Assembly: GCA_902515395.1 (NCBI GenBank)
Contig: CABXUL010000006.1
Location: 1 to 64,000, forward strand
Reading direction: 5' to 3'
From: an uncultured Bacteroidota bacterium
GTDB lineage: Bacteria; Bacteroidota; Bacteroidia; Flavobacteriales; Flavobacteriaceae
Length of the DNA stretch: 64,000 bases
The notes under the pieces are model-generated. The model searched no databases. It was not told where the DNA came from and was given only the letters and a program-made list of their open reading frames with translations. Position numbers and translations under genes: made by a program. This document shows, one piece after another, positions 1 through 64,000 of the stretch (the stretch's first letter is position 1; the number at the start of each line of letters is the position of its first letter).

Positions 1-1
1 G

Positions 2-64
2 GTCTTTTTGGTTATTAGTTTAATAGTAGTTGTACTTTATTTTGACAAAAAATCAAACCCTTAA
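2..64 (+). CDS. C-terminal end of a membrane protein (partial)
   Basis: Frame 2 is open from the window edge to a TAA at 62-64 and encodes about 20 residues. They are dominated by Val, Leu and Ile (VFLVISLIVVVLYF) and followed by a short charged tail (DKKSNP). This looks like the last membrane helix of a protein that starts outside the window. It ends 9 nt before the flavin reductase, so the two may be co-transcribed. The fragment is too short to name a family. Confidence 0.4.
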   Translation, partial: VFLVISLIVVVLYFDKKSNP

Positions 65-73
65 AAAATCTTC

Positions 74-694
74 ATGAAGTATTTTGATAGTAATGCGATA
101 AAAAATTTTAAAAAAGTTTATAGATTAAACATGATAAATAGTATTACGGGATATAAATCTGCGAACATGATTGGCACTCGTTCTAATTCTGGAAATGAAA
201 ATTTGGCTATTTTCAGCTCAGTAACTCACCTTGGCAGTAACCCTCCGCTTTTAAGTTTTACCTTAAGACCCAATACCGTTCCTAGGCATACTTATAAGAA
301 TTTTAGAGAAAATAAAGTTTTTACAGTTAACCATGTCACGTTATATCAAATCGAGGATGCTCATCATACAAGTGCAAAATACGATGAAGAAATCTCCGAA
401 TTTAATCAAACAGCTTTGAGCCCTGAATACAAGAATGACTTTTACGCCCCGTTTGTTAAAGGCTCGCCAGTTCAATTAGGCTGTCGATACCTTAACGAAT
501 ACGATATCATAGAAAATGGATGCGTATTGATTGTCGCTTCAATTGAGCATATTTTTATAGAAAATCAACTACTCAAGGATGACGGTTGGGTAAAGCTAGA
601 GGATGGGGATGTAATGACAATAAATGGACTGGATGGGTACGCCCTGCCTAAACTGCACAAAAGACTCGATTATGCTAGACCTAAAACTATTTAA
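74..694 (+). CDS. Flavin reductase family protein (FMN-binding split barrel)
   Basis: A 206-residue protein of the flavin reductase-like family, which binds FMN in a split beta-barrel and commonly reduces flavin with NAD(P)H. The N-terminal half has the typical features: a Gly/Ser-rich stretch around residues 30-50 (MIGTRSNSGNENLAIFSS), then NPPLLSFTLRP with a following HTYKNFRENKVFTVN segment, which forms the flavin phosphate pocket in relatives. In flavobacteria this family is common and its substrate is usually unknown. The ATG at 74 lies 9 nt after the stop of the upstream membrane protein, so an operon is possible. The methyltransferase at 728 follows after 33 nt on the same strand. The family is clear; the physiological role is not. 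Confidence 0.8.
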   Translation: MKYFDSNAIKNFKKVYRLNMINSITGYKSANMIGTRSNSGNENLAIFSSVTHLGSNPPLLSFTLRPNTVPRHTYKNFRENKVFTVNHVTLYQIEDAHHTSAKYDEEISEFNQTALSPEYKNDFYAPFVKGSPVQLGCRYLNEYDIIENGCVLIVASIEHIFIENQLLKDDGWVKLEDGDVMTINGLDGYALPKLHKRLDYARPKTI

Positions 695-727
695 AAACCC
701 TAATTATATTCTTTGATTTAATTTAAT

Positions 728-1372
728 ATGGAGTTTATAAATAATGATATAATGACTTATGCAATTCAATATACCCAGGATGAATCTGAACTACTAAAGT
801 CATTAAATAAAGAAACGCATCAGAAAATCCTTCAACCTAGAATGATTAGTGGACATTTTCAAGGGAGATTTTTAAGTTTTGTTGCAAAACTAATCAAACC
901 TAAGAAAATTCTTGAAATAGGTACTTTTACTGGCTATGCTACACTTTGTCTTGCTGAGGGGCTGACTAAAGATGGTGAGATTCACACCATTGATACAAAT
1001 GAAGAACTGGTTGATTTCCAAAAAAAATATTTTGACCAAAGTGTATTCAAAAATCAAATATTTCCTTATTTAGGTGAAGCTAAAAATATAATTCCAAAAT
1101 TGGACCTAAAGCTTGACTTAGTATTTATAGATGCTGATAAAATCAATTACCCTATTTACTTAGAAATGGTTGTGGCAAAATTGAAAAAAGGAGGAGTTTT
1201 AATCGCTGACAATGTATTATGGAGTGGAAAAGTTCTAAATAAACAAAAAAAAAGCCTTGATTCGGAAACTAATAGTGTTAAGCTTTTTAATGAACTTGTT
1301 AAAAAAGACAAGCGGTTAGAAACAGTCCTTTTACCTATTCGAGATGGGCTAATGATTTGCAAGAAAGTTTAA
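728..1372 (+). CDS. Class I SAM-dependent O-methyltransferase
   Basis: A 214-residue protein matching the caffeoyl-CoA/catechol O-methyltransferase type (Methyltransf_3). Motif I is KILEIGTFTGYATLCLAEGL at about residues 58-77. The acidic Asp-rich strand LDLVFIDADKINYP lies near residues 128-141, and the LKKGGVLIADNVLWSGKV segment near residues 152-170 normally carries metal ligands and the substrate loop. Relatives methylate catechols or other small hydroxylated molecules using a divalent metal; the substrate here cannot be told. The gene ends by overlapping the 3' end of tatA by 4 nt, in convergent orientation. Length is normal for the family. Confidence 0.88.
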   Translation: MEFINNDIMTYAIQYTQDESELLKSLNKETHQKILQPRMISGHFQGRFLSFVAKLIKPKKILEIGTFTGYATLCLAEGLTKDGEIHTIDTNEELVDFQKKYFDQSVFKNQIFPYLGEAKNIIPKLDLKLDLVFIDADKINYPIYLEMVVAKLKKGGVLIADNVLWSGKVLNKQKKSLDSETNSVKLFNELVKKDKRLETVLLPIRDGLMICKKV

Positions 1373-1641
1373 AGATCCCTTTTAATAGAGTCTGTTAATT
1401 CATCAAAGTCGTCCTTGACCTTATCAACTTGCTTCTTGATTTCTTTTCCCACTGACCTTTGGGGATCTTTAGAATCTACTGACTTTTGAATCTCGGATTT
1501 TATTTCATTGGTGGCATTTCTAACCTGAGTAACCCCTTTAGCAAGTGTCTTGGCAATTGAGGGGATTTTATCTTCACCAAAAACAAGTAGTACAATAAAA
1601 AAAATGAAAATCAATTCTGTCCCGCTGATAAAAAGAAGCAT
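1369..1641 (-). CDS. tatA: Sec-independent protein translocase subunit TatA/TatE
   Basis: A 90-residue protein with one N-terminal membrane helix (about residues 5-21, ELIFIFFIVLLVFG). The conserved FG hinge follows, then an amphipathic helix (EDKIPSIAKTLAKGVTQVRN) and a charged C-terminal tail. This is the layout of TatA, the pore-forming subunit of the twin-arginine pathway for folded proteins. The conserved FG-x-x-x-(I/L)P is seen directly. A TatA versus TatB assignment rests on the short tail and the usual flavobacterial arrangement. It stands alone here, with tatC not in the window. A TAnnTTTG promoter element lies just upstream at 1656-1663. Confidence 0.85.
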   Translation of the reverse strand: MLLFISGTELIFIFFIVLLVFGEDKIPSIAKTLAKGVTQVRNATNEIKSEIQKSVDSKDPQRSVGKEIKKQVDKVKDDFDELTDSIKRDL

Positions 1642-1655
1642 AGCCTAAATTTTCA

Positions 1656-1663
1656 CAAATATA
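1656..1663 (-). promoter_or_regulatory. Promoter -7 element for tatA
   Basis: TATATTTG on the minus strand matches the Bacteroidota TAnnTTTG -7 box. It lies 15 nt before the tatA start, which fits a short leader. A TTTG at 1689-1692 is 25 nt away, slightly far for the -33 box. Confidence 0.5.
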
Positions 1664-1712
1664 TAAAAGGTGAATTTATTACGTTAACCAAATAGGTGTA
1701 AAACATTTCAAA

Positions 1713-4004
1713 TCAGCGATTCGTCTTTGACTTAAATTGTTCAAACTCAGAAATGCCTACTTTCTTAGGCCAAACATTGTTTTCGACATCAACATCTGAA
1801 GTCTCAAAATCTGGATCTAAAATAACCGATTTAATTTGTTTATTGGTAGCAATAATTTTCTTTACCATTTCATCATTTTTTCTCCAAATCTCAGGAGGGT
1901 AATTGACTCGATCTGAGCTTCCATCCATATAATTGTACTCCACTAAAATAGGCATCACTAATCCCCCTGGTTTTTCAAAAGTAATCTCATAAAAGTTTTT
2001 GGGCAATTGAAACTTATTATTAATATTTTTATCTAGATAAGTCATAAGATTGTTGGATCCACTTCTGGGCTCTGTTTTCACGTCTTCTTCTTCTAGAAAA
2101 ACAAATGGGTAATCATCATTAGTAATTCCATATTTATCAATTATTGCTTGGGCTTTAAGAGGTGTATTATTTGTAAACTGAAGTTTTTTCAGACTTTTAA
2201 TACCGATATCTACATAATCCGTTGTATAAAACCAACCCCTCCAGAACCAATCTAGATCTACAGCTGAAGCATCCTCCATTGTCCTAAAAAAATCTGCTGG
2301 GGTGGGATGTTTAAACTTCCATCTATTGGAATAAGTTTTAAAGGCATAGTCAAACAAATCTCGACCCATCACTGTTTCTCTCAAAATATTAAGTGCGGTA
2401 GCAGGTTTTCCATAGGCGTTTGGACCCAATTGATATATATTTTCAGGATTTGACATTATTGGGGATAAGAAACTTTGATCTCCTGCCATATAACCCACAA
2501 TCCGTTTAGGATCTCCCCTTCTTGAAGGGTAACTCGAGAGGTTATCCATAGATAAAGGGTTTCGCCTAGCAAACTCTTGTTCGGTTAAATATTGCACAAA
2601 AGTGTTCAGCCCTTCATCCATCCAGCCCCATTGTCTCTCATCAGAATTTACAATCATAGGAAAGAAATTATGCCCTATTTCGTGAATGATCACGCTGATC
2701 ATTCCATATTTCTCTCTCATTGAGTAAGTCCCATCCTCATCGGGTCTTCCGTAATTCCAACAAATCATTGGATATTCCATTCCTTGGTTCTTTGAATGAA
2801 CAGAAACTGCTTTAGGGTAAGGATAATCAAAAGTGAATTTAGAATAGGTTTTTAAAGTCTGAACTACAGCTTTTGTAGAGAACTGCTCCCAAAGCGGATT
2901 ACCCTCCTTTGGATAAAGGGATACAGCCATAACATTTTTATCTCCAATTTGAACAGCCATCATTTCCCAGATAAATTTTCTAGAGCTTGCAAAGGCAAAA
3001 TCACGAACATTTTCAGCAATAAATTTCCAAGTCTTTTTATCTTCAGAAAAGCCTTTTTCATTAATCTCTGCCTCTTCTTGACTAACAATGATGACCGGTT
3101 CATCAAATGATTTTTCAGCTCTTTTATACCTTCGGTACTGATCACGAGAGAGCACTTCCTTGGGATTTTGTAATGTTCCTGTAGCTTCCAATATATGGTC
3201 AGCAGGAACAGTAACGTTGACCTCATAATTTCCAAAGTTCAATGCAAACTCACCATTACCCCAAAATTGATGGTTTTGCCATCCTTCAACATCATTATAA
3301 ACCGCTAAGCGAGGAAAAAACTGAGCAATAACGTACAATCTATTCCCGTCTTTAGGAAAAGGTTCATAACCTGACCTTGCCCGTTTTTTAACGTGATCGT
3401 TTATGTTGTACCACCACTTAATAGAAAATTTGAATTCTTCACCCTTTTTTAACGGTTGTGGAAGATCAACCCGCATCATAGTCATATTTATTGTGTGGCT
3501 TAAGGATTGATTGAATTCATCCTTAACCCATTGAATATTAAACCCCCCATCAAAAGGATCCTCTATGTGTCTTGCAGCAAAACGATCTACCTGTGACTCA
3601 TCAATAAGATTATAAATTATATTATGAGCGGTATCTCCCTCAGAGTTTTTTTGCAATGCTGGAGAATCTTTTTTTCTAATGTTTTGATCTAATTGTAACC
3701 ACAAATATTCAAGTACATCAGGAGAATTATTAGTGTAAGTAATCTCTTCTTCTCCATATAATCTTTTATTTTTATCATCCAATTCTACATCGATTACATA
3801 GTCAACCTTTTGTTGATAATAATCTTCACCTGGAGCACCTGATGCTGTTCTAAACTTATTCGGGGTAGGCAACTCCTCTTTCAACTGCTTAAATTTATTA
3901 CCATTAATATGACCCTGAGAGGCTTTAGATATATCTTGACCTTGGAGATTAATGAAAAACGTCAACAATATTGCAGTAGAAAAAAATATTTTTAATTTTT
4001 TCAT
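1713..4004 (-). CDS. Exported M1 family metallopeptidase (aminopeptidase N-like)
   Basis: A 763-residue zinc peptidase with an N-terminal signal peptide (FFSTAILLTFFINLQGQ). The zinc site is HEIGH at residues 441-445, and the third ligand Glu464 (WMDEGLNTF) lies exactly 18 residues after the second His, the spacing of clan MA(E) family M1. A substrate-binding segment NQGMEYPMICWNYGR precedes it. The C-terminal part, with WFWRGWFYTTDYVDIGI, is typical of the long exported M1 peptidases of Bacteroidota. It probably trims peptides from N-termini in the periplasm or at the outer membrane. It is the last gene of a three-gene minus-strand run (5299 to 1713), 62 nt after the DUF6702 gene. The family is certain; the physiological substrate is unknown. 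Confidence 0.93.
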   Translation of the reverse strand: MKKLKIFFSTAILLTFFINLQGQDISKASQGHINGNKFKQLKEELPTPNKFRTASGAPGEDYYQQKVDYVIDVELDDKNKRLYGEEEITYTNNSPDVLEYLWLQLDQNIRKKDSPALQKNSEGDTAHNIIYNLIDESQVDRFAARHIEDPFDGGFNIQWVKDEFNQSLSHTINMTMMRVDLPQPLKKGEEFKFSIKWWYNINDHVKKRARSGYEPFPKDGNRLYVIAQFFPRLAVYNDVEGWQNHQFWGNGEFALNFGNYEVNVTVPADHILEATGTLQNPKEVLSRDQYRRYKRAEKSFDEPVIIVSQEEAEINEKGFSEDKKTWKFIAENVRDFAFASSRKFIWEMMAVQIGDKNVMAVSLYPKEGNPLWEQFSTKAVVQTLKTYSKFTFDYPYPKAVSVHSKNQGMEYPMICWNYGRPDEDGTYSMREKYGMISVIIHEIGHNFFPMIVNSDERQWGWMDEGLNTFVQYLTEQEFARRNPLSMDNLSSYPSRRGDPKRIVGYMAGDQSFLSPIMSNPENIYQLGPNAYGKPATALNILRETVMGRDLFDYAFKTYSNRWKFKHPTPADFFRTMEDASAVDLDWFWRGWFYTTDYVDIGIKSLKKLQFTNNTPLKAQAIIDKYGITNDDYPFVFLEEEDVKTEPRSGSNNLMTYLDKNINNKFQLPKNFYEITFEKPGGLVMPILVEYNYMDGSSDRVNYPPEIWRKNDEMVKKIIATNKQIKSVILDPDFETSDVDVENNVWPKKVGISEFEQFKSKTNR

Positions 4005-4066
4005 AGATAAGAGTATTTCACTAATACTAAATTAAGATAATTTTGCCTATTAATATTAACCAGTAA

Positions 4067-4570
4067 CTATTTAGAAAGATTAAGTTCAATGTCAAATGTA
4101 TGCTTTGAAGGCACACTCAAAAAACTTCTTCTTCTTCCCTGGCTTCGGAAATGTAAAATATTTTTTTGATCATCTGTAAAATCAAAGAGTAAAGTGTTTT
4201 TGACGTCAAAATTTATTACAGTACTGTCCAATAAAATTTCTAAGTATGCAACCAATAAATCGTTACGGTAAATTTTACCCAAGTAATCAAATGGAAGATC
4301 ACGTTCATTGGATTTGAATACCAAGTTCATTTGAAAATATTTTTTTGTTAAACTGTCGACCAGATCAGCATTATTATCGGGATTTAATTTAATTCCTGAA
4401 GCCATTTTTTTTAAAGCAAATTCAAAGTCGTCAGCAAAAACCTGAGCCGTAATTTGTAAACTTCTTTCATCAGGAATAAACTTAATTGATGTAGTTGATA
4501 CGTAGAATTTATGTAAAGTAAAACTAGATAAAATAAATACAGTCAAAAAAATAAGGGAAATAATTCTCAT
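4067..4570 (-). CDS. DUF6702 family exported protein
   Basis: A 167-residue protein with a signal peptide (MRIISLIFLTVFILSSFTLHKF). The sequence has KFYVSTTSIKFIPDERSLQITAQVFADDFEFAL, typical of a family of unknown function in Bacteroidota (DUF6702) that is nearly always encoded beside an M1 peptidase. The rest is predicted beta-rich with no catalytic motif visible. It starts 6 nt after the stop of the carboxypeptidase-like-domain gene and is followed by the M1 peptidase, so co-expression is very likely. That context suggests an accessory role in the envelope for the peptidase, which is inference only. Confidence 0.75.
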   Translation of the reverse strand: MRIISLIFLTVFILSSFTLHKFYVSTTSIKFIPDERSLQITAQVFADDFEFALKKMASGIKLNPDNNADLVDSLTKKYFQMNLVFKSNERDLPFDYLGKIYRNDLLVAYLEILLDSTVINFDVKNTLLFDFTDDQKNILHFRSQGRRRSFLSVPSKHTFDIELNLSK

Positions 4571-4576
4571 GCAACA

Positions 4577-5299
4577 TTAAAATTTACTCCGGTATTTTTT
4601 ACTCTGCATTATAAGATAATCTATGAGCTGAAACTGCTGACTTTGGTTAAGTAATTTTTGAGATGGCAAATTATCATCTATATGTTCTAAAAATCCAACT
4701 ATCTGATCATCCCTAAGCTCAAGATCAGTCTTAAAAAAAGAAATATCGAATACATAACTGAGTACCTCGCTAGGCTTTAAATTTCTTTTTTCTTCTTCAG
4801 TTTTATTACTTACTATTTTTGCTATCAGCTTAGCAATATTAATTAGGTTAAGACCGTTATTTAGTTGACCTTGTCTGACTATTGTATTTTCTAGACGAGT
4901 TGATTTGTCCCTTTCATAATCAAAACCTTTGAACTCTTCTTCCTTCAAATTAAGAAATTTTTCAGTATCATCAGGCGTGATAACAACCTCCTCTAAAGCG
5001 TTAATTTTCTCATTAACCGTAATAATAAGTCTATTTTTTTGAATGATTTCTGGAGTGATTTCGACTGTACGGATCATGTATTGAACCGAAGAAAAAACCA
5101 CTTCATCTCCAGTTTTAACTGGAATTTCAAATGCCCCCTCCCCATCAGTAATAGTATTTATTTGAGCAGTAATGTTGACTACATTGGCAGCTACGACATT
5201 AACATTACGATAGATTAGCCTTCCTTTGATTGGTATCCTGTCCTGGGCAAAGGCAATCACTTGAAAAATAAGAAAGAATATCAAAAGTTTAAATTTCAT
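4577..5299 (-). CDS. Carboxypeptidase-like regulatory domain protein, exported
   Basis: A 240-residue protein with a cleavable signal peptide (LLIFFLIFQVIAFAQ). A CarboxypepD_reg-like (CNA-B/transthyretin-like) beta-sandwich spans about residues 22-105: IKGRLIYRNVNVVAANVVNI, then GAFEIPVKTGDEVVFSSVQY. The C-terminal half (LNLINIAKLIAKIVSNKTEEEK...) is a helical region seen in flavobacterial relatives. Such domains often anchor or cap outer-membrane proteins, but this one has no TonB plug. It is first gene of the run with the DUF6702 protein (6 nt gap) and the M1 peptidase. No enzymatic residues are visible. Confidence 0.8.
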   Translation of the reverse strand: MKFKLLIFFLIFQVIAFAQDRIPIKGRLIYRNVNVVAANVVNITAQINTITDGEGAFEIPVKTGDEVVFSSVQYMIRTVEITPEIIQKNRLIITVNEKINALEEVVITPDDTEKFLNLKEEEFKGFDYERDKSTRLENTIVRQGQLNNGLNLINIAKLIAKIVSNKTEEEKRNLKPSEVLSYVFDISFFKTDLELRDDQIVGFLEHIDDNLPSQKLLNQSQQFQLIDYLIMQSKKYRSKF

Positions 5300-5380
5300 A
5301 ATCTAAAGATAAAAGCTAATTTGAAGATAGTCGTTAAAAGGTTATTTATTTATTAAATTTCCAATATAAATTGATTTTAA

Positions 5381-5388
5381 TAGTTTTG
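5381..5388 (+). promoter_or_regulatory. Promoter -7 element for the GNAT gene
   Basis: TAGTTTTG matches TAnnTTTG and ends 8 nt before the ATG at 5397, implying a very short leader. No good -33 box was found at the usual distance. Confidence 0.4.
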
Positions 5389-5396
5389 AAAAGCAT

Positions 5397-5840
5397 ATGA
5401 CCATAAAAAGTATAAGCGCTAAAGATACATTTACTGTAAGACACCCTGTTCTTCGACCTGACAGACCAATAGAAGACTGTTACTTTGAATTGGATAATCA
5501 TGTATCAAGCCTTCATCTGGGTATAGAGTTCAATGGAGAAATTATTGCTGTTTTATCTGCTTTACCAATTCAGTGTGAGAATTTCCCTAATCTTATGAGT
5601 ATGAGATTAAGAGGTATTGCAACACTTCATCCATTTCAAAAAAAGGGTTTGGGTTCGCAATTGATTATAGAGGTTGAGAAAAGATTACTTAAATTAAAAA
5701 AAATTAAATTACTCTGGCTAAATGCTAGGATCAGTGCTAAATCATTTTATCAAAATTTAGGCTATGAGACTATGGGAAAAACTTTTAATATTCAGGGCAT
5801 TGGAGTCCATCAATTCATGTATAAAAAAATTTTGGAATGA
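5397..5840 (+). CDS. GNAT family N-acetyltransferase
   Basis: A 147-residue acetyltransferase of the GCN5-related fold. Motif A is visible as MRLRGIATLHPFQKKGLGSQLI around residues 70-90 (the acetyl-CoA pyrophosphate loop, Q/RxxGxG/A), with the beta-bulge region LLWLNARISAKSFYQNLGY after it. These transfer acetyl groups to amines of small molecules or proteins; the substrate here is unknown. The stop codon overlaps the start of the VanY-like gene (ATGA at 5837-5840), so the two are translationally coupled. The length matches single-domain family members. Confidence 0.85.
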   Translation: MTIKSISAKDTFTVRHPVLRPDRPIEDCYFELDNHVSSLHLGIEFNGEIIAVLSALPIQCENFPNLMSMRLRGIATLHPFQKKGLGSQLIIEVEKRLLKLKKIKLLWLNARISAKSFYQNLGYETMGKTFNIQGIGVHQFMYKKILE

Positions 5841-6556
5841 ACCGATCCGAATTTTTAAGAACTACTTTAGGAATTATAGCTTTATCCAATACTTCTATGA
5901 AACCATTTAAAAATTACGATCCTTTAATTCTGATAGGAAAAGGAAGTCCAAAACTGGTAGGCACAAGCTTTTCAATTTTACCCGAGGTAAAGGTTGCGCT
6001 AGAAAAAATGACTCAGGCTGCAAAAAATGATGGAATAGAAATCAAAGTTGTCTCCGCATATCGTTCTTATGACCGACAAAAAAGTATTTGGAATAGTAAA
6101 TTTGTTCGGTTTGAAAAACAAGGTTTTAAAAGCCTAGCCATTATTGATCAAATCATTAAATACTCCACCATACCTGGTACTTCCAGACATCATTGGGGAA
6201 CAGATATTGATATTATTGATGGATCCCAAACAAATAAAGGTGATTTGTTAGTCTCAAAAAATTTTCACGGAAGTGGCCCTTTTAACAAACTTAGAAAATG
6301 GATGGAGTCGAGTGCTGAAAAATTTGGTTTTCTAAAACCTTATAATCAAGATCCTGAGAGAAAAGGTTTTAATTATGAACCTTGGCATTACAGTTATGCA
6401 GAAAAATCTATCCCGATGCTGAATGCCTATTTAGAATTAGATGCTATCTCATTGATAAAGGATGGTGATCTATTGGGTGCAGATTTATTGGATTCAAAAT
6501 TTATCAAAACCTACCTTAATACTCATATACTGGGAATAGATAAGGCTTTATTATAA
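5837..6556 (+). CDS. M15 family D-alanyl-D-alanine carboxypeptidase (VanY-like)
   Basis: A 239-residue LAS-type zinc peptidase. The core motifs are SRHHWGTDIDI (ligands His and Asp) and EPWHYSY (catalytic Glu and ligand His), with VVSAYRSYDRQKSIW before them, as in VanY/DacB proteins that cleave the terminal D-Ala of peptidoglycan stem peptides. The first ~20 residues (FLRTTLGIIALSNTSM) are mildly hydrophobic and could be an export signal. Its ATG overlaps the GNAT stop codon. It is likely a periplasmic cell-wall trimming enzyme. No vancomycin resistance genes are nearby, so no resistance role is implied. Confidence 0.88.
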   Translation: MNRSEFLRTTLGIIALSNTSMKPFKNYDPLILIGKGSPKLVGTSFSILPEVKVALEKMTQAAKNDGIEIKVVSAYRSYDRQKSIWNSKFVRFEKQGFKSLAIIDQIIKYSTIPGTSRHHWGTDIDIIDGSQTNKGDLLVSKNFHGSGPFNKLRKWMESSAEKFGFLKPYNQDPERKGFNYEPWHYSYAEKSIPMLNAYLELDAISLIKDGDLLGADLLDSKFIKTYLNTHILGIDKALL

Positions 6557-6557
6557 A

Positions 6558-7319
6558 TTAACGGATAAATACAGGAGCAAAAGATGATGTTGTATTTTCT
6601 TCACTGTAAGCATACCCCCCATAATTAAATCCTAATAAGTTTTCCGTAGTTACTTCTTCTAATTCTAGCAAGTAACGCACCATCATCCCTCTCGCCTTCT
6701 TAGCATAGAATGAAATAATCTTTAATTTACCGTTTTTAAAATCTTTGAACTGTGGTGAAATTAAATTGGTATTTAAAAGCTTGGAATTGATTGATGAGAA
6801 ATATTCGTTGCTCGCTAAATTAACAAAAAGTTCTCCCTCATCTAATTCTTCATTAAGAAAACCTGTCACCTTATCCTTCCAAAACTCATAAAGGTTATTG
6901 TCAGAGCCAACAGAAAACTTAGTCCCCATTTCCAATCGGTAAGGCTGAATTAGATCTAATGGTTTTAAAATACCATATAGTCCTGAAAGAATCCTAAGGC
7001 TGTTTTGCATAGCGCTAATCTTGCCTTCTGAAAGGGAATATACATCCAAGCCGGAGTAAACATCTCCATCGAAAGCGTAAATAGCTGGACGGGCATTATC
7101 TGGATTAAAAGGAGTTTTAAAATTTTGATTTCTTTCCCAGTTTAGATCACCCAACTTATCAGAAATTTTCAACAATTCTGACAATTCTCTAGGAGATTTT
7201 TCCCTCAATAATTCATTAATCCGTTTAGCTTCAGCTAAAAAAAATGGGTTAGAGTTTTTATCGGTAGGCAAGTCAGAATCAAAATTGAGAGATTTAGCAG
7301 GTGATATAACCATTTTCAT
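6558..7319 (-). CDS. yaaA: Peroxide stress protein YaaA (DUF328/UPF0246)
   Basis: A 253-residue protein with the family landmarks: N-terminal MVISPAKSLNFDSDLP, central YAFDGDVYSGLD, LSGLYGILKPLDLIQPYRLEMGTK, and C-terminal YAKKARGMMVRYLL. YaaA in E. coli limits intracellular free iron during hydrogen peroxide stress and binds DNA; this is knowledge of the family, not shown here. It runs convergent to the VanY gene with a 1-nt gap. The 76-nt gap between its start and the end of the rluD-like gene suggests it may be read through from that operon. Confidence 0.92.
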   Translation of the reverse strand: MKMVISPAKSLNFDSDLPTDKNSNPFFLAEAKRINELLREKSPRELSELLKISDKLGDLNWERNQNFKTPFNPDNARPAIYAFDGDVYSGLDVYSLSEGKISAMQNSLRILSGLYGILKPLDLIQPYRLEMGTKFSVGSDNNLYEFWKDKVTGFLNEELDEGELFVNLASNEYFSSINSKLLNTNLISPQFKDFKNGKLKIISFYAKKARGMMVRYLLELEEVTTENLLGFNYGGYAYSEENTTSSFAPVFIR

Positions 7320-7395
7320 AATTCACTTTTTTTCAAATTTATAATGATTTTTGGGGAAAAAAAATTCTATTGAATTATCATAATTTATTGAGATA

Positions 7396-8436
7396 TCAAT
7401 AATGCTTATGTTTAGAGTAGTTTCTCCAACGTTCAAGGGTAGTTTCAATATCTTTTGGTATTGGGGAGTCAAAATCCATCCAACGATTTGTTTTAGGGTG
7501 ATTAAACCCAAGAGTTTTCGCATGTAATGCTTGACGAGGTAGGCTGGAGAAACAATTTTGAACAAACTGCTTGTACTTGGTAAAGGTAGTTCCCTTTAGT
7601 ATTCTATCGCCACCATAGCGAGCATCATTAAACAAAGTGTGTCCTATGTGTTTCATATGGGCTCTAATCTGATGAGTACGACCAGTTTCAAGGCTACATT
7701 CGACTAAAGTAACATAACCCAACCTTTCAATAATCCTAAAGTGAGTGATTGCAGTCTTACCGGAACTTCCATCTGGAAATACAGACATTTGAAGACGGTT
7801 CTTTGGGTTACGTCCAATGTGACCTTCAATTGTGCCCTCGTCTTCCTTAATTTCACCCCAAACTAAAGCAACATATTTTCTAGACGTAATTTTATCATGA
7901 AATTGCTTGGCCAAATTGACCATCGATTCATCTGATTTTGCAATGACAAGTAAACCACTAGTGTCCTTATCAATTCGATGAACTAAACCAGGGCGATTAT
8001 TAGAATTTAACGGAAGTTTTTCAAAGTGATAAAGTAATCCGTTTATTAATGTACCTGAGTAATTTCCATGCCCTGGATGAACGACCATACCAGCAGCTTT
8101 ATTAACTACAATAACATCCTGATCTTCATAAAAGATTTCAATAGGTAAATCCTCTGGAACCAAAAGGTTTTCGTGAGGTGGGTTGGAAAGTAAAACTTTA
8201 ATATTGTCACCCCCTTTAACTTTATAATTTGACTTAATAGTCCTACCGTCCACTTGAATAGCACCTAATTTTACCGCCTGCTGAATTTTACTTCTTGTAG
8301 CATTTTCTATACGATTAATCAAAAACTTATCTACTCTGAGAGGTTCCTGTCCTTGATCAGCTTTAAACGAAAAATGCTCATAAAGCTGACCTTCAAGGGC
8401 CTCAGAGTTTAAAGGAATATTATTTTCTTTTTCCAT
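7396..8436 (-). CDS. rluD: RluA/RluD-family 23S rRNA pseudouridine synthase
   Basis: A 346-residue protein with an S4 RNA-binding domain at about residues 35-95 (RVDKFLINRIENATRSKIQQAVKLGAI). The pseudouridine synthase catalytic domain follows, carrying the signature HRIDKDTSGLLVIAKS with the catalytic Asp, then GRTHQIRAHMKHIGH. RluD modifies helix 69 of 23S rRNA; the choice among RluA-type paralogues is made on length and the S4 domain. The start overlaps the end of the PASTA gene by 17 nt, indicating one transcript. Confidence 0.9.
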   Translation of the reverse strand: MEKENNIPLNSEALEGQLYEHFSFKADQGQEPLRVDKFLINRIENATRSKIQQAVKLGAIQVDGRTIKSNYKVKGGDNIKVLLSNPPHENLLVPEDLPIEIFYEDQDVIVVNKAAGMVVHPGHGNYSGTLINGLLYHFEKLPLNSNNRPGLVHRIDKDTSGLLVIAKSDESMVNLAKQFHDKITSRKYVALVWGEIKEDEGTIEGHIGRNPKNRLQMSVFPDGSSGKTAITHFRIIERLGYVTLVECSLETGRTHQIRAHMKHIGHTLFNDARYGGDRILKGTTFTKYKQFVQNCFSSLPRQALHAKTLGFNHPKTNRWMDFDSPIPKDIETTLERWRNYSKHKHY

Positions 8437-8974
8437 TACCCAAAACTAGATCTATTTTAGTTGTTTTTTGTAATAATGTTCCAGGTTCTATTGGCTCCCC
8501 CAGATATCTAATTTCTAATACCATATCCCTACCTATATTGTTCTCGTATGATATATCCCCAATGGAGAAACCCACTGATTTTAGTTTTGCCTCAGCATTT
8601 CTTCGAGTGATTTGAACAACATTTGGAACACTGATCCTTCTATATCCTGAGGGATTTAAAGTAACATATATTTTACGATTTTTTTTTACCAATTGACCTG
8701 CGGAGGGAAGGTGCTCAATTACACTTAATGGTTTAAATTTAGAAGTAAACTTTGAAGAATCAATAATCTCAAATCTTAAATTTTTAGCCTTTATGATTTC
8801 CTCAAGTTTAATGATAGAAATACCATTTAAATTAGGAACCTCCTGCATGTCGTTATGATAAGTTACTACTTTAAGAACCCAAAGTATTAGATAAATAAAC
8901 AAAACCAACACAAGGATTGAAAGAATAATCTGCCTGATAAAAGCTAAACTGAAAAAGAATCTGAAAAAATTCAT
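8420..8974 (-). CDS. Membrane-anchored PASTA-domain protein
   Basis: A 184-residue protein with one N-terminal membrane helix (about residues 13-36, IRQIILSILVLVLFIYLILWVLKV). Two PASTA-like repeats follow outside the membrane, beginning at EVPNLNGISIIKLEEIIKAKN and VPNVVQITRRNAEAKLKSVG. A further short segment (MVLEIRYLGEPIEPGTLLQ) resembles a third, partial repeat. PASTA domains bind peptidoglycan or beta-lactams, usually as the sensor part of Ser/Thr kinases or PBPs; here there is no kinase or transpeptidase domain. It sits divergent from ddl and overlaps the rluD gene, a neighbourhood common in Bacteroidota. Confidence 0.85.
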   Translation of the reverse strand: MNFFRFFFSLAFIRQIILSILVLVLFIYLILWVLKVVTYHNDMQEVPNLNGISIIKLEEIIKAKNLRFEIIDSSKFTSKFKPLSVIEHLPSAGQLVKKNRKIYVTLNPSGYRRISVPNVVQITRRNAEAKLKSVGFSIGDISYENNIGRDMVLEIRYLGEPIEPGTLLQKTTKIDLVLGNGKRK

Positions 8975-8989
8975 CGTTTAAAATGTGAT

Positions 8990-8997
8990 CAAAGATA
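8990..8997 (-). promoter_or_regulatory. Promoter -7 element for the PASTA-rluD operon
   Basis: TATCTTTG on the minus strand matches TAnnTTTG, 15 nt before the PASTA start codon. A clear -33 box is not seen. It lies back-to-back with the ddl promoter. Confidence 0.5.
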
Positions 8998-9012
8998 ATA
9001 AATCACTCGGCT

Positions 9013-9042
9013 TTTGGATTAATATTAAATGCAATACCTTTG
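9013..9042 (+). promoter_or_regulatory. Promoter of ddl
   Basis: TTTG at 9013-9016 and TACCTTTG at 9035-9042, separated by 18 nt, form a full match to the flavobacterial primary sigma promoter. Transcription would begin near 9047, about 12 nt before the GTG start of ddl. Confidence 0.65.
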
Positions 9043-9058
9043 TTAAAAGCTTATTAAT

Positions 9059-10042
9059 GTGAAAAGAGTAGTTGGTATCGCAATGGGAGGTTATGCTTCT
9101 GAAAGAGCAATCTCTCTGGAGAGTGGCAATAATGTATACCAAACTCTTAGCTCAGAAAAATGGGAAGTTTACCGACTATTAATTGATAAAAATCAATGGA
9201 CCGTTCTGGATCAAAAAAACCATGAATTCCGATTAGATCAAAATAATTTAAATTTTAATATCAATGGCAAAAGCCCTCGGTTTGATGTCATTTTTAATGC
9301 TGTCCATGGCATTCCAGGAGAGAATGGAGAATTGGCAGCTACTTTGAAATCTCAAAATATTCCTCATACCAGTTGTGACCCCATTGCCGCAGAACTTACT
9401 TTCGATAAAAGAAAGTGCCAAGAGTTAGTAAAAAAAACAGGAGTTTCTGTAGCTAAGTCTTTTCGCTTTGACCATGGAGATCATTTTGATGAAGAATTAA
9501 TTTTGAATGTTGTAGGACTTCCATGTTTTGTAAAACCCAATCGATCTGGGAGTAGCTTTGGAATTATTAAAGTTTACAAGAAAAAAGACTTAAAAGAGGG
9601 GATTGTTTCGGCATTGAAAGAGGATTCGGAGCTGATTATCGAATCAGCCCTTGAGGGACCTGAAATCTCCGTAGGTGTGTATACCAAAAACGATAAAGTA
9701 ATTGTTTTGCCTGCTACGGAAATTATATCCAAAAATGATTTTTTTGATTACCAAGCCAAATACGAAGGTAAATCTGAAGAAATAACCCCTGCAAAACTTG
9801 ATTCTAGATTGATTGAAAAAGTGAATCAAATTGTTGAGAAACTTTACGTAACACTGGAACTTAAGGGAGTCTGTAGAAGTGAGTTTATATTGGTAGATGG
9901 CAATCCTCACCTTCTGGAAATAAATACTGTTCCTGGACTGACTCCGGCCAGTCTGATTCCTCAGCAACTTAAAGCAGCTGGAATAACCTTGACAGATTTT
10001 TATGATCAGCTACTTGAACAAGCATTGAAAAAAAACAATTAA
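9059..10042 (+). CDS. ddl: D-alanine--D-alanine ligase
   Basis: A 327-residue ATP-grasp ligase that joins two D-Ala for peptidoglycan precursors. Landmarks are VVGIAMGGYASERAISLESG at the N-terminus, AVHGIPGENGELAA (about residues 81-94), CFVKPNRSGSSFGIIKV (ATP-grasp glycine loop), EGPEISVGV and HLLEINTVPGLTPASLIPQQ at the C-terminus. The start is a GTG at 9059: the ATG at 9057 runs straight into a TGA, and the N-terminal beta-strand begins right after the GTG. It is divergent from the PASTA gene and followed by coaD after 9 nt, so the two are probably co-transcribed. Confidence 0.95.
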   Translation: MKRVVGIAMGGYASERAISLESGNNVYQTLSSEKWEVYRLLIDKNQWTVLDQKNHEFRLDQNNLNFNINGKSPRFDVIFNAVHGIPGENGELAATLKSQNIPHTSCDPIAAELTFDKRKCQELVKKTGVSVAKSFRFDHGDHFDEELILNVVGLPCFVKPNRSGSSFGIIKVYKKKDLKEGIVSALKEDSELIIESALEGPEISVGVYTKNDKVIVLPATEIISKNDFFDYQAKYEGKSEEITPAKLDSRLIEKVNQIVEKLYVTLELKGVCRSEFILVDGNPHLLEINTVPGLTPASLIPQQLKAAGITLTDFYDQLLEQALKKNN

Positions 10043-10051
10043 TTTTGACTT

Positions 10052-10516
10052 ATGAGACGCGCAATTTTTCCAGGTTCCTTTGATCCTATTACGCTAGGTC
10101 ATCAAGATATTATTGAAAGAAGTATTTCTCTTTTTGATGAAATTATTATAGCGGTGGGAACTAATTCGGATAAAAAATATATGTTTAACCTAGCTCAGCG
10201 AATGAAATTCATTGCTGACACCTTTAGGGGAAAAAAATCTATTTCTGTGACCAGCTATGAAGGACTAACAATTGAATTCTGCAAAAAATCTGATGCTGAT
10301 TTTATAATTCGTGGACTTAGAAATCCTGCCGATTTTGAGTTTGAAAAAGCCATTGCTCATACTAATAGAAGTTTATCTGGCATCGAAACAGTTTTTCTGC
10401 TTACTGCAGCTAAAACATCATTTATAAGTAGTAGTATTGTTCGGGAGGTTATATCAAATGAAGGAAATTACACAAAACTGGTCCCTAGTGCTGTTAGGAT
10501 ACAATCTCAACTATAA
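10052..10516 (+). CDS. coaD: Phosphopantetheine adenylyltransferase
   Basis: A 154-residue nucleotidyltransferase for the penultimate step of coenzyme A synthesis. The N-terminal AIFPGSFDPITLGHQDIIERS has the (H/T)xGH nucleotide motif. RGLRNPADFEFE (about residues 88-99) and FISSSIVREVISNEG complete the family signature. Length is typical (about 155-160). It follows ddl by 9 nt and overlaps the end of the convergent NUDIX gene by 6 nt. Confidence 0.95.
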   Translation: MRRAIFPGSFDPITLGHQDIIERSISLFDEIIIAVGTNSDKKYMFNLAQRMKFIADTFRGKKSISVTSYEGLTIEFCKKSDADFIIRGLRNPADFEFEKAIAHTNRSLSGIETVFLLTAAKTSFISSSIVREVISNEGNYTKLVPSAVRIQSQL

Positions 10517-11110
10517 CGCTAAATCCTTAAACAAAATTTTGATATTTTCGTAGGAGTTTTTCATCAATTTAGGAACCTGATCAGTTGTTTTCCATACTGC
10601 CTGTAAAATTCCTTCCTCAAACTGCGGAGTTAATGGACCCTCGTATTTAGTATACATCAAATACCAATGAGTTTTTTTGAGCTTGTACTTACCATTTCTA
10701 GAAAAGATATGATAGGTAATTGGAAGTGATTTTTTTAAAATTAAATCCCTAACACCAGTCTCCTCCATCACCTCTCTTATCGCTCCATCAGTAATGATCT
10801 CATTTTTTTCAACTCGTCCTTTGGGCATATCCCACAAATTATTCCTGTAAATGAATAAAATTTTACTGTTAGCATGTTGAACTACACCGCCCGCTGCAAC
10901 AACCAGTGGAAAACGTTTTAAGAAATGTTTCCACAGCTTTTTATTATTAGGATGGTACAAATACACTCCCTTGACCTTTTTAGATTTAAGGGCAGTTACA
11001 ATCAATTTTGCGTTACTAAATTTGATGTAAAAAAATGGAGTATTGTCATTGTGATCCACAATTTCATTAGTTAATTCTATAAATTTTCTATTGAAAAAAA
11101 CTTTATACAT
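10511..11110 (-). CDS. NUDIX hydrolase
   Basis: A protein of about 199 residues with a complete Nudix box, GRVEKNEIITDGAIREV followed by MEETGV (Gx5Ex7REUxEExGU), at roughly residues 100-122. It hydrolyses nucleoside diphosphates linked to another moiety; the substrate is unknown. The first 70 residues form an extra N-terminal domain seen in flavobacterial relatives. I choose the ATG at 11108-11110 (MYKVFFNRK); a start at 11131 would lie inside pyrE. The gene is head-to-head with pyrE with only 6 nt between start codons, so each promoter must lie inside the other gene. Confidence 0.88.
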   Translation of the reverse strand: MYKVFFNRKFIELTNEIVDHNDNTPFFYIKFSNAKLIVTALKSKKVKGVYLYHPNNKKLWKHFLKRFPLVVAAGGVVQHANSKILFIYRNNLWDMPKGRVEKNEIITDGAIREVMEETGVRDLILKKSLPITYHIFSRNGKYKLKKTHWYLMYTKYEGPLTPQFEEGILQAVWKTTDQVPKLMKNSYENIKILFKDLAL

Positions 11111-11116
11111 TTGTGT

Positions 11117-11764
11117 ATGATTCATGATCAAAAAATAGCCTTTGAAACTGCTAGATATTTGTTACAAATAAATGCAATTAAATTGAATCCTAAAAATCCT
11201 TTTCAATGGGCTAGTGGTTGGAAATCACCAATATATTGTGATAACAGAATTGCATTATCCTTCCCCGAAGTGAGAAACCACCTATGTGATCAACTTGTGG
11301 ATCAAGCTAGAGAAATTTATGGAGAGAAATTTGTTATCGCTGGAGTAGCAACTGGAGCAATAGGTATAGGAGTATTAGTCGCCAATGCGATGGGACTACC
11401 CTTTCTCTATGTTAGGCCTCAACCAAAATCTCATGGAAGGAAAAACCAGATTGAAGGTCAGCTTGACATTGGTGCTAAAGTATTGGTTATAGAAGATCTT
11501 ATATCTACCGGAAAAAGCAGTTTAGGAGCTGTGAGGGTACTTCAGGATGCTGGAGCAGAGGTACTGGGAATGTTAGCCTTATTTACTTACAATTTCGAAA
11601 TCTCTAATCAAAACTTTTCGAAAGCAGCTGTACCACTCAACACATTGAGTGATTATGAGCACCTTATCAAAGAAGCAGTAAGCTCAGATTATATTGAACA
11701 AGAAGATATGGAGCTTTTACGATCTTGGCGATCTAATCCCACCAAATGGAACACTGATCAGTAA
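11117..11764 (+). CDS. pyrE: Orotate phosphoribosyltransferase
   Basis: A 215-residue enzyme making OMP from orotate and PRPP. Characteristic segments are LLQINAIKLNPKNPFQWASG, KSPIYCDNR, the catalytic loop RPQPKSHGRKNQIEG and the PRPP-binding motif KVLVIEDLISTGKSS. The ATG at 11117 gives the N-terminus usual for the family; a TTG two codons upstream is less likely. In flavobacteria pyrE often stands next to a NUDIX gene and birA, as here. It converges with birA with a 7-nt overlap. Confidence 0.95.
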   Translation: MIHDQKIAFETARYLLQINAIKLNPKNPFQWASGWKSPIYCDNRIALSFPEVRNHLCDQLVDQAREIYGEKFVIAGVATGAIGIGVLVANAMGLPFLYVRPQPKSHGRKNQIEGQLDIGAKVLVIEDLISTGKSSLGAVRVLQDAGAEVLGMLALFTYNFEISNQNFSKAAVPLNTLSDYEHLIKEAVSSDYIEQEDMELLRSWRSNPTKWNTDQ

Positions 11765-12495
11765 ATCATTTCAACTCCGCCGTTCGTAAATTGTATAAGT
11801 TTTTTGGATTTTTTTTCTATAATCAATAAACCATGATCGCTCACACCTACTATCCTTCCTAAAAATTTACTACCATTCGTTTTAAATTGACACCATTCCC
11901 CTTTTTTGTAGATTGATTTTTCAAAACTAGATAATAATTGGACTTTATCTGGCTTTTTAAGCAAGTTAAAAAAAAGATCAAGCGTTTCGAGTAATTCCTC
12001 AAAGACTTTTTTTAGGTCATATTTTTTATTTGTCTGAAGAAACATTGAGCCAGCAGACGGAAGGTCGATAAAAGATTTTTGGTTAACATTTATTCCTATT
12101 CCAGTTATAGATGCATTTAACTTTTTTCCCTTTATAATATTTTCAATTAAAACTCCACCAATTTTATTATTAGCTGACAAAATGTCGTTTGGCCATTTTA
12201 TTTTTAAATTAGGTATTTTAAACTTTTCCAATGTCTCAATAATTGCTAATGTAACTGCACAATTAATTAAAAAAGAATCGTCTGAATTTAATCCTGAAAA
12301 ACGCTTGAATACGCTAAATGTAATATTTTTTTGACTATCTGATGACCAAACATTAGAATACTGACCTCTCCCTTTGGTCTGATTCATAGTCCAGACAACA
12401 TCACCGTCATGGCAATTCCCAGATTGTAATTTATTTTTTAACCAGTCATTCGTTGAACCAATGGCATTAAGTTTGATTAAATTGAATTTGGTCAT
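11758..12495 (-). CDS. birA: Biotin--[acetyl-CoA-carboxylase] ligase
   Basis: A 245-residue biotin protein ligase without the N-terminal DNA-binding domain of E. coli BirA, so it is an enzyme and not a repressor. Motifs are MNQTKGRGQYSNVWSS (the biotinyl-AMP loop GRGRxxxxW), LKIKWPNDILSANNKIGGVLIE and GIGINVNQ. It attaches biotin to the carrier of acetyl-CoA carboxylase and similar enzymes. It is monocistronic, divergent from rsfS and convergent with pyrE. Confidence 0.93.
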   Translation of the reverse strand: MTKFNLIKLNAIGSTNDWLKNKLQSGNCHDGDVVWTMNQTKGRGQYSNVWSSDSQKNITFSVFKRFSGLNSDDSFLINCAVTLAIIETLEKFKIPNLKIKWPNDILSANNKIGGVLIENIIKGKKLNASITGIGINVNQKSFIDLPSAGSMFLQTNKKYDLKKVFEELLETLDLFFNLLKKPDKVQLLSSFEKSIYKKGEWCQFKTNGSKFLGRIVGVSDHGLLIIEKKSKKLIQFTNGGVEMIY

Positions 12496-12525
12496 TTATT
12501 AAGACGATATGAAACTAAAAAGTAA

Positions 12526-12533
12526 TAAATTTG
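12526..12533 (+). promoter_or_regulatory. Promoter -7 element for the rsfS-ftsH-LUD-cdsA-psd run
   Basis: TAAATTTG matches TAnnTTTG and lies 20 nt before the rsfS ATG. No -33 TTTG was found at 17-23 nt spacing, so the call is tentative. Confidence 0.4.
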
Positions 12534-12553
12534 TTTAAATTTAAAGCATTTTA

Positions 12554-12925
12554 ATGGCAAAACCGAAGTCTTCTGAAGACGATCTTATTACAAATATTAT
12601 ATCAGGAATCGATGATGTTAAGGGCATTGATATAAATTTATTCGACTTGAGAGACATAGATAATATGGCTTCAAGTTATTTTATTATTTGTACTGGTAGA
12701 TCTAATACCCATGTAAATGCAATCGTAAGTTCAGTGAAAAAAAAAGTTAGTAAGGTCTTAAAAGAAAAACCCTACAATTCCGAAGGTAACAATAATTGCG
12801 AATGGGTTTTGTTGGATTATGTGAACGTAGTGGTACATGTTTTTCAAAAAAAAATTAGGGAGTACTACAATATCGAAGGGCTCTGGGGAGATGCAAAAAA
12901 TATTAAAATAGCATCGAATTATTAA
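12554..12925 (+). CDS. rsfS: Ribosomal silencing factor RsfS
   Basis: A 123-residue protein of the Iojap/RsfS family, which binds ribosomal protein uL14 and blocks subunit joining when nutrients are short. Family features are IDLFDLRDIDNMASSYFIIC-like segment (here INLFDLRDIDNMASSYFIIC), TGRSNTHVNAI, and WVLLDYVNVVVHVF with YYNIEGLWGDA at the C-terminus. Length is typical. The stop is immediately followed by ftsH (7 nt to its ATG), forming the start of a five-gene run. Confidence 0.95.
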   Translation: MAKPKSSEDDLITNIISGIDDVKGIDINLFDLRDIDNMASSYFIICTGRSNTHVNAIVSSVKKKVSKVLKEKPYNSEGNNNCEWVLLDYVNVVVHVFQKKIREYYNIEGLWGDAKNIKIASNY

Positions 12926-12931
12926 TTGAAT

Positions 12932-14890
12932 ATGAAACAGGATAAAGAAAATAGGTCAAAGTTTAACCCATACTGGGTCTACGGAATTATTATAACTGTT
13001 CTGCTTGCAATGAGTATGTTTGGAGGAGACAATAATTGGCAAGCTTTAAATAAAACCAATATTTCTGATTTCGAAAGATTTTTAAATGAAGGAGATATTT
13101 CAGAGGTAAAGGTTATCAATCAGAAACTAGCAAAAGTATCTCTGAATAAAAACGGCCTAGAGAAAAGTGTTCATCAAAATGTGAAGTCCAAAAATATTTT
13201 AGGCCAAGAAAATACCTCTGGACCTCATTATGAATTCGAGGTTGGTAATTTAGAATTGTTTCAGAAAAAGCTTGAAGAAGCTCAGGACAAGGGAATTCAG
13301 TTCAGATACGAGTTTATGACTATAGAAAATCGTTGGATGGATGTTATACTTGGCTTTCTACCGATCATAATTATTATTGGGGTGTGGTTTTTTCTAATGA
13401 GGAGAATGTCAGGAGGTGGAGCAGGAGGACCTGGCGGCCAAATTTTTAATATTGGAAAATCTAAAGCTAAATTATTTGATCAAAATACTGAGGTAAAAAC
13501 TACTTTTAAAGACGTTGCTGGTTTAGAGGGTGCAAAAGAGGAGATACAAGAAATTGTTGATTTCCTTAAAAATCCAAAAAAATACACCATTTTAGGTGGT
13601 AAAATCCCCAAAGGCGCACTTCTTGTCGGATCCCCTGGTACAGGAAAAACATTGCTTGCTAAAGCTGTTGCTGGTGAAGCTAAAGTTCCATTCTTCTCAT
13701 TGTCTGGATCAGACTTTGTTGAAATGTTTGTAGGAGTTGGTGCTTCAAGAGTAAGGGATTTATTCAAACAAGCGAAAGATAAATCTCCCTCTATAATTTT
13801 TATAGATGAAATAGATGCTATTGGAAGAGCTAGGGGGAAAAGTAACTTTACAGGTTCTAACGATGAAAGAGAAAATACACTTAATCAGCTTTTAACTGAA
13901 ATGGATGGTTTTGGAACTGACACAAATGTAATTGTAGTAGCAGCAACAAATAGAGCTGATGTTTTAGATAAAGCATTAATGCGAGCAGGCCGATTTGACC
14001 GTCAAATTTATGTTGATTTACCTGATCTTAATGAAAGGCAGGAGATATTCAAGGTTCACCTTAAACCTCTAAAGACTGTTAAAACTCTTGACGTAGAGTT
14101 CTTGGCAAAACAAACCCCTGGTTTCTCTGGAGCTGATATAGCTAATGTATGCAATGAAGCTGCATTAATTGCTGCCAGAAAAAATAGAAAATCTGTTGGA
14201 AAACAAGATTTCCTTGATGCTGTTGATCGTATTATAGGTGGATTAGAGAAGAAAAATAAAATTGTTACTGTGGAAGAAAAGAAAACTATTGCCTTCCATG
14301 AGGCTGGTCATGCTTTGGTTAGTTGGTTGTTGGAACATGCTGCGCCCCTGGTTAAAGTAACAATCGTTCCAAGAGGTCAATCCCTTGGAGCTGCATGGTA
14401 TCTTCCCGAAGAGAGAATGATCGTTAGAACTGAACAAATGTTAGATGAAATGTGCGCAGCACTTGGGGGTAGAGCTGCTGAGAAAATAATATTTAATAAG
14501 ATTAGCACTGGAGCTCTAAGTGATTTGGAGAAAGTAACTCAACAGGCCAGAGCTATGGTGTCAGTATATGGCCTTAACGATACACTTGGTAATATCACTT
14601 ATTATGACTCCTCTGGTCAGATGGAAAACAGCTTCACCAAACCTTACTCAGAAAAAACTGCTCAAGTAATAGACAAAGAAATTTCTGATATAATTGAACT
14701 TCAATACAACAGAGCGTGTACTATTTTAAAGAAAAATAAAAGTAAATTAAAGCAACTTGCCGAGAGACTTCTTGAAAAAGAGGTAATTTTTAAAGATGAC
14801 TTATTCAATATTTTAGGTGAAAGACCTTTTAAGAAAAAGGATGAGGAAATAGATTTAGATGGCAAAGACATAAAGGTTGCCATTAACTAA
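12932..14890 (+). CDS. ftsH: ATP-dependent zinc metalloprotease FtsH
   Basis: A 652-residue membrane-bound AAA+ protease. It has two membrane helices flanking a periplasmic domain (about residues 13-30 and 136-156) and a Gly-rich linker. The Walker A is GSPGTGKT (233-240), the Walker B region [15 protein letters not shown], and the second region of homology includes [21 protein letters not shown]. The zinc site is HEAGH at residues 456-460. It degrades unassembled membrane proteins and regulators of lipid A synthesis. The ATG at 12932 is preferred over an in-frame TTG two codons earlier. It sits between rsfS and the LUD gene in a conserved flavobacterial block. Confidence 0.97.
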
Positions 14891-14896
14891 TCTATT

Positions 14897-15490
14897 GTGG
14901 GTTTTTGGAGTAAATTATTTGGCGCTAAATCTAGAACCAGTAAATTGTCCGGAGACAGTCCTTATTTTCCAAAAAAAAAAGATGAAGTAGAAGTTATATT
15001 TGCAAAGCTTTTCACCCAAAAAGGTGGAAAGTTTATATACAGTGAAGATGGTAAAAGTTCTGATCACTACTTCAAATTAATACTTGAAGAAAACCATTGG
15101 AAAAATGAAAACGTTCTTTGTTTTAATAAAAACTTATCGGATAGATTTCATGTCAGTTGCCAACCCATTAATATTGATCCAAACGAATTTAAGGTTTTTT
15201 TAATCAGTTGTGAATACTTGATTGCTAATAAGGGTTCAATCCTTATATGTAATCACCAACTAAAAGATTTTAAATTAGATAATCTACCTCCATATATAAT
15301 TGTTTATTCAGGACTAGACAACTTTGTTAATGACGTAAGTGAAGGAATGACTAATCTTAAAAATAAATACTCGAATAGGCTCCCCTCTAACATTACAACT
15401 TTAAATGTGAAAAATTCAACTGATGAAAAAGATTTTTTATCATATGGTAATAGTGCTAAAAGCCTATATTTATTGGTTCAAGAGAGTTAG
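14897..15490 (+). CDS. LUD domain-containing protein (LutC/YkgG-like)
   Basis: A 197-residue protein resembling the LUD (lactate utilisation) domain family. Visible features are KDEVEVIFAKLFTQKGGKFIY near the N-terminus, VFLISCEYLIANKGSILIC in the middle, and LPPYIIVYSGLDNFVNDVSEGM after it, the segment that in LutC-like proteins precedes the C-terminal helices. The start is a GTG at 14897, 7 nt after ftsH. In flavobacteria a protein annotated this way is regularly found between ftsH and cdsA. There is no lutA or lutB nearby, so a role in lactate use is doubtful. Confidence 0.75.
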   Translation: MGFWSKLFGAKSRTSKLSGDSPYFPKKKDEVEVIFAKLFTQKGGKFIYSEDGKSSDHYFKLILEENHWKNENVLCFNKNLSDRFHVSCQPINIDPNEFKVFLISCEYLIANKGSILICNHQLKDFKLDNLPPYIIVYSGLDNFVNDVSEGMTNLKNKYSNRLPSNITTLNVKNSTDEKDFLSYGNSAKSLYLLVQES

Positions 15491-15493
15491 GTC

Positions 15494-16297
15494 ATGAGAG
15501 AAATTTATGTTAGGGGCATATCAGGTGTTTTGTATTCTACCTTCATACTAGTTAGTCTCTTTAACAATCAAATAACTTTTTCAATAGTTCTTGTAATTTT
15601 CTCAATACTTGCTCTAATTGAATTTCAACGTCTCATAAATTATAAAAGTTATTTCGCTATTGCATTACTACTACTGCTGGTTTATAATTTTTATAAATCA
15701 CATATCGATCATTCATATCTTAACTATCTTTTAATGGCAAGTTTCACTTGTCACTTTTTTTTATTGTATAAACTATTTGAAAATAAAAAAATCAAATTTA
15801 AATATATTACTAAAAGTATTTTAAGTAGCACATATATTGCCCTGGGCTGTTTTTTTATCATTGCGCTAGCTGGAACTGCAGAAAATTACAATCCTATGGA
15901 GGTATTACTATTCTACATGCTTGTTTGGGTTAATAACTCCTTTGCATTCTTGATTGGAAAAAAAATTGGTAAAAGGCCTCTTTTTAAATCTATTTCACCA
16001 AAAAAAACATGGGAAGGATTTCTAGGAGGATTATTATTTACAATAATTGCAGCTATTATTTTTTATTACTCCAAAGCTTTTTTTTCATTAAATTTTTACA
16101 TTCTTCTAGCAATTTTAATTGCTACCCTTTCCACCTTGGGAGATCTTGTACAATCCAAATTTAAACGCTACGCTGATGTAAAAGATAGTGGGTCCTTTAT
16201 ACCTGGTCATGGGGGTTTTTTTGATCGTATGGATAGTGTAATTTTTAGTGCACCTTGGGTATATTTTCTAATTAAATTAAATCATTATGTTTCATAA
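15494..16297 (+). CDS. cdsA: Phosphatidate cytidylyltransferase
   Basis: A 267-residue integral membrane enzyme with about seven to eight hydrophobic helices that makes CDP-diacylglycerol from phosphatidate and CTP. The C-terminal PROSITE-type CDS signature is complete: SKFKRYADVKDSGSFIPGHG then GFFDRMDS (about residues 218-245). KRPLFKSISPKKTWEGFLGG in the centre is also diagnostic. It starts 4 nt after the LUD gene and overlaps psd by 11 nt, so precursor formation and phosphatidylethanolamine synthesis are encoded together. Confidence 0.95.
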   Translation: MREIYVRGISGVLYSTFILVSLFNNQITFSIVLVIFSILALIEFQRLINYKSYFAIALLLLLVYNFYKSHIDHSYLNYLLMASFTCHFFLLYKLFENKKIKFKYITKSILSSTYIALGCFFIIALAGTAENYNPMEVLLFYMLVWVNNSFAFLIGKKIGKRPLFKSISPKKTWEGFLGGLLFTIIAAIIFYYSKAFFSLNFYILLAILIATLSTLGDLVQSKFKRYADVKDSGSFIPGHGGFFDRMDSVIFSAPWVYFLIKLNHYVS

Positions 16298-16949
16298 AGA
16301 GGGTTATAAAATAATCTTAAGTACTTTTCTAATTACAGCTACGATTGTGATAGGTGTTGAATATATTACTGAAAATTACTGGATGATAAAAATGATTCAA
16401 CTTATTGCAATAATATTATTTGTTTTGGTACTTCAGTTTTTTAGAAATCCAAAACGGGAAACGGCCCTTAATGAATATCATATAATTTCACCTGTAGATG
16501 GAAAAGTTGTCGTTATTGAGGAAATTTTTGAAAAAGAGTATTTTAAAGAAAAGCGTTTACAAGTATCAATTTTCATGTCACCTATAAATGTTCATGTAAC
16601 CAGATATGTCATAAGTGGAGAAGTGGTTTTTAGCAAGTACCATCCAGGAAAATTCCTTGTTGCGTGGCATCCTAAGTCTTCTGAATTAAATGAACGAACA
16701 ACGGTAGTGGTCGAAAATAAGACTGTAGGGAAAATTCTTTACCGTCAAATTGCCGGCGCAGTCGCAAGAAGAATTGTAAACTATGCTAAAGTCGGTGAAA
16801 AAGTCATTCAAGGAACTGATGCTGGATTCATAAAATTCGGCTCAAGAGTAGACGTTTTTTTACCTATTGGCACTAAAATAAATGTAGCTATAGACGAAGT
16901 CGTTAAGGGGGGTGTAGATAAAATTGGAGAAGTTAATAATTATAAATGA
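16287..16949 (+). CDS. psd: Phosphatidylserine decarboxylase (short, PSD-A type)
   Basis: A 220-residue decarboxylase converting phosphatidylserine to phosphatidylethanolamine. N-terminal hydrophobic segments (IILSTFLITATIVIGVEYI and MIQLIAIILFVLVLQFF) anchor it. SPVDGKVVVIEE and FMSPINVHVTRYVISGEV are conserved. Self-cleavage to a pyruvoyl enzyme would occur at FIKFGSRVDVF, between Gly185 and Ser186. The GS site (not LGST) and short length mark the PSD-A subfamily. It overlaps cdsA by 11 nt and the convergent valS by 10 nt. Confidence 0.94.
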   Translation: MFHKEGYKIILSTFLITATIVIGVEYITENYWMIKMIQLIAIILFVLVLQFFRNPKRETALNEYHIISPVDGKVVVIEEIFEKEYFKEKRLQVSIFMSPINVHVTRYVISGEVVFSKYHPGKFLVAWHPKSSELNERTTVVVENKTVGKILYRQIAGAVARRIVNYAKVGEKVIQGTDAGFIKFGSRVDVFLPIGTKINVAIDEVVKGGVDKIGEVNNYK

Positions 16950-19561
16950 CCCAAACGCTTTGTTAGTAGGGCTATTTTCTGATGGGCGTCTCCTGCTTTT
17001 TTCCGCTCTAATTCAATTACCTTTTCAGGTGCATTGGAAACAAAGAGTTCGTTAGATAGCTTTTTTTCTACCGACCTTAAAAACCCTTTAATATATTCCA
17101 ACTCTTGCTTTAATTTTTTTCGTTCTTCTTTTGGATCAACTTTCTTGCTAATTGGAATAAAGTACTCTGATTGACCCACACGGAATGATCCTAGGGTCTC
17201 ATTATTTAAAGGAGCAAGCTTTTCAACCTTTTGGATTTGACCCAATTTTTGAATGACCTCAACATATGGGACTGCTCCCTCAGTAACTAGTGTAAGTTGT
17301 TCCTTTTGTCCAATATTTTTTTCTTTCCTAAATTTTCTAATCCCAGCTATTATTTGCTTGGCCATATCAAAATCTTTAATTAACTGCTCATCTACTTCTT
17401 GCACCTTTGGCCAGGAGGAAATAATCAAAGAATCCTTCTTTTTTCTTGTTCTTATAAAATGCCATAGCTCCTCAGTGATAAAAGGCATAAAGGGATGCAA
17501 TAACTTTAAGTTATCCTCGAGCAGGATCTTGACAGCAATCAATGTTCCCCTGTCAATGGGTTGACCATAACTCGGTTTAATCATTTCTAAAAACCAAGAG
17601 CAAAAATCATCCCAAATCAATTTGTAAAGTGTCATCAAGGCATCAGAAATACGATATTTATTGAAATGATCTTCAACTTTTAGAAGAGTTTGGGAAAACA
17701 TTGACTGATACCATTTAATTGCTGAAGCATTCAAGGTTGGGATTGTTTGGGTTTCCACTACTTCGAACCCATCTATCAATCGGAAAGCATTCCAAATTTT
17801 ATTGGAAAAATTCTTTCCCTGTTGACAAAGGCTTTCATCAAATAAGAGATCATTTCCTGCAGCAGAGCTGAGCATCAATCCCACCCTTACAGCATCAGCA
17901 CCGTAATTATCAATTAAACCTAATGCATCGGGAGAATTACCCAACTGTTTGGACATTTTTCTACCTAGTTTGTCACGTACTAGACCTGTTAAGTAAACAT
18001 TGGAAAAAGGATGCTGTTCTCTAAGTTCATATCCTGATATTATCATGCGCGCAACCCAAAAAAATAAAATATCCGGACCAGTAATCAAGTCTTGCGTAGG
18101 ATAATAATAATTAATCTCCGGGTTATCAGGTTCTAGCACACCATTAAATACTGATATTGGCCACAACCATGAGGAAAACCAGGTATCTAGTACATCTTCA
18201 TCTTGGCGCAAATCTGATTTCTTTAAATATTGATTACCGGTCACTTCTTTGGCCTTATAGAGAGCACTTTCAATATCTTTAGCGACAACAAAATCCGACT
18301 TATCATTACCATAATAGTAGGCTGGTATTTGTTGACCCCACCACAACTGTCGTGAAATATTCCAATCGCGAATATTCTCCATCCAGTTACGGTAAGTGTT
18401 TTTAAATTTTTCAGGAACCAACCGAATATTATCACTTTTCAAAACTGCATCGATGGCAGGTTTAGCCAAATCTTCCATTTTTAAAAACCATTGATCTGAC
18501 AACCTAGGTTCTATAATAGCTTTGGTGCGCTCTGAAGTCCCTATTTTATGACTGTAATTTTCTTTTTTTACCAGTTCCCCAGATTCTTCTAGTACTTTGG
18601 CTATTTTTTTACGTGCTATAAATCTGTCCAAACCTTCAAACGACAGGCAATAATGATTTAATGTTGCATCTTCATTAAAAATATTAATTATAGCCAAGTC
18701 ATGTTTTTCCCCTAAAACTTTATCATTAATGTCATGAGCAGGCGTAACTTTAAGGCATCCTGTACCAAATTCCATATCCACATATTCATCCATGATGATG
18801 GGAATCTTCCTGTTGGAAATTGGAACAATTAGTTTTTTACCTTTTAAATGTGAAAAACGCTCGTCATGGGGGTTAACACAAACAGCTGTATCTCCAAAAA
18901 GAGTTTCTGGCCTTGTGGTTGCAATGATAACTTTTTCCTCACTATCCACAACTCGATAGGCAATGTGATATAATTGTCCCTCACGCTCCTGGTATATTAC
19001 CTCCTCATCTGATAAGGTCGTTCTGGCCTCTGGATCCCAATTGACCATCCGAAAACCCCTGTAAATCAATCCTTTGTTGAATAGCTTTATAAAGGTAGAT
19101 ATAACAGCGGCCGACATCTGCTCATCCAATGTGAATTTAGTTCGATTCCAATCGCACGAGCAACCCAGTTTTTTGAGCTGTTCGAGAATAACACCACCGT
19201 ATTTATTGGTCCAATCCCAGGCATGTTTGAGAAATTCTTCTCTCGATAAGTCTGACTTTTTAATGCCTTGTTCTTTTAATTTCGAAACAACCTTGGCCTC
19301 CGTAGCAATAGAGGCGTGGTCAGTTCCAGGAACCCAACATGCATTATAGCCTTGCATTCTTGCGCGACGAATAAGGATGTCTTGAATGGTGTTGTTTAAC
19401 ATGTGTCCCATGTGAAGTACTCCCGTTACATTTGGAGGAGGAATAACTATGGTGTAAGGGTCTCTTTCATCAGGAATAGAACTAAAAAATTCATTTTCCA
19501 TCCAATAAGCATACCACTTCTTTTCAATGTTTTTTGAAACAAACTTCGGCGGAATATCCAT
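16940..19561 (-). CDS. valS: Valine--tRNA ligase
   Basis: An 873-residue class I synthetase. The HIGH motif appears as GVLHMGHMLN (HMGH at residues 50-53) and the KMSKS motif as KMSKQ at 535-539. The editing (CP1) domain lies between them, with TTRPETLFGDTAV and KVTPAHDINDK. The last ~65 residues (DPKEERKKLKQELEYIKGFL...) form the C-terminal coiled-coil arm that binds tRNA. It charges tRNA-Val and clears Thr-tRNA-Val. It is monocistronic and overlaps the end of psd by 10 nt. Confidence 0.97.
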   Translation of the reverse strand: MDIPPKFVSKNIEKKWYAYWMENEFFSSIPDERDPYTIVIPPPNVTGVLHMGHMLNNTIQDILIRRARMQGYNACWVPGTDHASIATEAKVVSKLKEQGIKKSDLSREEFLKHAWDWTNKYGGVILEQLKKLGCSCDWNRTKFTLDEQMSAAVISTFIKLFNKGLIYRGFRMVNWDPEARTTLSDEEVIYQEREGQLYHIAYRVVDSEEKVIIATTRPETLFGDTAVCVNPHDERFSHLKGKKLIVPISNRKIPIIMDEYVDMEFGTGCLKVTPAHDINDKVLGEKHDLAIINIFNEDATLNHYCLSFEGLDRFIARKKIAKVLEESGELVKKENYSHKIGTSERTKAIIEPRLSDQWFLKMEDLAKPAIDAVLKSDNIRLVPEKFKNTYRNWMENIRDWNISRQLWWGQQIPAYYYGNDKSDFVVAKDIESALYKAKEVTGNQYLKKSDLRQDEDVLDTWFSSWLWPISVFNGVLEPDNPEINYYYPTQDLITGPDILFFWVARMIISGYELREQHPFSNVYLTGLVRDKLGRKMSKQLGNSPDALGLIDNYGADAVRVGLMLSSAAGNDLLFDESLCQQGKNFSNKIWNAFRLIDGFEVVETQTIPTLNASAIKWYQSMFSQTLLKVEDHFNKYRISDALMTLYKLIWDDFCSWFLEMIKPSYGQPIDRGTLIAVKILLEDNLKLLHPFMPFITEELWHFIRTRKKKDSLIISSWPKVQEVDEQLIKDFDMAKQIIAGIRKFRKEKNIGQKEQLTLVTEGAVPYVEVIQKLGQIQKVEKLAPLNNETLGSFRVGQSEYFIPISKKVDPKEERKKLKQELEYIKGFLRSVEKKLSNELFVSNAPEKVIELERKKAGDAHQKIALLTKRLGHL

Positions 19562-19588
19562 TAGTTCACTAGATACTTAATTGCTTAA

Positions 19589-19596
19589 CAAAAGTA
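19589..19596 (-). promoter_or_regulatory. Promoter -7 element for valS
   Basis: TACTTTTG on the minus strand matches TAnnTTTG and ends 27 nt before the valS start. No leader peptide or T-box-like structure is visible between it and the gene. Confidence 0.45.
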
Positions 19597-19672
19597 ATAT
19601 ACCTTTTGATATTATAAAAGATGTATGAATTTTGCTTTTGACATTAAAGTTGTAAATTTATAATAATAAACA

Positions 19673-20062
19673 ATGGAAAACATGAAACGATTTGCACTAC
19701 TTATCCTTTTTCTTTTAACTCCCCTATATATAATTGCTCAGGGAAAAGGAGCGTTAATCAGTTTTGAAACCGATACTATAGATTATGGGGAAATTTTAAA
19801 AGGCAGCGATGGTGTTCGCACATTTATATTTGAAAATATTGGTGATGCACCAATAGAAATACAAGGTGTAAAATCCAGTTGTGGGTGTACAATCCCAAAA
19901 AAGCCTAAAGCACCAATCCCTCCGGGAGAAAAAGGTGAGATACAAGTCAAATATGATACAAACCGCCTAGGTGTATTTAGAAAAACTATAACCATTAATA
20001 CTAATGTAGCTAATGCTGCAATAATTGCCCTAAAGATCAAAGGAAACGTATTAGCCAACTAA
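19673..20062 (+). CDS. DUF1573 domain-containing exported protein
   Basis: A 129-residue protein with a signal peptide (MKRFALLILFLLTPLYIIAQ) and one DUF1573 domain, an Ig-like fold common in Bacteroidota. The core is ISFETDTIDYGEILKGSDGV, then KSSCGCTIPKKPKAPIPPGE and EIQVKYDTNRLGVFRKTITI. The CxC pair (CGC) is a family hallmark. The function is unknown; it is probably periplasmic. Translation may begin at 19673 or at the second ATG at 19682, which gives a more standard signal peptide. It stands alone, divergent from valS. Confidence 0.85.
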   Translation: MENMKRFALLILFLLTPLYIIAQGKGALISFETDTIDYGEILKGSDGVRTFIFENIGDAPIEIQGVKSSCGCTIPKKPKAPIPPGEKGEIQVKYDTNRLGVFRKTITINTNVANAAIIALKIKGNVLAN

Positions 20063-20155
20063 ATTATTCATTTAAACATTATTCTCAATCATAATTTCTA
20101 TCCAAGAATTGATTTTAAGGGTTTTTTTTGAATATTTGCAATCACAAAAGTAGAA

Positions 20156-21349
20156 ATGCCAAAAATATCTAAGAAAGCAAAAGAACTTCCTTCCTCTCCA
20201 ATAAGGAAATTAGTCACCCATGCAGATTATGCAAAGTCACGTGGAGTAGAAATATTACACCTTAATATTGGACAGCCTGATATTGAAGCGCCTGCTGAGG
20301 CTATGGATATTATTCGTCATCACGATTTTAAACTCCTACCTTATGGATCTTCTCAAGGCTCATTATCATACCGTAAGAAACTTTGTGCATATTATGAGCA
20401 ACATAGTATCTCAATTGATCCGGATGATATTATGGTCACGACAGGTGCAAGTGAGGCACTTTCGTTTACCTTAAATGTAATTTGTGATGCTGGAGATGAA
20501 ATTATTATTCCAGAACCATTTTACGCGAATTACAATGGCTTTGCTGCATCCTCAAGTGTGGAGGTAATTCCAGTAGTCTCTTATTTTGACAATAAATTTG
20601 AGTTGCCTCCAGTGGAGGATTTAAAAAAAAAGATAACTAATAAAACCAGAGCAATACTAATTTGTAATCCGAGCAACCCCACTGGATATTTATACACTGA
20701 AATCGAAATAAATGCTCTATTAGACTTGGCAGTTGAAAAAGATATTTTTATCATTGTTGATGAAGTTTATCGAGAATTTATTTACACGAATTCGCCTCAT
20801 TACTCTGTACTTCAAAATGAAAAAGGGAGTGAACACGCGGTTATGATTGATTCTGTATCAAAGCGCTATAGTCTTTGCGGAGCTAGAGTAGGATGCATGA
20901 TTTCAAAAAATAAGCGATTTATGTCAACTGCCTTAAAATTTGCACATCTTAGATTATCTCCTCCTGCCCTAGCTTTAATGGCAAGTGAAGCGGCTATCAC
21001 TGCTCCAAACTCCTACTTAGAGAAGGTCAAAAAAGAATATACCATTCGTAGAAAAGTTACCATTGAAGCCCTTGAAAAAATTAAGGATGTTAAAGTTTCT
21101 TCGCCTATGGGTGCCTTTTATTGCATTGCCAAACTCCCTGTAAAAAGTGCTGAAGATTTTTCCAGATTTCTACTTACTGACTTTCAGGACAATGGGCAAA
21201 CCGTCATGCTTGCCCCTGCAGCTGGGTTCTATTCATCCCCAGAATTTGGGAAAAACCAAGTTAGGTTGGCTTTTGTTTTAGAATCTAATAAGCTAATACG
21301 TGCTGCTAAAATTATAGAAAAAGCATTAATTGCCTACAATAATTCCTAG
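20156..21349 (+). CDS. Class I/II pyridoxal-phosphate aminotransferase
   Basis: A 397-residue fold-type I aminotransferase. The N-terminal segment ILHLNIGQPDIEAPAEAMDI, CNPSNPTGYLYTEIEI (cofactor and substrate loop), IIVDEVYREF (Asp on the pyridine N) and MIDSVSKRYSLCGARVGCMI (Schiff-base Lys in SVSK) are all present. It belongs to the aspartate/branched-chain-like group, but the amino donor and acceptor cannot be decided from the sequence. murB follows after 19 nt on the same strand. Confidence 0.88.
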   Translation: MPKISKKAKELPSSPIRKLVTHADYAKSRGVEILHLNIGQPDIEAPAEAMDIIRHHDFKLLPYGSSQGSLSYRKKLCAYYEQHSISIDPDDIMVTTGASEALSFTLNVICDAGDEIIIPEPFYANYNGFAASSSVEVIPVVSYFDNKFELPPVEDLKKKITNKTRAILICNPSNPTGYLYTEIEINALLDLAVEKDIFIIVDEVYREFIYTNSPHYSVLQNEKGSEHAVMIDSVSKRYSLCGARVGCMISKNKRFMSTALKFAHLRLSPPALALMASEAAITAPNSYLEKVKKEYTIRRKVTIEALEKIKDVKVSSPMGAFYCIAKLPVKSAEDFSRFLLTDFQDNGQTVMLAPAAGFYSSPEFGKNQVRLAFVLESNKLIRAAKIIEKALIAYNNS

Positions 21350-21368
21350 GCAATTTTTATATTAGAGA

Positions 21369-22379
21369 ATGGATTTAAATTTCCAAAAAAACTTTTCCCT
21401 TAGACCCTACAACACTTTCGGAATAAACGTCCAATCAAAACAGTTTATAGGCGCAAAAACTACTGAGGAACTACAATATATTATCCGTCAAAAAAAGGAT
21501 GAAAAAATCCTTATAATAGGCGGTGGCAGTAACCTTTTACTTACTAAAGATTTTGAAGGGCTTACGCTGAGAATTGAATCCCGTGGAATTGAAATCATAA
21601 GAGAAGACGAGGAATCAGTTACTGTTAAAGTAGCCGCAGGAGAAAACTGGCACGAATTTGTACTTTGGTGCTTGGAAAATAATTTAGGTGGTGTAGAAAA
21701 CCTAGCTTTAATCCCTGGAAGTGTTGGAGCAGCACCCATTCAGAATATTGGCGCTTACGGCGCAGAACTTAAATACGTTTTTTCCAGTTGTGAAGCTATT
21801 TCAGTAAGCAACGGAGAAATGAAAACTTTTAGCAAAGCAGACTGTCAATTTAGATATAGAAGTTCCATTTTTAAAAACGAGCTAAAAGGGCGGTATATCA
21901 TTACATCAGTGAATTTATTACTTAATAAGGCACCCCATTCAATAAATGACTCTTATAAGGGCCTAATCGAAAAAATGGAAGGAAAAAATAAAACCATTCA
22001 AAACATTGCCAATGCTGTTATAGCTATTCGTTCAGAAAAACTTCCCAATCCTGAGAAAATTGGTAATAGTGGTAGCTTCTTTAAAAATCCCGTCATCCCA
22101 GTTAGTCAATTTAAATCACTACAAAAACAATACACCAATATGCCGTATTATCCAGATTCTAATGGGAAAATAAAAGTCCCCGCTGCCTGGATGATTGATG
22201 TCCTTGGACTTAAAGGTTTTAGAAATGGAGATGCTGGAGTACACGAAAATCAACCCTTAGTTTTAGTCAATTATGGTAACGCCAGTGGAAAAGCAATTAA
22301 AGCTTTGGCAGAAAAAATTCAATCTAAAGTTGCTGAAAAGTTTGGTATAAACTTAACCACTGAAGTCAATATCATTTAA
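21369..22379 (+). CDS. murB: UDP-N-acetylmuramate dehydrogenase
   Basis: A 336-residue FAD enzyme reducing UDP-GlcNAc-enolpyruvate to UDP-MurNAc in peptidoglycan synthesis. The FAD-binding part includes ILIIGGGSNLLLTKDFEGL and NLALIPGSVGAAPIQNIGAYG. The C-terminal domain has FRYRSSIFK and KIGNSGSFFKNPVIP (catalytic Ser in GSFFKNP), with PAAWMIDVLGLKG near the end. The length and the E. coli-like C-terminal extension mark type I MurB. It is co-directional with the aminotransferase upstream and converges with dtd. Confidence 0.95.
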   Translation: MDLNFQKNFSLRPYNTFGINVQSKQFIGAKTTEELQYIIRQKKDEKILIIGGGSNLLLTKDFEGLTLRIESRGIEIIREDEESVTVKVAAGENWHEFVLWCLENNLGGVENLALIPGSVGAAPIQNIGAYGAELKYVFSSCEAISVSNGEMKTFSKADCQFRYRSSIFKNELKGRYIITSVNLLLNKAPHSINDSYKGLIEKMEGKNKTIQNIANAVIAIRSEKLPNPEKIGNSGSFFKNPVIPVSQFKSLQKQYTNMPYYPDSNGKIKVPAAWMIDVLGLKGFRNGDAGVHENQPLVLVNYGNASGKAIKALAEKIQSKVAEKFGINLTTEVNII

Positions 22380-22380
22380 A

Positions 22381-22833
22381 CTACTCGCGCTTTTTAGAAT
22401 CAATAAATATTGTGACGGGACCGTCATTAACCATACTCACTTTCATGTCTGCTCCAAAAACCCCCTTAGATACTTGTTTACCTAATCCTTTCTCTGCCAT
22501 TGCTAAAAAGTATTCATAAAGTGGAATAGCAGTCTCATGTTTAGCAGCGCGAATATAAGATGGACGATTGCCCTTTTTTGTTGAGGCCATTAAAGTAAAC
22601 TGACTAATCACCAATAAATCACCTGCCTCTTGCAGCAAACAACGATTCATTACCCCATCAATATCATTAAAAATCCTCATATTTAATAACTTATTAACCA
22701 GCCAAATTACATCTGTCTTGTCGTCATCGCATTCAATCCCCAAAAGCACCAATAAGCCATTACCTATACTGTCGACCAAGTTATCTTCTATTTTTACGGT
22801 TGCAGCTGAAACCTTTTGAATTACTAATCTCAT
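22381..22833 (-). CDS. dtd: D-aminoacyl-tRNA deacylase
   Basis: A 150-residue enzyme that hydrolyses D-amino acids (and Gly from tRNA-Ala) off tRNA. The motifs LLVISQFTLMAST (SQFTL) and MVNDGPVTIFID (cross-subunit GPVT, the equivalent of the Gly-cisPro motif) are intact. Length is normal. It starts 2 nt after the end of rsgA, so the two are one unit. Confidence 0.96.
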   Translation of the reverse strand: MRLVIQKVSAATVKIEDNLVDSIGNGLLVLLGIECDDDKTDVIWLVNKLLNMRIFNDIDGVMNRCLLQEAGDLLVISQFTLMASTKKGNRPSYIRAAKHETAIPLYEYFLAMAEKGLGKQVSKGVFGADMKVSMVNDGPVTIFIDSKKRE

Positions 22834-22835
22834 TT

Positions 22836-23759
22836 TTATCGGTAGAGTGAATCCTCCTCTAAAAGTTGTAAATAGGATTTATATCGACTGTGAGCGATTT
22901 CCCCTTTCTCAATGGCTTCTTTTATTGCACAATTGGGTTCAGTAGTGTGCATGCAATTATTAAACTTACAACCACCTTTTAGCATAGCAAACTCTATAAA
23001 ATAGCATGATAATTCCTTTGGTTTAATACCCACTATGCCAAAACCTTTTATTCCTGGTGTATCAATAATCCTCGATGCACCTAGATCAAACATCTCAGCA
23101 AAAGTTGTGGTGTGTTGACCCTGTTGATTTTGTTTTGATACCATTCCAGTTTTGAGTTTCAAACCTGGAGAAAGTGCATTAACTAAAGTAGATTTACCAA
23201 CCCCACTGTGGCCACAGAACATGCTCACTTTCCCTTTCATTTTGGAATCAATTATATCTAGGGTTTTTGAATCCGTTGCTACCACTTCGTGGCAATCATA
23301 ACCAATTTTTTGGTAAACCCCCTTTAAATTCGTCATTGCATTTAACTCCTCTTTATTGTAGATATCAATCTTATTGAACAGTAACACGACATTGATTTCG
23401 TAGGCTTGGGCAGTCAACAAAAAACGATCGATAAAAGCTGGGAAAGTCTGTGGAGTTTTTAGGGTAATCATCAAAAAAACCTGGTCTATATTAGCAGCAA
23501 TTATATGAATTTGTTTGGAGAGGTTAACAGATTTCCTGACAATATAATTTTGACGAGTTTCTATTGATTTAATTATGCCTACTGCATCTTTTTTGGGTTC
23601 AATAACAAAGGAAACCTTATCGCCAACTGCCAATGGATTCGTACTTTTAATACCTTTAATTCTGAATTTACCCTTTATTCTACAGTCATAAAATTGACCC
23701 TCAGATTTTATACGGTGAATGCTACCAGTAGTACAATAAACAATCCCTTTTTTTATCAT
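22836..23759 (-). CDS. rsgA: Ribosome small subunit-dependent GTPase A
   Basis: A 307-residue circularly permuted GTPase acting in late 30S maturation. An OB-fold N-terminus (about residues 1-65) is followed by the permuted G motifs: LLFNKIDIYN (G4), then FCGHSGVGKSTLVNALS (G1, Walker A) and IDTPGIKGFGI (G3). The zinc finger CKFNNCMHTTEPNC follows. The reading frame stays open upstream to 24008, but that extension lies inside gpmI on the other strand; the ATG at 23759 (MIKKGIVYCTTGS) gives the family's normal length. Confidence 0.95.
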   Translation of the reverse strand: MIKKGIVYCTTGSIHRIKSEGQFYDCRIKGKFRIKGIKSTNPLAVGDKVSFVIEPKKDAVGIIKSIETRQNYIVRKSVNLSKQIHIIAANIDQVFLMITLKTPQTFPAFIDRFLLTAQAYEINVVLLFNKIDIYNKEELNAMTNLKGVYQKIGYDCHEVVATDSKTLDIIDSKMKGKVSMFCGHSGVGKSTLVNALSPGLKLKTGMVSKQNQQGQHTTTFAEMFDLGASRIIDTPGIKGFGIVGIKPKELSCYFIEFAMLKGGCKFNNCMHTTEPNCAIKEAIEKGEIAHSRYKSYLQLLEEDSLYR

Positions 23760-23822
23760 CAATACAAAGTAACAACAAAAATTTTTTCTGTATTCATAAA
23801 GATCGCAGCCTTTAGTAATTAC

Positions 23823-23830
23823 TATCTTTG
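23823..23830 (+). promoter_or_regulatory. Promoter -7 element for gpmI
   Basis: TATCTTTG matches TAnnTTTG and ends 14 nt before the gpmI ATG. No -33 TTTG at the right spacing was seen. Confidence 0.45.
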
Positions 23831-23844
23831 TAATAAAATTTCTC

Positions 23845-25362
23845 ATGGCTAAGAAAGTTATTTTAATGATTTTGGATGGTTGGGGTTTTGCTCCCAATCC
23901 CAAGGTTTCTGCTGTTGATCTTGCCAAAACTCCAGTTATGGATGATCTCTCTAAAAAATACGCGTATGCAGAATTATTAACTGATGGAGAAAATGTCGGA
24001 TTACCCAATGGTCAAATGGGAAATAGTGAGGTAGGGCACATGAATCTGGGTGCTGGAAGAATTGTTTATCAAGACTTGGTTAAAATTTCCAAAGCCATTG
24101 AAGATAAAAGTATTGAGAAAAATAAGGTCCTTAAAGAAGCCTTTAACCATGCCAAGAAAGCAGGTAAAAAAGTGCATTTCCTGGGATTGCTTTCTGACGG
24201 TGGAGTTCACTCCCATCTTGATCACCTTGAAGCACTATTGGAAATGTGTGCAAAATTTGATTGCCCTAATGTTTTTGTTCATGGATTTACTGACGGACGA
24301 GATGTAGACCCTAAGTCTGGAAAAGGTTATATTGAGAGATTAGAGAAAAAACTCAACGCTACTGGCGGTAAATTAGCTTCCATTACAGGACGATATTATG
24401 CCATGGATAGGGATAAAAGATGGGAACGTATCAAAAAAGCATATGATGCACTTATATATGGAAAAGGGACACCAACAAAAGATTTTAAACAGCAGATTCA
24501 ATCAAGTTATGACCAAGGAGTCACGGATGAATTTATTGAACCAATGATTGCTGTGAATGAAAAAAACCTACCGATCACAAAAATCAATTCGGGAGACGTA
24601 ATCGTGTTTTTTAACTATCGAACAGACCGAGGTCGTCAACTGACTGAGGCCCTCTCTCAGGTGGCCTTCCCTAAAAATGAAATGGTCCCGCTTGATTTAC
24701 ACTTTGTAACCTTAACAAATTATAACAAAACTTTTAAAAAGGTAAATGTAGTTTTTGAAAAAGACAACTTAAAAGATACCCTTGGGGAAACTCTTGCCAG
24801 AGCAGGAAAATCTCAGATACGAATTGCTGAAACAGAAAAATATCCTCACGTAACTTTTTTTTTTAACGGTGGCAGGGAAAAACCTTTTAATGGTGAATCA
24901 CGAATTATGTGCCCCTCACCAAAAGTATCAACTTATGACCTCCAACCGGAAATGAGTGCCTTTGATGTTCGTGATTCAATTATACCAAGGATCGAAAACG
25001 ATACTCCGGATTTTATCTGTTTAAATTTCGCCAATCCAGATATGGTAGGACATACTGGAGACCTTAATGCTGCTATAAAAGCATGTGAAACTGTTGATCA
25101 TTGTGCAGGAAATATTATAGAAGCTGCGCTAAAGCAGAATTATAAAATCATCATTATTTCCGATCATGGAAACTGTGAAACTATGATCAATGAGGACGGC
25201 TCACCAAATACTGCCCATACGACCAATCCGGTACCTATAATTTTAGTAGACAAAGACTTTACAACCATAAATAACGGGGTACTCGGAGATATTGCCCCTA
25301 CTATCCTAAAGCTGATGTCAGTTGATATTCCTAAATCGATGACAGGTAATCCTTTAGTCTAA
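23845..25362 (+). CDS. gpmI: 2,3-bisphosphoglycerate-independent phosphoglycerate mutase
   Basis: A 505-residue Mn-dependent glycolytic mutase of the alkaline phosphatase superfamily. The N-terminus VILMILDGWGFAP has the first metal Asp. The phosphoserine nucleophile is Ser61 in NGQMGNSEVGH. Further landmarks are FTDGRDVDPKSG, ITGRYYAMDRDKRWER, FNYRTDRGRQL and, near the C-terminus, ISDHGNCETM and TAHTTNPVP. The length equals the family norm. It is divergent from rsgA with an 85-nt spacer. Confidence 0.97.
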   Translation: MAKKVILMILDGWGFAPNPKVSAVDLAKTPVMDDLSKKYAYAELLTDGENVGLPNGQMGNSEVGHMNLGAGRIVYQDLVKISKAIEDKSIEKNKVLKEAFNHAKKAGKKVHFLGLLSDGGVHSHLDHLEALLEMCAKFDCPNVFVHGFTDGRDVDPKSGKGYIERLEKKLNATGGKLASITGRYYAMDRDKRWERIKKAYDALIYGKGTPTKDFKQQIQSSYDQGVTDEFIEPMIAVNEKNLPITKINSGDVIVFFNYRTDRGRQLTEALSQVAFPKNEMVPLDLHFVTLTNYNKTFKKVNVVFEKDNLKDTLGETLARAGKSQIRIAETEKYPHVTFFFNGGREKPFNGESRIMCPSPKVSTYDLQPEMSAFDVRDSIIPRIENDTPDFICLNFANPDMVGHTGDLNAAIKACETVDHCAGNIIEAALKQNYKIIIISDHGNCETMINEDGSPNTAHTTNPVPIILVDKDFTTINNGVLGDIAPTILKLMSVDIPKSMTGNPLV

Positions 25363-25390
25363 AAAACAGAGATTCCAAAACTTATTCAAA

Positions 25391-25933
25391 ATGAAAAAAA
25401 TACTTTTTTTAAGTTACATTATAATTATAGCTTGCAATTCCAAATCTAAACAATTGCCATTAGAAGTTAATGAGGTTAAGTCTACAAGTGGAGAAATCAT
25501 ACTTTTGGGGGAAATCAATCTGGCTAATCTGCAAACTTCCAGTGTCACTCCTTGGTTTAATGATGAGTTTGATCGGGTAAGTATCAACTTCAATAAGGCA
25601 AAGGACCTTAAACCCTTTACTAAAGGACTAAAAATTTTGGTATTTATGGGAACTTGGTGTGATGACAGTCATCGAGAACTCCCACCGTTTTTTAAAATGC
25701 TTTTGGCTATGAATTTTGATCAAAAACATTTAAAAATATTTGCGATGTCTGAGGAAAAAAGTACCCCTTCTAATTTTGAACAAGGATTCGAAATTAACAA
25801 TATCCCCACCATTATTTTTTTTAAAAATGGGAAGGAAATCAATAGATTTGTAGAATTTCCAGTTGAAACCCTTGAATCAGATATTCAAAAAATTATTTCG
25901 GGAGCTACATATATAAATTCATATGCCTTATAA
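25391..25933 (+). CDS. Thioredoxin-like lipoprotein with a single active-site Cys
   Basis: A 180-residue protein. The N-terminus MKKILFLSYIIIIACNSK has a lipobox (IIAC), so Cys15 would be lipidated. A thioredoxin fold follows: KILVFMGTWCDDSHRELPPF at about residues 80-99, and the cis-Pro region NNIPTIIFFKNGKEINRF. The normal CxxC is WCDDSH, leaving only the first Cys. In Bacteroidota a related group with WCGDSKRE is common, so the change is a family trait rather than a defect. It may sense thiols or form mixed disulfides but cannot act as an ordinary dithiol oxidoreductase. It abuts map (0 nt gap). Confidence 0.85.
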   Translation: MKKILFLSYIIIIACNSKSKQLPLEVNEVKSTSGEIILLGEINLANLQTSSVTPWFNDEFDRVSINFNKAKDLKPFTKGLKILVFMGTWCDDSHRELPPFFKMLLAMNFDQKHLKIFAMSEEKSTPSNFEQGFEINNIPTIIFFKNGKEINRFVEFPVETLESDIQKIISGATYINSYAL

Positions 25934-26752
25934 ATGGTAAAAATTAAAAGTCCAGAGGAAATCGAATTGATACGCGAAAGTGCTCAGATTGTCTCCAAAA
26001 CTTTGGGGATGCTTGCTAAAGCGATTCAACCCGGGGTAACCACAATAAAATTGGATAAACTTGCAGAGGAATTTATTCACGACCACGGCGCTAAGCCAGG
26101 TTTTTTAGGTTTGTATGATTTTCCAAATACCCTCTGTGTTAGCCCTAACGAGCAGGTAGTACACGGTATTCCTAATGACTCCCCACTTAAAGAAGGCGAC
26201 ATATTATCAGTAGATTGTGGGGCATTAAAAAATGGATTTTATGGAGATCATGCCTACACTTTTGAGGTTGGTGAGGTTGACCCAGCGGTAAAAAAATTAT
26301 TGGAGGTAACAAAAGCATCATTATATATAGGGATAGCCCAGTTTCGACAAAAAAATAGAGTAGGTGATTTGAGCCATGCAATACAAAGCTATACTGAATC
26401 TTTTGGCTATGGAGTAGTTCGTGAATTAGTCGGACACGGATTGGGGAGGAAAATGCACGAATCACCAGAGATTCCTAATTACGGAAAAAAAGGACATGGA
26501 AAAAAGTTTGTTAATGGAATGGTAATTGCCATTGAACCCATGACCAATAAGGGTACCAAGGATATCAAACAGCTAAAAGATGGATGGACCATCAAAACAG
26601 CAGATGGAAAGCCAAGTGCACATTTTGAACACAATGTTGCCTTAATCAATGGAAAACCTGAACTATTATCTACTTTTGATTATATCTATGAGGCATTGGA
26701 AATTGTCTCCAATGAGGAAAATCCATTCAGAAAAAGTAGTCTCAAGTCATGA
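25934..26752 (+). CDS. map: Type I methionine aminopeptidase
   Basis: A 272-residue metalloenzyme that removes initiator Met. The pita-bread metal ligands are visible: LSVDCGALKNGFYGDHAYTF (two Asp, at D and D/H positions), VRELVGHGLGRKMHE (His), VIAIEPM (Glu) and FEHNVAL (Glu). The N-terminal portion has FPNTLCVSPNEQVVHGIP, the substrate-pocket strand. It follows the lipoprotein gene without a gap and overlaps the next methyltransferase by 4 nt (ATGA), so these three form one operon. Confidence 0.95.
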   Translation: MVKIKSPEEIELIRESAQIVSKTLGMLAKAIQPGVTTIKLDKLAEEFIHDHGAKPGFLGLYDFPNTLCVSPNEQVVHGIPNDSPLKEGDILSVDCGALKNGFYGDHAYTFEVGEVDPAVKKLLEVTKASLYIGIAQFRQKNRVGDLSHAIQSYTESFGYGVVRELVGHGLGRKMHESPEIPNYGKKGHGKKFVNGMVIAIEPMTNKGTKDIKQLKDGWTIKTADGKPSAHFEHNVALINGKPELLSTFDYIYEALEIVSNEENPFRKSSLKS

Positions 26753-27507
26753 GATGGGTATTAAATACTTTTCACCGTCCTTTTTTGATAAGGATCAGCC
26801 TTATCTTCCAACCTCTATTACGTTGGTACTTTAGCGGGAGTAAATTTGAAGACCCAATAGATGGATCAAAGTATAGAAAATTTTTACCTTATGGCTACGG
26901 TGAAGAATTGCGTCAAAACGCCCTTTGCCCTGGCACTCTTTCACTGGAAAGGCACCGACTGCTATGGCTCTATTTGAGTAAAGAAACCAATTTTCTTAAC
27001 CAGCCTCTTAAGGTTTTACACCTAGCTCCAGAGCAGGTTTTTTACCGTCTTTTTAAAAAATTTGATCATTGGGATTATACAACTACTGACTTATATTCTC
27101 CATTGGCTGAAGTAAAAGCGGATATTTGTAAGCTACCATTTGAGAGCAACATATATGACCTTGTTTTCTGTAATCATGTCTTAGAGCATGTCCCAGAGGA
27201 TCAAAAAGCTATGTCAGAATTACATCGCGTACTAAAAAAAGGAGGAACACTAATTGCTCAAGTCCCCATCAAAGAAGATAGGCTAAAAACTTTTGAGAAT
27301 TGGAGTATAACATCAACAGATGAACGCGCTAAAGTCTTTGGTCAATACGACCATGTTAGAATTTATGGTCAAGATTATTATTCTAGGTTGGAAAAAGTTG
27401 GTTTTAAGACCAAAGCATTTGACTTGATTTCAAAACTTAAACCAGCGGAAATAATATATTTTGGTCTTAAAAAAGAAAAAATACCAGTAGCAGTAAAAAA
27501 TCATTAA
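26749..27507 (+). CDS. Class I SAM-dependent methyltransferase
   Basis: A 252-residue protein with a Methyltransf_11-type core at about residues 85-200: LKVLHLAPEQVFYRLFKKFD, then DYTTTDLYSPLAEVKADICK, LPFESNIYDLVFCNHVLEHV and LKKGGTLIAQVPI. The glycine-rich motif I is replaced by HLAPEQ, as in a group of methyltransferases common in Bacteroidota. The N-terminus is basic and hydrophobic. The substrate is unknown. The start overlaps the map stop and the end overlaps apbE, which is convergent, by 4 nt. Confidence 0.82.
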   Translation: MRWVLNTFHRPFLIRISLIFQPLLRWYFSGSKFEDPIDGSKYRKFLPYGYGEELRQNALCPGTLSLERHRLLWLYLSKETNFLNQPLKVLHLAPEQVFYRLFKKFDHWDYTTTDLYSPLAEVKADICKLPFESNIYDLVFCNHVLEHVPEDQKAMSELHRVLKKGGTLIAQVPIKEDRLKTFENWSITSTDERAKVFGQYDHVRIYGQDYYSRLEKVGFKTKAFDLISKLKPAEIIYFGLKKEKIPVAVKNH

Positions 27508-28523
27508 AAACCTTCAGAGGAAATTATTTTATTTTTTTCATTCTCGTTAACTATCCAAAGTGCTTCTAGTTCAGGGTCATTATCGATCAATTGTTTTCCC
27601 ATTTTAAAAGGCATAACCATAAGTGCTGTCGCCCAGGCATCTGCTGTCATACAGTCAGGTGCTTTAACTGAAGTACTCAGGATTTTTGAAGCAGTGCATA
27701 ATCCAGTAATGGGATTAATAGAGTGAACATAGCGCTCACCAGTATTGGGGTCAATACGGAATTTTCTATAATTTCCAGAACTGGCCAATGCCTGATTTTT
27801 TAAATATAAGGTTTGAATAAATTTCCTTTGGGACCCTTGTAAAGGGTCATCAATTGCGATTTTCCAGGGTTGATTTGTTTTAGGACTTTTTCCATAGGCT
27901 AAGATCTCCCCACCAATCTCCACCATATAATTTGAGTGCCCTAATTCTGACAAATAACGACCAATTATATCAACTACATAACCTTTTGCCAATGCATTAA
28001 AGTCGACATAAATGTCTGGGTGTTGCTTTTCAATTGTCCCGTTAGGTAAAAGTCTTATTTTTTCCCAACCAGTAAGTAACAACAAGCTATCTAATTGATA
28101 TCGATTTACTATACTTAAGGATTGCCCAGGACCAAAACCATATGCATTGACCAATGAACCCACGGTGGGGTCAAAATAACCAGATGTAGCTTTCCATAAA
28201 GCTGTAGCCTTTTTAAAAACCTTTCTAAAATGGTTATCTACAATTAGAAGAGTATCTCCTCTATTTATTTTAGAAATATCCGAATTAGGAAGGTAAGTAG
28301 AAAGAGATTTATTAAGGAGATATAATAGTGAATCTATTCCCTTTTGGACTTGTCTTTCAGGGATTTGAGAGGTGTATTTGATACTGTAAGTTGTCCCTAA
28401 GGCTAAGCCATCTAGTTTTTTTTCTGTGCTGGACGTTTCTTTGCAAGAAAGGATCAATAAAATGATCCACCATATACTACTCGATAATTTGAAGTCCGTC
28501 AAAATTAACTGCATATTTATCAC
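27504..28523 (-). CDS. apbE: FAD:protein FMN transferase (ApbE)
   Basis: A 339-residue flavin transferase that links FMN to Thr residues of NqrB and NqrC through a phosphoester. A hydrophobic stretch ending in LILSCKE is a probable lipobox, so it is likely a periplasm-facing lipoprotein. ApbE features: LDGLALGTTYSIKY, ATSGYFDPTVGSLVNAYGFG, FNALAKGYVVDIIG, YMVEIGGEILAYG, and TADAWATALMVM with the Mg-binding Asp. It is the last gene of the nqr operon. The start lies 47 nt inside the preceding gene; no shorter in-frame start would keep the signal sequence, so the overlap seems real. Confidence 0.94.
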   Translation of the reverse strand: MINMQLILTDFKLSSSIWWIILLILSCKETSSTEKKLDGLALGTTYSIKYTSQIPERQVQKGIDSLLYLLNKSLSTYLPNSDISKINRGDTLLIVDNHFRKVFKKATALWKATSGYFDPTVGSLVNAYGFGPGQSLSIVNRYQLDSLLLLTGWEKIRLLPNGTIEKQHPDIYVDFNALAKGYVVDIIGRYLSELGHSNYMVEIGGEILAYGKSPKTNQPWKIAIDDPLQGSQRKFIQTLYLKNQALASSGNYRKFRIDPNTGERYVHSINPITGLCTASKILSTSVKAPDCMTADAWATALMVMPFKMGKQLIDNDPELEALWIVNENEKNKIISSEGF

Positions 28524-28830
28524 TGTGGGTTAATGGTAAATCATAGTCCTTTGCATTAGCAAAACCGACACCTGCAAAGTATGTAGTTGCTTTATATTTT
28601 ATCCCGTGATCCTTTACTTCCTGAACTAGCTTAAAATTAAAATTTTTTGGGTTTTCAGGATATAAAGACCCACGAACAACAATAAAATGCAGCTTTTGGT
28701 TTTTAATACAAATAAATTGGGGATCTTTTTTGGGCTTAGAGTTTACTGCAAGAAACTCAAAGCCCTCCCTGGTTAGGAAATCACCAACTTCTTTCATTGC
28801 CAATTTATGAATATCTTCCGGGTGGAGCAT
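28477..28830 (-). CDS. Small conserved protein between nqrF and apbE
   Basis: A 117-residue soluble protein starting at the ATG 28828-28830, 1 nt after the nqrF stop (the frame is open further, but inside nqrF). It has an N-terminal helix (DIHKLAMKEVGDFLTREGFE), then alternating strands (PQFICIKNQKLHFIVVRG, IKYKATTYFAGVGFANAKD). There are no cysteines for iron-sulfur clusters and no membrane helix. Similar small proteins sit between nqrF and apbE in other flavobacteria and are sometimes labelled as part of NQR without evidence. Its position, locked between the two coding regions, argues for a role in NQR assembly or flavinylation; this is inference. Confidence 0.75.
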   Translation of the reverse strand: MLHPEDIHKLAMKEVGDFLTREGFEFLAVNSKPKKDPQFICIKNQKLHFIVVRGSLYPENPKNFNFKLVQEVKDHGIKYKATTYFAGVGFANAKDYDLPLTHSDKYAVNFDGLQIIE

Positions 28831-28831
28831 T

Positions 28832-30127
28832 TTATCCTCCGAAATCGTCAAAGCGAATATTCTCGGGTGGAATCCCAAAGTCGTCAGCCATCTTCTCTAT
28901 CGCTTGGTTCATTAGTGGAGGCCCACAAAAATAAACTTCAATGTCCTCAGGAGCCTCGTGATAATTAAGATAATTATCAATCACACACTGGTGAACAAAA
29001 CCTTTAAATCCGTCGCCTTCACCATCTAGACCATCTTTGACTTTCCAGTTGTCTTCATCCATAGGTTCGGAGAGTGCTACATAAAACTTAAAGTTTTTGA
29101 AATCTTTTTCTAATGCCCTAAAGTGATCTAGATAAAACAATTCTCTTTTAGATCGACCTCCATACCAAAAGGTAACCTTTCTTCCTGTTTTAAGTGTTCT
29201 GAATAATTCATAAAGGTGAGAACGCATGGGGGCCATTCCCGCTCCACCACCAACATATAGCATTTCAGCTTCGGAGTGATTAATAAAGAATTCTCCATAA
29301 GGACCAGAAATAGTTACCTTATCTCCTGCTTTTTTTGAAAAAATATAGGAAGAAGCGATTCCTGGATTGACATCCATCCAGTCATTTTTATTTCTATCCC
29401 ATGGAGGTGAGGCAATTCTTACGTTTAGCATGATCTCTCGTCCTTCAGCAGGGAAAGAGGCCATTGAATACGCTCTTTCAACTGATTCTGGGTTTTTCAT
29501 TACCAACGACCATAGGTTAAATTTGTCCCACTCCAATTTGAACTTATCTGGTTCACCAGGGTGCTCTTCAGGGTGAGCGCTGATATCTATTTCACTGTAT
29601 TTAACTTCACACTTCGGAATTTCAATCTGAATATAACCACCTGCCTCATAATCCATCGCTTCTGGAATCTCAACAACAAACTCCTTGATAAAGGAAGCAA
29701 CATTCCAGTTTCTTACAACTGTCGCTTCCCATTTTTTGATACCAAAAACCTCCTCTGGTACCTGAATGACCATATTTTGCTTCACTTTTACCTGACACCC
29801 TAAACGCCATCCTTCAGCAATTTCTTTTCTGGTAAAATGAGGTTCTTCAGTCGGTAAAATTTCACCGCCACCATCTAATACTTGGCACTTACATTGAATA
29901 CATGTTCCGCCTCCCCCACAAGCAGAGGGTAAAAATATTTTATTGTTCCCTAAGGTTGTTAGTAGTGTACTTCCAGAAGAAACCTCTACATCATTTTCTC
30001 CATTAATCATCAAACTCACTGGCCCTGAAGGCAACAATTTAGCCTTAGCACCTAAAAGCATACCCACTAACAAGAAAGTAACCGCTAAAAAAACAATAAT
30101 GCTCGCTACAACTACAGAATAATCCAT
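28832..30127 (-). CDS. nqrF: Na+-translocating NADH:quinone reductase subunit F
   Basis: A 431-residue subunit that takes electrons from NADH. One N-terminal membrane helix (residues 4-26) precedes a plant-type 2Fe-2S ferredoxin domain with ligands Cys70, Cys76, Cys79 and Cys111 (ACGGGGTCIQC). A ferredoxin reductase module follows, with the FAD motif RAYSMAS (here ERAYSMASFP), GPYGEFFI, and the NADH site MLYVGGGAGMAPMRSHL and VYFCGPPLMNQ. It follows nqrE by 12 nt. Slightly longer than Vibrio NqrF because of an insertion between the FAD-binding strands, as usual in Bacteroidota. Confidence 0.97.
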   Translation of the reverse strand: MDYSVVVASIIVFLAVTFLLVGMLLGAKAKLLPSGPVSLMINGENDVEVSSGSTLLTTLGNNKIFLPSACGGGGTCIQCKCQVLDGGGEILPTEEPHFTRKEIAEGWRLGCQVKVKQNMVIQVPEEVFGIKKWEATVVRNWNVASFIKEFVVEIPEAMDYEAGGYIQIEIPKCEVKYSEIDISAHPEEHPGEPDKFKLEWDKFNLWSLVMKNPESVERAYSMASFPAEGREIMLNVRIASPPWDRNKNDWMDVNPGIASSYIFSKKAGDKVTISGPYGEFFINHSEAEMLYVGGGAGMAPMRSHLYELFRTLKTGRKVTFWYGGRSKRELFYLDHFRALEKDFKNFKFYVALSEPMDEDNWKVKDGLDGEGDGFKGFVHQCVIDNYLNYHEAPEDIEVYFCGPPLMNQAIEKMADDFGIPPENIRFDDFGG

Positions 30128-30139
30128 CTATTAATATAT

Positions 30140-30757
30140 TTACAATTTAATACCCATAAAACTCATAAAACCCAATGCCATCAAACCCGTTATAATAAAA
30201 GTGATACCCAAACCTCTTAGAGGTGCTGGAACATTTGAATAAATTATCTTTTCTCTTATTGCTGCTATCGCTAAAATTGCCAACAACCAACCTACTCCAG
30301 ATCCCAATCCATATATTGCAGATTCTGCAAGGCCAGAAAAATCTTTTTGTTGCATGAACAGAGACCCTCCAAGAATTGCACAGTTTACTGCAATCAAGGG
30401 CAAGAAAATTCCAAGGGCGCCATATAGAGCAGGAGCAAATCTTTCTACAATCATCTCAACTAACTGAACCATTGAGGCAATAACTGCAATGAACATTATG
30501 AAACTCAAAAAGCTCAAGTCAATTTCGGTGTAAGAGGGATCCAGCCACTGCAGTGCTCCAGGCCGTAACAGGTATGTGTCAAGTAAAAAGTTAATCGGAA
30601 CCGTAATAGCCAATACAAAAATAACAGCAAAACCCAGACCAACAGCTGTTTTAACAGTTTTAGATACTGCTAAATATGAACACATACCCAAGAAATAGGC
30701 AAAGATCATATTCTCGATAAAAATACTTTTGACAAATAGGTTTAAATAGTTCTCCAC
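30140..30757 (-). CDS. nqrE: Na+-translocating NADH:quinone reductase subunit E
   Basis: A 205-residue integral membrane subunit with six predicted helices, starting [20 protein letters not shown]. Homologous to RnfA. The helices 1 and 4 half-repeats carry conserved Cys that hold an iron centre between NqrD and Nqr[14 protein letters not shown] and [11 protein letters not shown] are visible here. It participates in Na+ passage. It is separated from nqrD by 3 nt and nqrF by 12 nt. Confidence 0.97.
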
Positions 30758-30760
30758 AAT

Positions 30761-31453
30761 CTAATTTTTTTCAATTAGTTTTCTATTACGAGCCCGCTGA
30801 ATCCAGATAAATATCCCTACAGTGATTAATGCCATTGGAGACAAAAGCATTAATCCATTATTTTCATATCCCATTTCGTAAAATGATTCGGGAATAATTT
30901 GAAATCCAAAAAGTTTACCTGAACCGAAGAGCTCCCTAAAAAAGGCAACTACAATGAGAATGAATCCATATCCTGCGGCATTTCCTATTCCATCCAAGAA
31001 GGATTTCCAAACGCCATTACCCAGAGCAAATGCCTCTAATCGTCCCATAACAATACAATTGGTAATAATTAAACCAATAAAAATGGATAATTGCTTGCTT
31101 ACATCATACGCATATGCCCTAAGAATCTGATCGACTAGAATTACCATCGAAGCAACAACGACCAACTGAACGATTATTCTAATACGGTTGGGAATCAAAT
31201 TTCTCAGAAGGGAGATGATCACGTTGCTTGCTCCCATTACAGCTACTACAGATAAACTCATAACCAATGCTGGTTTTAGCTGAACTGTAATTGCCAAAGC
31301 TGAACAGATACCAAGTACCTGAACTGTAATGGGATTGTTGTCATCCAAAGGGTCGGTTAGTAGAACCCTGTTTTTCTTCGAAAACAGTGGTTCTGACTCT
31401 TTATTTAAAAAAAATAAAGTGGGTTTCTTGGAGTTAGTTTTTTTATCTGCCAT
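30761..31453 (-). CDS. nqrD: Na+-translocating NADH:quinone reductase subunit D
   Basis: A 230-residue membrane subunit homologous to RnfE, with six helices after a ~35-residue hydrophilic N-terminus. The paired Cys segments that form the intramembrane iron site with NqrE are VLGICSALAIT and IITNCIVMGRLEAFALGN. The C-terminus has GLMLLSPMALITVGIFIWI. The extra N-terminal lysine-rich tail (ADKKTNSKKPTLFF) is longer than in Vibrio. It lies 7 nt from nqrC. Confidence 0.97.
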   Translation of the reverse strand: MADKKTNSKKPTLFFLNKESEPLFSKKNRVLLTDPLDDNNPITVQVLGICSALAITVQLKPALVMSLSVVAVMGASNVIISLLRNLIPNRIRIIVQLVVVASMVILVDQILRAYAYDVSKQLSIFIGLIITNCIVMGRLEAFALGNGVWKSFLDGIGNAAGYGFILIVVAFFRELFGSGKLFGFQIIPESFYEMGYENNGLMLLSPMALITVGIFIWIQRARNRKLIEKN

Positions 31454-31460
31454 AGTATTT

Positions 31461-32192
31461 TTAATTTATAGTGGCGACTAGGTTTTTTTCTTTTTCAAAA
31501 TAAGGCAAGTAATGATTTAAGCGTTCTATAATCATATCAGTCACACCATCTCCAGTAATTGTAGCCCCTGAGATCGCATCTACCTCATGGTCATTTTTAT
31601 CAATGTCCTTTGGGTCATTATTCGTCTTGGAAACATTAATTCCGACTAATTTCCCAGAGGTGTCAAAAACTTTTTCTTCCTTAAATCGATTCATAAACCA
31701 CTGTTGAGTAATCTCTGCACCTAATCCAGCTGTTTCAGCTTTGTGATCAAAAACTGCTCCTTGGATTGTATTGATGTCTGACTTAAGGGCTATATAGCCC
31801 CAGATAGCATCCCATAATCCTGAACCACGTAATGGAATGATGTAATAATTGATATTTTCAACTACCGCTTTATAAAGTGGGAAACGCTGCTGGTTTGCAG
31901 GTTTTTTTATTTCACTGTTCAATTTAATTTGAAAGGCATCAACTGTTTTGTCAATATTCCCTAAGTAATCAAGTGCTAAAGTCCCTTTGATATAATTTTT
32001 ATAAAGTTGTTCAGCTTTTTCTCTATCGGTTTGAATTCCAATTGTAGAGAGTATGTTTTGCATTTTTTCTTTACGCACATTATCTGCTTGAAGAGATTTC
32101 AGAGAACTGGCGGTAAAAGCCAAAGTAGAGGCGACAACCAGTACCATTATGGTGGCAAAAATAAAAGTATATGAGTTACTATCTCTATTCAT
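31461..32192 (-). CDS. nqrC: Na+-translocating NADH:quinone reductase subunit C
   Basis: A 243-residue subunit with one N-terminal helix (residues 8-30) and a periplasmic FMN-binding domain. The flavinylation site is DAISGATITGDGV with SGAT at residues 209-212, so Thr212 should carry FMN attached by ApbE. LRGSGLWDAIWGYIAL and AETAGLGAEITQQWF are also typical. I use the ATG at 32192, 2 nt after the nqrB stop; the frame extends ten codons into nqrB. Confidence 0.96.
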   Translation of the reverse strand: MNRDSNSYTFIFATIMVLVVASTLAFTASSLKSLQADNVRKEKMQNILSTIGIQTDREKAEQLYKNYIKGTLALDYLGNIDKTVDAFQIKLNSEIKKPANQQRFPLYKAVVENINYYIIPLRGSGLWDAIWGYIALKSDINTIQGAVFDHKAETAGLGAEITQQWFMNRFKEEKVFDTSGKLVGINVSKTNNDPKDIDKNDHEVDAISGATITGDGVTDMIIERLNHYLPYFEKEKNLVATIN

Positions 32193-32194
32193 GA

Positions 32195-33349
32195 TTAAAC
32201 TGTTTTTAGGGCAGCAGCCCATCTTTTTTTACGCTTAGAAATATTCCCTTGGATTACATAGTGGTCAATGGTAGGTGCAAATACATTCATAAGTAATATG
32301 GCTAACATAACACCTTCTGGGTAAGCAGGATTGAATACCCTTATCAAAATACAAAAAACCCCGATAAGAAAACCATAAATCCATTTTCCTTTATTAGTTT
32401 GGGCACCGGACACAGGATCAGTTGCCATAAAAACAAGACCAAATGCAAATCCTCCAACCACCAAGTGATTAATCCAAGAGAAGCTCATTAAGGCATTAGC
32501 TCCCCATAGATTGAATAAAAGTCCAACAACAGCAGCACCAAAAATTCCACCCAGCATAATTCTCCAACTTCCCACACCTGTGGCTATTAGTATTAACGCG
32601 CCTATCAAAACAAAAAATGCAGACGTCTCGGCAATAGATCCAGGGATTGATCCTTGAAACATTTCAAAGAAACTGTAATTTATGTTCCCCCCTGCAGCGA
32701 GAGTTCCCAAAATAGTTTCACCTGAAATACCATCCATACTGGAGGCCTCTGAAACCCAAACTTTATTCCCTGACATATATGTTGGATAAGCAAAAAAGGC
32801 AAAAGCCCTTGCCGTTAACGCAGGATTTAAGATATTCATCCCCGTTCCCCCAAAAGCTTCTTTTGCAATTAATACAGCAAAGGCAACAGAAATTGCAACC
32901 ATCCACAAGGGAATATCAACAGGCATAATCATTGGAATCAAAAGTCCTGTGACAAGGTAACCCTCATTCACTTCGTGTCCACGGTAAACGGCGAAAATGA
33001 ATTCAATCGTTAAACCCACTACATAAGAAACAACAATCATTGGAAATATTTTCCACGAACCGTGAATAAAGGCATCTACAAAAGTAAATGTCTCTCCAGT
33101 CTGAGAATAATATTGGTAACCGGTGTTATAAATTCCATAAATTAATGCAGGAATTAAAGCAATAATGACAGTCACCATTGTTCTTTTTAAATCCACTGCA
33201 TCACGGATGTGTGCACCAGTTTTGGTGGTGTGATTGGGAACAAATAAAAAAGTATCAAAAGCGTTAATTGCTGGAGCGTACTTTTCCCATTTTTGACCTT
33301 TCCCAAAAGGTCTTTTTAAATCGTCTAACTTTTTTCTCAAAAAATTCAT
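32195..33349 (-). CDS. nqrB: Na+-translocating NADH:quinone reductase subunit B
   Basis: A 384-residue multi-helix subunit holding riboflavin and a covalent FMN and forming the main Na+ path. Family landmarks are GAHIRDAVDLKRTM, GHEVNEGYLVTGLLIPMIMP, GGTGMNILNPALTARAFAFF and PAYPEGVMLAILLMN. The expected FMN-threonine motif, usually (S/T)GAT, reads DGISGETILG, with Thr212 preserved but Ala replaced by Glu211 (GAA codon at 32717-32719). ApbE may accept this, since the consensus outside the Asp and Thr is loose. The start overlaps nqrA by 4 nt. Confidence 0.96.
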   Translation of the reverse strand: MNFLRKKLDDLKRPFGKGQKWEKYAPAINAFDTFLFVPNHTTKTGAHIRDAVDLKRTMVTVIIALIPALIYGIYNTGYQYYSQTGETFTFVDAFIHGSWKIFPMIVVSYVVGLTIEFIFAVYRGHEVNEGYLVTGLLIPMIMPVDIPLWMVAISVAFAVLIAKEAFGGTGMNILNPALTARAFAFFAYPTYMSGNKVWVSEASSMDGISGETILGTLAAGGNINYSFFEMFQGSIPGSIAETSAFFVLIGALILIATGVGSWRIMLGGIFGAAVVGLLFNLWGANALMSFSWINHLVVGGFAFGLVFMATDPVSGAQTNKGKWIYGFLIGVFCILIRVFNPAYPEGVMLAILLMNVFAPTIDHYVIQGNISKRKKRWAAALKTV

Positions 33350-34698
33350 CCTACCTCTTTTATCATTAATTCAATTCCACTTCTGATGATTTCTTGTGCC
33401 TCAATTTTAGATGTACTTGCATAATCAATCAGTCCAAAGTCCTCAGGAATTACCTCATATATTCCGAGTGCTTCCATTTTTTCAATATCTTCTGCCATGC
33501 ATGCCTTTAGCAATTGCATTGGGTATATATCCATAGGAAAAACCTTCTCCATTTCTCCTGTTACAACAAATGCTCTTTCTTCACCATTCATATTCGTATC
33601 AACCTCATACCCTTTTTTTCCAAATAACCAGGAAAGTGATGTTTTAGAAAGACTGGGAATTTTATTATCCATAAATGGCAACCAACCAAACATTCGGTAG
33701 TGATTACCCTCAGGAATGATAGTCAAAAGATTATTGTAAAAATCAATATATCCAAGTTCTGATTCACTCATACCCGAGAGCACATCACCGTTGATGTATC
33801 GATTTTGAGAAGAATCGTCAACTCCTGTCAAACTGATTAAAGATGAGATTTTAGCTCCAATTTGGGTTTTAATATATTGGGGTCGAACCACAGAACTTCC
33901 AGCAACTGCGATTGTTCGCTGTGCGCTATATTCTCCAGAGAAAAATAATTTTCCAATATTGGCAACGTCTTCTGGACGAACCTCCCAAACCTTTTCACCC
34001 ATATTTATAGGAAGATGCTTTTGCATCTGAACACTAACATTTCCAGCAGGATGGGGTCCATTTACAAGAAGAATATTAACTCCTTTTATTTTTTCTAGAA
34101 AACCTGAAAAAGAAGCGTCCATACTTAAATTTATTGGCTCCTTAACCAAGGTGTTTAAAACATCAATACCTAATTGAAAACTATCTTTGTCATTTTTCAG
34201 TAAAAACTCAAAGTCAACTCCCAGAGGGGCAGTACAACAAGACGACACATATATGGATTTAGGTATTATATCTGGATCAGCTAATATTCCATAAGGACGT
34301 TGCTTTATAAATGGCCAGGCTCCACTATTAAGTAAAATCTCAACGATAGTTGATCTATCCAATTTGCTTAGTATCTTAATATCATGTTTAATAACAGAAT
34401 CGTTTTTATTTTCTATAATAACATGTAAAATTTTACGCTTTGATCCTCTTAATATTTCTTTGACAATTCCTGACACAGGAGAAACAAAAAGAATTCTAGG
34501 GTCGTGCTTGGCATGAAAAATTGGAGCACCTTTTGCTACTAAGTCACCTTCCTTAACCAATAAACGTGGAACTGTAGCAAAAAAATTATCGGGTTTTAAA
34601 GCGAATGTTTTTGATGGTTTAGCCTCGGTTAAAAATTTTTCAGCTTCACCTCTCAAATTTATATTTGCACCTCTTTTGATGCTGATGCCATTAGACAT
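33346..34698 (-). CDS. nqrA: Na+-translocating NADH:quinone reductase subunit A
   Basis: A 450-residue soluble subunit, the first gene of the operon. Features: SNGISIKRGANINLRGEAEK at the N-terminus, LLVKEGDLVAKGAPIFHAKH (biotinyl-lipoyl-like hammerhead), ILADPDIIPKSIYVSSCCTA, GPHPAGNVSVQMQKHLPI and VIPEDFGLIDYAS. NqrA resembles the RnfC core and takes part in quinone binding with NqrB. A TAnnTTTG promoter lies 25-32 nt upstream, so the cluster nqrA to apbE is likely one transcript. Confidence 0.97.
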   Translation of the reverse strand: MSNGISIKRGANINLRGEAEKFLTEAKPSKTFALKPDNFFATVPRLLVKEGDLVAKGAPIFHAKHDPRILFVSPVSGIVKEILRGSKRKILHVIIENKNDSVIKHDIKILSKLDRSTIVEILLNSGAWPFIKQRPYGILADPDIIPKSIYVSSCCTAPLGVDFEFLLKNDKDSFQLGIDVLNTLVKEPINLSMDASFSGFLEKIKGVNILLVNGPHPAGNVSVQMQKHLPINMGEKVWEVRPEDVANIGKLFFSGEYSAQRTIAVAGSSVVRPQYIKTQIGAKISSLISLTGVDDSSQNRYINGDVLSGMSESELGYIDFYNNLLTIIPEGNHYRMFGWLPFMDNKIPSLSKTSLSWLFGKKGYEVDTNMNGEERAFVVTGEMEKVFPMDIYPMQLLKACMAEDIEKMEALGIYEVIPEDFGLIDYASTSKIEAQEIIRSGIELMIKEVG

Positions 34699-34722
34699 AA
34701 ATGAAGTTTCTAAAATACATTA

Positions 34723-34752
34723 CAAATTTACTATAAAAGCCTCACCTCTAAA
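34723..34752 (-). promoter_or_regulatory. Promoter of the nqrABCDEF-apbE operon
   Basis: TAAATTTG (34723-34730, minus strand) matches the -7 box and a TTTA at 34749-34752, 18 nt upstream, is close to the TTTG -33 box. Transcription would start near 34718, giving a ~20-nt leader. Confidence 0.5.
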
Positions 34753-34868
34753 AGTGAATAAATAGCAAAATTATATAATTTATATTTATTCTAAATAGTC
34801 GTTTAACTTTTAAATCTATTGAGATTGTATTAAATACTAAAATGCTTTTAAATTCATAACTTTACAAT

Positions 34869-36128
34869 ATGTTCAAAAAGGGACTGCTTAAACAATTATC
34901 TATATTACTGGTTGGCTCCAACCTGATTTTTGGACAAATAGTTGGAGAAATGAATAGCCCAGATTTTATAAAATCTATCATATTTAAATCTAAAAACAAA
35001 ACATATCAGCTGCCAATTGTAACTTTAGGAGAAACATTTGAAATTTCATTTGACGACCTTAACGCAGATGAACGAAATTATTATTACCGTATAAAGTATT
35101 TTAATTATGATTGGACTCCCTCGGGTCTTTTCCAAACTGAATTTATTAAGGGTTTTGATAACATACGAATCGAAAATTATCGGACCTCTTTCAATACCTT
35201 GCAGCCCTACACGCATTATAAATTAAAACTACCAAACGATAAAACTCAGTTTTTAATTAGCGGTAATTATATTTTAGAAATTTATAATGAGGAGGACATA
35301 ATGGTTTTTTCTAGAAGATTTTTAATGTACGAGGAGAAAGTAAATATTGGAGCAGCTATTTACCGGTCACGTGATCTTTCATTTTATAGTACTCATCAAA
35401 GTGTTCAGTTTTACATTAGTCCACAAAATGGAGAATTTCTTAGAGATCCAGAAAATCTTGTACACACAGTCATTCTTCAAAACGAACAATGGAATACAGC
35501 TGTTACTGGAATTAAACCACAATACTTCAATGGCAATCGGCTAGAGTATCGTTATGACGAACATACGCGATTTGAAGGTGGTAATGAATATTTATTTTTT
35601 GACACTAAAGACATACGAATAACTGGGTCCAATGTAGGGTCAGTCGAATTAAACAGACTCTATGAAAGCTATTTAAATACAAATTTTTTAAGGCGTGGAT
35701 ATCCTTACAGTTTTAATTCAGATATGAATGGGGATTTTTTTATAAGAACAGTTGAGGGAACTGAGGATGAATCTATTGAAGCTGACTACAGCTGGGTTCA
35801 TTTCAGTTTTTCCGCACCAAAATTTTTAGAGGGTCAGGAAGTTTACATATTTGGAAAATACAATAATTATAATCTCTCGAATGAGAATAAAATGTACTTT
35901 AATCCTAGTTTAGAAATTTATGAGGGGGTAATGCTTCTTAAACAAGGTATTTATAACTATAAATATGTTGTTAAAACAAGTGATAAATTATTGACTAATT
36001 CCCTTTGCGATTCGCATGCATCAACTGAAAATCGTTACTTAATTTTAGTTTATTACAATGAATTCGGAACCCGACACGATGCGCTAATTGGATTTGGAGA
36101 AACTTCCTCATTTGAGATACTTGATTAA
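34869..36128 (+). CDS. Type IX secretion system plug protein (DUF5103)
   Basis: A 419-residue exported protein with a signal peptide (LLKQLSILLVGSNLIFGQ). The N-terminal domain runs IVTLGETFEISFDDLNADER, NYYYRIKYFNYDWTPSGLFQ and EFIKGFDNIRIENYRTSFNT, diagnostic of DUF5103. This family includes the Plug protein that seals the lateral opening of the SprA translocon of the type IX secretion system in Flavobacterium. The C-terminal third (YNLSNENKMYFNPSLEIYEG, GIYNYKYVVKT) is a beta domain. It is monocistronic. Identification as the actual SprA plug versus a paralogue is inference. Confidence 0.85.
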   Translation: MFKKGLLKQLSILLVGSNLIFGQIVGEMNSPDFIKSIIFKSKNKTYQLPIVTLGETFEISFDDLNADERNYYYRIKYFNYDWTPSGLFQTEFIKGFDNIRIENYRTSFNTLQPYTHYKLKLPNDKTQFLISGNYILEIYNEEDIMVFSRRFLMYEEKVNIGAAIYRSRDLSFYSTHQSVQFYISPQNGEFLRDPENLVHTVILQNEQWNTAVTGIKPQYFNGNRLEYRYDEHTRFEGGNEYLFFDTKDIRITGSNVGSVELNRLYESYLNTNFLRRGYPYSFNSDMNGDFFIRTVEGTEDESIEADYSWVHFSFSAPKFLEGQEVYIFGKYNNYNLSNENKMYFNPSLEIYEGVMLLKQGIYNYKYVVKTSDKLLTNSLCDSHASTENRYLILVYYNEFGTRHDALIGFGETSSFEILD

Positions 36129-36329
36129 TTATTTTTAAAAAGTTTAAAACAAAAAAATTGTTTTTTGATTGAATTCAGAGGAAACTTAAGTGATTAACTA
36201 ATATTTCAATAATTGACCTGGGACATTAAAGTATAAATGTCAGCTTGTACTAGCAATTGGTTTTTTATTTGTTGCTTTTGCGATGTTTGACCACTTGTAA
36301 GAAAAAACTGAATGTTTAGACTCGCACTT

Positions 36330-36354
36330 TTAAACCAAAGGGGGGTTTAATTTT
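36330..36354 (+). terminator. Possible intrinsic terminator between the plug gene and rsmG
   Basis: TTAAACC (36330-36336) pairs with GGTTTAA (36344-36350) around a 7-nt loop, followed by TTTT. The stem is AT-rich and it sits 200 nt beyond the plug gene stop, right at the end of convergent rsmG, so it is a weak call. The rest of 36129-36357 shows no gene. Confidence 0.35.
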
Positions 36355-36357
36355 GTA

Positions 36358-36978
36358 TTAATTTATTGGTATGTATACAAGGTTTTTGGTTTCAAAAAAT
36401 GTTTCTTGAAAATAAGTGCTTAAACCAATTATTTGCTTTGATTTAAATTTTTTTAATTCTTCACTAAGATCACCACCCTTGAGACAGATGAAGCCATTTT
36501 TCCTCTCTTGTCGATGTTTTTTTGAAACATTATCACCCACCCAATCTACCAAGGTCTCCATTGGAGCAACAGCCCGACATACAACAAAATCTACAGTCAG
36601 GTTAATTTTTTCCATTCTTTCATTATGTGTATTAACATTTTTCAAATTTAATTCTTCTCTTATTACTTCTATTACATTAATTTTTTTACCAATACTATCG
36701 ACCAAATGAAAATTAACATTAGGAAAAAAAATGGACAGAGGAATTCCAGGAAACCCTCCCCCGGTTCCAACATCCATAACTCTACTACCTGATTTAAATT
36801 GGTAAAACTTTGCGATAGATAAAGAATGAAGGACGTGACGTAAATAAAAATAATTCATATCTTTTCTAGAAATCAAATTAATTTTAGAATTCCAATCAGC
36901 ATAGACACTATATAACGATTCCAGCTTTTGGAGTTGATGATTATTCAGGCTTGAAAAGTATTTAGCAATTAAATTCAT
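36358..36978 (-). CDS. rsmG: 16S rRNA (guanine(527)-N7)-methyltransferase RsmG
   Basis: A 206-residue SAM enzyme that methylates G527 of 16S rRNA in the streptomycin-sensitive region. Landmarks: YADWNSKINLISRKDMNYFY near the N-terminus, SRVMDVGTGGGFPGIPLSIF (motif I, residues 64-83), HLVDSIGKKINVIEVI and FVVCRAVAPMETLVDW. The length is typical (about 205-210). It stands alone, divergent from the desaturase. Confidence 0.95.
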   Translation of the reverse strand: MNLIAKYFSSLNNHQLQKLESLYSVYADWNSKINLISRKDMNYFYLRHVLHSLSIAKFYQFKSGSRVMDVGTGGGFPGIPLSIFFPNVNFHLVDSIGKKINVIEVIREELNLKNVNTHNERMEKINLTVDFVVCRAVAPMETLVDWVGDNVSKKHRQERKNGFICLKGGDLSEELKKFKSKQIIGLSTYFQETFFETKNLVYIPIN

Positions 36979-37048
36979 TTAAAAGATTTTGTTAAAACTA
37001 AAAAAATACCCTTAAAATTCAATATTTTTACCAAGCAACAAATTTATT

Positions 37049-38158
37049 ATGTCTAAAAAATTAATCCCTCGTTTTTCTCGCAAAGAGTCCCAAGAATTTT
37101 TCAAAACACTTAACAATAGGGTAAACCAATATTTTAAAGATCATAAAATACCTAAAACCGGAAATTGGCGTTTGTACTCCAAAACGGTGGTGATGTTTGC
37201 GCTTTTGATCGCACCTTATATACTGATACTTTCATTAAATGTTAGTGATTGGTTGAAACTGTTCTTATCTATAATCACTGGTATTGGAATGGCTGGAGTA
37301 GGAATGAATGTAATGCATGATGGGAATCACGGATCTTTCTCCAAACACAAATGGATCAATAAACTCATGGGGGGGAGTATTTACATACTTGCTGGAAATG
37401 TTTTCAATTGGAAGGTTCAACACAACCTTTTACATCACACCTATACCAATATTCACGGTCATGATGCAGACCTAGAAGCAGGTAAAATTTTACGTTTTTC
37501 AAAACATTCAAAATGGATGCCACATCATCAGTTTCAGCACCTTTATTCTGTGCTTCTTTACGGGTTGCTTACAATTAATTGGGCAATATTTGCTGACTTT
37601 TTCCAATTGATGGATTATCACAAAAGAAAACTTTCTTATGTAAATAGTAAAAGTCATAAAACGCAATGGGTTGGACTGATTATATCAAAAATCATCTATT
37701 TCTTAATATGGATCATATTACCAATATTTATTTTCAATATCCTTTGGTGGAAAGTGATTATTGGTTTTGTTGTAATGCATTACACTGCGGGTTTGATCTT
37801 AAGTTTGGTATTTCAATTGGCTCACGTTATTGGGGAGGCCGATATGCCATTACCCGATCGGAAAACTGGAACCCTAAAAAATTCGTGGGTCGTTCATCAA
37901 TTAAAAACTACTGTTAATTTTTCGACAAAAAATAGAATTGTAAACTGGTTCACGGGGGGCTTAAACCATCAAATTGAGCATCATATCTTTCCTCATATTA
38001 GCCATATTCACTACACCAAAATATCTGAAATTGTAAAAAAAACAGCTAGAGAATTCAATTTACCATACAATGAGTACAAGACAACCAGGAGTGCATTGTT
38101 ATCACATTTTAAATTTTTAAAAAAAATGGGGGTTAAACCCATTTGTATCGAACCATAA
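37049..38158 (+). CDS. Membrane fatty acid desaturase (acyl-CoA/lipid desaturase family)
   Basis: A 369-residue membrane di-iron desaturase. All three His boxes are present: HDGNHGS (HxxxH), HNLLHHTYTN (HxxxHH) and NHQIEHHIFPH (QxxHH). Hydrophobic pairs (VVMFALLIAPYILILSL, LFLSIITGIGMAGVGMNVM, and two more after residue 200) give four membrane passes. The third box with Gln in place of the first His is the pattern of front-end desaturases, but there is no cytochrome b5 domain. It introduces a double bond in acyl chains, probably for cold adaptation of membrane lipids. A class I aminotransferase follows after 12 nt. Confidence 0.9.
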   Translation: MSKKLIPRFSRKESQEFFKTLNNRVNQYFKDHKIPKTGNWRLYSKTVVMFALLIAPYILILSLNVSDWLKLFLSIITGIGMAGVGMNVMHDGNHGSFSKHKWINKLMGGSIYILAGNVFNWKVQHNLLHHTYTNIHGHDADLEAGKILRFSKHSKWMPHHQFQHLYSVLLYGLLTINWAIFADFFQLMDYHKRKLSYVNSKSHKTQWVGLIISKIIYFLIWIILPIFIFNILWWKVIIGFVVMHYTAGLILSLVFQLAHVIGEADMPLPDRKTGTLKNSWVVHQLKTTVNFSTKNRIVNWFTGGLNHQIEHHIFPHISHIHYTKISEIVKKTAREFNLPYNEYKTTRSALLSHFKFLKKMGVKPICIEP

Positions 38159-38170
38159 TTCAATTTTAAC

Positions 38171-39355
38171 ATGTTATCGAATAGAATTAATAGCTTACCT
38201 ACTTCGGCCACACTTGCTATGGCAGCAAAAGCAAGAGAACTGAAAAACCAGGGAATTAATATCATTGGGCTAAGTTTGGGGGAGCCGGACTTCAATACCC
38301 CTGAATTCATTAAAGAAGCAGCTATTCAGGCGGTAAAAGACAATTACAATTCTTACTCTCCAGTTGACGGTTATGCTGATCTTAAAGGTGCAATCTGTGA
38401 AAAGTTCAAAAGAGATAATGGGTTGTACTATCAACCGCAACAGGTAGTTGTATCAACAGGAGCAAAACAGTCCATCGCGAATGTATGTATGGTATTGCTC
38501 AATCCTGGAGATGAAGTTTTATTACCTGCTCCATATTGGGTCAGCTATTCTGCCATCGCAAGATTGGCAGAGTCAAAGTCTATAATAATCCCATCGTCAA
38601 TTGAAAATGACTTCAAAATAACTCCCGAACAATTGGAAGCAGCTATTACTCCTAAAACTAAACTTGTAATGTTAAACTCCCCCAATAACCCGAGTGGAAC
38701 AATTTATACAGAGGATGAATACCGCGCCTTGGGAGCGGTTTTAAAAAAGTATCCGAACATATATATATTATCGGATGAGATATATGAACATATAAACTAT
38801 GGCATACCCCACTTTAGTATAGCTGCTATTTCAGATTTATATGACCGAACAATTACTGTTAATGGTGTTGCAAAGGCGTTCGCCATGACCGGATGGCGCA
38901 TTGGTTACATTGGTGCTCCTGAATGGATTGCCAAAGCTTGTAACAAGATACAAGGACAGGTTACTTCTGGTGCCAATTGTATCGCCCAACGAGCAACTAT
39001 TGCTGCTGTTTCGGCCCCTACTAGTAAAATTCAATATATGGTGGATGAATTCAAATACCGTAGAGATTTAATATTAAAGTTACTTTCTGAAATTCCTGGA
39101 TTTAAAATAAATCAGCCCCAAGGTGCATTTTACGTCTTCCCAGATATATCCTCATATTTTGGAAAAAGAATTAATGGGAATAAAATTGAAAATGCTAATG
39201 ATTTTGCATTATTTCTACTTGAGAAAGCACACGTGGCAACAGTTACAGGGGAAGCATTTGGAAACCCAAACTGCATAAGAATTTCATATGCAGCATCTGA
39301 AGATGATATTAAGTTGGCAGTTAAAAGGATAAAAAAAGTATTGAGCTCAAAATAA
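38171..39355 (+). CDS. Class I aminotransferase, aspartate aminotransferase-like
   Basis: A 394-residue PLP enzyme of the Ib aspartate aminotransferase group (AspB, also prephenate aminotransferase in some bacteria). Conserved: IIGLSLGEPDFNTPEFIKEA, YNSYSPVDGYADLK, LNSPNNPSGTIYTEDEY, YILSDEIYEHI, VNGVAKAFAMTGWRIGYIGA (Schiff-base Lys in the VAKAFAMTG segment) and SYAASEDDI near the end. It lies close to, but divergent from the 3' end of, the aromatic operon, so aspartate or aromatic transamination are both plausible. The gap to the desaturase is 12 nt. Confidence 0.93.
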   Translation: MLSNRINSLPTSATLAMAAKARELKNQGINIIGLSLGEPDFNTPEFIKEAAIQAVKDNYNSYSPVDGYADLKGAICEKFKRDNGLYYQPQQVVVSTGAKQSIANVCMVLLNPGDEVLLPAPYWVSYSAIARLAESKSIIIPSSIENDFKITPEQLEAAITPKTKLVMLNSPNNPSGTIYTEDEYRALGAVLKKYPNIYILSDEIYEHINYGIPHFSIAAISDLYDRTITVNGVAKAFAMTGWRIGYIGAPEWIAKACNKIQGQVTSGANCIAQRATIAAVSAPTSKIQYMVDEFKYRRDLILKLLSEIPGFKINQPQGAFYVFPDISSYFGKRINGNKIENANDFALFLLEKAHVATVTGEAFGNPNCIRISYAASEDDIKLAVKRIKKVLSSK

Positions 39356-39381
39356 AATTTCCTGATAGGGTACTTTTTTGT

Positions 39382-40464
39382 TTATCCGTTTATTACCTTC
39401 TGTTGATGATTTATTGACTCTTGATGAATAGATTTAAATACTCGACTTATAAAATCCTCACTTAATCCTCTTTGTTCACCCTCAATTATCATTGTCTTTA
39501 ATATCTCACTCCAACGTTTATTTTGTAAAACTGCGACATTATTATCTTTTTTAATTTTACCAATAGAGGCCGCTATTTTCATACGTTTACCCAAAGCATC
39601 TAAAAGCACTTGATCAGTAACATCAATTTGTTCACGGTAAGTTTCTAGCTGTGTCTGGTAACCTGCCTCATCAGTAGTCTTTTTACGAATTTTCAAAGAT
39701 TTCATTATCTCAATAAGACGCCTTGGGGTTACCTGTTGTTTAGCATCACTCCAAGCATTATCTGGATCCCAGTGTGTTTCAATCATTAAACCGTCAAAGT
39801 TCAGGTCTAAAGCCCTTTGACTCAGGTCAAAAATCAAATCCCTACGTCCTGCGATATGAGAAGGATCACAGATCAATGGAATATCAGGAAACTTATTTTG
39901 AAATTCCACTGCTATTTGCCATTCGGGATTATTACGATATTTGGATTTATCATAGGTTGAAAATCCTCTGTGTATAACTCCTAAATTTTTGATATCTGCA
40001 GTATACAATCTTTCCAGACCACCCATCCATAATGCTAAATCAGGGTTAACAGGATTTTTAACCAATACAATTTTATCTGTTCCGCAAAGTGCATCCGCGA
40101 TTTCCTGAATTATAAAAGGACTAACAGTCGTTCGAGCACCAATCCAAAGAATATCTATGTCCGCCTCCAAGGCTAATTTGACATGGTCTTTATTGGCAAC
40201 CTCAGTAGTAGTCATTAAACCAGTTTCTTCTTTCACTTTTTTAAGCCAGTCTAAACCGATTGCACCAACACCTTCAAACATTCCCGGACGGGTTCTAGGT
40301 TTCCATATCCCAGCACGATATACCGTTACATCGGTGTCCTTTAATTCATGTGCAATTTTTAAAACCTGCTCCTCCGTTTCCGCGCTACAAGGGCCAGCTA
40401 TAACAAGGGGATGACCTAATCCAAAGTTATCCAGCCAAGTTCTCATTTCTTTACTGTTTTCCAT
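39382..40464 (-). CDS. Bifunctional DAHP synthase / chorismate mutase
   Basis: A 360-residue fusion for the first and branch steps of aromatic synthesis. Residues 1 to about 255 are a type I-beta DAHP synthase (HPLVIAGPCSAETEEQ, YRAGIWKPRTRPGMFEGVGA, WIGARTTVSPFIIQEI, LVKNPVNPDLALW, LICDPSHIAGRR). Residues ~265-360 are an AroQ chorismate mutase (ETYREQIDVTDQVLLDALGK, IAASIGKIKKDNNVAVLQNK). This fusion is usual in Bacteroidota; the mutase can make the synthase sensitive to prephenate. It is the last gene of the attenuator-controlled operon, 5 nt after tyrA. Confidence 0.96.
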   Translation of the reverse strand: MENSKEMRTWLDNFGLGHPLVIAGPCSAETEEQVLKIAHELKDTDVTVYRAGIWKPRTRPGMFEGVGAIGLDWLKKVKEETGLMTTTEVANKDHVKLALEADIDILWIGARTTVSPFIIQEIADALCGTDKIVLVKNPVNPDLALWMGGLERLYTADIKNLGVIHRGFSTYDKSKYRNNPEWQIAVEFQNKFPDIPLICDPSHIAGRRDLIFDLSQRALDLNFDGLMIETHWDPDNAWSDAKQQVTPRRLIEIMKSLKIRKKTTDEAGYQTQLETYREQIDVTDQVLLDALGKRMKIAASIGKIKKDNNVAVLQNKRWSEILKTMIIEGEQRGLSEDFISRVFKSIHQESINHQQKVING

Positions 40465-40469
40465 TTTTA

Positions 40470-41336
40470 TTAATTGTTTTTTGTGGTTTTGGCAATGCCG
40501 TCTAAAATCTGATCAATACTATTAATAATTTTAATTTTATCGTACAATTCATCGTACTTTTCGTTATCAAGAAGTGATTTAAAATTATTTAGGTTGTTTA
40601 TATATTCTTTAAGTGTTTCACTAATGTTATCTTTATTCTGTTCAAAAATTGGGATCCACATGCTTGGGGAACTTTTTGCAAGGCGAACAGAAGAAGCAAA
40701 CCCACTGCCTGCCATATCGAATATAGTGGCTTGGTCTTTTTCTTTTTCCATTACAGTTTGCCCCAACATATATGAACTAATATGAGATAAGTGAGAAACA
40801 TATGCAATGTGCTGATCGTGCGCAACTGGATCCATTTCCCTTAAATTCATGCCAATTTTTTTAAACCAGTCTTGTGCCCATTCTAATAAATCTGGACGAG
40901 TTTTTTGTGTTTCACAGAGAATTTGAATTTTATTAAAAAATAAATCAGGCAAGGCAGCTTCTGGTCCAGAGTATTCTGTTCCTGCAATTGGATGAGTTGC
41001 GAGAAATTGACCCCTTTTGGAATGAAGGGCTACAGCTTGACATATAGGATATTTTGTAGAGCCAAAATCGATCACTAAACCGTTGTCATTGACTTCATCA
41101 AGTAAATCGATCAATTGATTCATCGCAATATCTACTGGGACAGTCAACAAAATTATATCCATAGATTTTATGTCATTTTTTTGTAATTCAAAATCTATTA
41201 ATCCCATTTTCAAGGACTTTTTAAGGTTGGCCTCGCTTTTATTACTCCCATAAATTTCAGAATCAGGGATATGTTTACGTGCAGATAAAGCAAGTGATCC
41301 TCCAATTAATCCAACACCAATGATACCTATTTTCAT
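40470..41336 (-). CDS. tyrA: Prephenate dehydrogenase
   Basis: A 288-residue NAD(P)-dependent enzyme producing 4-hydroxyphenylpyruvate for tyrosine. The Rossmann motif is IGIIGVGLIGGSLALSARKH at the N-terminus. Further features are DIILLTVPVDIAMNQL, VIDFGSTKYPI, GQFLATHPIAGTEYSGPEAA and HDQHIAYVSHLSHISSYML, the catalytic region with His. No ACT domain is fused, so feedback control may be through transcription of the operon. It overlaps the upstream aminotransferase by 4 nt. Confidence 0.94.
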   Translation of the reverse strand: MKIGIIGVGLIGGSLALSARKHIPDSEIYGSNKSEANLKKSLKMGLIDFELQKNDIKSMDIILLTVPVDIAMNQLIDLLDEVNDNGLVIDFGSTKYPICQAVALHSKRGQFLATHPIAGTEYSGPEAALPDLFFNKIQILCETQKTRPDLLEWAQDWFKKIGMNLREMDPVAHDQHIAYVSHLSHISSYMLGQTVMEKEKDQATIFDMAGSGFASSVRLAKSSPSMWIPIFEQNKDNISETLKEYINNLNNFKSLLDNEKYDELYDKIKIINSIDQILDGIAKTTKNN

Positions 41337-42481
41337 TTTTTTGTTATTCGTTTAATAGCTTTATTAATTTGGTCTTCTTTTACACATAGTGAAAAACGGA
41401 CATAGCCTTCACCAAGACTGCCAAAGATACTTCCCGGTGTAATAAATAGATTGTATTTTTGTAAAATTTCCTCAATTACTTCAACCGAACTTTTATTAGT
41501 GTCTTTAAGTTTAGCCCAAACAAATAGCCCACTACTTTGAAGATCAAATTCTGTATTTAAAAGTGCCGCTAATTTAAAAATCAACTTTCTTCTTTTGGTG
41601 TAAGTATCATTCAATTGTTTAAACCAGATTTCATTAACATCTAGCGCAGCAATTGCCCCCTTTTGGATTCCTAAAAACATTCCAGAATCCATATTACTTT
41701 TAACCTTCAACAGTGCTTTAATATTTTCTTTATTACCTAAAACCATTCCTACCCGCCAACCAGCCATATTAAAAGATTTACTTAAAGAATTCAATTCCAT
41801 ACCTACCTCCATTGCCCCTGGCACCGAAAGCATGCTATGGGGGCGATCAGTAAGAATAAAACTGTAGGGATTGTCATTTACCAAAAGGATCTCTCTCTCT
41901 CTAACCCAATCAATTAATTTTCTAAATGTTTCTTGTTTAGCATTGGCTCCAGTTGGCATGTTAGGATAATTGACCCACATTATTTTAACACCATTCAAGT
42001 CCATTTGATTTAATGCCTCTAGGTCAGGTTGCCAATCATTTTCAGGACTAAGATTATAAAAAACAGGGGTGGCTTGCAAAAGTCTAGTTACTGATTGGTA
42101 AGTTGGATAACCAGGATTTGGAATCAACACCTTATCTCCAGGATTTAAAAAAGCCATTGAAATATGCATTATACCCTCTTTTGATCCCAAAAGGGGTAAA
42201 ATTTCACTATCGGGATTTGCGTTAACATGATAATGCCTTAGGTAAAATTTGGCAATTGCAATTCTTAGCTCAGGAATTCCCTGATAACTTTGGTACTGAT
42301 GAACTTTGGGATTGCTAAAACTTTCTTTTAACGCCTTGACTACGTCAGGGTGAGCAGGTAAATCAGGACTTCCAATACCCATATTTATTATCGGTTTACC
42401 TTTGGCAATCATAGCAGAAACCTCTCTCAATTTCTTAGAGAAGTAATATTCTTTAACTGTATCTAATCTTTTTGCAATCAT
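41333..42481 (-). CDS. Class I aminotransferase of the aromatic operon
   Basis: A 382-residue PLP aminotransferase. Motifs: PIINMGIGSPDLPAHPDVVK, YPGYPTYQ-type loop (PNPGYPTYQSVTRLL), MWVNYPNMPTGANAKQETF, LLVNDNPYSFIL and MELNSLSKSFNMAGWRVGMV (Lys in SLSKSF). It lies between pheA and tyrA with 4-nt overlaps at both ends, so it very likely transaminates phenylpyruvate and 4-hydroxyphenylpyruvate, or prephenate. This assignment rests on context; the fold family also includes LL-DAP and methionine aminotransferases. Confidence 0.9.
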   Translation of the reverse strand: MIAKRLDTVKEYYFSKKLREVSAMIAKGKPIINMGIGSPDLPAHPDVVKALKESFSNPKVHQYQSYQGIPELRIAIAKFYLRHYHVNANPDSEILPLLGSKEGIMHISMAFLNPGDKVLIPNPGYPTYQSVTRLLQATPVFYNLSPENDWQPDLEALNQMDLNGVKIMWVNYPNMPTGANAKQETFRKLIDWVREREILLVNDNPYSFILTDRPHSMLSVPGAMEVGMELNSLSKSFNMAGWRVGMVLGNKENIKALLKVKSNMDSGMFLGIQKGAIAALDVNEIWFKQLNDTYTKRRKLIFKLAALLNTEFDLQSSGLFVWAKLKDTNKSSVEVIEEILQKYNLFITPGSIFGSLGEGYVRFSLCVKEDQINKAIKRITKK

Positions 42482-43302
42482 GATTTATCAGATTTATATT
42501 CACCTAACACTTTAAAGGAGGTAGCCATTATTTTCAATAACGATTTCGCTTTAAAATAATCCGTTGACTCATCAAAAGTAACATCTACAAAAAATGCATA
42601 CTTACCAGGCGTTTTGATCACAGGTAAAGATTGTATTTTGGTCAAATTTAGATTGCAATCACTCACGACATTTAGTGCCGTGGCTAAACTACCACGTTTA
42701 TGGTCTAACACAAATTTCCAAGCAGCCTTGTTTATATTATCTTGTCGTTCAGGGATTGTCTTTTGAACTATTACAAAACGTGTAACATTATTTTTTATCG
42801 TCTGAATAGATTCACTTATAATACTTAATCCATAAATATCAGCAGCCCAAATGCCTGCTATAGCTCCACGACTCTTAATATTTTTTTCACTTATTTTCAT
42901 GGCCTCTTCTGCAGTATCATGACTTTCAACCAACTTGATGTAGGGATAATCCTGGAAAAAATTTTTACACTGTAATATAGCCATAGGGTGAGAATGTACT
43001 TCTTCGATATCAGTTATGGATTGCCCTGGAAGAGCCATCAAATTATGCTGTATACGGAGATAAAACTCACCTACAATGACTAATTCGTATTGGTCTAGCA
43101 ATGCATAGTTAGGCAATATAGATCCTGCAATTGAGTTTTCAATCGCCATGACTGCCTGATCACAATCACCCGCTAAAACAGCTTGTGATAAATCATCAAA
43201 GGTACTGCACTCGACAAGAGATAGGTTACCATCATAATATTCACTTACCACCTGATGATGGAAAGACCCTTTAATACCCTGTATGGCTATTTTTCTTGTC
43301 AT
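42478..43302 (-). CDS. pheA: Prephenate dehydratase
   Basis: A 274-residue enzyme producing phenylpyruvate. The N-terminal catalytic part has IAIQGIKGSFHHQVVSEYYD, DQAVMAIENSIAGSILPNYA and ESHDTAEEAMKIS, followed by ESIQTIKNNVTRFVIVQ with the TRF motif. The C-terminal ACT domain (about 195-270) reads GSLATALNVVSDCNLNLTKI then QSLPVIKTPGKYAFFVDV; the usual ESRP Phe-binding motif is QSLP, which may alter feedback. First structural gene of the operon; its ATG lies 7 nt after the T-tract of the attenuator terminator. Confidence 0.95.
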   Translation of the reverse strand: MTRKIAIQGIKGSFHHQVVSEYYDGNLSLVECSTFDDLSQAVLAGDCDQAVMAIENSIAGSILPNYALLDQYELVIVGEFYLRIQHNLMALPGQSITDIEEVHSHPMAILQCKNFFQDYPYIKLVESHDTAEEAMKISEKNIKSRGAIAGIWAADIYGLSIISESIQTIKNNVTRFVIVQKTIPERQDNINKAAWKFVLDHKRGSLATALNVVSDCNLNLTKIQSLPVIKTPGKYAFFVDVTFDESTDYFKAKSLLKIMATSFKVLGEYKSDKS

Positions 43303-43308
43303 ATCCTC

Positions 43309-43341
43309 AAAAAAAAAGTCCCGATAAATCAGGACTTTTTT
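43309..43341 (-). terminator. Attenuator terminator of the pheA operon
   Basis: On the minus strand GTCCTGAT (43335-43328) pairs with ATCGGGAC (43325-43318) with one G-U pair, flanked by an A-run before and nine Ts (43317-43309) after, an ideal intrinsic terminator. It lies between the leader peptide stop and the pheA start. The 5' arm can instead pair with GTTGGGGCTTT (43376-43366) over 11 contiguous pairs including four G-U, giving the antiterminator. Confidence 0.88.
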
Positions 43342-43361
43342 TCTTAACTATATTTAGAATA

Positions 43362-43430
43362 TTACAAAGCCCCAACTGCTTCTGAATAGAAGTAGAAAAA
43401 GAAAGTGTAATATGTATTATTGTAAATCAT
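43362..43430 (-). CDS. Tyr/Phe-rich leader peptide of the pheA operon
   Basis: A 22-codon ORF, ATG at 43430-43428 and TAA at 43364-43362. Between residues 3 and 15 nine of thirteen residues are Tyr (3, 7, 8, 13, 15) or Phe (10, 11, 12, 14): MIYNNTYYTFFFYFYS, then EAVGAL. It lies 10 nt downstream of the predicted transcription start and just ahead of the attenuator terminator. The last codons (GTT GGG GCT TTG) double as the antiterminator strand, so a ribosome finishing the peptide blocks antitermination, while stalling at Tyr/Phe codons frees it. This is a classical attenuator leader peptide; it is too short for gene callers. Confidence 0.88.
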   Translation of the reverse strand: MIYNNTYYTFFFYFYSEAVGAL

Positions 43431-43444
43431 TTTAAATATCTCGA

Positions 43445-43475
43445 CAAAAGTAAGATAGGTTTTCACAAAAACAAA
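43445..43475 (-). promoter_or_regulatory. Promoter of the pheA leader and operon
   Basis: TTTG (43475-43472) and TACTTTTG (43452-43445) on the minus strand with a 19-nt spacer fully match the flavobacterial promoter. Transcription would begin near 43440, 10 nt before the leader peptide ATG. Confidence 0.7.
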
Positions 43476-43634
43476 TGATTTTATAAATTTTTTATAATCT
43501 AAAATTTTTTTAATCAGTTAAATAAATTTCTTTTCCAAAACTCTATACTTTAGCTTTTATTATTCCCCTTGGATTATCTAATTTTAATTAATTTCTTAAT
43601 AAAATTTAAATTAGTTTAATTCTACATAAAAATT

Positions 43635-44534
43635 ATGGACATTAAGATTGATTTTTTATCTAAAAGTTATGGAAGTTTTTCGGTACTGAAAAAAATATCT
43701 CTCCATTTTAATCAAAATGGAGTTATAGGCCTTTTGGGACCAAACGGTGCGGGAAAAACAACTTTGATGAAAATCATGACAGGCTACCTAAACCAATGGG
43801 ATGGTGAAGTAAGGATCGATGGGTTTGATTTAAAAAAAGACTTAAAAAAAATACAAGCTCAAATTGGTTATTTACCAGAAAACAATCCACTTTACTCAGA
43901 AATGTACGTAAAGGAATACCTAAAGTTCGTTGGACAGTTACATAGAATAAAGACTCCACCAATTGAAGAGTTGATCGAAAAAATAGGTTTGTCTTCTCAA
44001 TTTAAAAAAAAAATAGGTAATCTTTCTAAAGGTTTCAAACAAAGAGTAGGGCTCGCTGCAGCATTATTACATGACCCTAAATACCTGATATTAGACGAGC
44101 CTACTACTGGACTTGATCCTAATCAAATAATCGAAATTCGAAAGATAATTCAAGACTTGGGAAAGAAAAAAATGGTTTTTATATCCACTCATGTTCTCCA
44201 AGAAGTCGAGGCAATGTGTAAGGATGTCGTAATTATAAACAAAGGAGAAATAGTCTTAAACCAGTCCCTTAAAGAACTTCAATCTAATAAAGAACAAATA
44301 ATTGAAGTAAGTTTTGACTACAGAGTGGAAAATTTAGCACTAGCAAAAATACCTCAACTGAAAACGGTAACGAATACTTTCGACTTTAACTATGAATTGA
44401 CCTTTGAAAACAGTGAAGATATGAGACCAGCAATATTTGACTTTGCACACGAAAATGGTCTAAAAATCTTGGGGTTAAAACAAAAAAATCAAAGTTTGGA
44501 AAAAAGATTTAATACTTTGACCAAAGAAATTTAA
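43635..44534 (+). CDS. gldA: ABC transporter ATP-binding protein, GldA-like
   Basis: A 299-residue ABC ATPase. Walker A is GLLGPNGAGKTTLMKIM (about residues 34-50), the Q-loop region IGYLPENNPLYSEMYVKEYL, the signature NLSKGFKQRVGLAAALLHDP, Walker B YLILDEPTTGLDPNQ and the H-switch FISTHVLQEVEA. The NPLY insert, the LDPNQIIEIR segment and the C-terminal domain resemble GldA, the ATPase of the GldA-GldF-GldG transporter needed for gliding in Flavobacterium. gldF and gldG are not adjacent, so the specific name is likely but not proven. The upstream region 43476-43634 shows no gene. Confidence 0.78.
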   Translation: MDIKIDFLSKSYGSFSVLKKISLHFNQNGVIGLLGPNGAGKTTLMKIMTGYLNQWDGEVRIDGFDLKKDLKKIQAQIGYLPENNPLYSEMYVKEYLKFVGQLHRIKTPPIEELIEKIGLSSQFKKKIGNLSKGFKQRVGLAAALLHDPKYLILDEPTTGLDPNQIIEIRKIIQDLGKKKMVFISTHVLQEVEAMCKDVVIINKGEIVLNQSLKELQSNKEQIIEVSFDYRVENLALAKIPQLKTVTNTFDFNYELTFENSEDMRPAIFDFAHENGLKILGLKQKNQSLEKRFNTLTKEI

Positions 44535-44677
44535 AAAATTTAATAGCTATCTTACTTACCCTATTGATTTCCTCATCGCTAAAATTTTAATTTAATTTAT
44601 CATTTTTAAATTTGCAGAGAAAATCTTTACTTTCAAAACTAGATATCTTTCTATTTAAGTATGCTGATTTAAGTTTA

Positions 44678-45643
44678 TTAAGTCTTAAATATCTTTCTAA
44701 GTATTTTAGATATTGCCTTATTCTCAATTAAAAATGCATCGTGTCCATGAATGGAATTAAGTTCATGATAATAAATTTTCTTTTTGAGATTTCTCCCAAT
44801 TTTAAAAGTCTTCTGATCCTCTTCGGGAGTAAAAAAAATATCGCTATCAATTGCAATTAAATGAATATCAGATTCAATACTTTTAATCACCTTTTCAATA
44901 GATTCTCCATTTCTTGTAATATCAACAGAGGCTAATAAATGATTCATAGTCTTATATGCTTTTAACAAAAAACGTTTAAAAAGTTTATCTCCATGATGAA
45001 TTAACCAGCTCTCTACATTGTAAATATTCTTCTCAAGGTTTTTAGTTCTCCCGAAACGCTCCGAAAAGGAGGCTGGAGTTCGATATGTTAACATCGCATG
45101 AATACGAGCATCTCTTATGGGATCTTTTGAATTTTCCAACAAACGTTTTTGGAGAAAAGTATTTGCAATAATCCAATCTGAAGCTTTCCAATCTGCAGCA
45201 ACAGGTATCAAATTTTTGGTTAATGAAGGATACAATGCTGCCATTTCCCATGCAATTCCACCTCCTATTGAACCTCCAATTAAAGCAAATAATTTTCCAA
45301 CTCCTAAGACTTGAAGTCCTTTGTAAAAAATCTCTGCAATATCACCGGTATGAAAATCTTGATAGTTTTCAATAATATAATTTTTTACACCATTTCCAGG
45401 AATATTAAATGCCAAGATTGCAAAAGTTTTCGTATCGATGGTTAGGTTCGGACCTACAATCTCGTTCCACCAGCCCGAAGAACCGGCGACATTTGCATCG
45501 CCAGTTAGGGAGTGGTTTATGAGAACCACTGGGGCATTAATACAATTTCTGCCAAAATGCTGATAATGCAATTCAACTTTATCGTAATAGCTACCGCTAG
45601 CAGTGGTAAAATTAGGAATCGATATGGTTTTAACCTTCGACAT
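44678..45643 (-). CDS. metX: Homoserine O-acetyltransferase-like alpha/beta hydrolase
   Basis: A 321-residue protein of the MetX family that activates homoserine with acetyl-CoA. The nucleophile elbow is LIGGSIGGGIAWEMA (Ser125). NHSLTGDANVAGSSGWWNEI carries the oxyanion region and conserved NHxLTG. The acid and base are in HLIAIDSDIFFTPEED and SIHGHDAFLIE. It is shorter than the typical 350-380 residues by trimming of the lid and C-terminus, as in other flavobacterial MetX proteins. Last gene of the SAM-II controlled operon, 10 nt after metY. Confidence 0.9.
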   Translation of the reverse strand: MSKVKTISIPNFTTASGSYYDKVELHYQHFGRNCINAPVVLINHSLTGDANVAGSSGWWNEIVGPNLTIDTKTFAILAFNIPGNGVKNYIIENYQDFHTGDIAEIFYKGLQVLGVGKLFALIGGSIGGGIAWEMAALYPSLTKNLIPVAADWKASDWIIANTFLQKRLLENSKDPIRDARIHAMLTYRTPASFSERFGRTKNLEKNIYNVESWLIHHGDKLFKRFLLKAYKTMNHLLASVDITRNGESIEKVIKSIESDIHLIAIDSDIFFTPEEDQKTFKIGRNLKKKIYYHELNSIHGHDAFLIENKAISKILRKIFKT

Positions 45644-45653
45644 TTATTCCATA

Positions 45654-46925
45654 TTATACTGCTTTAAGTGCTTGGTCCAAATCTTCTTTTAAGTCTTCAA
45701 TATTTTCAATTCCAACTGAGATTCTAACCAAATCGGACGAAACCCCTGTACTACTTTGCTCTTCTTCATTTAACTGAGAATGAGTAGTGCTAGATGGATG
45801 AATAATCAAAGATTTAGTGTCACCAATATTTGCTAATAAAGCAAAAATCTTTGTGGACTCAGCAACTTTCTTAGCAGCCTCAAAGCCTTTTTTAAGTCCA
45901 AAGGTAACTATGCCGCTTTTTCCGTTTGGTAAGTATTTATTAGCTAAATTATGGTATTTAGAAGAATTTAAACCTGGATAATTAACCCAACTTACTTCTC
46001 CTCTTGATGATAACCACTTGGCTAGTTCTAAAGCATTCTGAGAATGTTTTTGCATACGCACCTCAAGAGTTTCTAGGCCCTGAATGACTTGAAAACTATT
46101 TAGCGGACTAGGTGCGCTACCGAGGTCTCTTAAACCCTCTACTCTAACTCTCGCGATAAAAGCAATTGGACCTAAAGCTTCATGATACTTAAGACCGTGA
46201 TAGGATGGCGAAGGCTCAGTAAATTCAGGAAAATTTCCATTTGAGTAATCAAAAGTTCCAGCATCAATAATAATTCCACCTAGAGTAGTTCCATTACCAG
46301 TAATGTACTTAGTTAATGAATGGATAACAATATTGGCTCCATATTTAATTGGATTAAGTAAGGCAGGAGTTGCAATAGTGTTGTCGACAATAAAAGGTAC
46401 TTTAGCCACTTTTGCATGATCACTGATTCCTTTTAAATCAATCACATCCAATTTTGGATTGCCCAAAGATTCTGCAAAAAATGCTCTTGTGTTTGGCTCA
46501 ACTGCTTTTGCAAAATTCTCTGTATCATCAGGGTCAACAAAAGTTGTAGTAATTCCAAAACGGGGTAGGGTATTACTTAACATATTATAAGTTCCTCCAT
46601 AAAGGCTATTAGATGCTACAATATGATCTCCAGACTTTAATAAGGTCATAAAAGTAGTAGCAATAGCTGCTGTTCCAGAGGCGGTTGCCACTGCAGCAAC
46701 ACCTCCTTCTAAGGCAGCCAAACGCTGTTCAAGAACATCATTGGTGGGGTTATTTAATCTGGTATAAATATACCCTGCCTCTGAAAGTGCAAATAAATTG
46801 GCAGCTTGATCAGAATCCTCAAATACATAGGATGTGGATTGATAAATCGGAACAGCTCTTGTTCCTTGTGTTTTTTTCACATCATGCCCAGCATGAAGTG
46901 CGTTAGTTGCTAATTTTAAACTCAT
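45654..46925 (-). CDS. metY: O-acetylhomoserine aminocarboxypropyltransferase / sulfhydrylase
   Basis: A 423-residue PLP enzyme of the Cys/Met metabolism family that makes homocysteine from O-acetylhomoserine and sulfide. Features are [20 protein letters not shown] (N-terminal), [70 protein letters not shown] (Schiff-base Lys) and [22 protein letters not shown]. The length of about 425 and the LANIGD motif fit MetY rather than MetB/MetC. It overlaps metK by 4 nt. Confidence 0.94.
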
Positions 46926-48178
46926 AATTCAAAAGTGTTTTTAATTTTATTTAAATAATCTAATTTTTCCCAAGTAAAAAGCTCTACTTTTTTTTCTACT
47001 CTCCCACTATAGGGAGATTCAAAAACCTTGGTGATTTTTTGAGGTGATCTCCCCATATGACCATAAGCAGCTGTTTCTAGATAGATTGGGTTTCTAAGTT
47101 TAAGTCTTTGTTCAATAGCGTAAGGGCGTAGATCAAAAATCTGACTTACCTTTTCCGCAATTTCTACATCACTAAATGGCACTTTCGCAGTATTGAAAGT
47201 GTTTACGTTTATTGATGTTGGTGCTATCACCCCTATTGCATAACTTAGTTGAACTAATATTTCTTTTGCAACACCGGCAGCTACAATATTTTTAGCGATA
47301 TGACGAGCCGCATAAGCCGCTGATCGATCAACTTTACTTGGGTCTTTTCCACTAAAAGCACCTCCACCGTGGGCTCCTTTTCCTCCATAAGTATCCACGA
47401 TAATTTTCCTACCTGTTAGACCGGTATCCCCATGTGGACCTCCAATGACAAATTTTCCTGTAGGGTTTATATGGTAGATGATATCATCATTAAAAAGCTT
47501 TTGTATATGCAATGGCTCCTTATTTATAACATTTTTAACAGCTATATTAATAATATCACTATTAATTTTTTTCAAGACCTTCTCATTACTCTTATCAAAT
47601 GGGTCGTGTTGAGTAGAAACTACAATTGTATCAATTCTGATAGGCTTGTGGTTGTCATCATATTCTATGGTAACTTGTGACTTAGCATCGGGACGTAAAT
47701 AGGGAATTTGCTTACCATCCCTTCGTAAATCGGCAAGCTCAATCAAAATTTTATGAGATAAATCTAATGAAAGAGGAATATGGTTATCAGTTTCATCTGT
47801 AGCATAGCCAAACATTATACCCTGATCACCTGCCCCTTGTTCCTCTTTATTATCTCGATCGACACCTCTATTAATGTCTTTGGATTGTTCGTGTATTAGA
47901 GAAATGATACCACATGAATTTCCACTAAACTGATATTCATCTTTAGTATATCCTATATTATTAATTGTATCCCTAGCTATCTGTTGAACATCAAGATATG
48001 TACTACTTTTAACCTCTCCTGCAAGTACCACTTGACCAGTAGTTACAAGTGTTTCACAAGCAACTTTGCTTTCGGGATCAAAAGCAATAAAATTATCCAG
48101 TAATGCGTCACTGATTTGATCAGAAACTTTGTCGGGATGACCTTCGCTTACAGATTCAGAAGTAAATAAGTATGGCAT
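46922..48178 (-). CDS. metK: S-adenosylmethionine synthetase
   Basis: A 418-residue enzyme making SAM from methionine and ATP. Motifs: [20 protein letters not shown] (His of the ATP site), [32 protein letters not shown] and [20 protein letters not shown]. The length is longer than E. coli MetK (384) by loop insertions common in Bacteroidota. It is the first gene after a SAM-II riboswitch, so its product controls its own synthesis and that of metY and metX. Confidence 0.97.
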
Positions 48179-48180
48179 TT

Positions 48181-48280
48181 AAAAATTGCTTTGTGAAAGG
48201 ATTTGACAAAATAAAGTCTTAAAGCAATACCGCTTTAGCATTTTTTTAAGAGGTTGCAATCAGTCAAATCCTTCCTCGTT
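48181..48280 (-). promoter_or_regulatory. SAM-II riboswitch with expression platform, metK leader
   Basis: On the minus strand the aptamer spans about 48278-48226. P1 is GAGG (48277-48274) with CCTC (48253-48250); GATTTGACTGATTGCAA forms the J/L1 strand; the conserved GCTAAA lies at 48239-48234; and the pseudoknot P2 pairs ACTG (48264-48261) with CGGT (48232-48229). This matches the SAM-II (metA) consensus as I remember it, including GATTT, ATTGCAA and GCTAAA. Downstream, ATTGCTTT (48228-48221) pairs with AAAGCAAT (48192-48185) directly before the start codon, and AAGGATTTGAC of the aptamer (48273-48263) is perfectly complementary to GTCAAATCCTT (48207-48197). The two pairings cross, so they exclude each other. 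Confidence 0.85.
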
Positions 48281-48287
48281 TGAAGTG

Positions 48288-48295
48288 CAAAGTTA
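48288..48295 (-). promoter_or_regulatory. Promoter -7 element of the metK-metY-metX operon
   Basis: TAACTTTG on the minus strand matches TAnnTTTG. Transcription would start near 48283, just ahead of the riboswitch. The region 18-19 nt upstream is T-rich without a clear TTTG. Confidence 0.55.
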
Positions 48296-48449
48296 TTATT
48301 TATTTTTAAATTTTAAAAAAAAATTTAATTAAAGTTTGATTTAAGAATTTGAGATTGATTATTTACAATTTTTAATTAAAATTTGAACTAAAATTAAATG
48401 CATCAAAAAGAAAAAGTATTTATCTTGGCATCAAACAAAATATTTTAAA

Positions 48450-49064
48450 ATGCAATTTGCAATTGCTGGAAATATTGGCGCAGGTAAAACAAGCTTAGCT
48501 GAACTACTTTCGAAACATTATAAATGGGAGCCACATTTCGAGGATGTTATCGACAATCCTTATTTAGATGACTTTTATGTACACATGGAGCGATGGTCGT
48601 TTAACCTTCAGGTTTATTTTTTGAATAGTCGTTTTAGACAGCTAATGAGTTTTAACGGATCTGAAAAAAGTGTTGTACAAGATAGAACAGTTTATGAAGA
48701 CGCTTATATTTTTGCTCCAAACCTTCATTCTATGGGGTTAATGAATCAAAGAGACTTTAAAAATTATATATCACTATTTGAATTAATGGAATCAATGATT
48801 AAAGCCCCTGAGCTTTTAATTTACTTGAGAAGCAGTATTCCTAACTTGGTAAATAAAATTCATAAAAGAGGGAGAGAATATGAAAATTCAATAAGTATCG
48901 AATATTTAAGTCGCCTCAACGAACGTTACGAGGCTTGGGTATCAACTTATGATAAGGGTAAATTACTTGTTATTGATGTTGACAATTTAGATTTTGTTAA
49001 AAATAAAGAAGATCTAGGTTTCATCATCGAGAAAGTTGATGCAGAAATAAGTGGTTTATTCTAA
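48450..49064 (+). CDS. Deoxynucleoside kinase
   Basis: A 204-residue kinase of the dCK/dGK family. The P-loop is FAIAGNIGAGKTSLAELLS at the N-terminus. EPHFEDVIDNPYLDDFYVHM (substrate Glu), SVVQDRTVYEDAYIFAPNL (the DRS-like ERSxYSD segment) and RGREYENSISIEYLSRLNERY (LID Arg residues) complete the family pattern. It phosphorylates a salvaged deoxynucleoside; the base preference cannot be told. It is monocistronic, divergent from metK. Confidence 0.92.
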   Translation: MQFAIAGNIGAGKTSLAELLSKHYKWEPHFEDVIDNPYLDDFYVHMERWSFNLQVYFLNSRFRQLMSFNGSEKSVVQDRTVYEDAYIFAPNLHSMGLMNQRDFKNYISLFELMESMIKAPELLIYLRSSIPNLVNKIHKRGREYENSISIEYLSRLNERYEAWVSTYDKGKLLVIDVDNLDFVKNKEDLGFIIEKVDAEISGLF

Positions 49065-49140
49065 ATTTCACATTACTCTTTTCAACCAAAATTTAAATCT
49101 TAAAGACATTACAATTCTTTTTTATTCTGAATGGTTTTAC

Positions 49141-49148
49141 TATTTTTG
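49141..49148 (+). promoter_or_regulatory. Promoter -7 element for hppA
   Basis: TATTTTTG matches TAnnTTTG and ends 24 nt before the ATG of the pyrophosphatase. No -33 TTTG at proper spacing was seen. Confidence 0.4.
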
Positions 49149-49172
49149 GTCCCGCTTAAAAAATAATACTTC

Positions 49173-51422
49173 ATGGAAATTATAGTTAAATTTTTACCTG
49201 CATTTGGAATTATAGGTTTAATATTTGTCTTGATAAAAAACAATTGGGTAAATAAACAAGAAGTTGGAAATGAAAAAATGGCCACAATTGCTAAAAATAT
49301 TTCAAGCGGTGCAATGTCTTTTTTAAAGGCAGAATATAGAATCCTATCCATATTTGTGCTTTGTTTAGCCATTTTACTATATATCAAGGGAAGTAATGAA
49401 GAAGGATCTCATGGGATGGTAGCATTATCATTTATTGTTGGTGCCATTTGTTCTGCCTTAGCAGGCTTTATAGGTATGCGAGTCGCTACTAAAGCAAATG
49501 TAAGAACTACCAATGCGGCTAGAAAATCTCTAGGTAAAGCTCTCGAAGTGGCTTTTGCCGGAGGTTCAGTTATGGGGCTTGGAGTTGTAGGGCTTGGAGT
49601 TCTTGGTTTAAGTGGTTTATTTGCGACTTATCAGGAAATCTGGCCAGGTCAGGATAACCTAACATTGGTCCTGAATGTATTGACCGGTTTTTCTATGGGT
49701 GCTTCTTCCATCGCACTATTTGCAAGAGTTGGTGGAGGAATCTATACCAAAGCCGCTGATGTAGGTGCTGACCTTGTAGGTAAAGTTGAAGCAGGAATCC
49801 CCGAAGATCATCCACTAAACCCAGCTACAATAGCAGATAATGTTGGCGATAATGTAGGAGACGTTGCAGGAATGGGAGCTGATTTATTTGAATCTTATGT
49901 CGGTTCTATTATAGGTACAATGGTTTTGGGTGCTTTTATCATTACACCAGATGTAGCCGGAGGAATGGGAGCTGTTTTCCTTCCACTTGTCATTGCTGCT
50001 CTTGGAATAATAATATCTATAATAGGTACACTTTTTGTTAAAGTAAAAGAAGGTGGTAATCCACAAACCGCACTAAATATTGGTGAATTTGGCTCCGCAG
50101 GCCTAATGGTAGTTGTTTCATATTTTGTTATTAACGCAATGATCCCAGAATCAACTTCAGGTTTACCACACGGTGCAATAGGAATATTTTTAGCAACAAT
50201 ATCTGGTCTTGTTGCAGGATTGGGTGTTGGAAAAATAACTGAATATTATACAGGAACAGGGACTAAACCTGTTACTTCAATTGTAAGACAATCTGAAACA
50301 GGATCAGCAACCAATATTATTGCAGGACTTGGAGTAGGAATGATGTCTACAATGATTCCAATTTTATTAATTGCAGCTGCTATTTTAATCTCTCACTACT
50401 ATGCAGGTCTTTATGGTATTGCAATTGCTGCAGTAGGAATGTTAGCAAATACAGGGATTCAACTGGCTGTTGATGCTTATGGACCAATTTCAGATAATGC
50501 TGGAGGTATTGCTGAAATGGCCGAGTTACCCGCGGAGGTAAGACAACGAACTGATAAATTGGATGCAGTAGGAAATACAACAGCTGCAATTGGTAAGGGA
50601 TTTGCTATTGCATCTGCAGCACTTACTGCTCTAGCCCTATTTTCTGCCTTCATGCAAGTTGCTAACGTTACTGAAATAGATGTCTCTAAGCCTAAGGTTA
50701 TGGCTGGACTTCTAGTTGGTGGAATGTTACCTTTTGTTTTCTCGGCACTTTCTATGAATGCTGTTGGTCGAGCTGCAATGTCCATGATAGAGGAAGTTAG
50801 AAGGCAATTCAAAGATATTCCTGAATTAAAAGCAGCGCTGGAGGTCATGCGTAAATGTAATGCCGATATTTCAAAAGCTAATACTAAAGATCGCTCCATT
50901 TTTGATGCCGCATATGGTAAAGCTGACTATGAGAAGTGTGTTGAAATTTCAACCAAGGCTTCCATTAAAGAGATGGTTATGCCGGGATTATTAGCAATAC
51001 TAGTTCCCGTTGCAGTGGGTTTCCTGGGTGGGGCTGAAATGCTCGGTGGTCTTTTAGCTGGTGTTACCACCTCTGGTATTTTGATGGCCATTTTCCAGTC
51101 TAATGCTGGAGGAGCTTGGGACAATGCAAAAAAAATGATTGAATCTGACGGTAGAAAAGGCACAGATGCTCACAAGGCCGCAGTGGTTGGAGATACTGTT
51201 GGAGATCCTTTCAAAGATACTTCAGGACCTTCTTTAAATATTCTTCTTAAGTTAATGTCAGTTGTGGCTCTGGTTATTGCCCCAAGTATCGCCTTGGATT
51301 TAGATCCAATGAGCGAAAAAGTTGAAAATAAAGAACACAATATCACTTTTGAAGTAAATAAAGATACAGATATAGCTGACAACAATATTACTTACGAAAG
51401 GGTTATTAAAATTAGAAGATAA
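49173..51422 (+). CDS. hppA: Membrane-bound K+-dependent-type ion-translocating pyrophosphatase
   Basis: A 749-residue protein with about 16 membrane helices that pumps Na+ and/or H+ using pyrophosphate. Substrate-site motifs are [57 protein letters not shown] and [19 protein letters not shown]. At the K+ determinant the sequence is [10 protein letters not shown] (467-476) with Ala471 and Gly474, the K+-dependent signature, whereas K+-independent H+ pumps have Lys at the first position. K+-dependent members include Na+ pumps; the specific ion is not decided here. With NQR present, a sodium cycle is plausible. It is monocistronic and convergent with pdhB. Confidence 0.95.
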
Positions 51423-51495
51423 TTTTTAATGAATAATTGTTTGAAACTCACCAAATATTGCTCCTTCAATAGGAAAATAATCACCTTTAATAACT

Positions 51496-52476
51496 CTAGG
51501 TTGAATACATCACCTTTTTAACTGATTTAATTACATCATTTGCATTAGGAAGCCACTCTGCAAGTAGAACTGGTGAGTAGGGTGCGGGAGTGTCAGCAGT
51601 ATTTATTTTTTCTACTGGAGCATCTAAATAATCGAATATTTGACTCTGAACTTGATAAGTTATTTCAGTAGATATATTTCCAAAAGGCCAGGATTCCTCT
51701 AAAATCACAAGGCGATTAGTTTTTTTTACAGATTCAAATATTGTTTCGTAGTCCATCGGACGAATTGTTCTCAAATCAATTACCTCGCAATCAATACTTT
51801 CCTCTGAAAGAATTTCTGCTGCCTTATAGGCTTCTTTAATGATTTTACCAAATGATACAATAGTAACATCTTTACCTTTTCGTTTGATCTCAGCTAAACC
51901 AATTGGGAGTGTAAATTCACCATCAGGAACTTCTCCTTTATCTCCATACATTTGTTCAGATTCCATAAAAATGACAGGGTCATTGTCTCTAATAGCAGAC
52001 TTTAATAGGCCTTTTGCATCATATGGGTTAGAGGGGACAATTACCTTTAATCCTGGGCAATTTGCATACCAACTCTCAAAGGCTTGAGAATGTGTAGCGG
52101 CTAACTGACCTGCAGATGCAGTAGGACCTCTAAATACGATAGGGCAAGGAAATTGACCCCCTGACATTTGTCTAATTTTTGCAGCGTTATTTATAATTTG
52201 ATCTATACCTACCAAAGCAAAGTTAAATGTCATAAATTCTATTATTGGACGATTTCCAGTCATTGTTGAACCAACCCCTATTCCAGCAAATCCCAATTCT
52301 GATATTGGGGTGTCAATTACACGTCTTTCACCGAACTCATCAAGCATTCCTTTTGATGCTTTGTAAGCGCCATTATACTCTGCAACCTCCTCTCCCATTA
52401 AAAAAATGGTATCATCTCTTCTCATCTCCTCAGTCATGGCTTCACATATCGCCTCCCTAAATTGAATTGTTTTCAT
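51496..52476 (-). CDS. pdhB: Pyruvate dehydrogenase E1 component, beta subunit
   Basis: A 326-residue thiamine-diphosphate enzyme subunit. The sequence has IFLMGEEVAEYNGAYKASKG (Glu activating ThDP), RVIDTPISELGFAGIGVGS, FNFALVGIDQIINNAAKI, GGQFPCPIVFRGPTASAGQL and VIDLRTIRPMDYETI. The start at 52476 (MKTIQFREAI) is preferred because the -7 box at 52497-52504 places transcription start at about the alternative ATG at 52494. The alpha subunit and E2 are not adjacent, which is also the case in other flavobacteria. It might alternatively serve another 2-oxoacid dehydrogenase. Confidence 0.93.
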   Translation of the reverse strand: MKTIQFREAICEAMTEEMRRDDTIFLMGEEVAEYNGAYKASKGMLDEFGERRVIDTPISELGFAGIGVGSTMTGNRPIIEFMTFNFALVGIDQIINNAAKIRQMSGGQFPCPIVFRGPTASAGQLAATHSQAFESWYANCPGLKVIVPSNPYDAKGLLKSAIRDNDPVIFMESEQMYGDKGEVPDGEFTLPIGLAEIKRKGKDVTIVSFGKIIKEAYKAAEILSEESIDCEVIDLRTIRPMDYETIFESVKKTNRLVILEESWPFGNISTEITYQVQSQIFDYLDAPVEKINTADTPAPYSPVLLAEWLPNANDVIKSVKKVMYST

Positions 52477-52496
52477 CAACATATATTTTGACAATA

Positions 52497-52504
52497 CAAA
52501 TTTA
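52497..52504 (-). promoter_or_regulatory. Promoter -7 element for pdhB
   Basis: TAAATTTG on the minus strand matches TAnnTTTG, 20 nt before the chosen ATG at 52476. It supports the shorter start. Confidence 0.45.
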
Positions 52505-52626
52505 AATAATTGCTATGTGATTATTTGAATTAATACATAAATATTTTATAATGAGTCATCCTTTAAAATCGTTTATTTATCGATGATTTAGTTAAATATT
52601 TTACTAATTTGGTATTGCCTTAACTT

Positions 52627-53250
52627 ATGAAGTTAGTACAATTAAACATTAAGGGAATTTCATACAGCGAGACCCAAACTGGAGCTTATGCACTTATATT
52701 AAGTGAAATAGATGGAGGTCGAAGACTTCCAATTATTATTGGAGGTTTTGAGGCCCAATCTGTTGCAATTGCATTGGATAAAGAATTAAAGCCTAAAAGA
52801 CCTCTAACCCATGATCTTTTTAAAAATTTTGCTGATCGCTATGGTATTTATGTTAAACAAGTAATTATTCATAAGCTTGTCGATGGAGTTTTCTACTCAA
52901 GTTTAATTTGCGAAAGGGACAAAATAGAGGAGATTATAGATTCTAGAACATCAGATGCAATTGCCTTAGCTTTAAGGTTTAGCGCCCCTATTTTTATATA
53001 TGACTCTATACTGAATCAAGCAGGATTTGATGAGAAAAGTATTCGTAAATCCAAAAAAAATAAAAACGATGAGAGTTGGATTCAAAATTTTGTTGAAGAG
53101 CAAAACGAGCAAAAAAGAATTCCTGAGGATTTAAAAAAACTTTCTCTATCTAAACTAAAATCATTACTCAATAAACTAGTTAATCTTGAAGATTACGAGA
53201 AGGCTGTTAAGATTAGAGACGAAATTTCTAAAAGGGAAAAGAAAACTTAA
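52627..53250 (+). CDS. Bifunctional nuclease (BFN/DUF151) with UVR-like tail
   Basis: A 207-residue protein. Residues 1 to about 130 are the BFN/DUF151 domain: YSETQTGAYALILSEIDGGR, RLPIIIGGFEAQSVAIAL and SRTSDAIALALRFSAPIFIY. Residues ~165-205 form a UVR-type helical hairpin (LSKLKSLLNKLVNLEDYEKA, VKIRDEISKRE), as in UvrB/UvrC and McsA. In plants and Thermotoga the BFN domain has RNase and DNase activity or unknown function. This fused form is widespread in Bacteroidota. A hairpin at 53289-53316 may terminate it. Confidence 0.88.
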   Translation: MKLVQLNIKGISYSETQTGAYALILSEIDGGRRLPIIIGGFEAQSVAIALDKELKPKRPLTHDLFKNFADRYGIYVKQVIIHKLVDGVFYSSLICERDKIEEIIDSRTSDAIALALRFSAPIFIYDSILNQAGFDEKSIRKSKKNKNDESWIQNFVEEQNEQKRIPEDLKKLSLSKLKSLLNKLVNLEDYEKAVKIRDEISKREKKT

Positions 53251-53288
53251 CTGTTAATTTTTTTTTGAAAACTATTTAATTTGCAAAG

Positions 53289-53316
53289 CTCATCTTAAGT
53301 AACGATGAGTATTTTT
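53289..53316 (+). terminator. Possible intrinsic terminator after the BFN gene
   Basis: CTCATC (53289-53294) pairs with GATGAG (53304-53309) around a 9-nt loop, followed by TATTTTT. It lies 38 nt after the BFN stop and 17 nt before thyA, so it could also be in the thyA leader. The stem is short. Confidence 0.35.
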
Positions 53317-53333
53317 AATCAAACATTTAATTT

Positions 53334-54158
53334 ATGCAACAGTATTTAGACCTGATTAGACATGTTCAGGAAAATGGATTAAAAAAAACTGATCGAACCG
53401 GAACCGGTACAAAAAGTATTTTTGGATATCAAATGCGCTTTGATCTTCAAGATGGTTTCCCGCTGGTAACAACAAAAAAAATTCACGTAAAATCAGTTAT
53501 TCACGAACTACTTTGGTTTCTAAAAGGAGATAGTAATATTAATTATCTAATTGAAAATGGTGTAAGAATTTGGAATGAATGGGCAGATGAAAATGGAAAT
53601 CTGGGACCAGTTTATGGACACCAATGGAGAAACTGGAACAGCGAAGGAATAGATCAGATTAAATCCGTGATAGACTCTTTAAAAAATAATCCTGATAGTA
53701 GGAGAATGCTTGTATCAGCATGGAACCCCAGTGTTTTGCCTGACAATTCTATTTCATTTTCTGAAAATGTTGCAAATAACAAGGCAGCTCTCCCACCCTG
53801 TCACGCTTTCTTTCAATTTTATGTAGCAGATGGAAAGCTTTCCTGTCAACTCTATCAACGAAGTGCAGATGTTTTCTTAGGTGTTCCGTTTAATATTGCC
53901 TCTTATGCCCTACTGAATATGATGGTAGCACATGTTTGTGATCTCTCGCTGGGAGAATTTATTCATTCTTTTGGAGATGCACATATATATTCCAATCATC
54001 ACGAACAAATTCAAGAGCAACTTTCTAGGAATCCAAAACCACTTCCAAAGATGACTCTAAATCAGGAAATCAAAGATATTTTTTGTTTTAAATTTGATGA
54101 TTTTAATTTGACTGGGTATGATCCTCACCCTTTAATTAAAGGAAAAGTCGCCATTTGA
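53334..54158 (+). CDS. thyA: Thymidylate synthase
   Basis: A 274-residue folate-dependent enzyme making dTMP. Landmarks: [20 protein letters not shown], the W-rich region [25 protein letters not shown], and the catalytic Cys156 in [20 protein letters not shown], then [20 protein letters not shown] and [13 protein letters not shown]. The insertion between the R(179)-type segment and the Cys is typical of Bacteroidota. DHFR (55366) recycles its product and lies close by, separated by one opposite gene. Confidence 0.97.
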
Positions 54159-54159
54159 G

Positions 54160-55200
54160 TTAGGCCACAGCCATTTTTTTAATTACCTCAACTAAGTTTT
54201 TAATATCATCTAAAGTGTTATAGAAGTGAATAGAAAATCGAATATAATTGCCTCGATGCGCAACTTTTATATTTTTTTTCTCTAATAATCTCAAAAAACT
54301 TTCATCATAATTAACACTAATAATTGAGCTATTCTTTTTACGTTCGTGACCGGCGGGTTTGTAACCATGCAACATTAGGGCATTACGCAATTCATTGCTG
54401 AGACGCCGATTGGTTTCAACTAATTTTATGAAGTCATTTTCTATCAAACGCTCCAATGCAAAAACCAGCGATGCGGCTCCAAGAATATTAAAATGACCTG
54501 CATACACCTTTCCAGCAAATTCTTTAGAACTGGAATTATTTTTAGCCAAAAAAATATCTGATAATGCAATGAATCCGTTTCCAAAACCAGCCAATAACCA
54601 CTTGTAGCCACTGCAAACAATGGCATCAAAGGGAGAATCATTGAAATTGAAGACATCTGTCCCAATATATTGGGTTGCATCTCCAATAATGGAAAGCCTG
54701 GGATATTTTTGTTTTAAATCACTTAAAAAATCAAAATCAACTAGTAATCCATTTGTATACTGAACCATACTGATAACCAAAGTTTCAATAGGATTTTTTT
54801 CTAACGAAGATGCAATATCAGTTTCAATATTATCCGACATTTCAATTGGGAACAACTTGAATTTCTTCTCCTTTATTGAGGAAACTAAAGAATGATAATC
54901 CTCTTTAATATACATTACGTTTGTGTTTTCTGGAAGTAAATTCATAACATAGCGAACACCAGTAGAAAAATTTGACACAAAATAGGTCTGCTCTTTTTTT
55001 GAACCAATGAATGAAGCAATCATAGCTTGAGTTTGAGGTAAATTATCGTACGCTCTTAATTTATATTCATCACCATTATTAAGATAGCCTCTTTCGAAAT
55101 TGACTCTGAAATCGTATAATGACTCAGACATTAAACCAACGTAAGCAGTATTGAAATACGTACAAGATTTCAGTAGCGGGAAATCATTTTTAAACTTCAT
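54160..55200 (-). CDS. Class V aminotransferase (cysteine desulfurase-like fold)
   Basis: A 346-residue PLP protein of the class V group. It starts FPLLKSCTYFNTAYVGLMSE, as in isopenicillin-epimerase/SufS-like proteins. RLSIIGDATQYIGTDVFNFN holds the Asp contacting PLP, and AIVCSGYKWLLAGFGNGFIA holds the Schiff-base Lys. The active-site Cys loop of real cysteine desulfurases is not visible, so it is probably another aminotransferase or lyase. It is convergent with thyA (1-nt gap). The substrate is unknown. Confidence 0.85.
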   Translation of the reverse strand: MKFKNDFPLLKSCTYFNTAYVGLMSESLYDFRVNFERGYLNNGDEYKLRAYDNLPQTQAMIASFIGSKKEQTYFVSNFSTGVRYVMNLLPENTNVMYIKEDYHSLVSSIKEKKFKLFPIEMSDNIETDIASSLEKNPIETLVISMVQYTNGLLVDFDFLSDLKQKYPRLSIIGDATQYIGTDVFNFNDSPFDAIVCSGYKWLLAGFGNGFIALSDIFLAKNNSSSKEFAGKVYAGHFNILGAASLVFALERLIENDFIKLVETNRRLSNELRNALMLHGYKPAGHERKKNSSIISVNYDESFLRLLEKKNIKVAHRGNYIRFSIHFYNTLDDIKNLVEVIKKMAVA

Positions 55201-55365
55201 AAATTGTTTAGAAATTGTACATTTGTTTCAAAATTACTCTATTTAGTGCTATTTAGAACGATATTTTTTTTTAAAGTCTAAAAACAAGAAAAAGTTCTTC
55301 ATTATTGATGATTGATATCGAACAAATTTATTGAGCGAACCAAGACTTATCCCACAAAAAAAGAA

Positions 55366-55881
55366 ATGACCAAGAAAAAAGATCCTATTTTCTTAAAAGA
55401 GCGAAATATAACCATAATAGCTGCGATTGCTGAAAACCAAGTTTTGGGGAAAGAAAATAAGTTGATTTGGCACCTTCCAGAAGATTTAAAAAGATTCAAA
55501 CGTTTGACTTCAGGACATTCAATTATAATGGGTAGAAAGACTTTTGAATCACTTCCAGGGGCCCTTCCTAAAAGGCATAACATTGTGGTGACCAAAAATA
55601 AGAGATTTTATGCTAAGGGGGTAACAACTTGTCACAGTCTAAACGAGGCAATTGATGCATCAGGTGATGACCTTCAACCATTTATCATAGGGGGAGGGCA
55701 AATTTACCAACAGGCAATGGAATTGGCTGATAGAATTGAACTTACGAAAATCTACAAGTCATTTGAAGGAGATGTTTTTTTTCCAGAAATTGATTCTCAA
55801 TTATGGCATTTAGATAAAGAGGAACAGTTTAAGCATTCCCATTTTAAATACGCCTATTTAACCTATTTAAAAAACAAGTAA
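55366..55881 (+). CDS. folA: Dihydrofolate reductase
   Basis: A 171-residue enzyme reducing dihydrofolate with NADPH. Conserved elements: ITIIAAIAENQVLGKENKLI, WHLPEDLKRFKRLTSGHSII (substrate site; the acidic catalytic residue is Glu), MGRKTFESLPGALPKRHNIV and FIIGGGQIYQQAMELADRIE. The ATG at 55366 is chosen over an upstream in-frame TTG at 55312, because only about ten residues normally precede the first strand. It is followed by fabD after 5 nt. Confidence 0.95.
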   Translation: MTKKKDPIFLKERNITIIAAIAENQVLGKENKLIWHLPEDLKRFKRLTSGHSIIMGRKTFESLPGALPKRHNIVVTKNKRFYAKGVTTCHSLNEAIDASGDDLQPFIIGGGQIYQQAMELADRIELTKIYKSFEGDVFFPEIDSQLWHLDKEEQFKHSHFKYAYLTYLKNK

Positions 55882-55886
55882 ATAAT

Positions 55887-56762
55887 ATGAATGCCTACGT
55901 TTTCCCAGGTCAAGGATCACAGTTCCCAGGGATGGGAAAGGATCTTTATGATCAGTATCGAATTGCAAAAATACTTTTTGAATCGGCAAATAAAATTTTA
56001 GATTTTGATATAACCAAAATCATGTTTGAGGGAACAAAAGAGGAATTAAAACAAACTCGTGTAACCCAACCAGCTATATATATATACTCTGTAATAGTAA
56101 CTAAGATAATGGGGAGTAAATTTCAGCCAGATGCATTGGCTGGCCACTCCCTTGGCGAGTTTTCTGCATTAGCAGCAGCAGAAACAATATCCTTCGATTC
56201 AGGTTTAAAATTGGTCTCTCAGCGAGCTAAAGCTATGCAAAAGGCCTGTGATATTAAAGATGGAACGATGGCAGCTATTTTAGGTCTTGAAGATGAAAAA
56301 GTAGTTGAAATATGTGAGCAAACCCATGGCTCAGTTGTTGCAGCAAACTTCAATTGTCCAGGACAATTGGTTATTTCCGGAAGTGTTACCGCTGTTGAAT
56401 CAGCCTGTGAAAGTATTAAAGCTGCTGGAGCAAAAAGAACCATTTTGCTTCCTGTTGGAGGAGCTTTTCACTCTCCACTTATGGAACCTGCCAAAATTGA
56501 ATTAGCCAACGCAATAAAAAATACTGATTTCAGCACCCCAATTTGCCCTATTTATCAAAATGTTGTGGCTAATGCTGTAACCGAGCCTATTGAAATCCAA
56601 AAAAATCTCATTGCGCAACTTACTGGTCCAGTAAGGTGGACTCAGAGTATAAATACAATGATTAAAGAAGGGGTTACAAGCTTTATAGATGTTGGACCAG
56701 GTAAAGTTTTATTGGGGTTGGTCAGTAAAATTTCTGATAAGGTTGAGGTTTATGTATTATAA
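55887..56762 (+). CDS. fabD: Malonyl-CoA:ACP transacylase
   Basis: A 291-residue transferase loading malonyl onto ACP for fatty acid synthesis. The GQGSQ motif is AYVFPGQGSQFPGMGKDLYD. The nucleophile Ser88 lies in LAGHSLGEFSALAAA. The C-terminal half has VVAANFNCPGQLVISG and VGGAFHSPLMEPAKIELA with the catalytic His. The length is slightly below E. coli FabD (309) and normal for Bacteroidota. It is 5 nt downstream of folA, and likely co-transcribed. Confidence 0.95.
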   Translation: MNAYVFPGQGSQFPGMGKDLYDQYRIAKILFESANKILDFDITKIMFEGTKEELKQTRVTQPAIYIYSVIVTKIMGSKFQPDALAGHSLGEFSALAAAETISFDSGLKLVSQRAKAMQKACDIKDGTMAAILGLEDEKVVEICEQTHGSVVAANFNCPGQLVISGSVTAVESACESIKAAGAKRTILLPVGGAFHSPLMEPAKIELANAIKNTDFSTPICPIYQNVVANAVTEPIEIQKNLIAQLTGPVRWTQSINTMIKEGVTSFIDVGPGKVLLGLVSKISDKVEVYVL

Positions 56763-56772
56763 GTTTAATCAA

Positions 56773-57909
56773 TTAATCTAAAAACTTTTTTACACATTCA
56801 GAAATATAATCTATTTGATCATCCGTCAACTCAGTGTGCATGGGTAATGATATCACTTCTTTTACAACTTGATTAGTTACTTTAAAATTAGATTGATTGT
56901 ACCTTTTGCTTTTGTAAGCCTTTTGAAGATGTAATGGAACAGGGTAATAAATACCACATGGAATATTGGACTTACTCAAATATTTAACAAGTTCGTCTCT
57001 GTGACTGTCACCTCTTAAAATTCTTAAAGTATATTGGTGAAAGACGTGAGAGTCAAATTCTCCAATTCTAATTGGAGTAATTATATCAGAATGATCCCTA
57101 AATCGTTCATTGTATTTAAATGCGGCATCATTACGGCTCTTATTATAATCGTCAAGATAATTCAACTTTATATCTAAAATTGATGCTTGTATTGAATCCA
57201 GACGAGAATTAACTCCAACCAAGTCATGATAGTATCTAATGTACATCCCGTGGTTAACAATACCTCTTATAGTATGGGCCAGATCGTCATCCTCAGTAAA
57301 AATAGCTCCACCATCTCCATATGCTCCTAGGTTTTTTGAGGGAAAAAAGGAAGTGGTTCCTATATGGCCAATGGTCCCTGCTTTCTTTTTAGATCCATTT
57401 TTAAAAGTATAATTTGCTCCCAATGACTGAGCATTATCCTCTACTATAAATAAATTATTTTCTTTAGCAATATTTCTTATTTCAGACATTAGTGCTACTT
57501 GGCCAAACAAGTGAACTGGAATAATTGCTTTGGTTTTTGAGGTTATGGCATTTTTAATCCCCGATATATCAATATTAAAAGATTCAATATCTATATCTAC
57601 TAAAACTGGCGTTAATCCTAAAAGTAAAATGACCTCTATTGTTGATGCATATGTGAAATCAGGAGTAATAACTTCATCACCGGGTCTAAGATTTAAAGCC
57701 ATAAGCGCAATTTGTAATGCATCAGTACCATTAGCACAAGGAATGACGTGTTTTACATCAAGATAATTCTCTAGATTTTTTTGGAAACTTTTAACTTGAG
57801 GGCCGTTAATAAAACTAGCAGAATTAATTGTATTTAAAACTGAGTCATTTACTTGGCTCTGAATTTTCTGATATTGACTTTTTAGGTCAACCATTTCAAT
57901 TTTTTTCAT
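56773..57909 (-). CDS. DegT/DnrJ/EryC1/StrS-family sugar aminotransferase
   Basis: A 378-residue PLP aminotransferase for nucleotide-sugar intermediates. Motifs: IEMVDLKSQYQKIQSQVNDS, HVIPCANGTDALQIALMALN, GDEVITPDFTYASTIEVILL, IIPVHLFGQVALM, VEDNAQSLGANY and FFPSKNLGAYGDGGAIFTED (Schiff-base Lys in SKNLGAYGDGG). Relatives act in surface polysaccharide or LPS sugar synthesis, such as ArnB or WecE types. It is divergent from waaA, which fits an envelope role. The frame is open to 58020, but that extension overlaps waaA; the ATG at 57909 fits the promoter at 57925-57955. Confidence 0.9.
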   Translation of the reverse strand: MKKIEMVDLKSQYQKIQSQVNDSVLNTINSASFINGPQVKSFQKNLENYLDVKHVIPCANGTDALQIALMALNLRPGDEVITPDFTYASTIEVILLLGLTPVLVDIDIESFNIDISGIKNAITSKTKAIIPVHLFGQVALMSEIRNIAKENNLFIVEDNAQSLGANYTFKNGSKKKAGTIGHIGTTSFFPSKNLGAYGDGGAIFTEDDDLAHTIRGIVNHGMYIRYYHDLVGVNSRLDSIQASILDIKLNYLDDYNKSRNDAAFKYNERFRDHSDIITPIRIGEFDSHVFHQYTLRILRGDSHRDELVKYLSKSNIPCGIYYPVPLHLQKAYKSKRYNQSNFKVTNQVVKEVISLPMHTELTDDQIDYISECVKKFLD

Positions 57910-57924
57910 ATAATTATTTCGACA

Positions 57925-57955
57925 CAAAATTAATAAAGGTTTCTTCTTTTGACAA
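57925..57955 (-). promoter_or_regulatory. Promoter of the DegT-family aminotransferase gene
   Basis: On the minus strand TTG (57955-57953) and TAATTTTG (57932-57925), 20 nt apart, match the flavobacterial promoter. Transcription would begin about 57920, 11 nt before the ATG. Its -33 box lies within the waaA promoter. Confidence 0.6.
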
Positions 57956-57977
57956 TTAATTATAAAAACTATTTTTG
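57948..57977 (+). promoter_or_regulatory. Promoter of waaA
   Basis: TTTG (57948-57951) and TATTTTTG (57970-57977), spaced by 18 nt, are a full consensus match, 7 nt before the waaA ATG. It interleaves with the divergent promoter of the aminotransferase. Confidence 0.65.
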
Positions 57978-57984
57978 AAGAAAC

Positions 57985-59229
57985 ATGATTTTTCGACTTT
58001 CTTATAATTTTATAATTCAAATTTCCTACCCTATTCTATGGGTTATAGGGATCTTTTCTCATAAGATAAACCTTTTTACTAGAGGACGATTTAAGACCTT
58101 TGAAATATTAAAGTCCAAATCAGTAGACAAGAACCAATGGGTTTGGTTTCATGTTGCCTCTTTAGGAGAGTTCGAGCAAGCTAGGCCTTTAATAAAGGCT
58201 TATAAAAATTCATTTTCTCAAGACAAAATATTACTAACTTTCTTTTCTCCATCAGGTTATGAGGTAAAAAAGAACTTTCCAAATGCTGATTGTGTTTGTT
58301 ACCTCCCATGGGATAGTATTCAGAACGTAAATCGTTTCCTAGATTTTTGTAATATAAAATTGGCGATTTTTGTGAAATATGAATTTTGGCCAAATTATTT
58401 TAAAGGCCTTCATAAAAGAAAAATTCCTGTCTATTCTGTCTCTAGTATCTTTAGACCTCAACAACTTTTTTTTCGTTGGTATGGAGTTGAATACAGAAAA
58501 CTACTTTATAGTGTAAAACACTATTTCGTCCAGAATGATCTCTCTAAAAAGCTTTTGAATAATATAGGAATTAATGCAGTTTCAGTTAATGGAGACACGA
58601 GAATTGATAGAGTTTATCAAATGGTAAAACAAGAAAATAAACTAGAAATAATGGATGATTTTACATCGGGAATAAAATGTTTTGTTGCAGGAAGTACATG
58701 GCCTGAAGACCACAACTTAATTGAGGATTTACTTAAAAAAAATATGCCCCTAAAAATAGTTATTGTTCCACACGAAGTTTCTAGAAAAGTAATCGGAAAT
58801 TTAGAAAAAAAAATAAAATTACCTTATGCTAAATGGAGTACATATGATACTATGAAAGATGTAAAAAAGAGAATTCTTATTGTTGATAAAATAGGAGAAT
58901 TGAGTAAAATATATAGTTATGCTGCATTTGCTTATGTAGGAGGAGGATTTAAGAAAAAAAAGTTACACAACACATTGGAACCTGCTGCTTTCAGCATACC
59001 GGTAATAATTGGTCCACATTTTAAAACTTTTCAAGAAGCAGAGACTCTTGTTGGCCTTGGGGGTATCTATTCAATTAGAAATAAGTCTGAACTAAAAAAT
59101 ATTTTTGATTATATCTTATTGAATGACCAAATAAGAAAAAAGGCAGGAATGATAAACGGTAAATATATTTCAAAAAGTATTGGAGCAAGCTCAATATTTA
59201 TAAATAAATTAAAAGAACTCCATTCGTAA
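57985..59229 (+). CDS. waaA: 3-deoxy-D-manno-octulosonic acid transferase
   Basis: A 414-residue glycosyltransferase (GT30) that adds Kdo to lipid A precursors. An N-terminal membrane anchor (residues 1-25) precedes WVWFHVASLGEFEQARPLIK, with the catalytic Glu in LGEFEQ. Later features are IFVKYEFWPNYFKGLHKRKI, VAGSTWPEDHNLIEDLL and AYVGGGFKKKKLHNTLEPAA, the Kdo-CMP binding segment. It indicates a standard Gram-negative outer membrane. The start at 57985 is set by the promoter and the anchor sequence. Confidence 0.94.
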   Translation: MIFRLSYNFIIQISYPILWVIGIFSHKINLFTRGRFKTFEILKSKSVDKNQWVWFHVASLGEFEQARPLIKAYKNSFSQDKILLTFFSPSGYEVKKNFPNADCVCYLPWDSIQNVNRFLDFCNIKLAIFVKYEFWPNYFKGLHKRKIPVYSVSSIFRPQQLFFRWYGVEYRKLLYSVKHYFVQNDLSKKLLNNIGINAVSVNGDTRIDRVYQMVKQENKLEIMDDFTSGIKCFVAGSTWPEDHNLIEDLLKKNMPLKIVIVPHEVSRKVIGNLEKKIKLPYAKWSTYDTMKDVKKRILIVDKIGELSKIYSYAAFAYVGGGFKKKKLHNTLEPAAFSIPVIIGPHFKTFQEAETLVGLGGIYSIRNKSELKNIFDYILLNDQIRKKAGMINGKYISKSIGASSIFINKLKELHS

Positions 59230-59240
59230 TCCTCAATTAA

Positions 59241-60260
59241 TTATTTGGTTCTCATCATTTGAAGAACTTCTTTTTTAAAAGATTTATCGTCTTCCATAAT
59301 GTCGAAAAAGTTTGTAAGGAATTCATTGGTACTTTCAAATTCAGATGGTATTTCAAATTTTGATTTTTGATTATCAACGATTTGATAAAATTCATTTTTC
59401 TTACTAAGAATTTGATCTCTAACTTTCTCAAGAAGTGATTCATCTCTCTTAAATCCCCGATATTTTCTATCTCTTACAGAGCTTATCCCTAATGTACTGT
59501 TAACTATAGCATAACTTGCATCTACCAAACCACAAAGATCAAAGTCATAGGGCAATGGATGAATCTTTTTGTTGGCATAAAGTAGTTTCCCATTATGTTG
59601 ATATGCAACAGAAAAATCGGTATTTCCTATCATAAATTGAAAAATAGAGTTTTGAACAGATGTCATATCGTCCATAGCCTTTGGATGGATGTACCTTTCA
59701 AATGATTTGCCTTCAAATCGATCAGCGACTCTCTTATCATCCTCTATCAAAAAACCTATTAGCTTATGAACTTCTGTTTTCTTTTTTTTTATCTCTGTGA
59801 ATTCAATATCTACCAATCTAGTTTTGAAATAATATGGTGAAATCTTTTCGTAAAACTTATAAGCAATAAACTCTTGAAGGATGTTGTCATTTTTTTCTTT
59901 TCTAAGAAGGCAAGGCATTACGAGTTTCAAATTCTTGTTACCTTCAAATAAAGTCCCTTTGGCTGATGATTTTTTTATACGCATTTTGATTGGAGGAAAA
60001 TAACATTTCGATCTTCTAAAATTTCCTCTTGCTCTAAGGTTTACATTTAAACTTTCCCATTTATTATCATTGTTGTATTCAAGATTTACTTTAATAAATG
60101 TCGTATCATCAGTATCCATACGCATTTCAGCATTAGAGTAGCTTAATTTAATCTTAAGAATATCTTGATTATTGAAAAGAGAATCAGATTTTTGAACAAT
60201 TTGTGCAGAAGCTACTCCACAAAATAGTATTAATGCCGAAAAAAACATTTGTATATTCAT
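59241..60260 (-). CDS. Exported protein, possibly CotH kinase-like
   Basis: About 339 residues with a signal peptide (MNIQMFFSALILFCGVASAQ). I do not recognise the family with certainty. The order of motifs resembles CotH-type atypical kinases: an early VNLRARGNFRRSKCYFPPIK segment (CotH: RGNSTR...), LIGFLIEDDKRVADRFEG in the middle, FMIGNTDFSVAYQHN, then PLPYDFDLCGLVDASYA, similar to the (W/Y)D(F/L)D metal motif. CotH proteins phosphorylate protein Ser residues with ATP outside the cytoplasm. The C-terminus is basic and helical. I use the ATG at 60260, which gives a clean signal peptide. The neighbour on the other strand starts 41 nt away. Confidence 0.6.
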   Translation of the reverse strand: MNIQMFFSALILFCGVASAQIVQKSDSLFNNQDILKIKLSYSNAEMRMDTDDTTFIKVNLEYNNDNKWESLNVNLRARGNFRRSKCYFPPIKMRIKKSSAKGTLFEGNKNLKLVMPCLLRKEKNDNILQEFIAYKFYEKISPYYFKTRLVDIEFTEIKKKKTEVHKLIGFLIEDDKRVADRFEGKSFERYIHPKAMDDMTSVQNSIFQFMIGNTDFSVAYQHNGKLLYANKKIHPLPYDFDLCGLVDASYAIVNSTLGISSVRDRKYRGFKRDESLLEKVRDQILSKKNEFYQIVDNQKSKFEIPSEFESTNEFLTNFFDIMEDDKSFKKEVLQMMRTK

Positions 60261-60301
60261 AATAATAATAATAGATTTAAACAACTAATTTAAAAAATTT
60301 A

Positions 60302-61048
60302 ATGAAAAGGTACTTATCAATATTAAATCAGCGAACATTATTTACTTTAATTCTATCGATAGTAATACCTTTTCTTGCCTTTGAATTTGAGATTTTTTAT
60401 CACATTGATCTAACCCTAATAAGTTTAGCAATAATTTTTCCATTGGTTTTTGCTATAAGAGGCGCTTTTAAAAGAAGAGAAAAATCATTACAATTTTTAA
60501 GTCAATTTAGGAGCTCATTAAAAACCATTTACTATTTTTTCAATAGTAATTCAAAGTTATCTACTTCAAAAAAAGAAGAGATCAACAATATACTTCATGA
60601 AATATCTGAATCATTTATTAATCATCTTTCTCAGTCCAGTCATAATACCACTGACGTTGATAAAAAAACTGAAAATATTTTTAAATTCATACTTGATAAT
60701 GAAGAGGATATTCCTAACAGCTTAAAGCAGAAGATTTTGAGGTTTGTAAGAGATCTTCATTTATCGATTGAAAATTTAATTGCGGTTCATACTCATAGGA
60801 CCCCAATAAGCTTAAAAGCTTACTGTCTTATTTTTATATATATTTTTCCAACCGTTTATACACCTACAATAATTAATAAAATTGGGTATGATAATCCTCA
60901 CAATATAACTTACTTCATTATTATTCTAAGTGAATTTATTTTGATTTCACTTTACAATATTCAAGATCAAATGGAGCATCCATTTGACAAAGATGGATTG
61001 GATGATATCAAATTAGATAATTTTAAAATAGATAGAATAATAAACTAA
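60302..61048 (+). CDS. Membrane protein, possibly bestrophin-like
   Basis: A 248-residue protein with four predicted helices: about residues 13-29 and 33-53 (IDLTLISLAIIFPLVFAI), then 170-188 (AYCLIFIYIFPTVY) and 203-222. A long cytosolic helical region lies between the pairs. After the last helix comes QDQMEHPFDKDGLDDIKLD, like the IENPF-x-D-x-(N)DL-x-L segment that closes bestrophin channel domains, and the two-plus-two helix plan also fits. There is no other family match I can offer. If real, it would be an anion channel; this is inference. It is divergent from the CotH-like gene. Confidence 0.5.
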   Translation: MKRYLSILNQRTLFTLILSIVIPFLAFEFEIFYHIDLTLISLAIIFPLVFAIRGAFKRREKSLQFLSQFRSSLKTIYYFFNSNSKLSTSKKEEINNILHEISESFINHLSQSSHNTTDVDKKTENIFKFILDNEEDIPNSLKQKILRFVRDLHLSIENLIAVHTHRTPISLKAYCLIFIYIFPTVYTPTIINKIGYDNPHNITYFIIILSEFILISLYNIQDQMEHPFDKDGLDDIKLDNFKIDRIIN

Positions 61049-61312
61049 TATTCTTAACACCACAAATTGAGTCTCACCTAAAATTTGATAAACTATTTTA
61101 ATAATTAGGATTCAATAAAATTTTCTTCTTAAATCTAAGTCTATAATTAACAATAAAATTTGAAATATTGTCAAATAATTTAATTGAGTAAAAAAAATTT
61201 ATTTCTTAAATAGAAAAACAACAAATTTATTTTAATAAGTTATTATATTTTACCATTAAGCTGTAAATAATAGTATAAAAAGTTAATATTATACATAACT
61301 ATGATAATAATA
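61049..61312. other. AT-rich intergenic stretch without a recognisable gene
   Basis: The gap between 61048 and the secreted ankyrin-like gene is about 330 nt and very AT-rich. Its last 65 nt hold a promoter. In the rest I see no ORF, RNA gene or strong hairpin. Confidence 0.5.
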
Positions 61313-61346
61313 TTGAATTTAAATTGATAAATCAAATTTATCTTTG
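61313..61346 (+). promoter_or_regulatory. Promoter of the secreted ankyrin-like gene
   Basis: TTG (61313-61315) and TATCTTTG (61339-61346) with 23 nt between them match the flavobacterial promoter at its long spacing limit. It covers the alternative start at 61346, so translation must begin downstream at 61376. Confidence 0.5.
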
Positions 61347-61375
61347 TGATAAGTTTAATTTTAAATACAATTGGT

Positions 61376-61771
61376 ATGAAAAACTTCTTATTAGTAATAA
61401 TTCTGATCTCATTAACCTCACTAAATGCTAATGAAGTGACGGTTGCCAAAGACAGTCTAACTCTAACTCTAAAAGAAAATAACTTATTATCCTCAGAGGA
61501 GAAAGCATTAATGGCCATAAAAAGTGATAATTATGCATACATTGAGTCTGTAATTAATCAAGGTCTTTTAAACCCAAAAACAGTTGTTGATGGTAAGCCA
61601 CTCATCATACATGCTGCAATTCTTGATAAACCGGAAATGATTTTATTACTTGCTTCACATGGAGCAATGATAATTGATCCTGTTTGTGAGGATGGTAAAA
61701 ATATAATGGAGCACGCTGAAGAAAATAATTCTATTCTGGCTCAAGCCCAAATCATTATAATCAGAGCTTAA
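61376..61771 (+). CDS. Small secreted ankyrin-repeat-like protein
   Basis: A 131-residue protein with a signal peptide (MKNFLLVIILISLTSLNANE). A helix-turn-helix pattern follows: SSEEKALMAIKSDNYAYIES, then DGKPLIIHAAILDKPEMILL and LASHGAMI, and a last DGKNIMEHAEENNSILAQ. This is the ankyrin repeat consensus (G-x-x-x-hh-x-AA-x-x-x-x-x-x-hhxx-Lhx-x-GA), giving about two to three repeats. The function is probably protein binding in the periplasm. The start is decided by the promoter at 61313-61346 and the signal peptide. It stands alone between AT-rich spacers. Confidence 0.7.
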   Translation: MKNFLLVIILISLTSLNANEVTVAKDSLTLTLKENNLLSSEEKALMAIKSDNYAYIESVINQGLLNPKTVVDGKPLIIHAAILDKPEMILLLASHGAMIIDPVCEDGKNIMEHAEENNSILAQAQIIIIRA

Positions 61772-61873
61772 TGATTGTAATTTGAAAAAATGTAAAGAAT
61801 TTAGCTATATAATTTATTTTATTTACTAAACATCACTGATTAAATTCTAAAAGTCTTCAAGCTTTAAAAACTC

Positions 61874-61905
61874 AAAAACCTCTAAATTAATGTAGAGGTT
61901 TTTTT
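61874..61905. terminator. Bidirectional intrinsic terminator
   Basis: ACCTCTA (61878-61884) pairs with TAGAGGT (61893-61899), flanked by five As on the left and seven Ts on the right. It works in both directions: it ends the tRNA-Leu transcript on the minus strand 2 nt after the tRNA and faces readthrough from the ankyrin-like gene on the plus strand. Confidence 0.75.
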
Positions 61906-61906
61906 G

Positions 61907-61988
61907 TGCGGGTGAAGGGACTCGAACCCCCAAGCCGTGAAGCACTAGATCCTAAATCTAGCGTGTCTACCAATTTCACCACACCCGC
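61907..61988 (-). tRNA. tRNA-Leu (anticodon UAG)
   Basis: An 82-nt class II tRNA on the minus strand. The acceptor stem GCGGGTG pairs perfectly with CACCCGC. The D-arm GTG/CAC, anticodon stem CTAGA/TCTAG with loop TTTAGGA (anticodon TAG), a long variable arm, and the T-loop TTCGAGT are present. It reads CUN leucine codons. The CCA end is not encoded. An intrinsic terminator follows directly. Confidence 0.95.
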
Positions 61989-62003
61989 TCAGTTAAAAGT
62001 CAA

Positions 62004-62011
62004 CAAATATA
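62004..62011 (-). promoter_or_regulatory. Promoter -7 element for tRNA-Leu
   Basis: TATATTTG on the minus strand matches TAnnTTTG, 16 nt before the mature tRNA 5' end. No clear -33 box is visible. Confidence 0.45.
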
Positions 62012-62064
62012 ATCAAGTTTTACTAATTTTTTTTTGGTAAAAAAAGAAAAGAGGTAATGTTTTG

Positions 62065-62072
62065 TACTTTTG
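62065..62072 (+). promoter_or_regulatory. Promoter -7 element for the M20 dipeptidase
   Basis: TACTTTTG matches TAnnTTTG and ends 20 nt before the chosen ATG at 62092. It makes the in-frame upstream start at 62062 unlikely. A TTG at 62034-62036 is 28 nt away, too far for a normal -33 box. Confidence 0.45.
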
Positions 62073-62091
62073 CACATCTACCTGTGAACTT

Positions 62092-63474
62092 ATGAAAAAT
62101 CAAATCCTAAATCAAAAAAAAGAATACCTAGATCAGTTGATAGAATTACTTAAAATCCCATCTATTAGTGCTGATCCAAAATACGACCACGCGATTAAAA
62201 AAACAGCTCATTGGATAGAAAGATCTCTCAATGAAATTGGTTGCGATCATGTTAAGATATTCGAAACTGCTGGCCACCCTGTTGTCTATGCAGAAAAGAT
62301 TATAAACAAAAATGCACCAACAGTTTTAGTATATGGTCATTATGATGTCCAGCCCCCTGACCCCTTAGAGCTATGGAAAAGTCCACCTTTTGAACCTGTA
62401 ATTAAAGAAACACCACTTCACCCCAATGGTGCAATATTTGCCCGTGGAGCCTGTGATGATAAAGGACAAATGTTCATGCATATTAAAGCAGTAGAACTTT
62501 TGATTAAAAACAACGCTTTAAACTGTAATGTTAAATTTGTTATTGAGGGAGAGGAAGAAATTGGAAGTGATAATCTTGAACAATTTATAACTGATCATAA
62601 GAATAAATTAAAGTCTGACATTATTATCATCTCCGATACTGGAATTCACAGTATGGATAAGCCAGCCATAACAACTGGATTACGAGGTCTAAGTTACATG
62701 GAGGTAACTCTAACTGGGCCTAATCGAGACTTACATTCTGGTTTGTACGGAGGAACAGTTGGCAACCCAATAAATATTCTATGTGAAATGATCGCCTCAC
62801 TTCACGATGAAGATAAAAAAGTAAATATCCCTGGGTTTTATGACAAAGTAATTGAAATTTCGGAAGCTGAGCGTCAAAAAATGAATATTAACGCAACTCC
62901 AGAGAAGGAATTCCAAAAATCTATTGCTATAAATGCCTCAGTGGGAGAAAAGGGATATACCACTTTAGAACGAAAATCCATTAGGCCAACACTTGACGTA
63001 AATGGAATTTGGGGAGGTTATACTGGAGAGGGAGCAAAAACAGTAATACCTAGTAAAGCACATGCAAAAATTTCAATGCGGTTAGTTCCAAATCAAAACT
63101 GGGAAGAGATTAGTGAATTGTTTAATAACTATTTTAGAAGCATTGCTCCTGAAGGTGTTGATGTTCAGGTAAAAACTCATCATGGAGGAGATGCTTACAT
63201 AACTCCGGATGGGAGTAAAGCTTACAAAGCAGCTGAAATGGCTTATCAAGAAGTTTTTGGTGTTATTCCACATGCTAAAAGAGATGGAGGAAGTATTCCC
63301 ATAGTACCCATGTTTGAGAAAATTTTAGGTTGTAAAACTATTCTTATGGGATTTGGATTGGATAGTGATGCCATACATTCTCCCAATGAGCATTATGGAT
63401 TAGATAATTTCTTTAAGGGAATTGAAACTATTTCAATATTTTACAAACACTTCTCTAAATTAGAGATTACTTAG
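62092..63474 (+). CDS. M20 family metallo-dipeptidase
   Basis: A 460-residue cytosolic di-zinc peptidase of the M20 family, CNDP/carnosinase-like subgroup. VLVYGHYDVQPPDPLELWKS has the first zinc His and Asp, GACDDKGQMFMHIKAVE the bridging Asp, and FVIEGEEEIGSDNLEQF the catalytic Glu with ligand Glu. The lid domain contains DLHSGLYGGTVGNP with the substrate His. The C-terminal HSPNEHYGLDNFFKGI has the last zinc His. It likely hydrolyses dipeptides. The start at 62092 (MKNQILNQKK) is chosen because a promoter box covers the upstream start. It overlaps the end of hemW by 4 nt. Confidence 0.93.
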   Translation: MKNQILNQKKEYLDQLIELLKIPSISADPKYDHAIKKTAHWIERSLNEIGCDHVKIFETAGHPVVYAEKIINKNAPTVLVYGHYDVQPPDPLELWKSPPFEPVIKETPLHPNGAIFARGACDDKGQMFMHIKAVELLIKNNALNCNVKFVIEGEEEIGSDNLEQFITDHKNKLKSDIIIISDTGIHSMDKPAITTGLRGLSYMEVTLTGPNRDLHSGLYGGTVGNPINILCEMIASLHDEDKKVNIPGFYDKVIEISEAERQKMNINATPEKEFQKSIAINASVGEKGYTTLERKSIRPTLDVNGIWGGYTGEGAKTVIPSKAHAKISMRLVPNQNWEEISELFNNYFRSIAPEGVDVQVKTHHGGDAYITPDGSKAYKAAEMAYQEVFGVIPHAKRDGGSIPIVPMFEKILGCKTILMGFGLDSDAIHSPNEHYGLDNFFKGIETISIFYKHFSKLEIT

Positions 63475-64000
63475 CTTCTAAGCATAAAAAGGTCTGAGGC
63501 AATTCCATCGGTTAAAAATCTAGCATGTTTACTGACTTTTAAAACATCACCATCCCAAAAAAGACTACGACTCAAAAGATGTTTTTTGACTTGTTTCTCC
63601 AGAAAAACTACATAATTGGAGCCAAAAGAATCATTTACTCCTCTAATTTTAACCCCATTAGTTCTTAAGCCAATCATCACGTATTCATTGAAAACTTCGT
63701 TATCTTTTAAAACCTCTTTTGTTTGGGGCAAATATCCCTTTTCTATTGATTTTAAATATTTTAAATTATTAGAAATATTCCAACTCCTTAATCGATGACC
63801 ATCAAAACTATGGGCCGATGGACCAATTCCGAGATAAGGCTTACCACTCCAATAGTTACTATTATTAACGGAATGAAAACCAAACTTTCCAAAATTTGAG
63901 AATTCATAATTTATATATGACTCCTTCTCTAGTCTGGAAATTAAATAATCATATTGAAATTTAACAGTTTCTTCATCTAATAATTTAACTTCGCCCTTCT
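63471..64000 (-). CDS. hemW: Radical SAM family heme chaperone HemW, C-terminal part
   Basis: The 3' part of a minus-strand gene that runs off the window end; about 175 C-terminal residues are present. SGKPYLGIGPSAHSFDGHRL then RSWNISNNLKYLKSIE, followed by EVFNEYVMIGLRTNGVKI, are diagnostic of HemW (formerly annotated as oxygen-independent coproporphyrinogen oxidase). The C-terminal winged-helix-like domain ends in LTDGIASDLFML. The radical SAM CxxxCxxC motif lies outside the window. HemW delivers heme to respiratory enzymes. It overlaps the M20 gene tail-to-tail by 4 nt. Confidence 0.92.
   Translation of the reverse strand, partial: KGEVKLLDEETVKFQYDYLISRLEKESYINYEFSNFGKFGFHSVNNSNYWSGKPYLGIGPSAHSFDGHRLRSWNISNNLKYLKSIEKGYLPQTKEVLKDNEVFNEYVMIGLRTNGVKIRGVNDSFGSNYVVFLEKQVKKHLLSRSLFWDGDVLKVSKHARFLTDGIASDLFMLRS

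Follow-up and report, generated by a model that had tools for sequence, protein, structure and literature searches.

A SAM-II riboswitch with a predicted two-state expression platform ahead of metK-metY-metX in an uncultured Flavobacteriaceae bacterium

The leader upstream of metK in the window (the whole 64,000-nucleotide stretch of DNA that was analysed) is, on sequence grounds, a SAM-II riboswitch of the 'long loop' type that would bind SAM. Our main reading, to which we give a probability of roughly two in three, is that this leader forms a two-state, probably kinetic, translational platform at the 5' end of the metK-metY-metX mRNA and that it would respond to SAM. Two helices carry this reading: an anti-aptamer pairing (A/A'), and a hairpin (B/B') whose 3' arm lies shortly before the metK start codon. 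The overall two-state proposal of the initial annotation was upheld by the covariance search and by the covariation of both helices, and a genuine SAM-II element with a two-state platform, extending well beyond the genome of the window, is well-supported. The features, from the promoter to the end of the gene cluster, are as follows.

48288-48295, minus strand: TAnnTTTG box (TAACTTTG), the Bacteroidota -7 promoter box, ending 10 bases before P1
48225-48283, minus strand: SAM-II aptamer, 'long loop' type
48274-48277, minus strand: P1 5' strand GAGG, pairing with CCTC
48263-48275, minus strand: strand A, aptamer stretch GGAAGGATTTGAC, overlapping the 5' strands of both P1 and P2 as well as the ligand-pocket strand
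48270-48254, minus strand: aptamer segment GATTTGACTGATTGCAA
48261-48264, minus strand: P2 pseudoknot 5' strand ACTG, pairing with CGGT
48250-48253, minus strand: P1 3' strand CCTC, partner of GAGG 48277-48274
48245-48251, minus strand: strand C, UCUUAAA, predicted to pair, within the anti-aptamer hairpin, with UUUAAGA (48223-48217)
48239-48234, minus strand: aptamer motif GCTAAA
48229-48232, minus strand: P2 pseudoknot 3' strand CGGT, partner of ACTG
48221-48228, minus strand: strand B, 5' arm ATTGCTTT, immediately 3' of the P2 strand, covarying
48217-48223, minus strand: predicted partner of strand C, UUUAAGA, overlapping B
48195-48207, minus strand: strand A', anti-aptamer GTCAAATCCTTTC, which can form 13 bp with strand A (-17.0 kcal/mol)
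48185-48192, minus strand: strand B', 3' arm AAAGCAAT, holding an A-rich stretch and lying at -14 to -7 relative to the metK AUG
46922-48178, minus strand: metK, methionine adenosyltransferase (TIGR01034, 512 bits)
45654-46925, minus strand: metY, O-acetylhomoserine aminocarboxypropyltransferase (TIGR01326, 632.5 bits)
44678-45643, minus strand: metX-like alpha/beta hydrolase, 321 aa (TIGR01392, 182 bits with a cut-off of 500; Abhydrolase_1)

The SAM-II core described in the initial annotation was recovered by a covariance-model search, in which RF01726 aligned over its full length (1-60) to the window leader with 72.2 bits (E 5.1e-12; gathering threshold 44), and each of the sequence elements that had been listed was found in its place on the minus strand. 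Among 20 aligned close leaders P1 was intact in all 20; the share of paired cells was 100% for P1, 97.5% for P2 and 97.5% for P1, P2 and B together, and at one P2 pair both sides have changed in relatives, from A-U to U-A. The motif was detected by covariance-model search in 285 of the 301 genomes of the family to which the window belongs, and it is present as a single copy in the assembled genome (1.67 Mb, 68% complete). No viral copies bearing the exact aptamer core were found. The leader lies upstream of metK-metY-metX on the minus strand, which is the methionine/SAM gene context of SAM-II elements. The metX-like hydrolase is short and probably a homoserine O-acetyltransferase, its score being under the curated cut-off and its acyl donor uncertain. 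The divergent neighbour of the cluster is a deoxynucleoside kinase gene (48450-49064, plus strand; PF01712, 184 bits). By its leader, the closest named relative is L086, 'uncultured Bacteroidetes bacterium isolate AG-430-N14', and the source bacterium would, judging from its relatives, be marine.

SAM-II long loops were catalogued in 2010 in Bacteroidetes and marine samples, according to the main text of that survey (Weinberg et al. 2010, PMC2864571), and the window element has the same aptamer sequence and structure and the same distribution as RF01726. However, the RF01726 model stops at the aptamer and the main text of PMC2864571 gives no expression platform, whereas the window leader has a predicted one; in the main texts of the open-access literature we found no published platform for a Bacteroidota SAM-II element beyond catalogue entries. 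The alphaproteobacterial SAM-II elements of metA and metZ (RF00521; PMC1273637, PMC9373788) have the pocket motifs GAUUUG and GCUAAAG in common with the window, as well as P1 with a pseudoknot, a promoter a few bases before P1 and an association with methionine genes. The window nevertheless fails the RF00521 model (18.9 bits against a gathering threshold of 36), and in the three related rhizobial metA leaders that make up our alphaproteobacterial comparison we found a strong terminator with a GC-rich stem, and complementarity to the aptamer was not above expectation (z about -0.9).

The platform was studied in a sample of 278 leaders gathered by an exact-core scan, two covariance-model searches and fetched stretches, 202 of which are non-redundant and have an assigned start codon. 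Second SAM-II copies occur in small marine Flavobacteriaceae genomes, at L124:1501-2624 (G300), L152 (G082), L166 (G004) and L167 (G053). The L124 aptamer lies upstream of queF (7-cyano-7-deazaguanine reductase, PF14489) and of a DUF6580 membrane protein; by eye, L152 and L167 resemble L124, and L166 lies upstream of a DUF6580-like protein. It was unexpected for a SAM-II element to precede a queuosine gene and what may be a transporter. Also by eye, a SAM-II-like aptamer in L249 (G056) lies immediately before an ORF resembling MetH (methionine synthase). Eight leaders (L144, L176, L179, L184, L190, L205, L267 and L272) carry an extra base in the pocket strand (for example ATTTGAACTGATTGC versus ATTTGACTGATTGC).

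In the window, AAGGATTTGAC (48273-48263) complements GTCAAATCCTT (48207-48197). This perfect 11-nt complement had been noted in the initial annotation and is present, but its length was understated, as the helix grows to 13 bp with one G-U pair (48275-48263 with 48207-48195). A perfect complement of at least 11 nt at such spacing is found at 0.19% of random window places, and none of 100 shuffled spacers matched the complementarity of the window. The A/A' helix dominates the predicted ligand-free fold (-27.5 kcal/mol; whole-leader z -3.0). Over the 202 leaders, the duplex between the spacer and the 5' half of the aptamer had a mean z of -2.46 relative to dinucleotide shuffles, compared with -0.11 in a mirrored control in which the aptamer was reversed without being complemented; in the 34 leaders from outside Flavobacteriaceae the values were -1.9 and, for the mirrored control, +0.16. 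The statistics on both helices were computed without a species tree; for the anti-aptamer, the mirrored control guards against kinship effects because it shares the same relatedness.

We then asked of the alignments whether the two strands change together. Little column covariation was seen in the 13-bp A/A' helix within the close clade alone, where an unchanging aptamer side makes such a comparison uninformative; register-free swap tests were therefore chosen. Spacers paired better with their own aptamers than with swapped ones (-17.3 vs -15.4 +/- 0.14 kcal/mol; z -13.5; 0/5000), and the same preference was found in 63 leaders with altered aptamer cores (again 0/5000), while the controls gave z -0.6 (mirrored) and z -2.5 (5' flank). 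This register-free test is the strongest evidence for an anti-aptamer. CAAAT, the pentamer that complements the invariant ATTTG, is present in 91 leaders where 30 +/- 5 are expected. With leaders having exactly one CAAAT as the anchor, aptamer position -2 (5' of ATTTG) and its partner covary (A-U 35, G-C 21), with 60 paired compared to 47.8 +/- 2.5 under permutation (0/2000), and position -1 does likewise. The 111 leaders lacking CAAAT show strong complementarity too (z -2.17) in different registers, for example TGCAATCAGTC against GACTGATTGCA in L029. The clearest case is L213, in which a changed aptamer, GAATAATTTGGTCTGATTGC, faces the spacer GCAATCTGACCAAATTATTC with 1 mismatch in 20 nt. 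Compensatory changes, whose absence from relatives had been named as an argument against the 11-nt pairing, are thus found at positions -2 and -1, in the swap test and in L213. In close relatives 85% of the A/A' cells are paired, a share that falls to 24-60% after sliding. We conclude that a putative anti-aptamer is conserved and co-evolving with the aptamer across Bacteroidota, the pairing being kept while its register drifts between lineages.

In L014, L039 and L040 the aptamer and a GTCAAA-type anti-aptamer precede metY and not metK; the anti-aptamer therefore travels with the aptamer rather than with metK. Many Flavobacteriaceae leaders (L007, L008, L023, L038 and others) have in common the arrangement GGCAGTG-TAAACTTCC-TTCGACG-CTATCGTCAAATC, in which a small GACG/CGTC hairpin would cover the first anti-aptamer bases and is a possible timing device.

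In 182 of the 202 leaders such a promoter box lies no more than 40 nt ahead of P1, whereas 6.6 are expected from shuffles. As 4-5 nt separate box and start in Bacteroidota promoters (PMC6847099), the predicted transcript start lies at about 48284-48283, 6-7 nt ahead of P1. This position of the box at the edge of the aptamer implies that the aptamer is transcribed first. When folding of the growing transcript was modelled, the aptamer stem held to about 84-90 nt and was then displaced by the anti-aptamer. Considering secondary structure alone, about 19 kcal/mol separate the aptamer fold from the more stable SAM-free fold; SAM could therefore hardly win at equilibrium, and a co-transcriptional commitment would be needed. 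The modelling suggests that the choice of fold would be a once-only kinetic decision during transcription.

The hairpin B/B' is also present, although it does not quite abut the start codon as had been described, six bases separating the arm from the ATG (48178-48176, minus strand). It occurs in about 28 short-leader marine relatives, including 3/3 sampled genomes of the genus to which the window belongs. One of its pairs varies between G-C (10), A-U (7), C-G (4) and G-U (3), and two more pairs covary. When whole arms were swapped, 261 pairs were counted for the own arms compared to 234 +/- 4 for swapped arms (0/5000). The 28 leaders used were chosen because they have B/B', a selection that raises the proportion of paired cells and, somewhat, the swap result; a register error in anchoring the 5' arms of L003 and L077 lowers the pair count slightly. 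In essentially all 28 leaders the 3' arm spans about -14 to -5 before the AUG. The unpaired probability of positions -15 to -6 is 0.59 in the free fold and 0.15 with the aptamer enforced, the latter value following from the selection of the leaders and the former not; accessibility of this region drops with the aptamer enforced in 28/28 leaders.

This hairpin belongs to a sub-clade. Over all 202 leaders a B/B'-like hairpin gave no signal (mean z +0.14), and we rejected it as a general Bacteroidota feature. A start-accessibility switch over -20 to +12 was likewise discarded as a general property, the shift over all leaders being weak (+0.02). Most Bacteroidota leaders with an anti-aptamer are without a recognised start-masking hairpin, and the values for -15 to -6 are 0.62 vs 0.55. 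In many relatives (L007 and L008 among them), codons 5-12 of metK contain CTTCAGAAA-GTG-TTTCTGAAG, a 9-bp hairpin that is imperfect in the window; this hairpin within the metK start may be a codon coincidence.

The order of the strands in the RNA is A, B, A', B', so that the two helices interleave. The initial annotation had read this crossing as allowing only one of them to form. They are indeed alternatives in nested folds; however, such an interleaving is a pseudoknot, coexistence of both helices is therefore sterically conceivable, and their exclusivity is a prediction. With both helices covarying and one of them covering the initiation region, the leader has the layout of the sequestor/antisequestor platforms (PMC2258182), in which exclusive anti-aptamer and start-masking helices resemble the pair predicted here. 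It differs from these platforms in general in that the masked element would be the A-rich initiation stretch of a phylum lacking Shine-Dalgarno sequences and in that the register of the anti-aptamer drifts.

In Flavobacterium johnsoniae, whose phylum is without Shine-Dalgarno sequences, high initiation is associated with adenines at -14 to -11 and with an unpaired start region, and ribosomal protein S1 has been suggested as the reader of the A-rich stretch (PMC6847099). B' carries an A-rich stretch of this initiation type, and SAM would therefore close metK by hiding B'. When SAM is plentiful, the aptamer, with P1 and the P2 pseudoknot, would close on SAM before A' leaves the polymerase; A' would then remain in the loop of the B/B' hairpin, the stem of B/B' would bury the A-rich bases from -14 to -7, and initiation on metK would fall. 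When SAM is scarce, A' would invade the aptamer and draw the strands of P1, of the pocket and of the pseudoknot into the 13-bp helix, strand C would presumably hold B in the loop, apart from B', and B' and the start region would be open, so that metK would be made.

Where the initial annotation had left the output as either hiding of the initiation region or termination, the comparison favours hiding. Were B/B' an intrinsic terminator in the same switch, SAM would cause premature termination just before metK. The stem does run into UUUUU (48185-48181), the first U being paired, U-tracts follow the stem immediately in both the window and its nearest leader, L086, a kinetic-looking switch fits termination, and many proteobacterial SAM-II elements have terminators (PMC1273637, PMC2258182). 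However, the stem has two G-C pairs only and a 28-nt loop, and a terminator scan of the window leader returned no site. Of the 28 leaders that share the covarying stem, 25 lack a U-tail, while the distance to the AUG is maintained; the tail is seen just in the three nearest ones, namely the window, L086 and, in part, L128. The GC-rich stem and conserved U-tract of a terminator platform are thus not found here, and translation control is likelier than termination. We rejected intrinsic termination as the general output and consider it unlikely for the window. Just as doubtful, if not slightly more so, is an anti-aptamer switch whose SAM-bound state would lead to Rho-dependent termination or mRNA decay, with B/B' as a local refinement: such an output would also serve the lineages without B/B', most Bacteroidota leaders having kept the anti-aptamer in the absence of a recognised start-masking hairpin, and their spacers are often pyrimidine-rich by eye, but in the clade of the window B/B' covaries and covers the start region.

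The long complementarity might instead be incidental or serve another purpose, such as a DNA site, in a plain SAM-II element whose P2 masks the start. The almost invariant aptamer side leaves most A/A' pairs unable to show covariation, and the close clade alone offers little for the 13-bp helix; yet the swap test, the mirrored control and the shifted registers point to pairing, and the start codon lies 50 nt past P2 in a phylum without Shine-Dalgarno sequences. This explanation is very improbable. Masking of the start by P2 has been described for the compact SAM-II element of the Sargasso Sea, whose Shine-Dalgarno sequence is inside P2 and which is thought to control translation (PMC9373788), as we propose for the window; in the window leader, by contrast, the start lies 50 nt past P2 and a separate candidate masking hairpin is present. 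Compact masking of the ribosome-binding site had been presented as the commonest SAM-II mode, a statement that does not agree with the literature, in which many alphaproteobacterial SAM-II elements precede predicted terminators (PMC1273637, PMC2258182, PMC9373788) and the compact arrangement is that of the Sargasso Sea element. The effect of SAM-II on expression has been studied in Sinorhizobium meliloti (PMC9373788).

Returning to the translational platform as our preferred reading, a broader form of it can be put forward tentatively, at a little less than even odds: Bacteroidota SAM-II elements would use an anti-aptamer of drifting register which, in marine Flavobacteriaceae, would be linked to a hairpin masking the A-rich element at -14 to -11, giving a translational platform free of Shine-Dalgarno sequences. 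To our knowledge, hardly any studies outside Sinorhizobium have dealt with how SAM-II affects expression. Control of translation by riboswitches is usually explained by hiding of the Shine-Dalgarno sequence, which Bacteroidota do without. The window leader and its many relatives are a compact example, supported by covariation, of what might be masked in its place, and the drift of the register while the pairing persists illustrates how an expression platform evolves when its target hardly varies.
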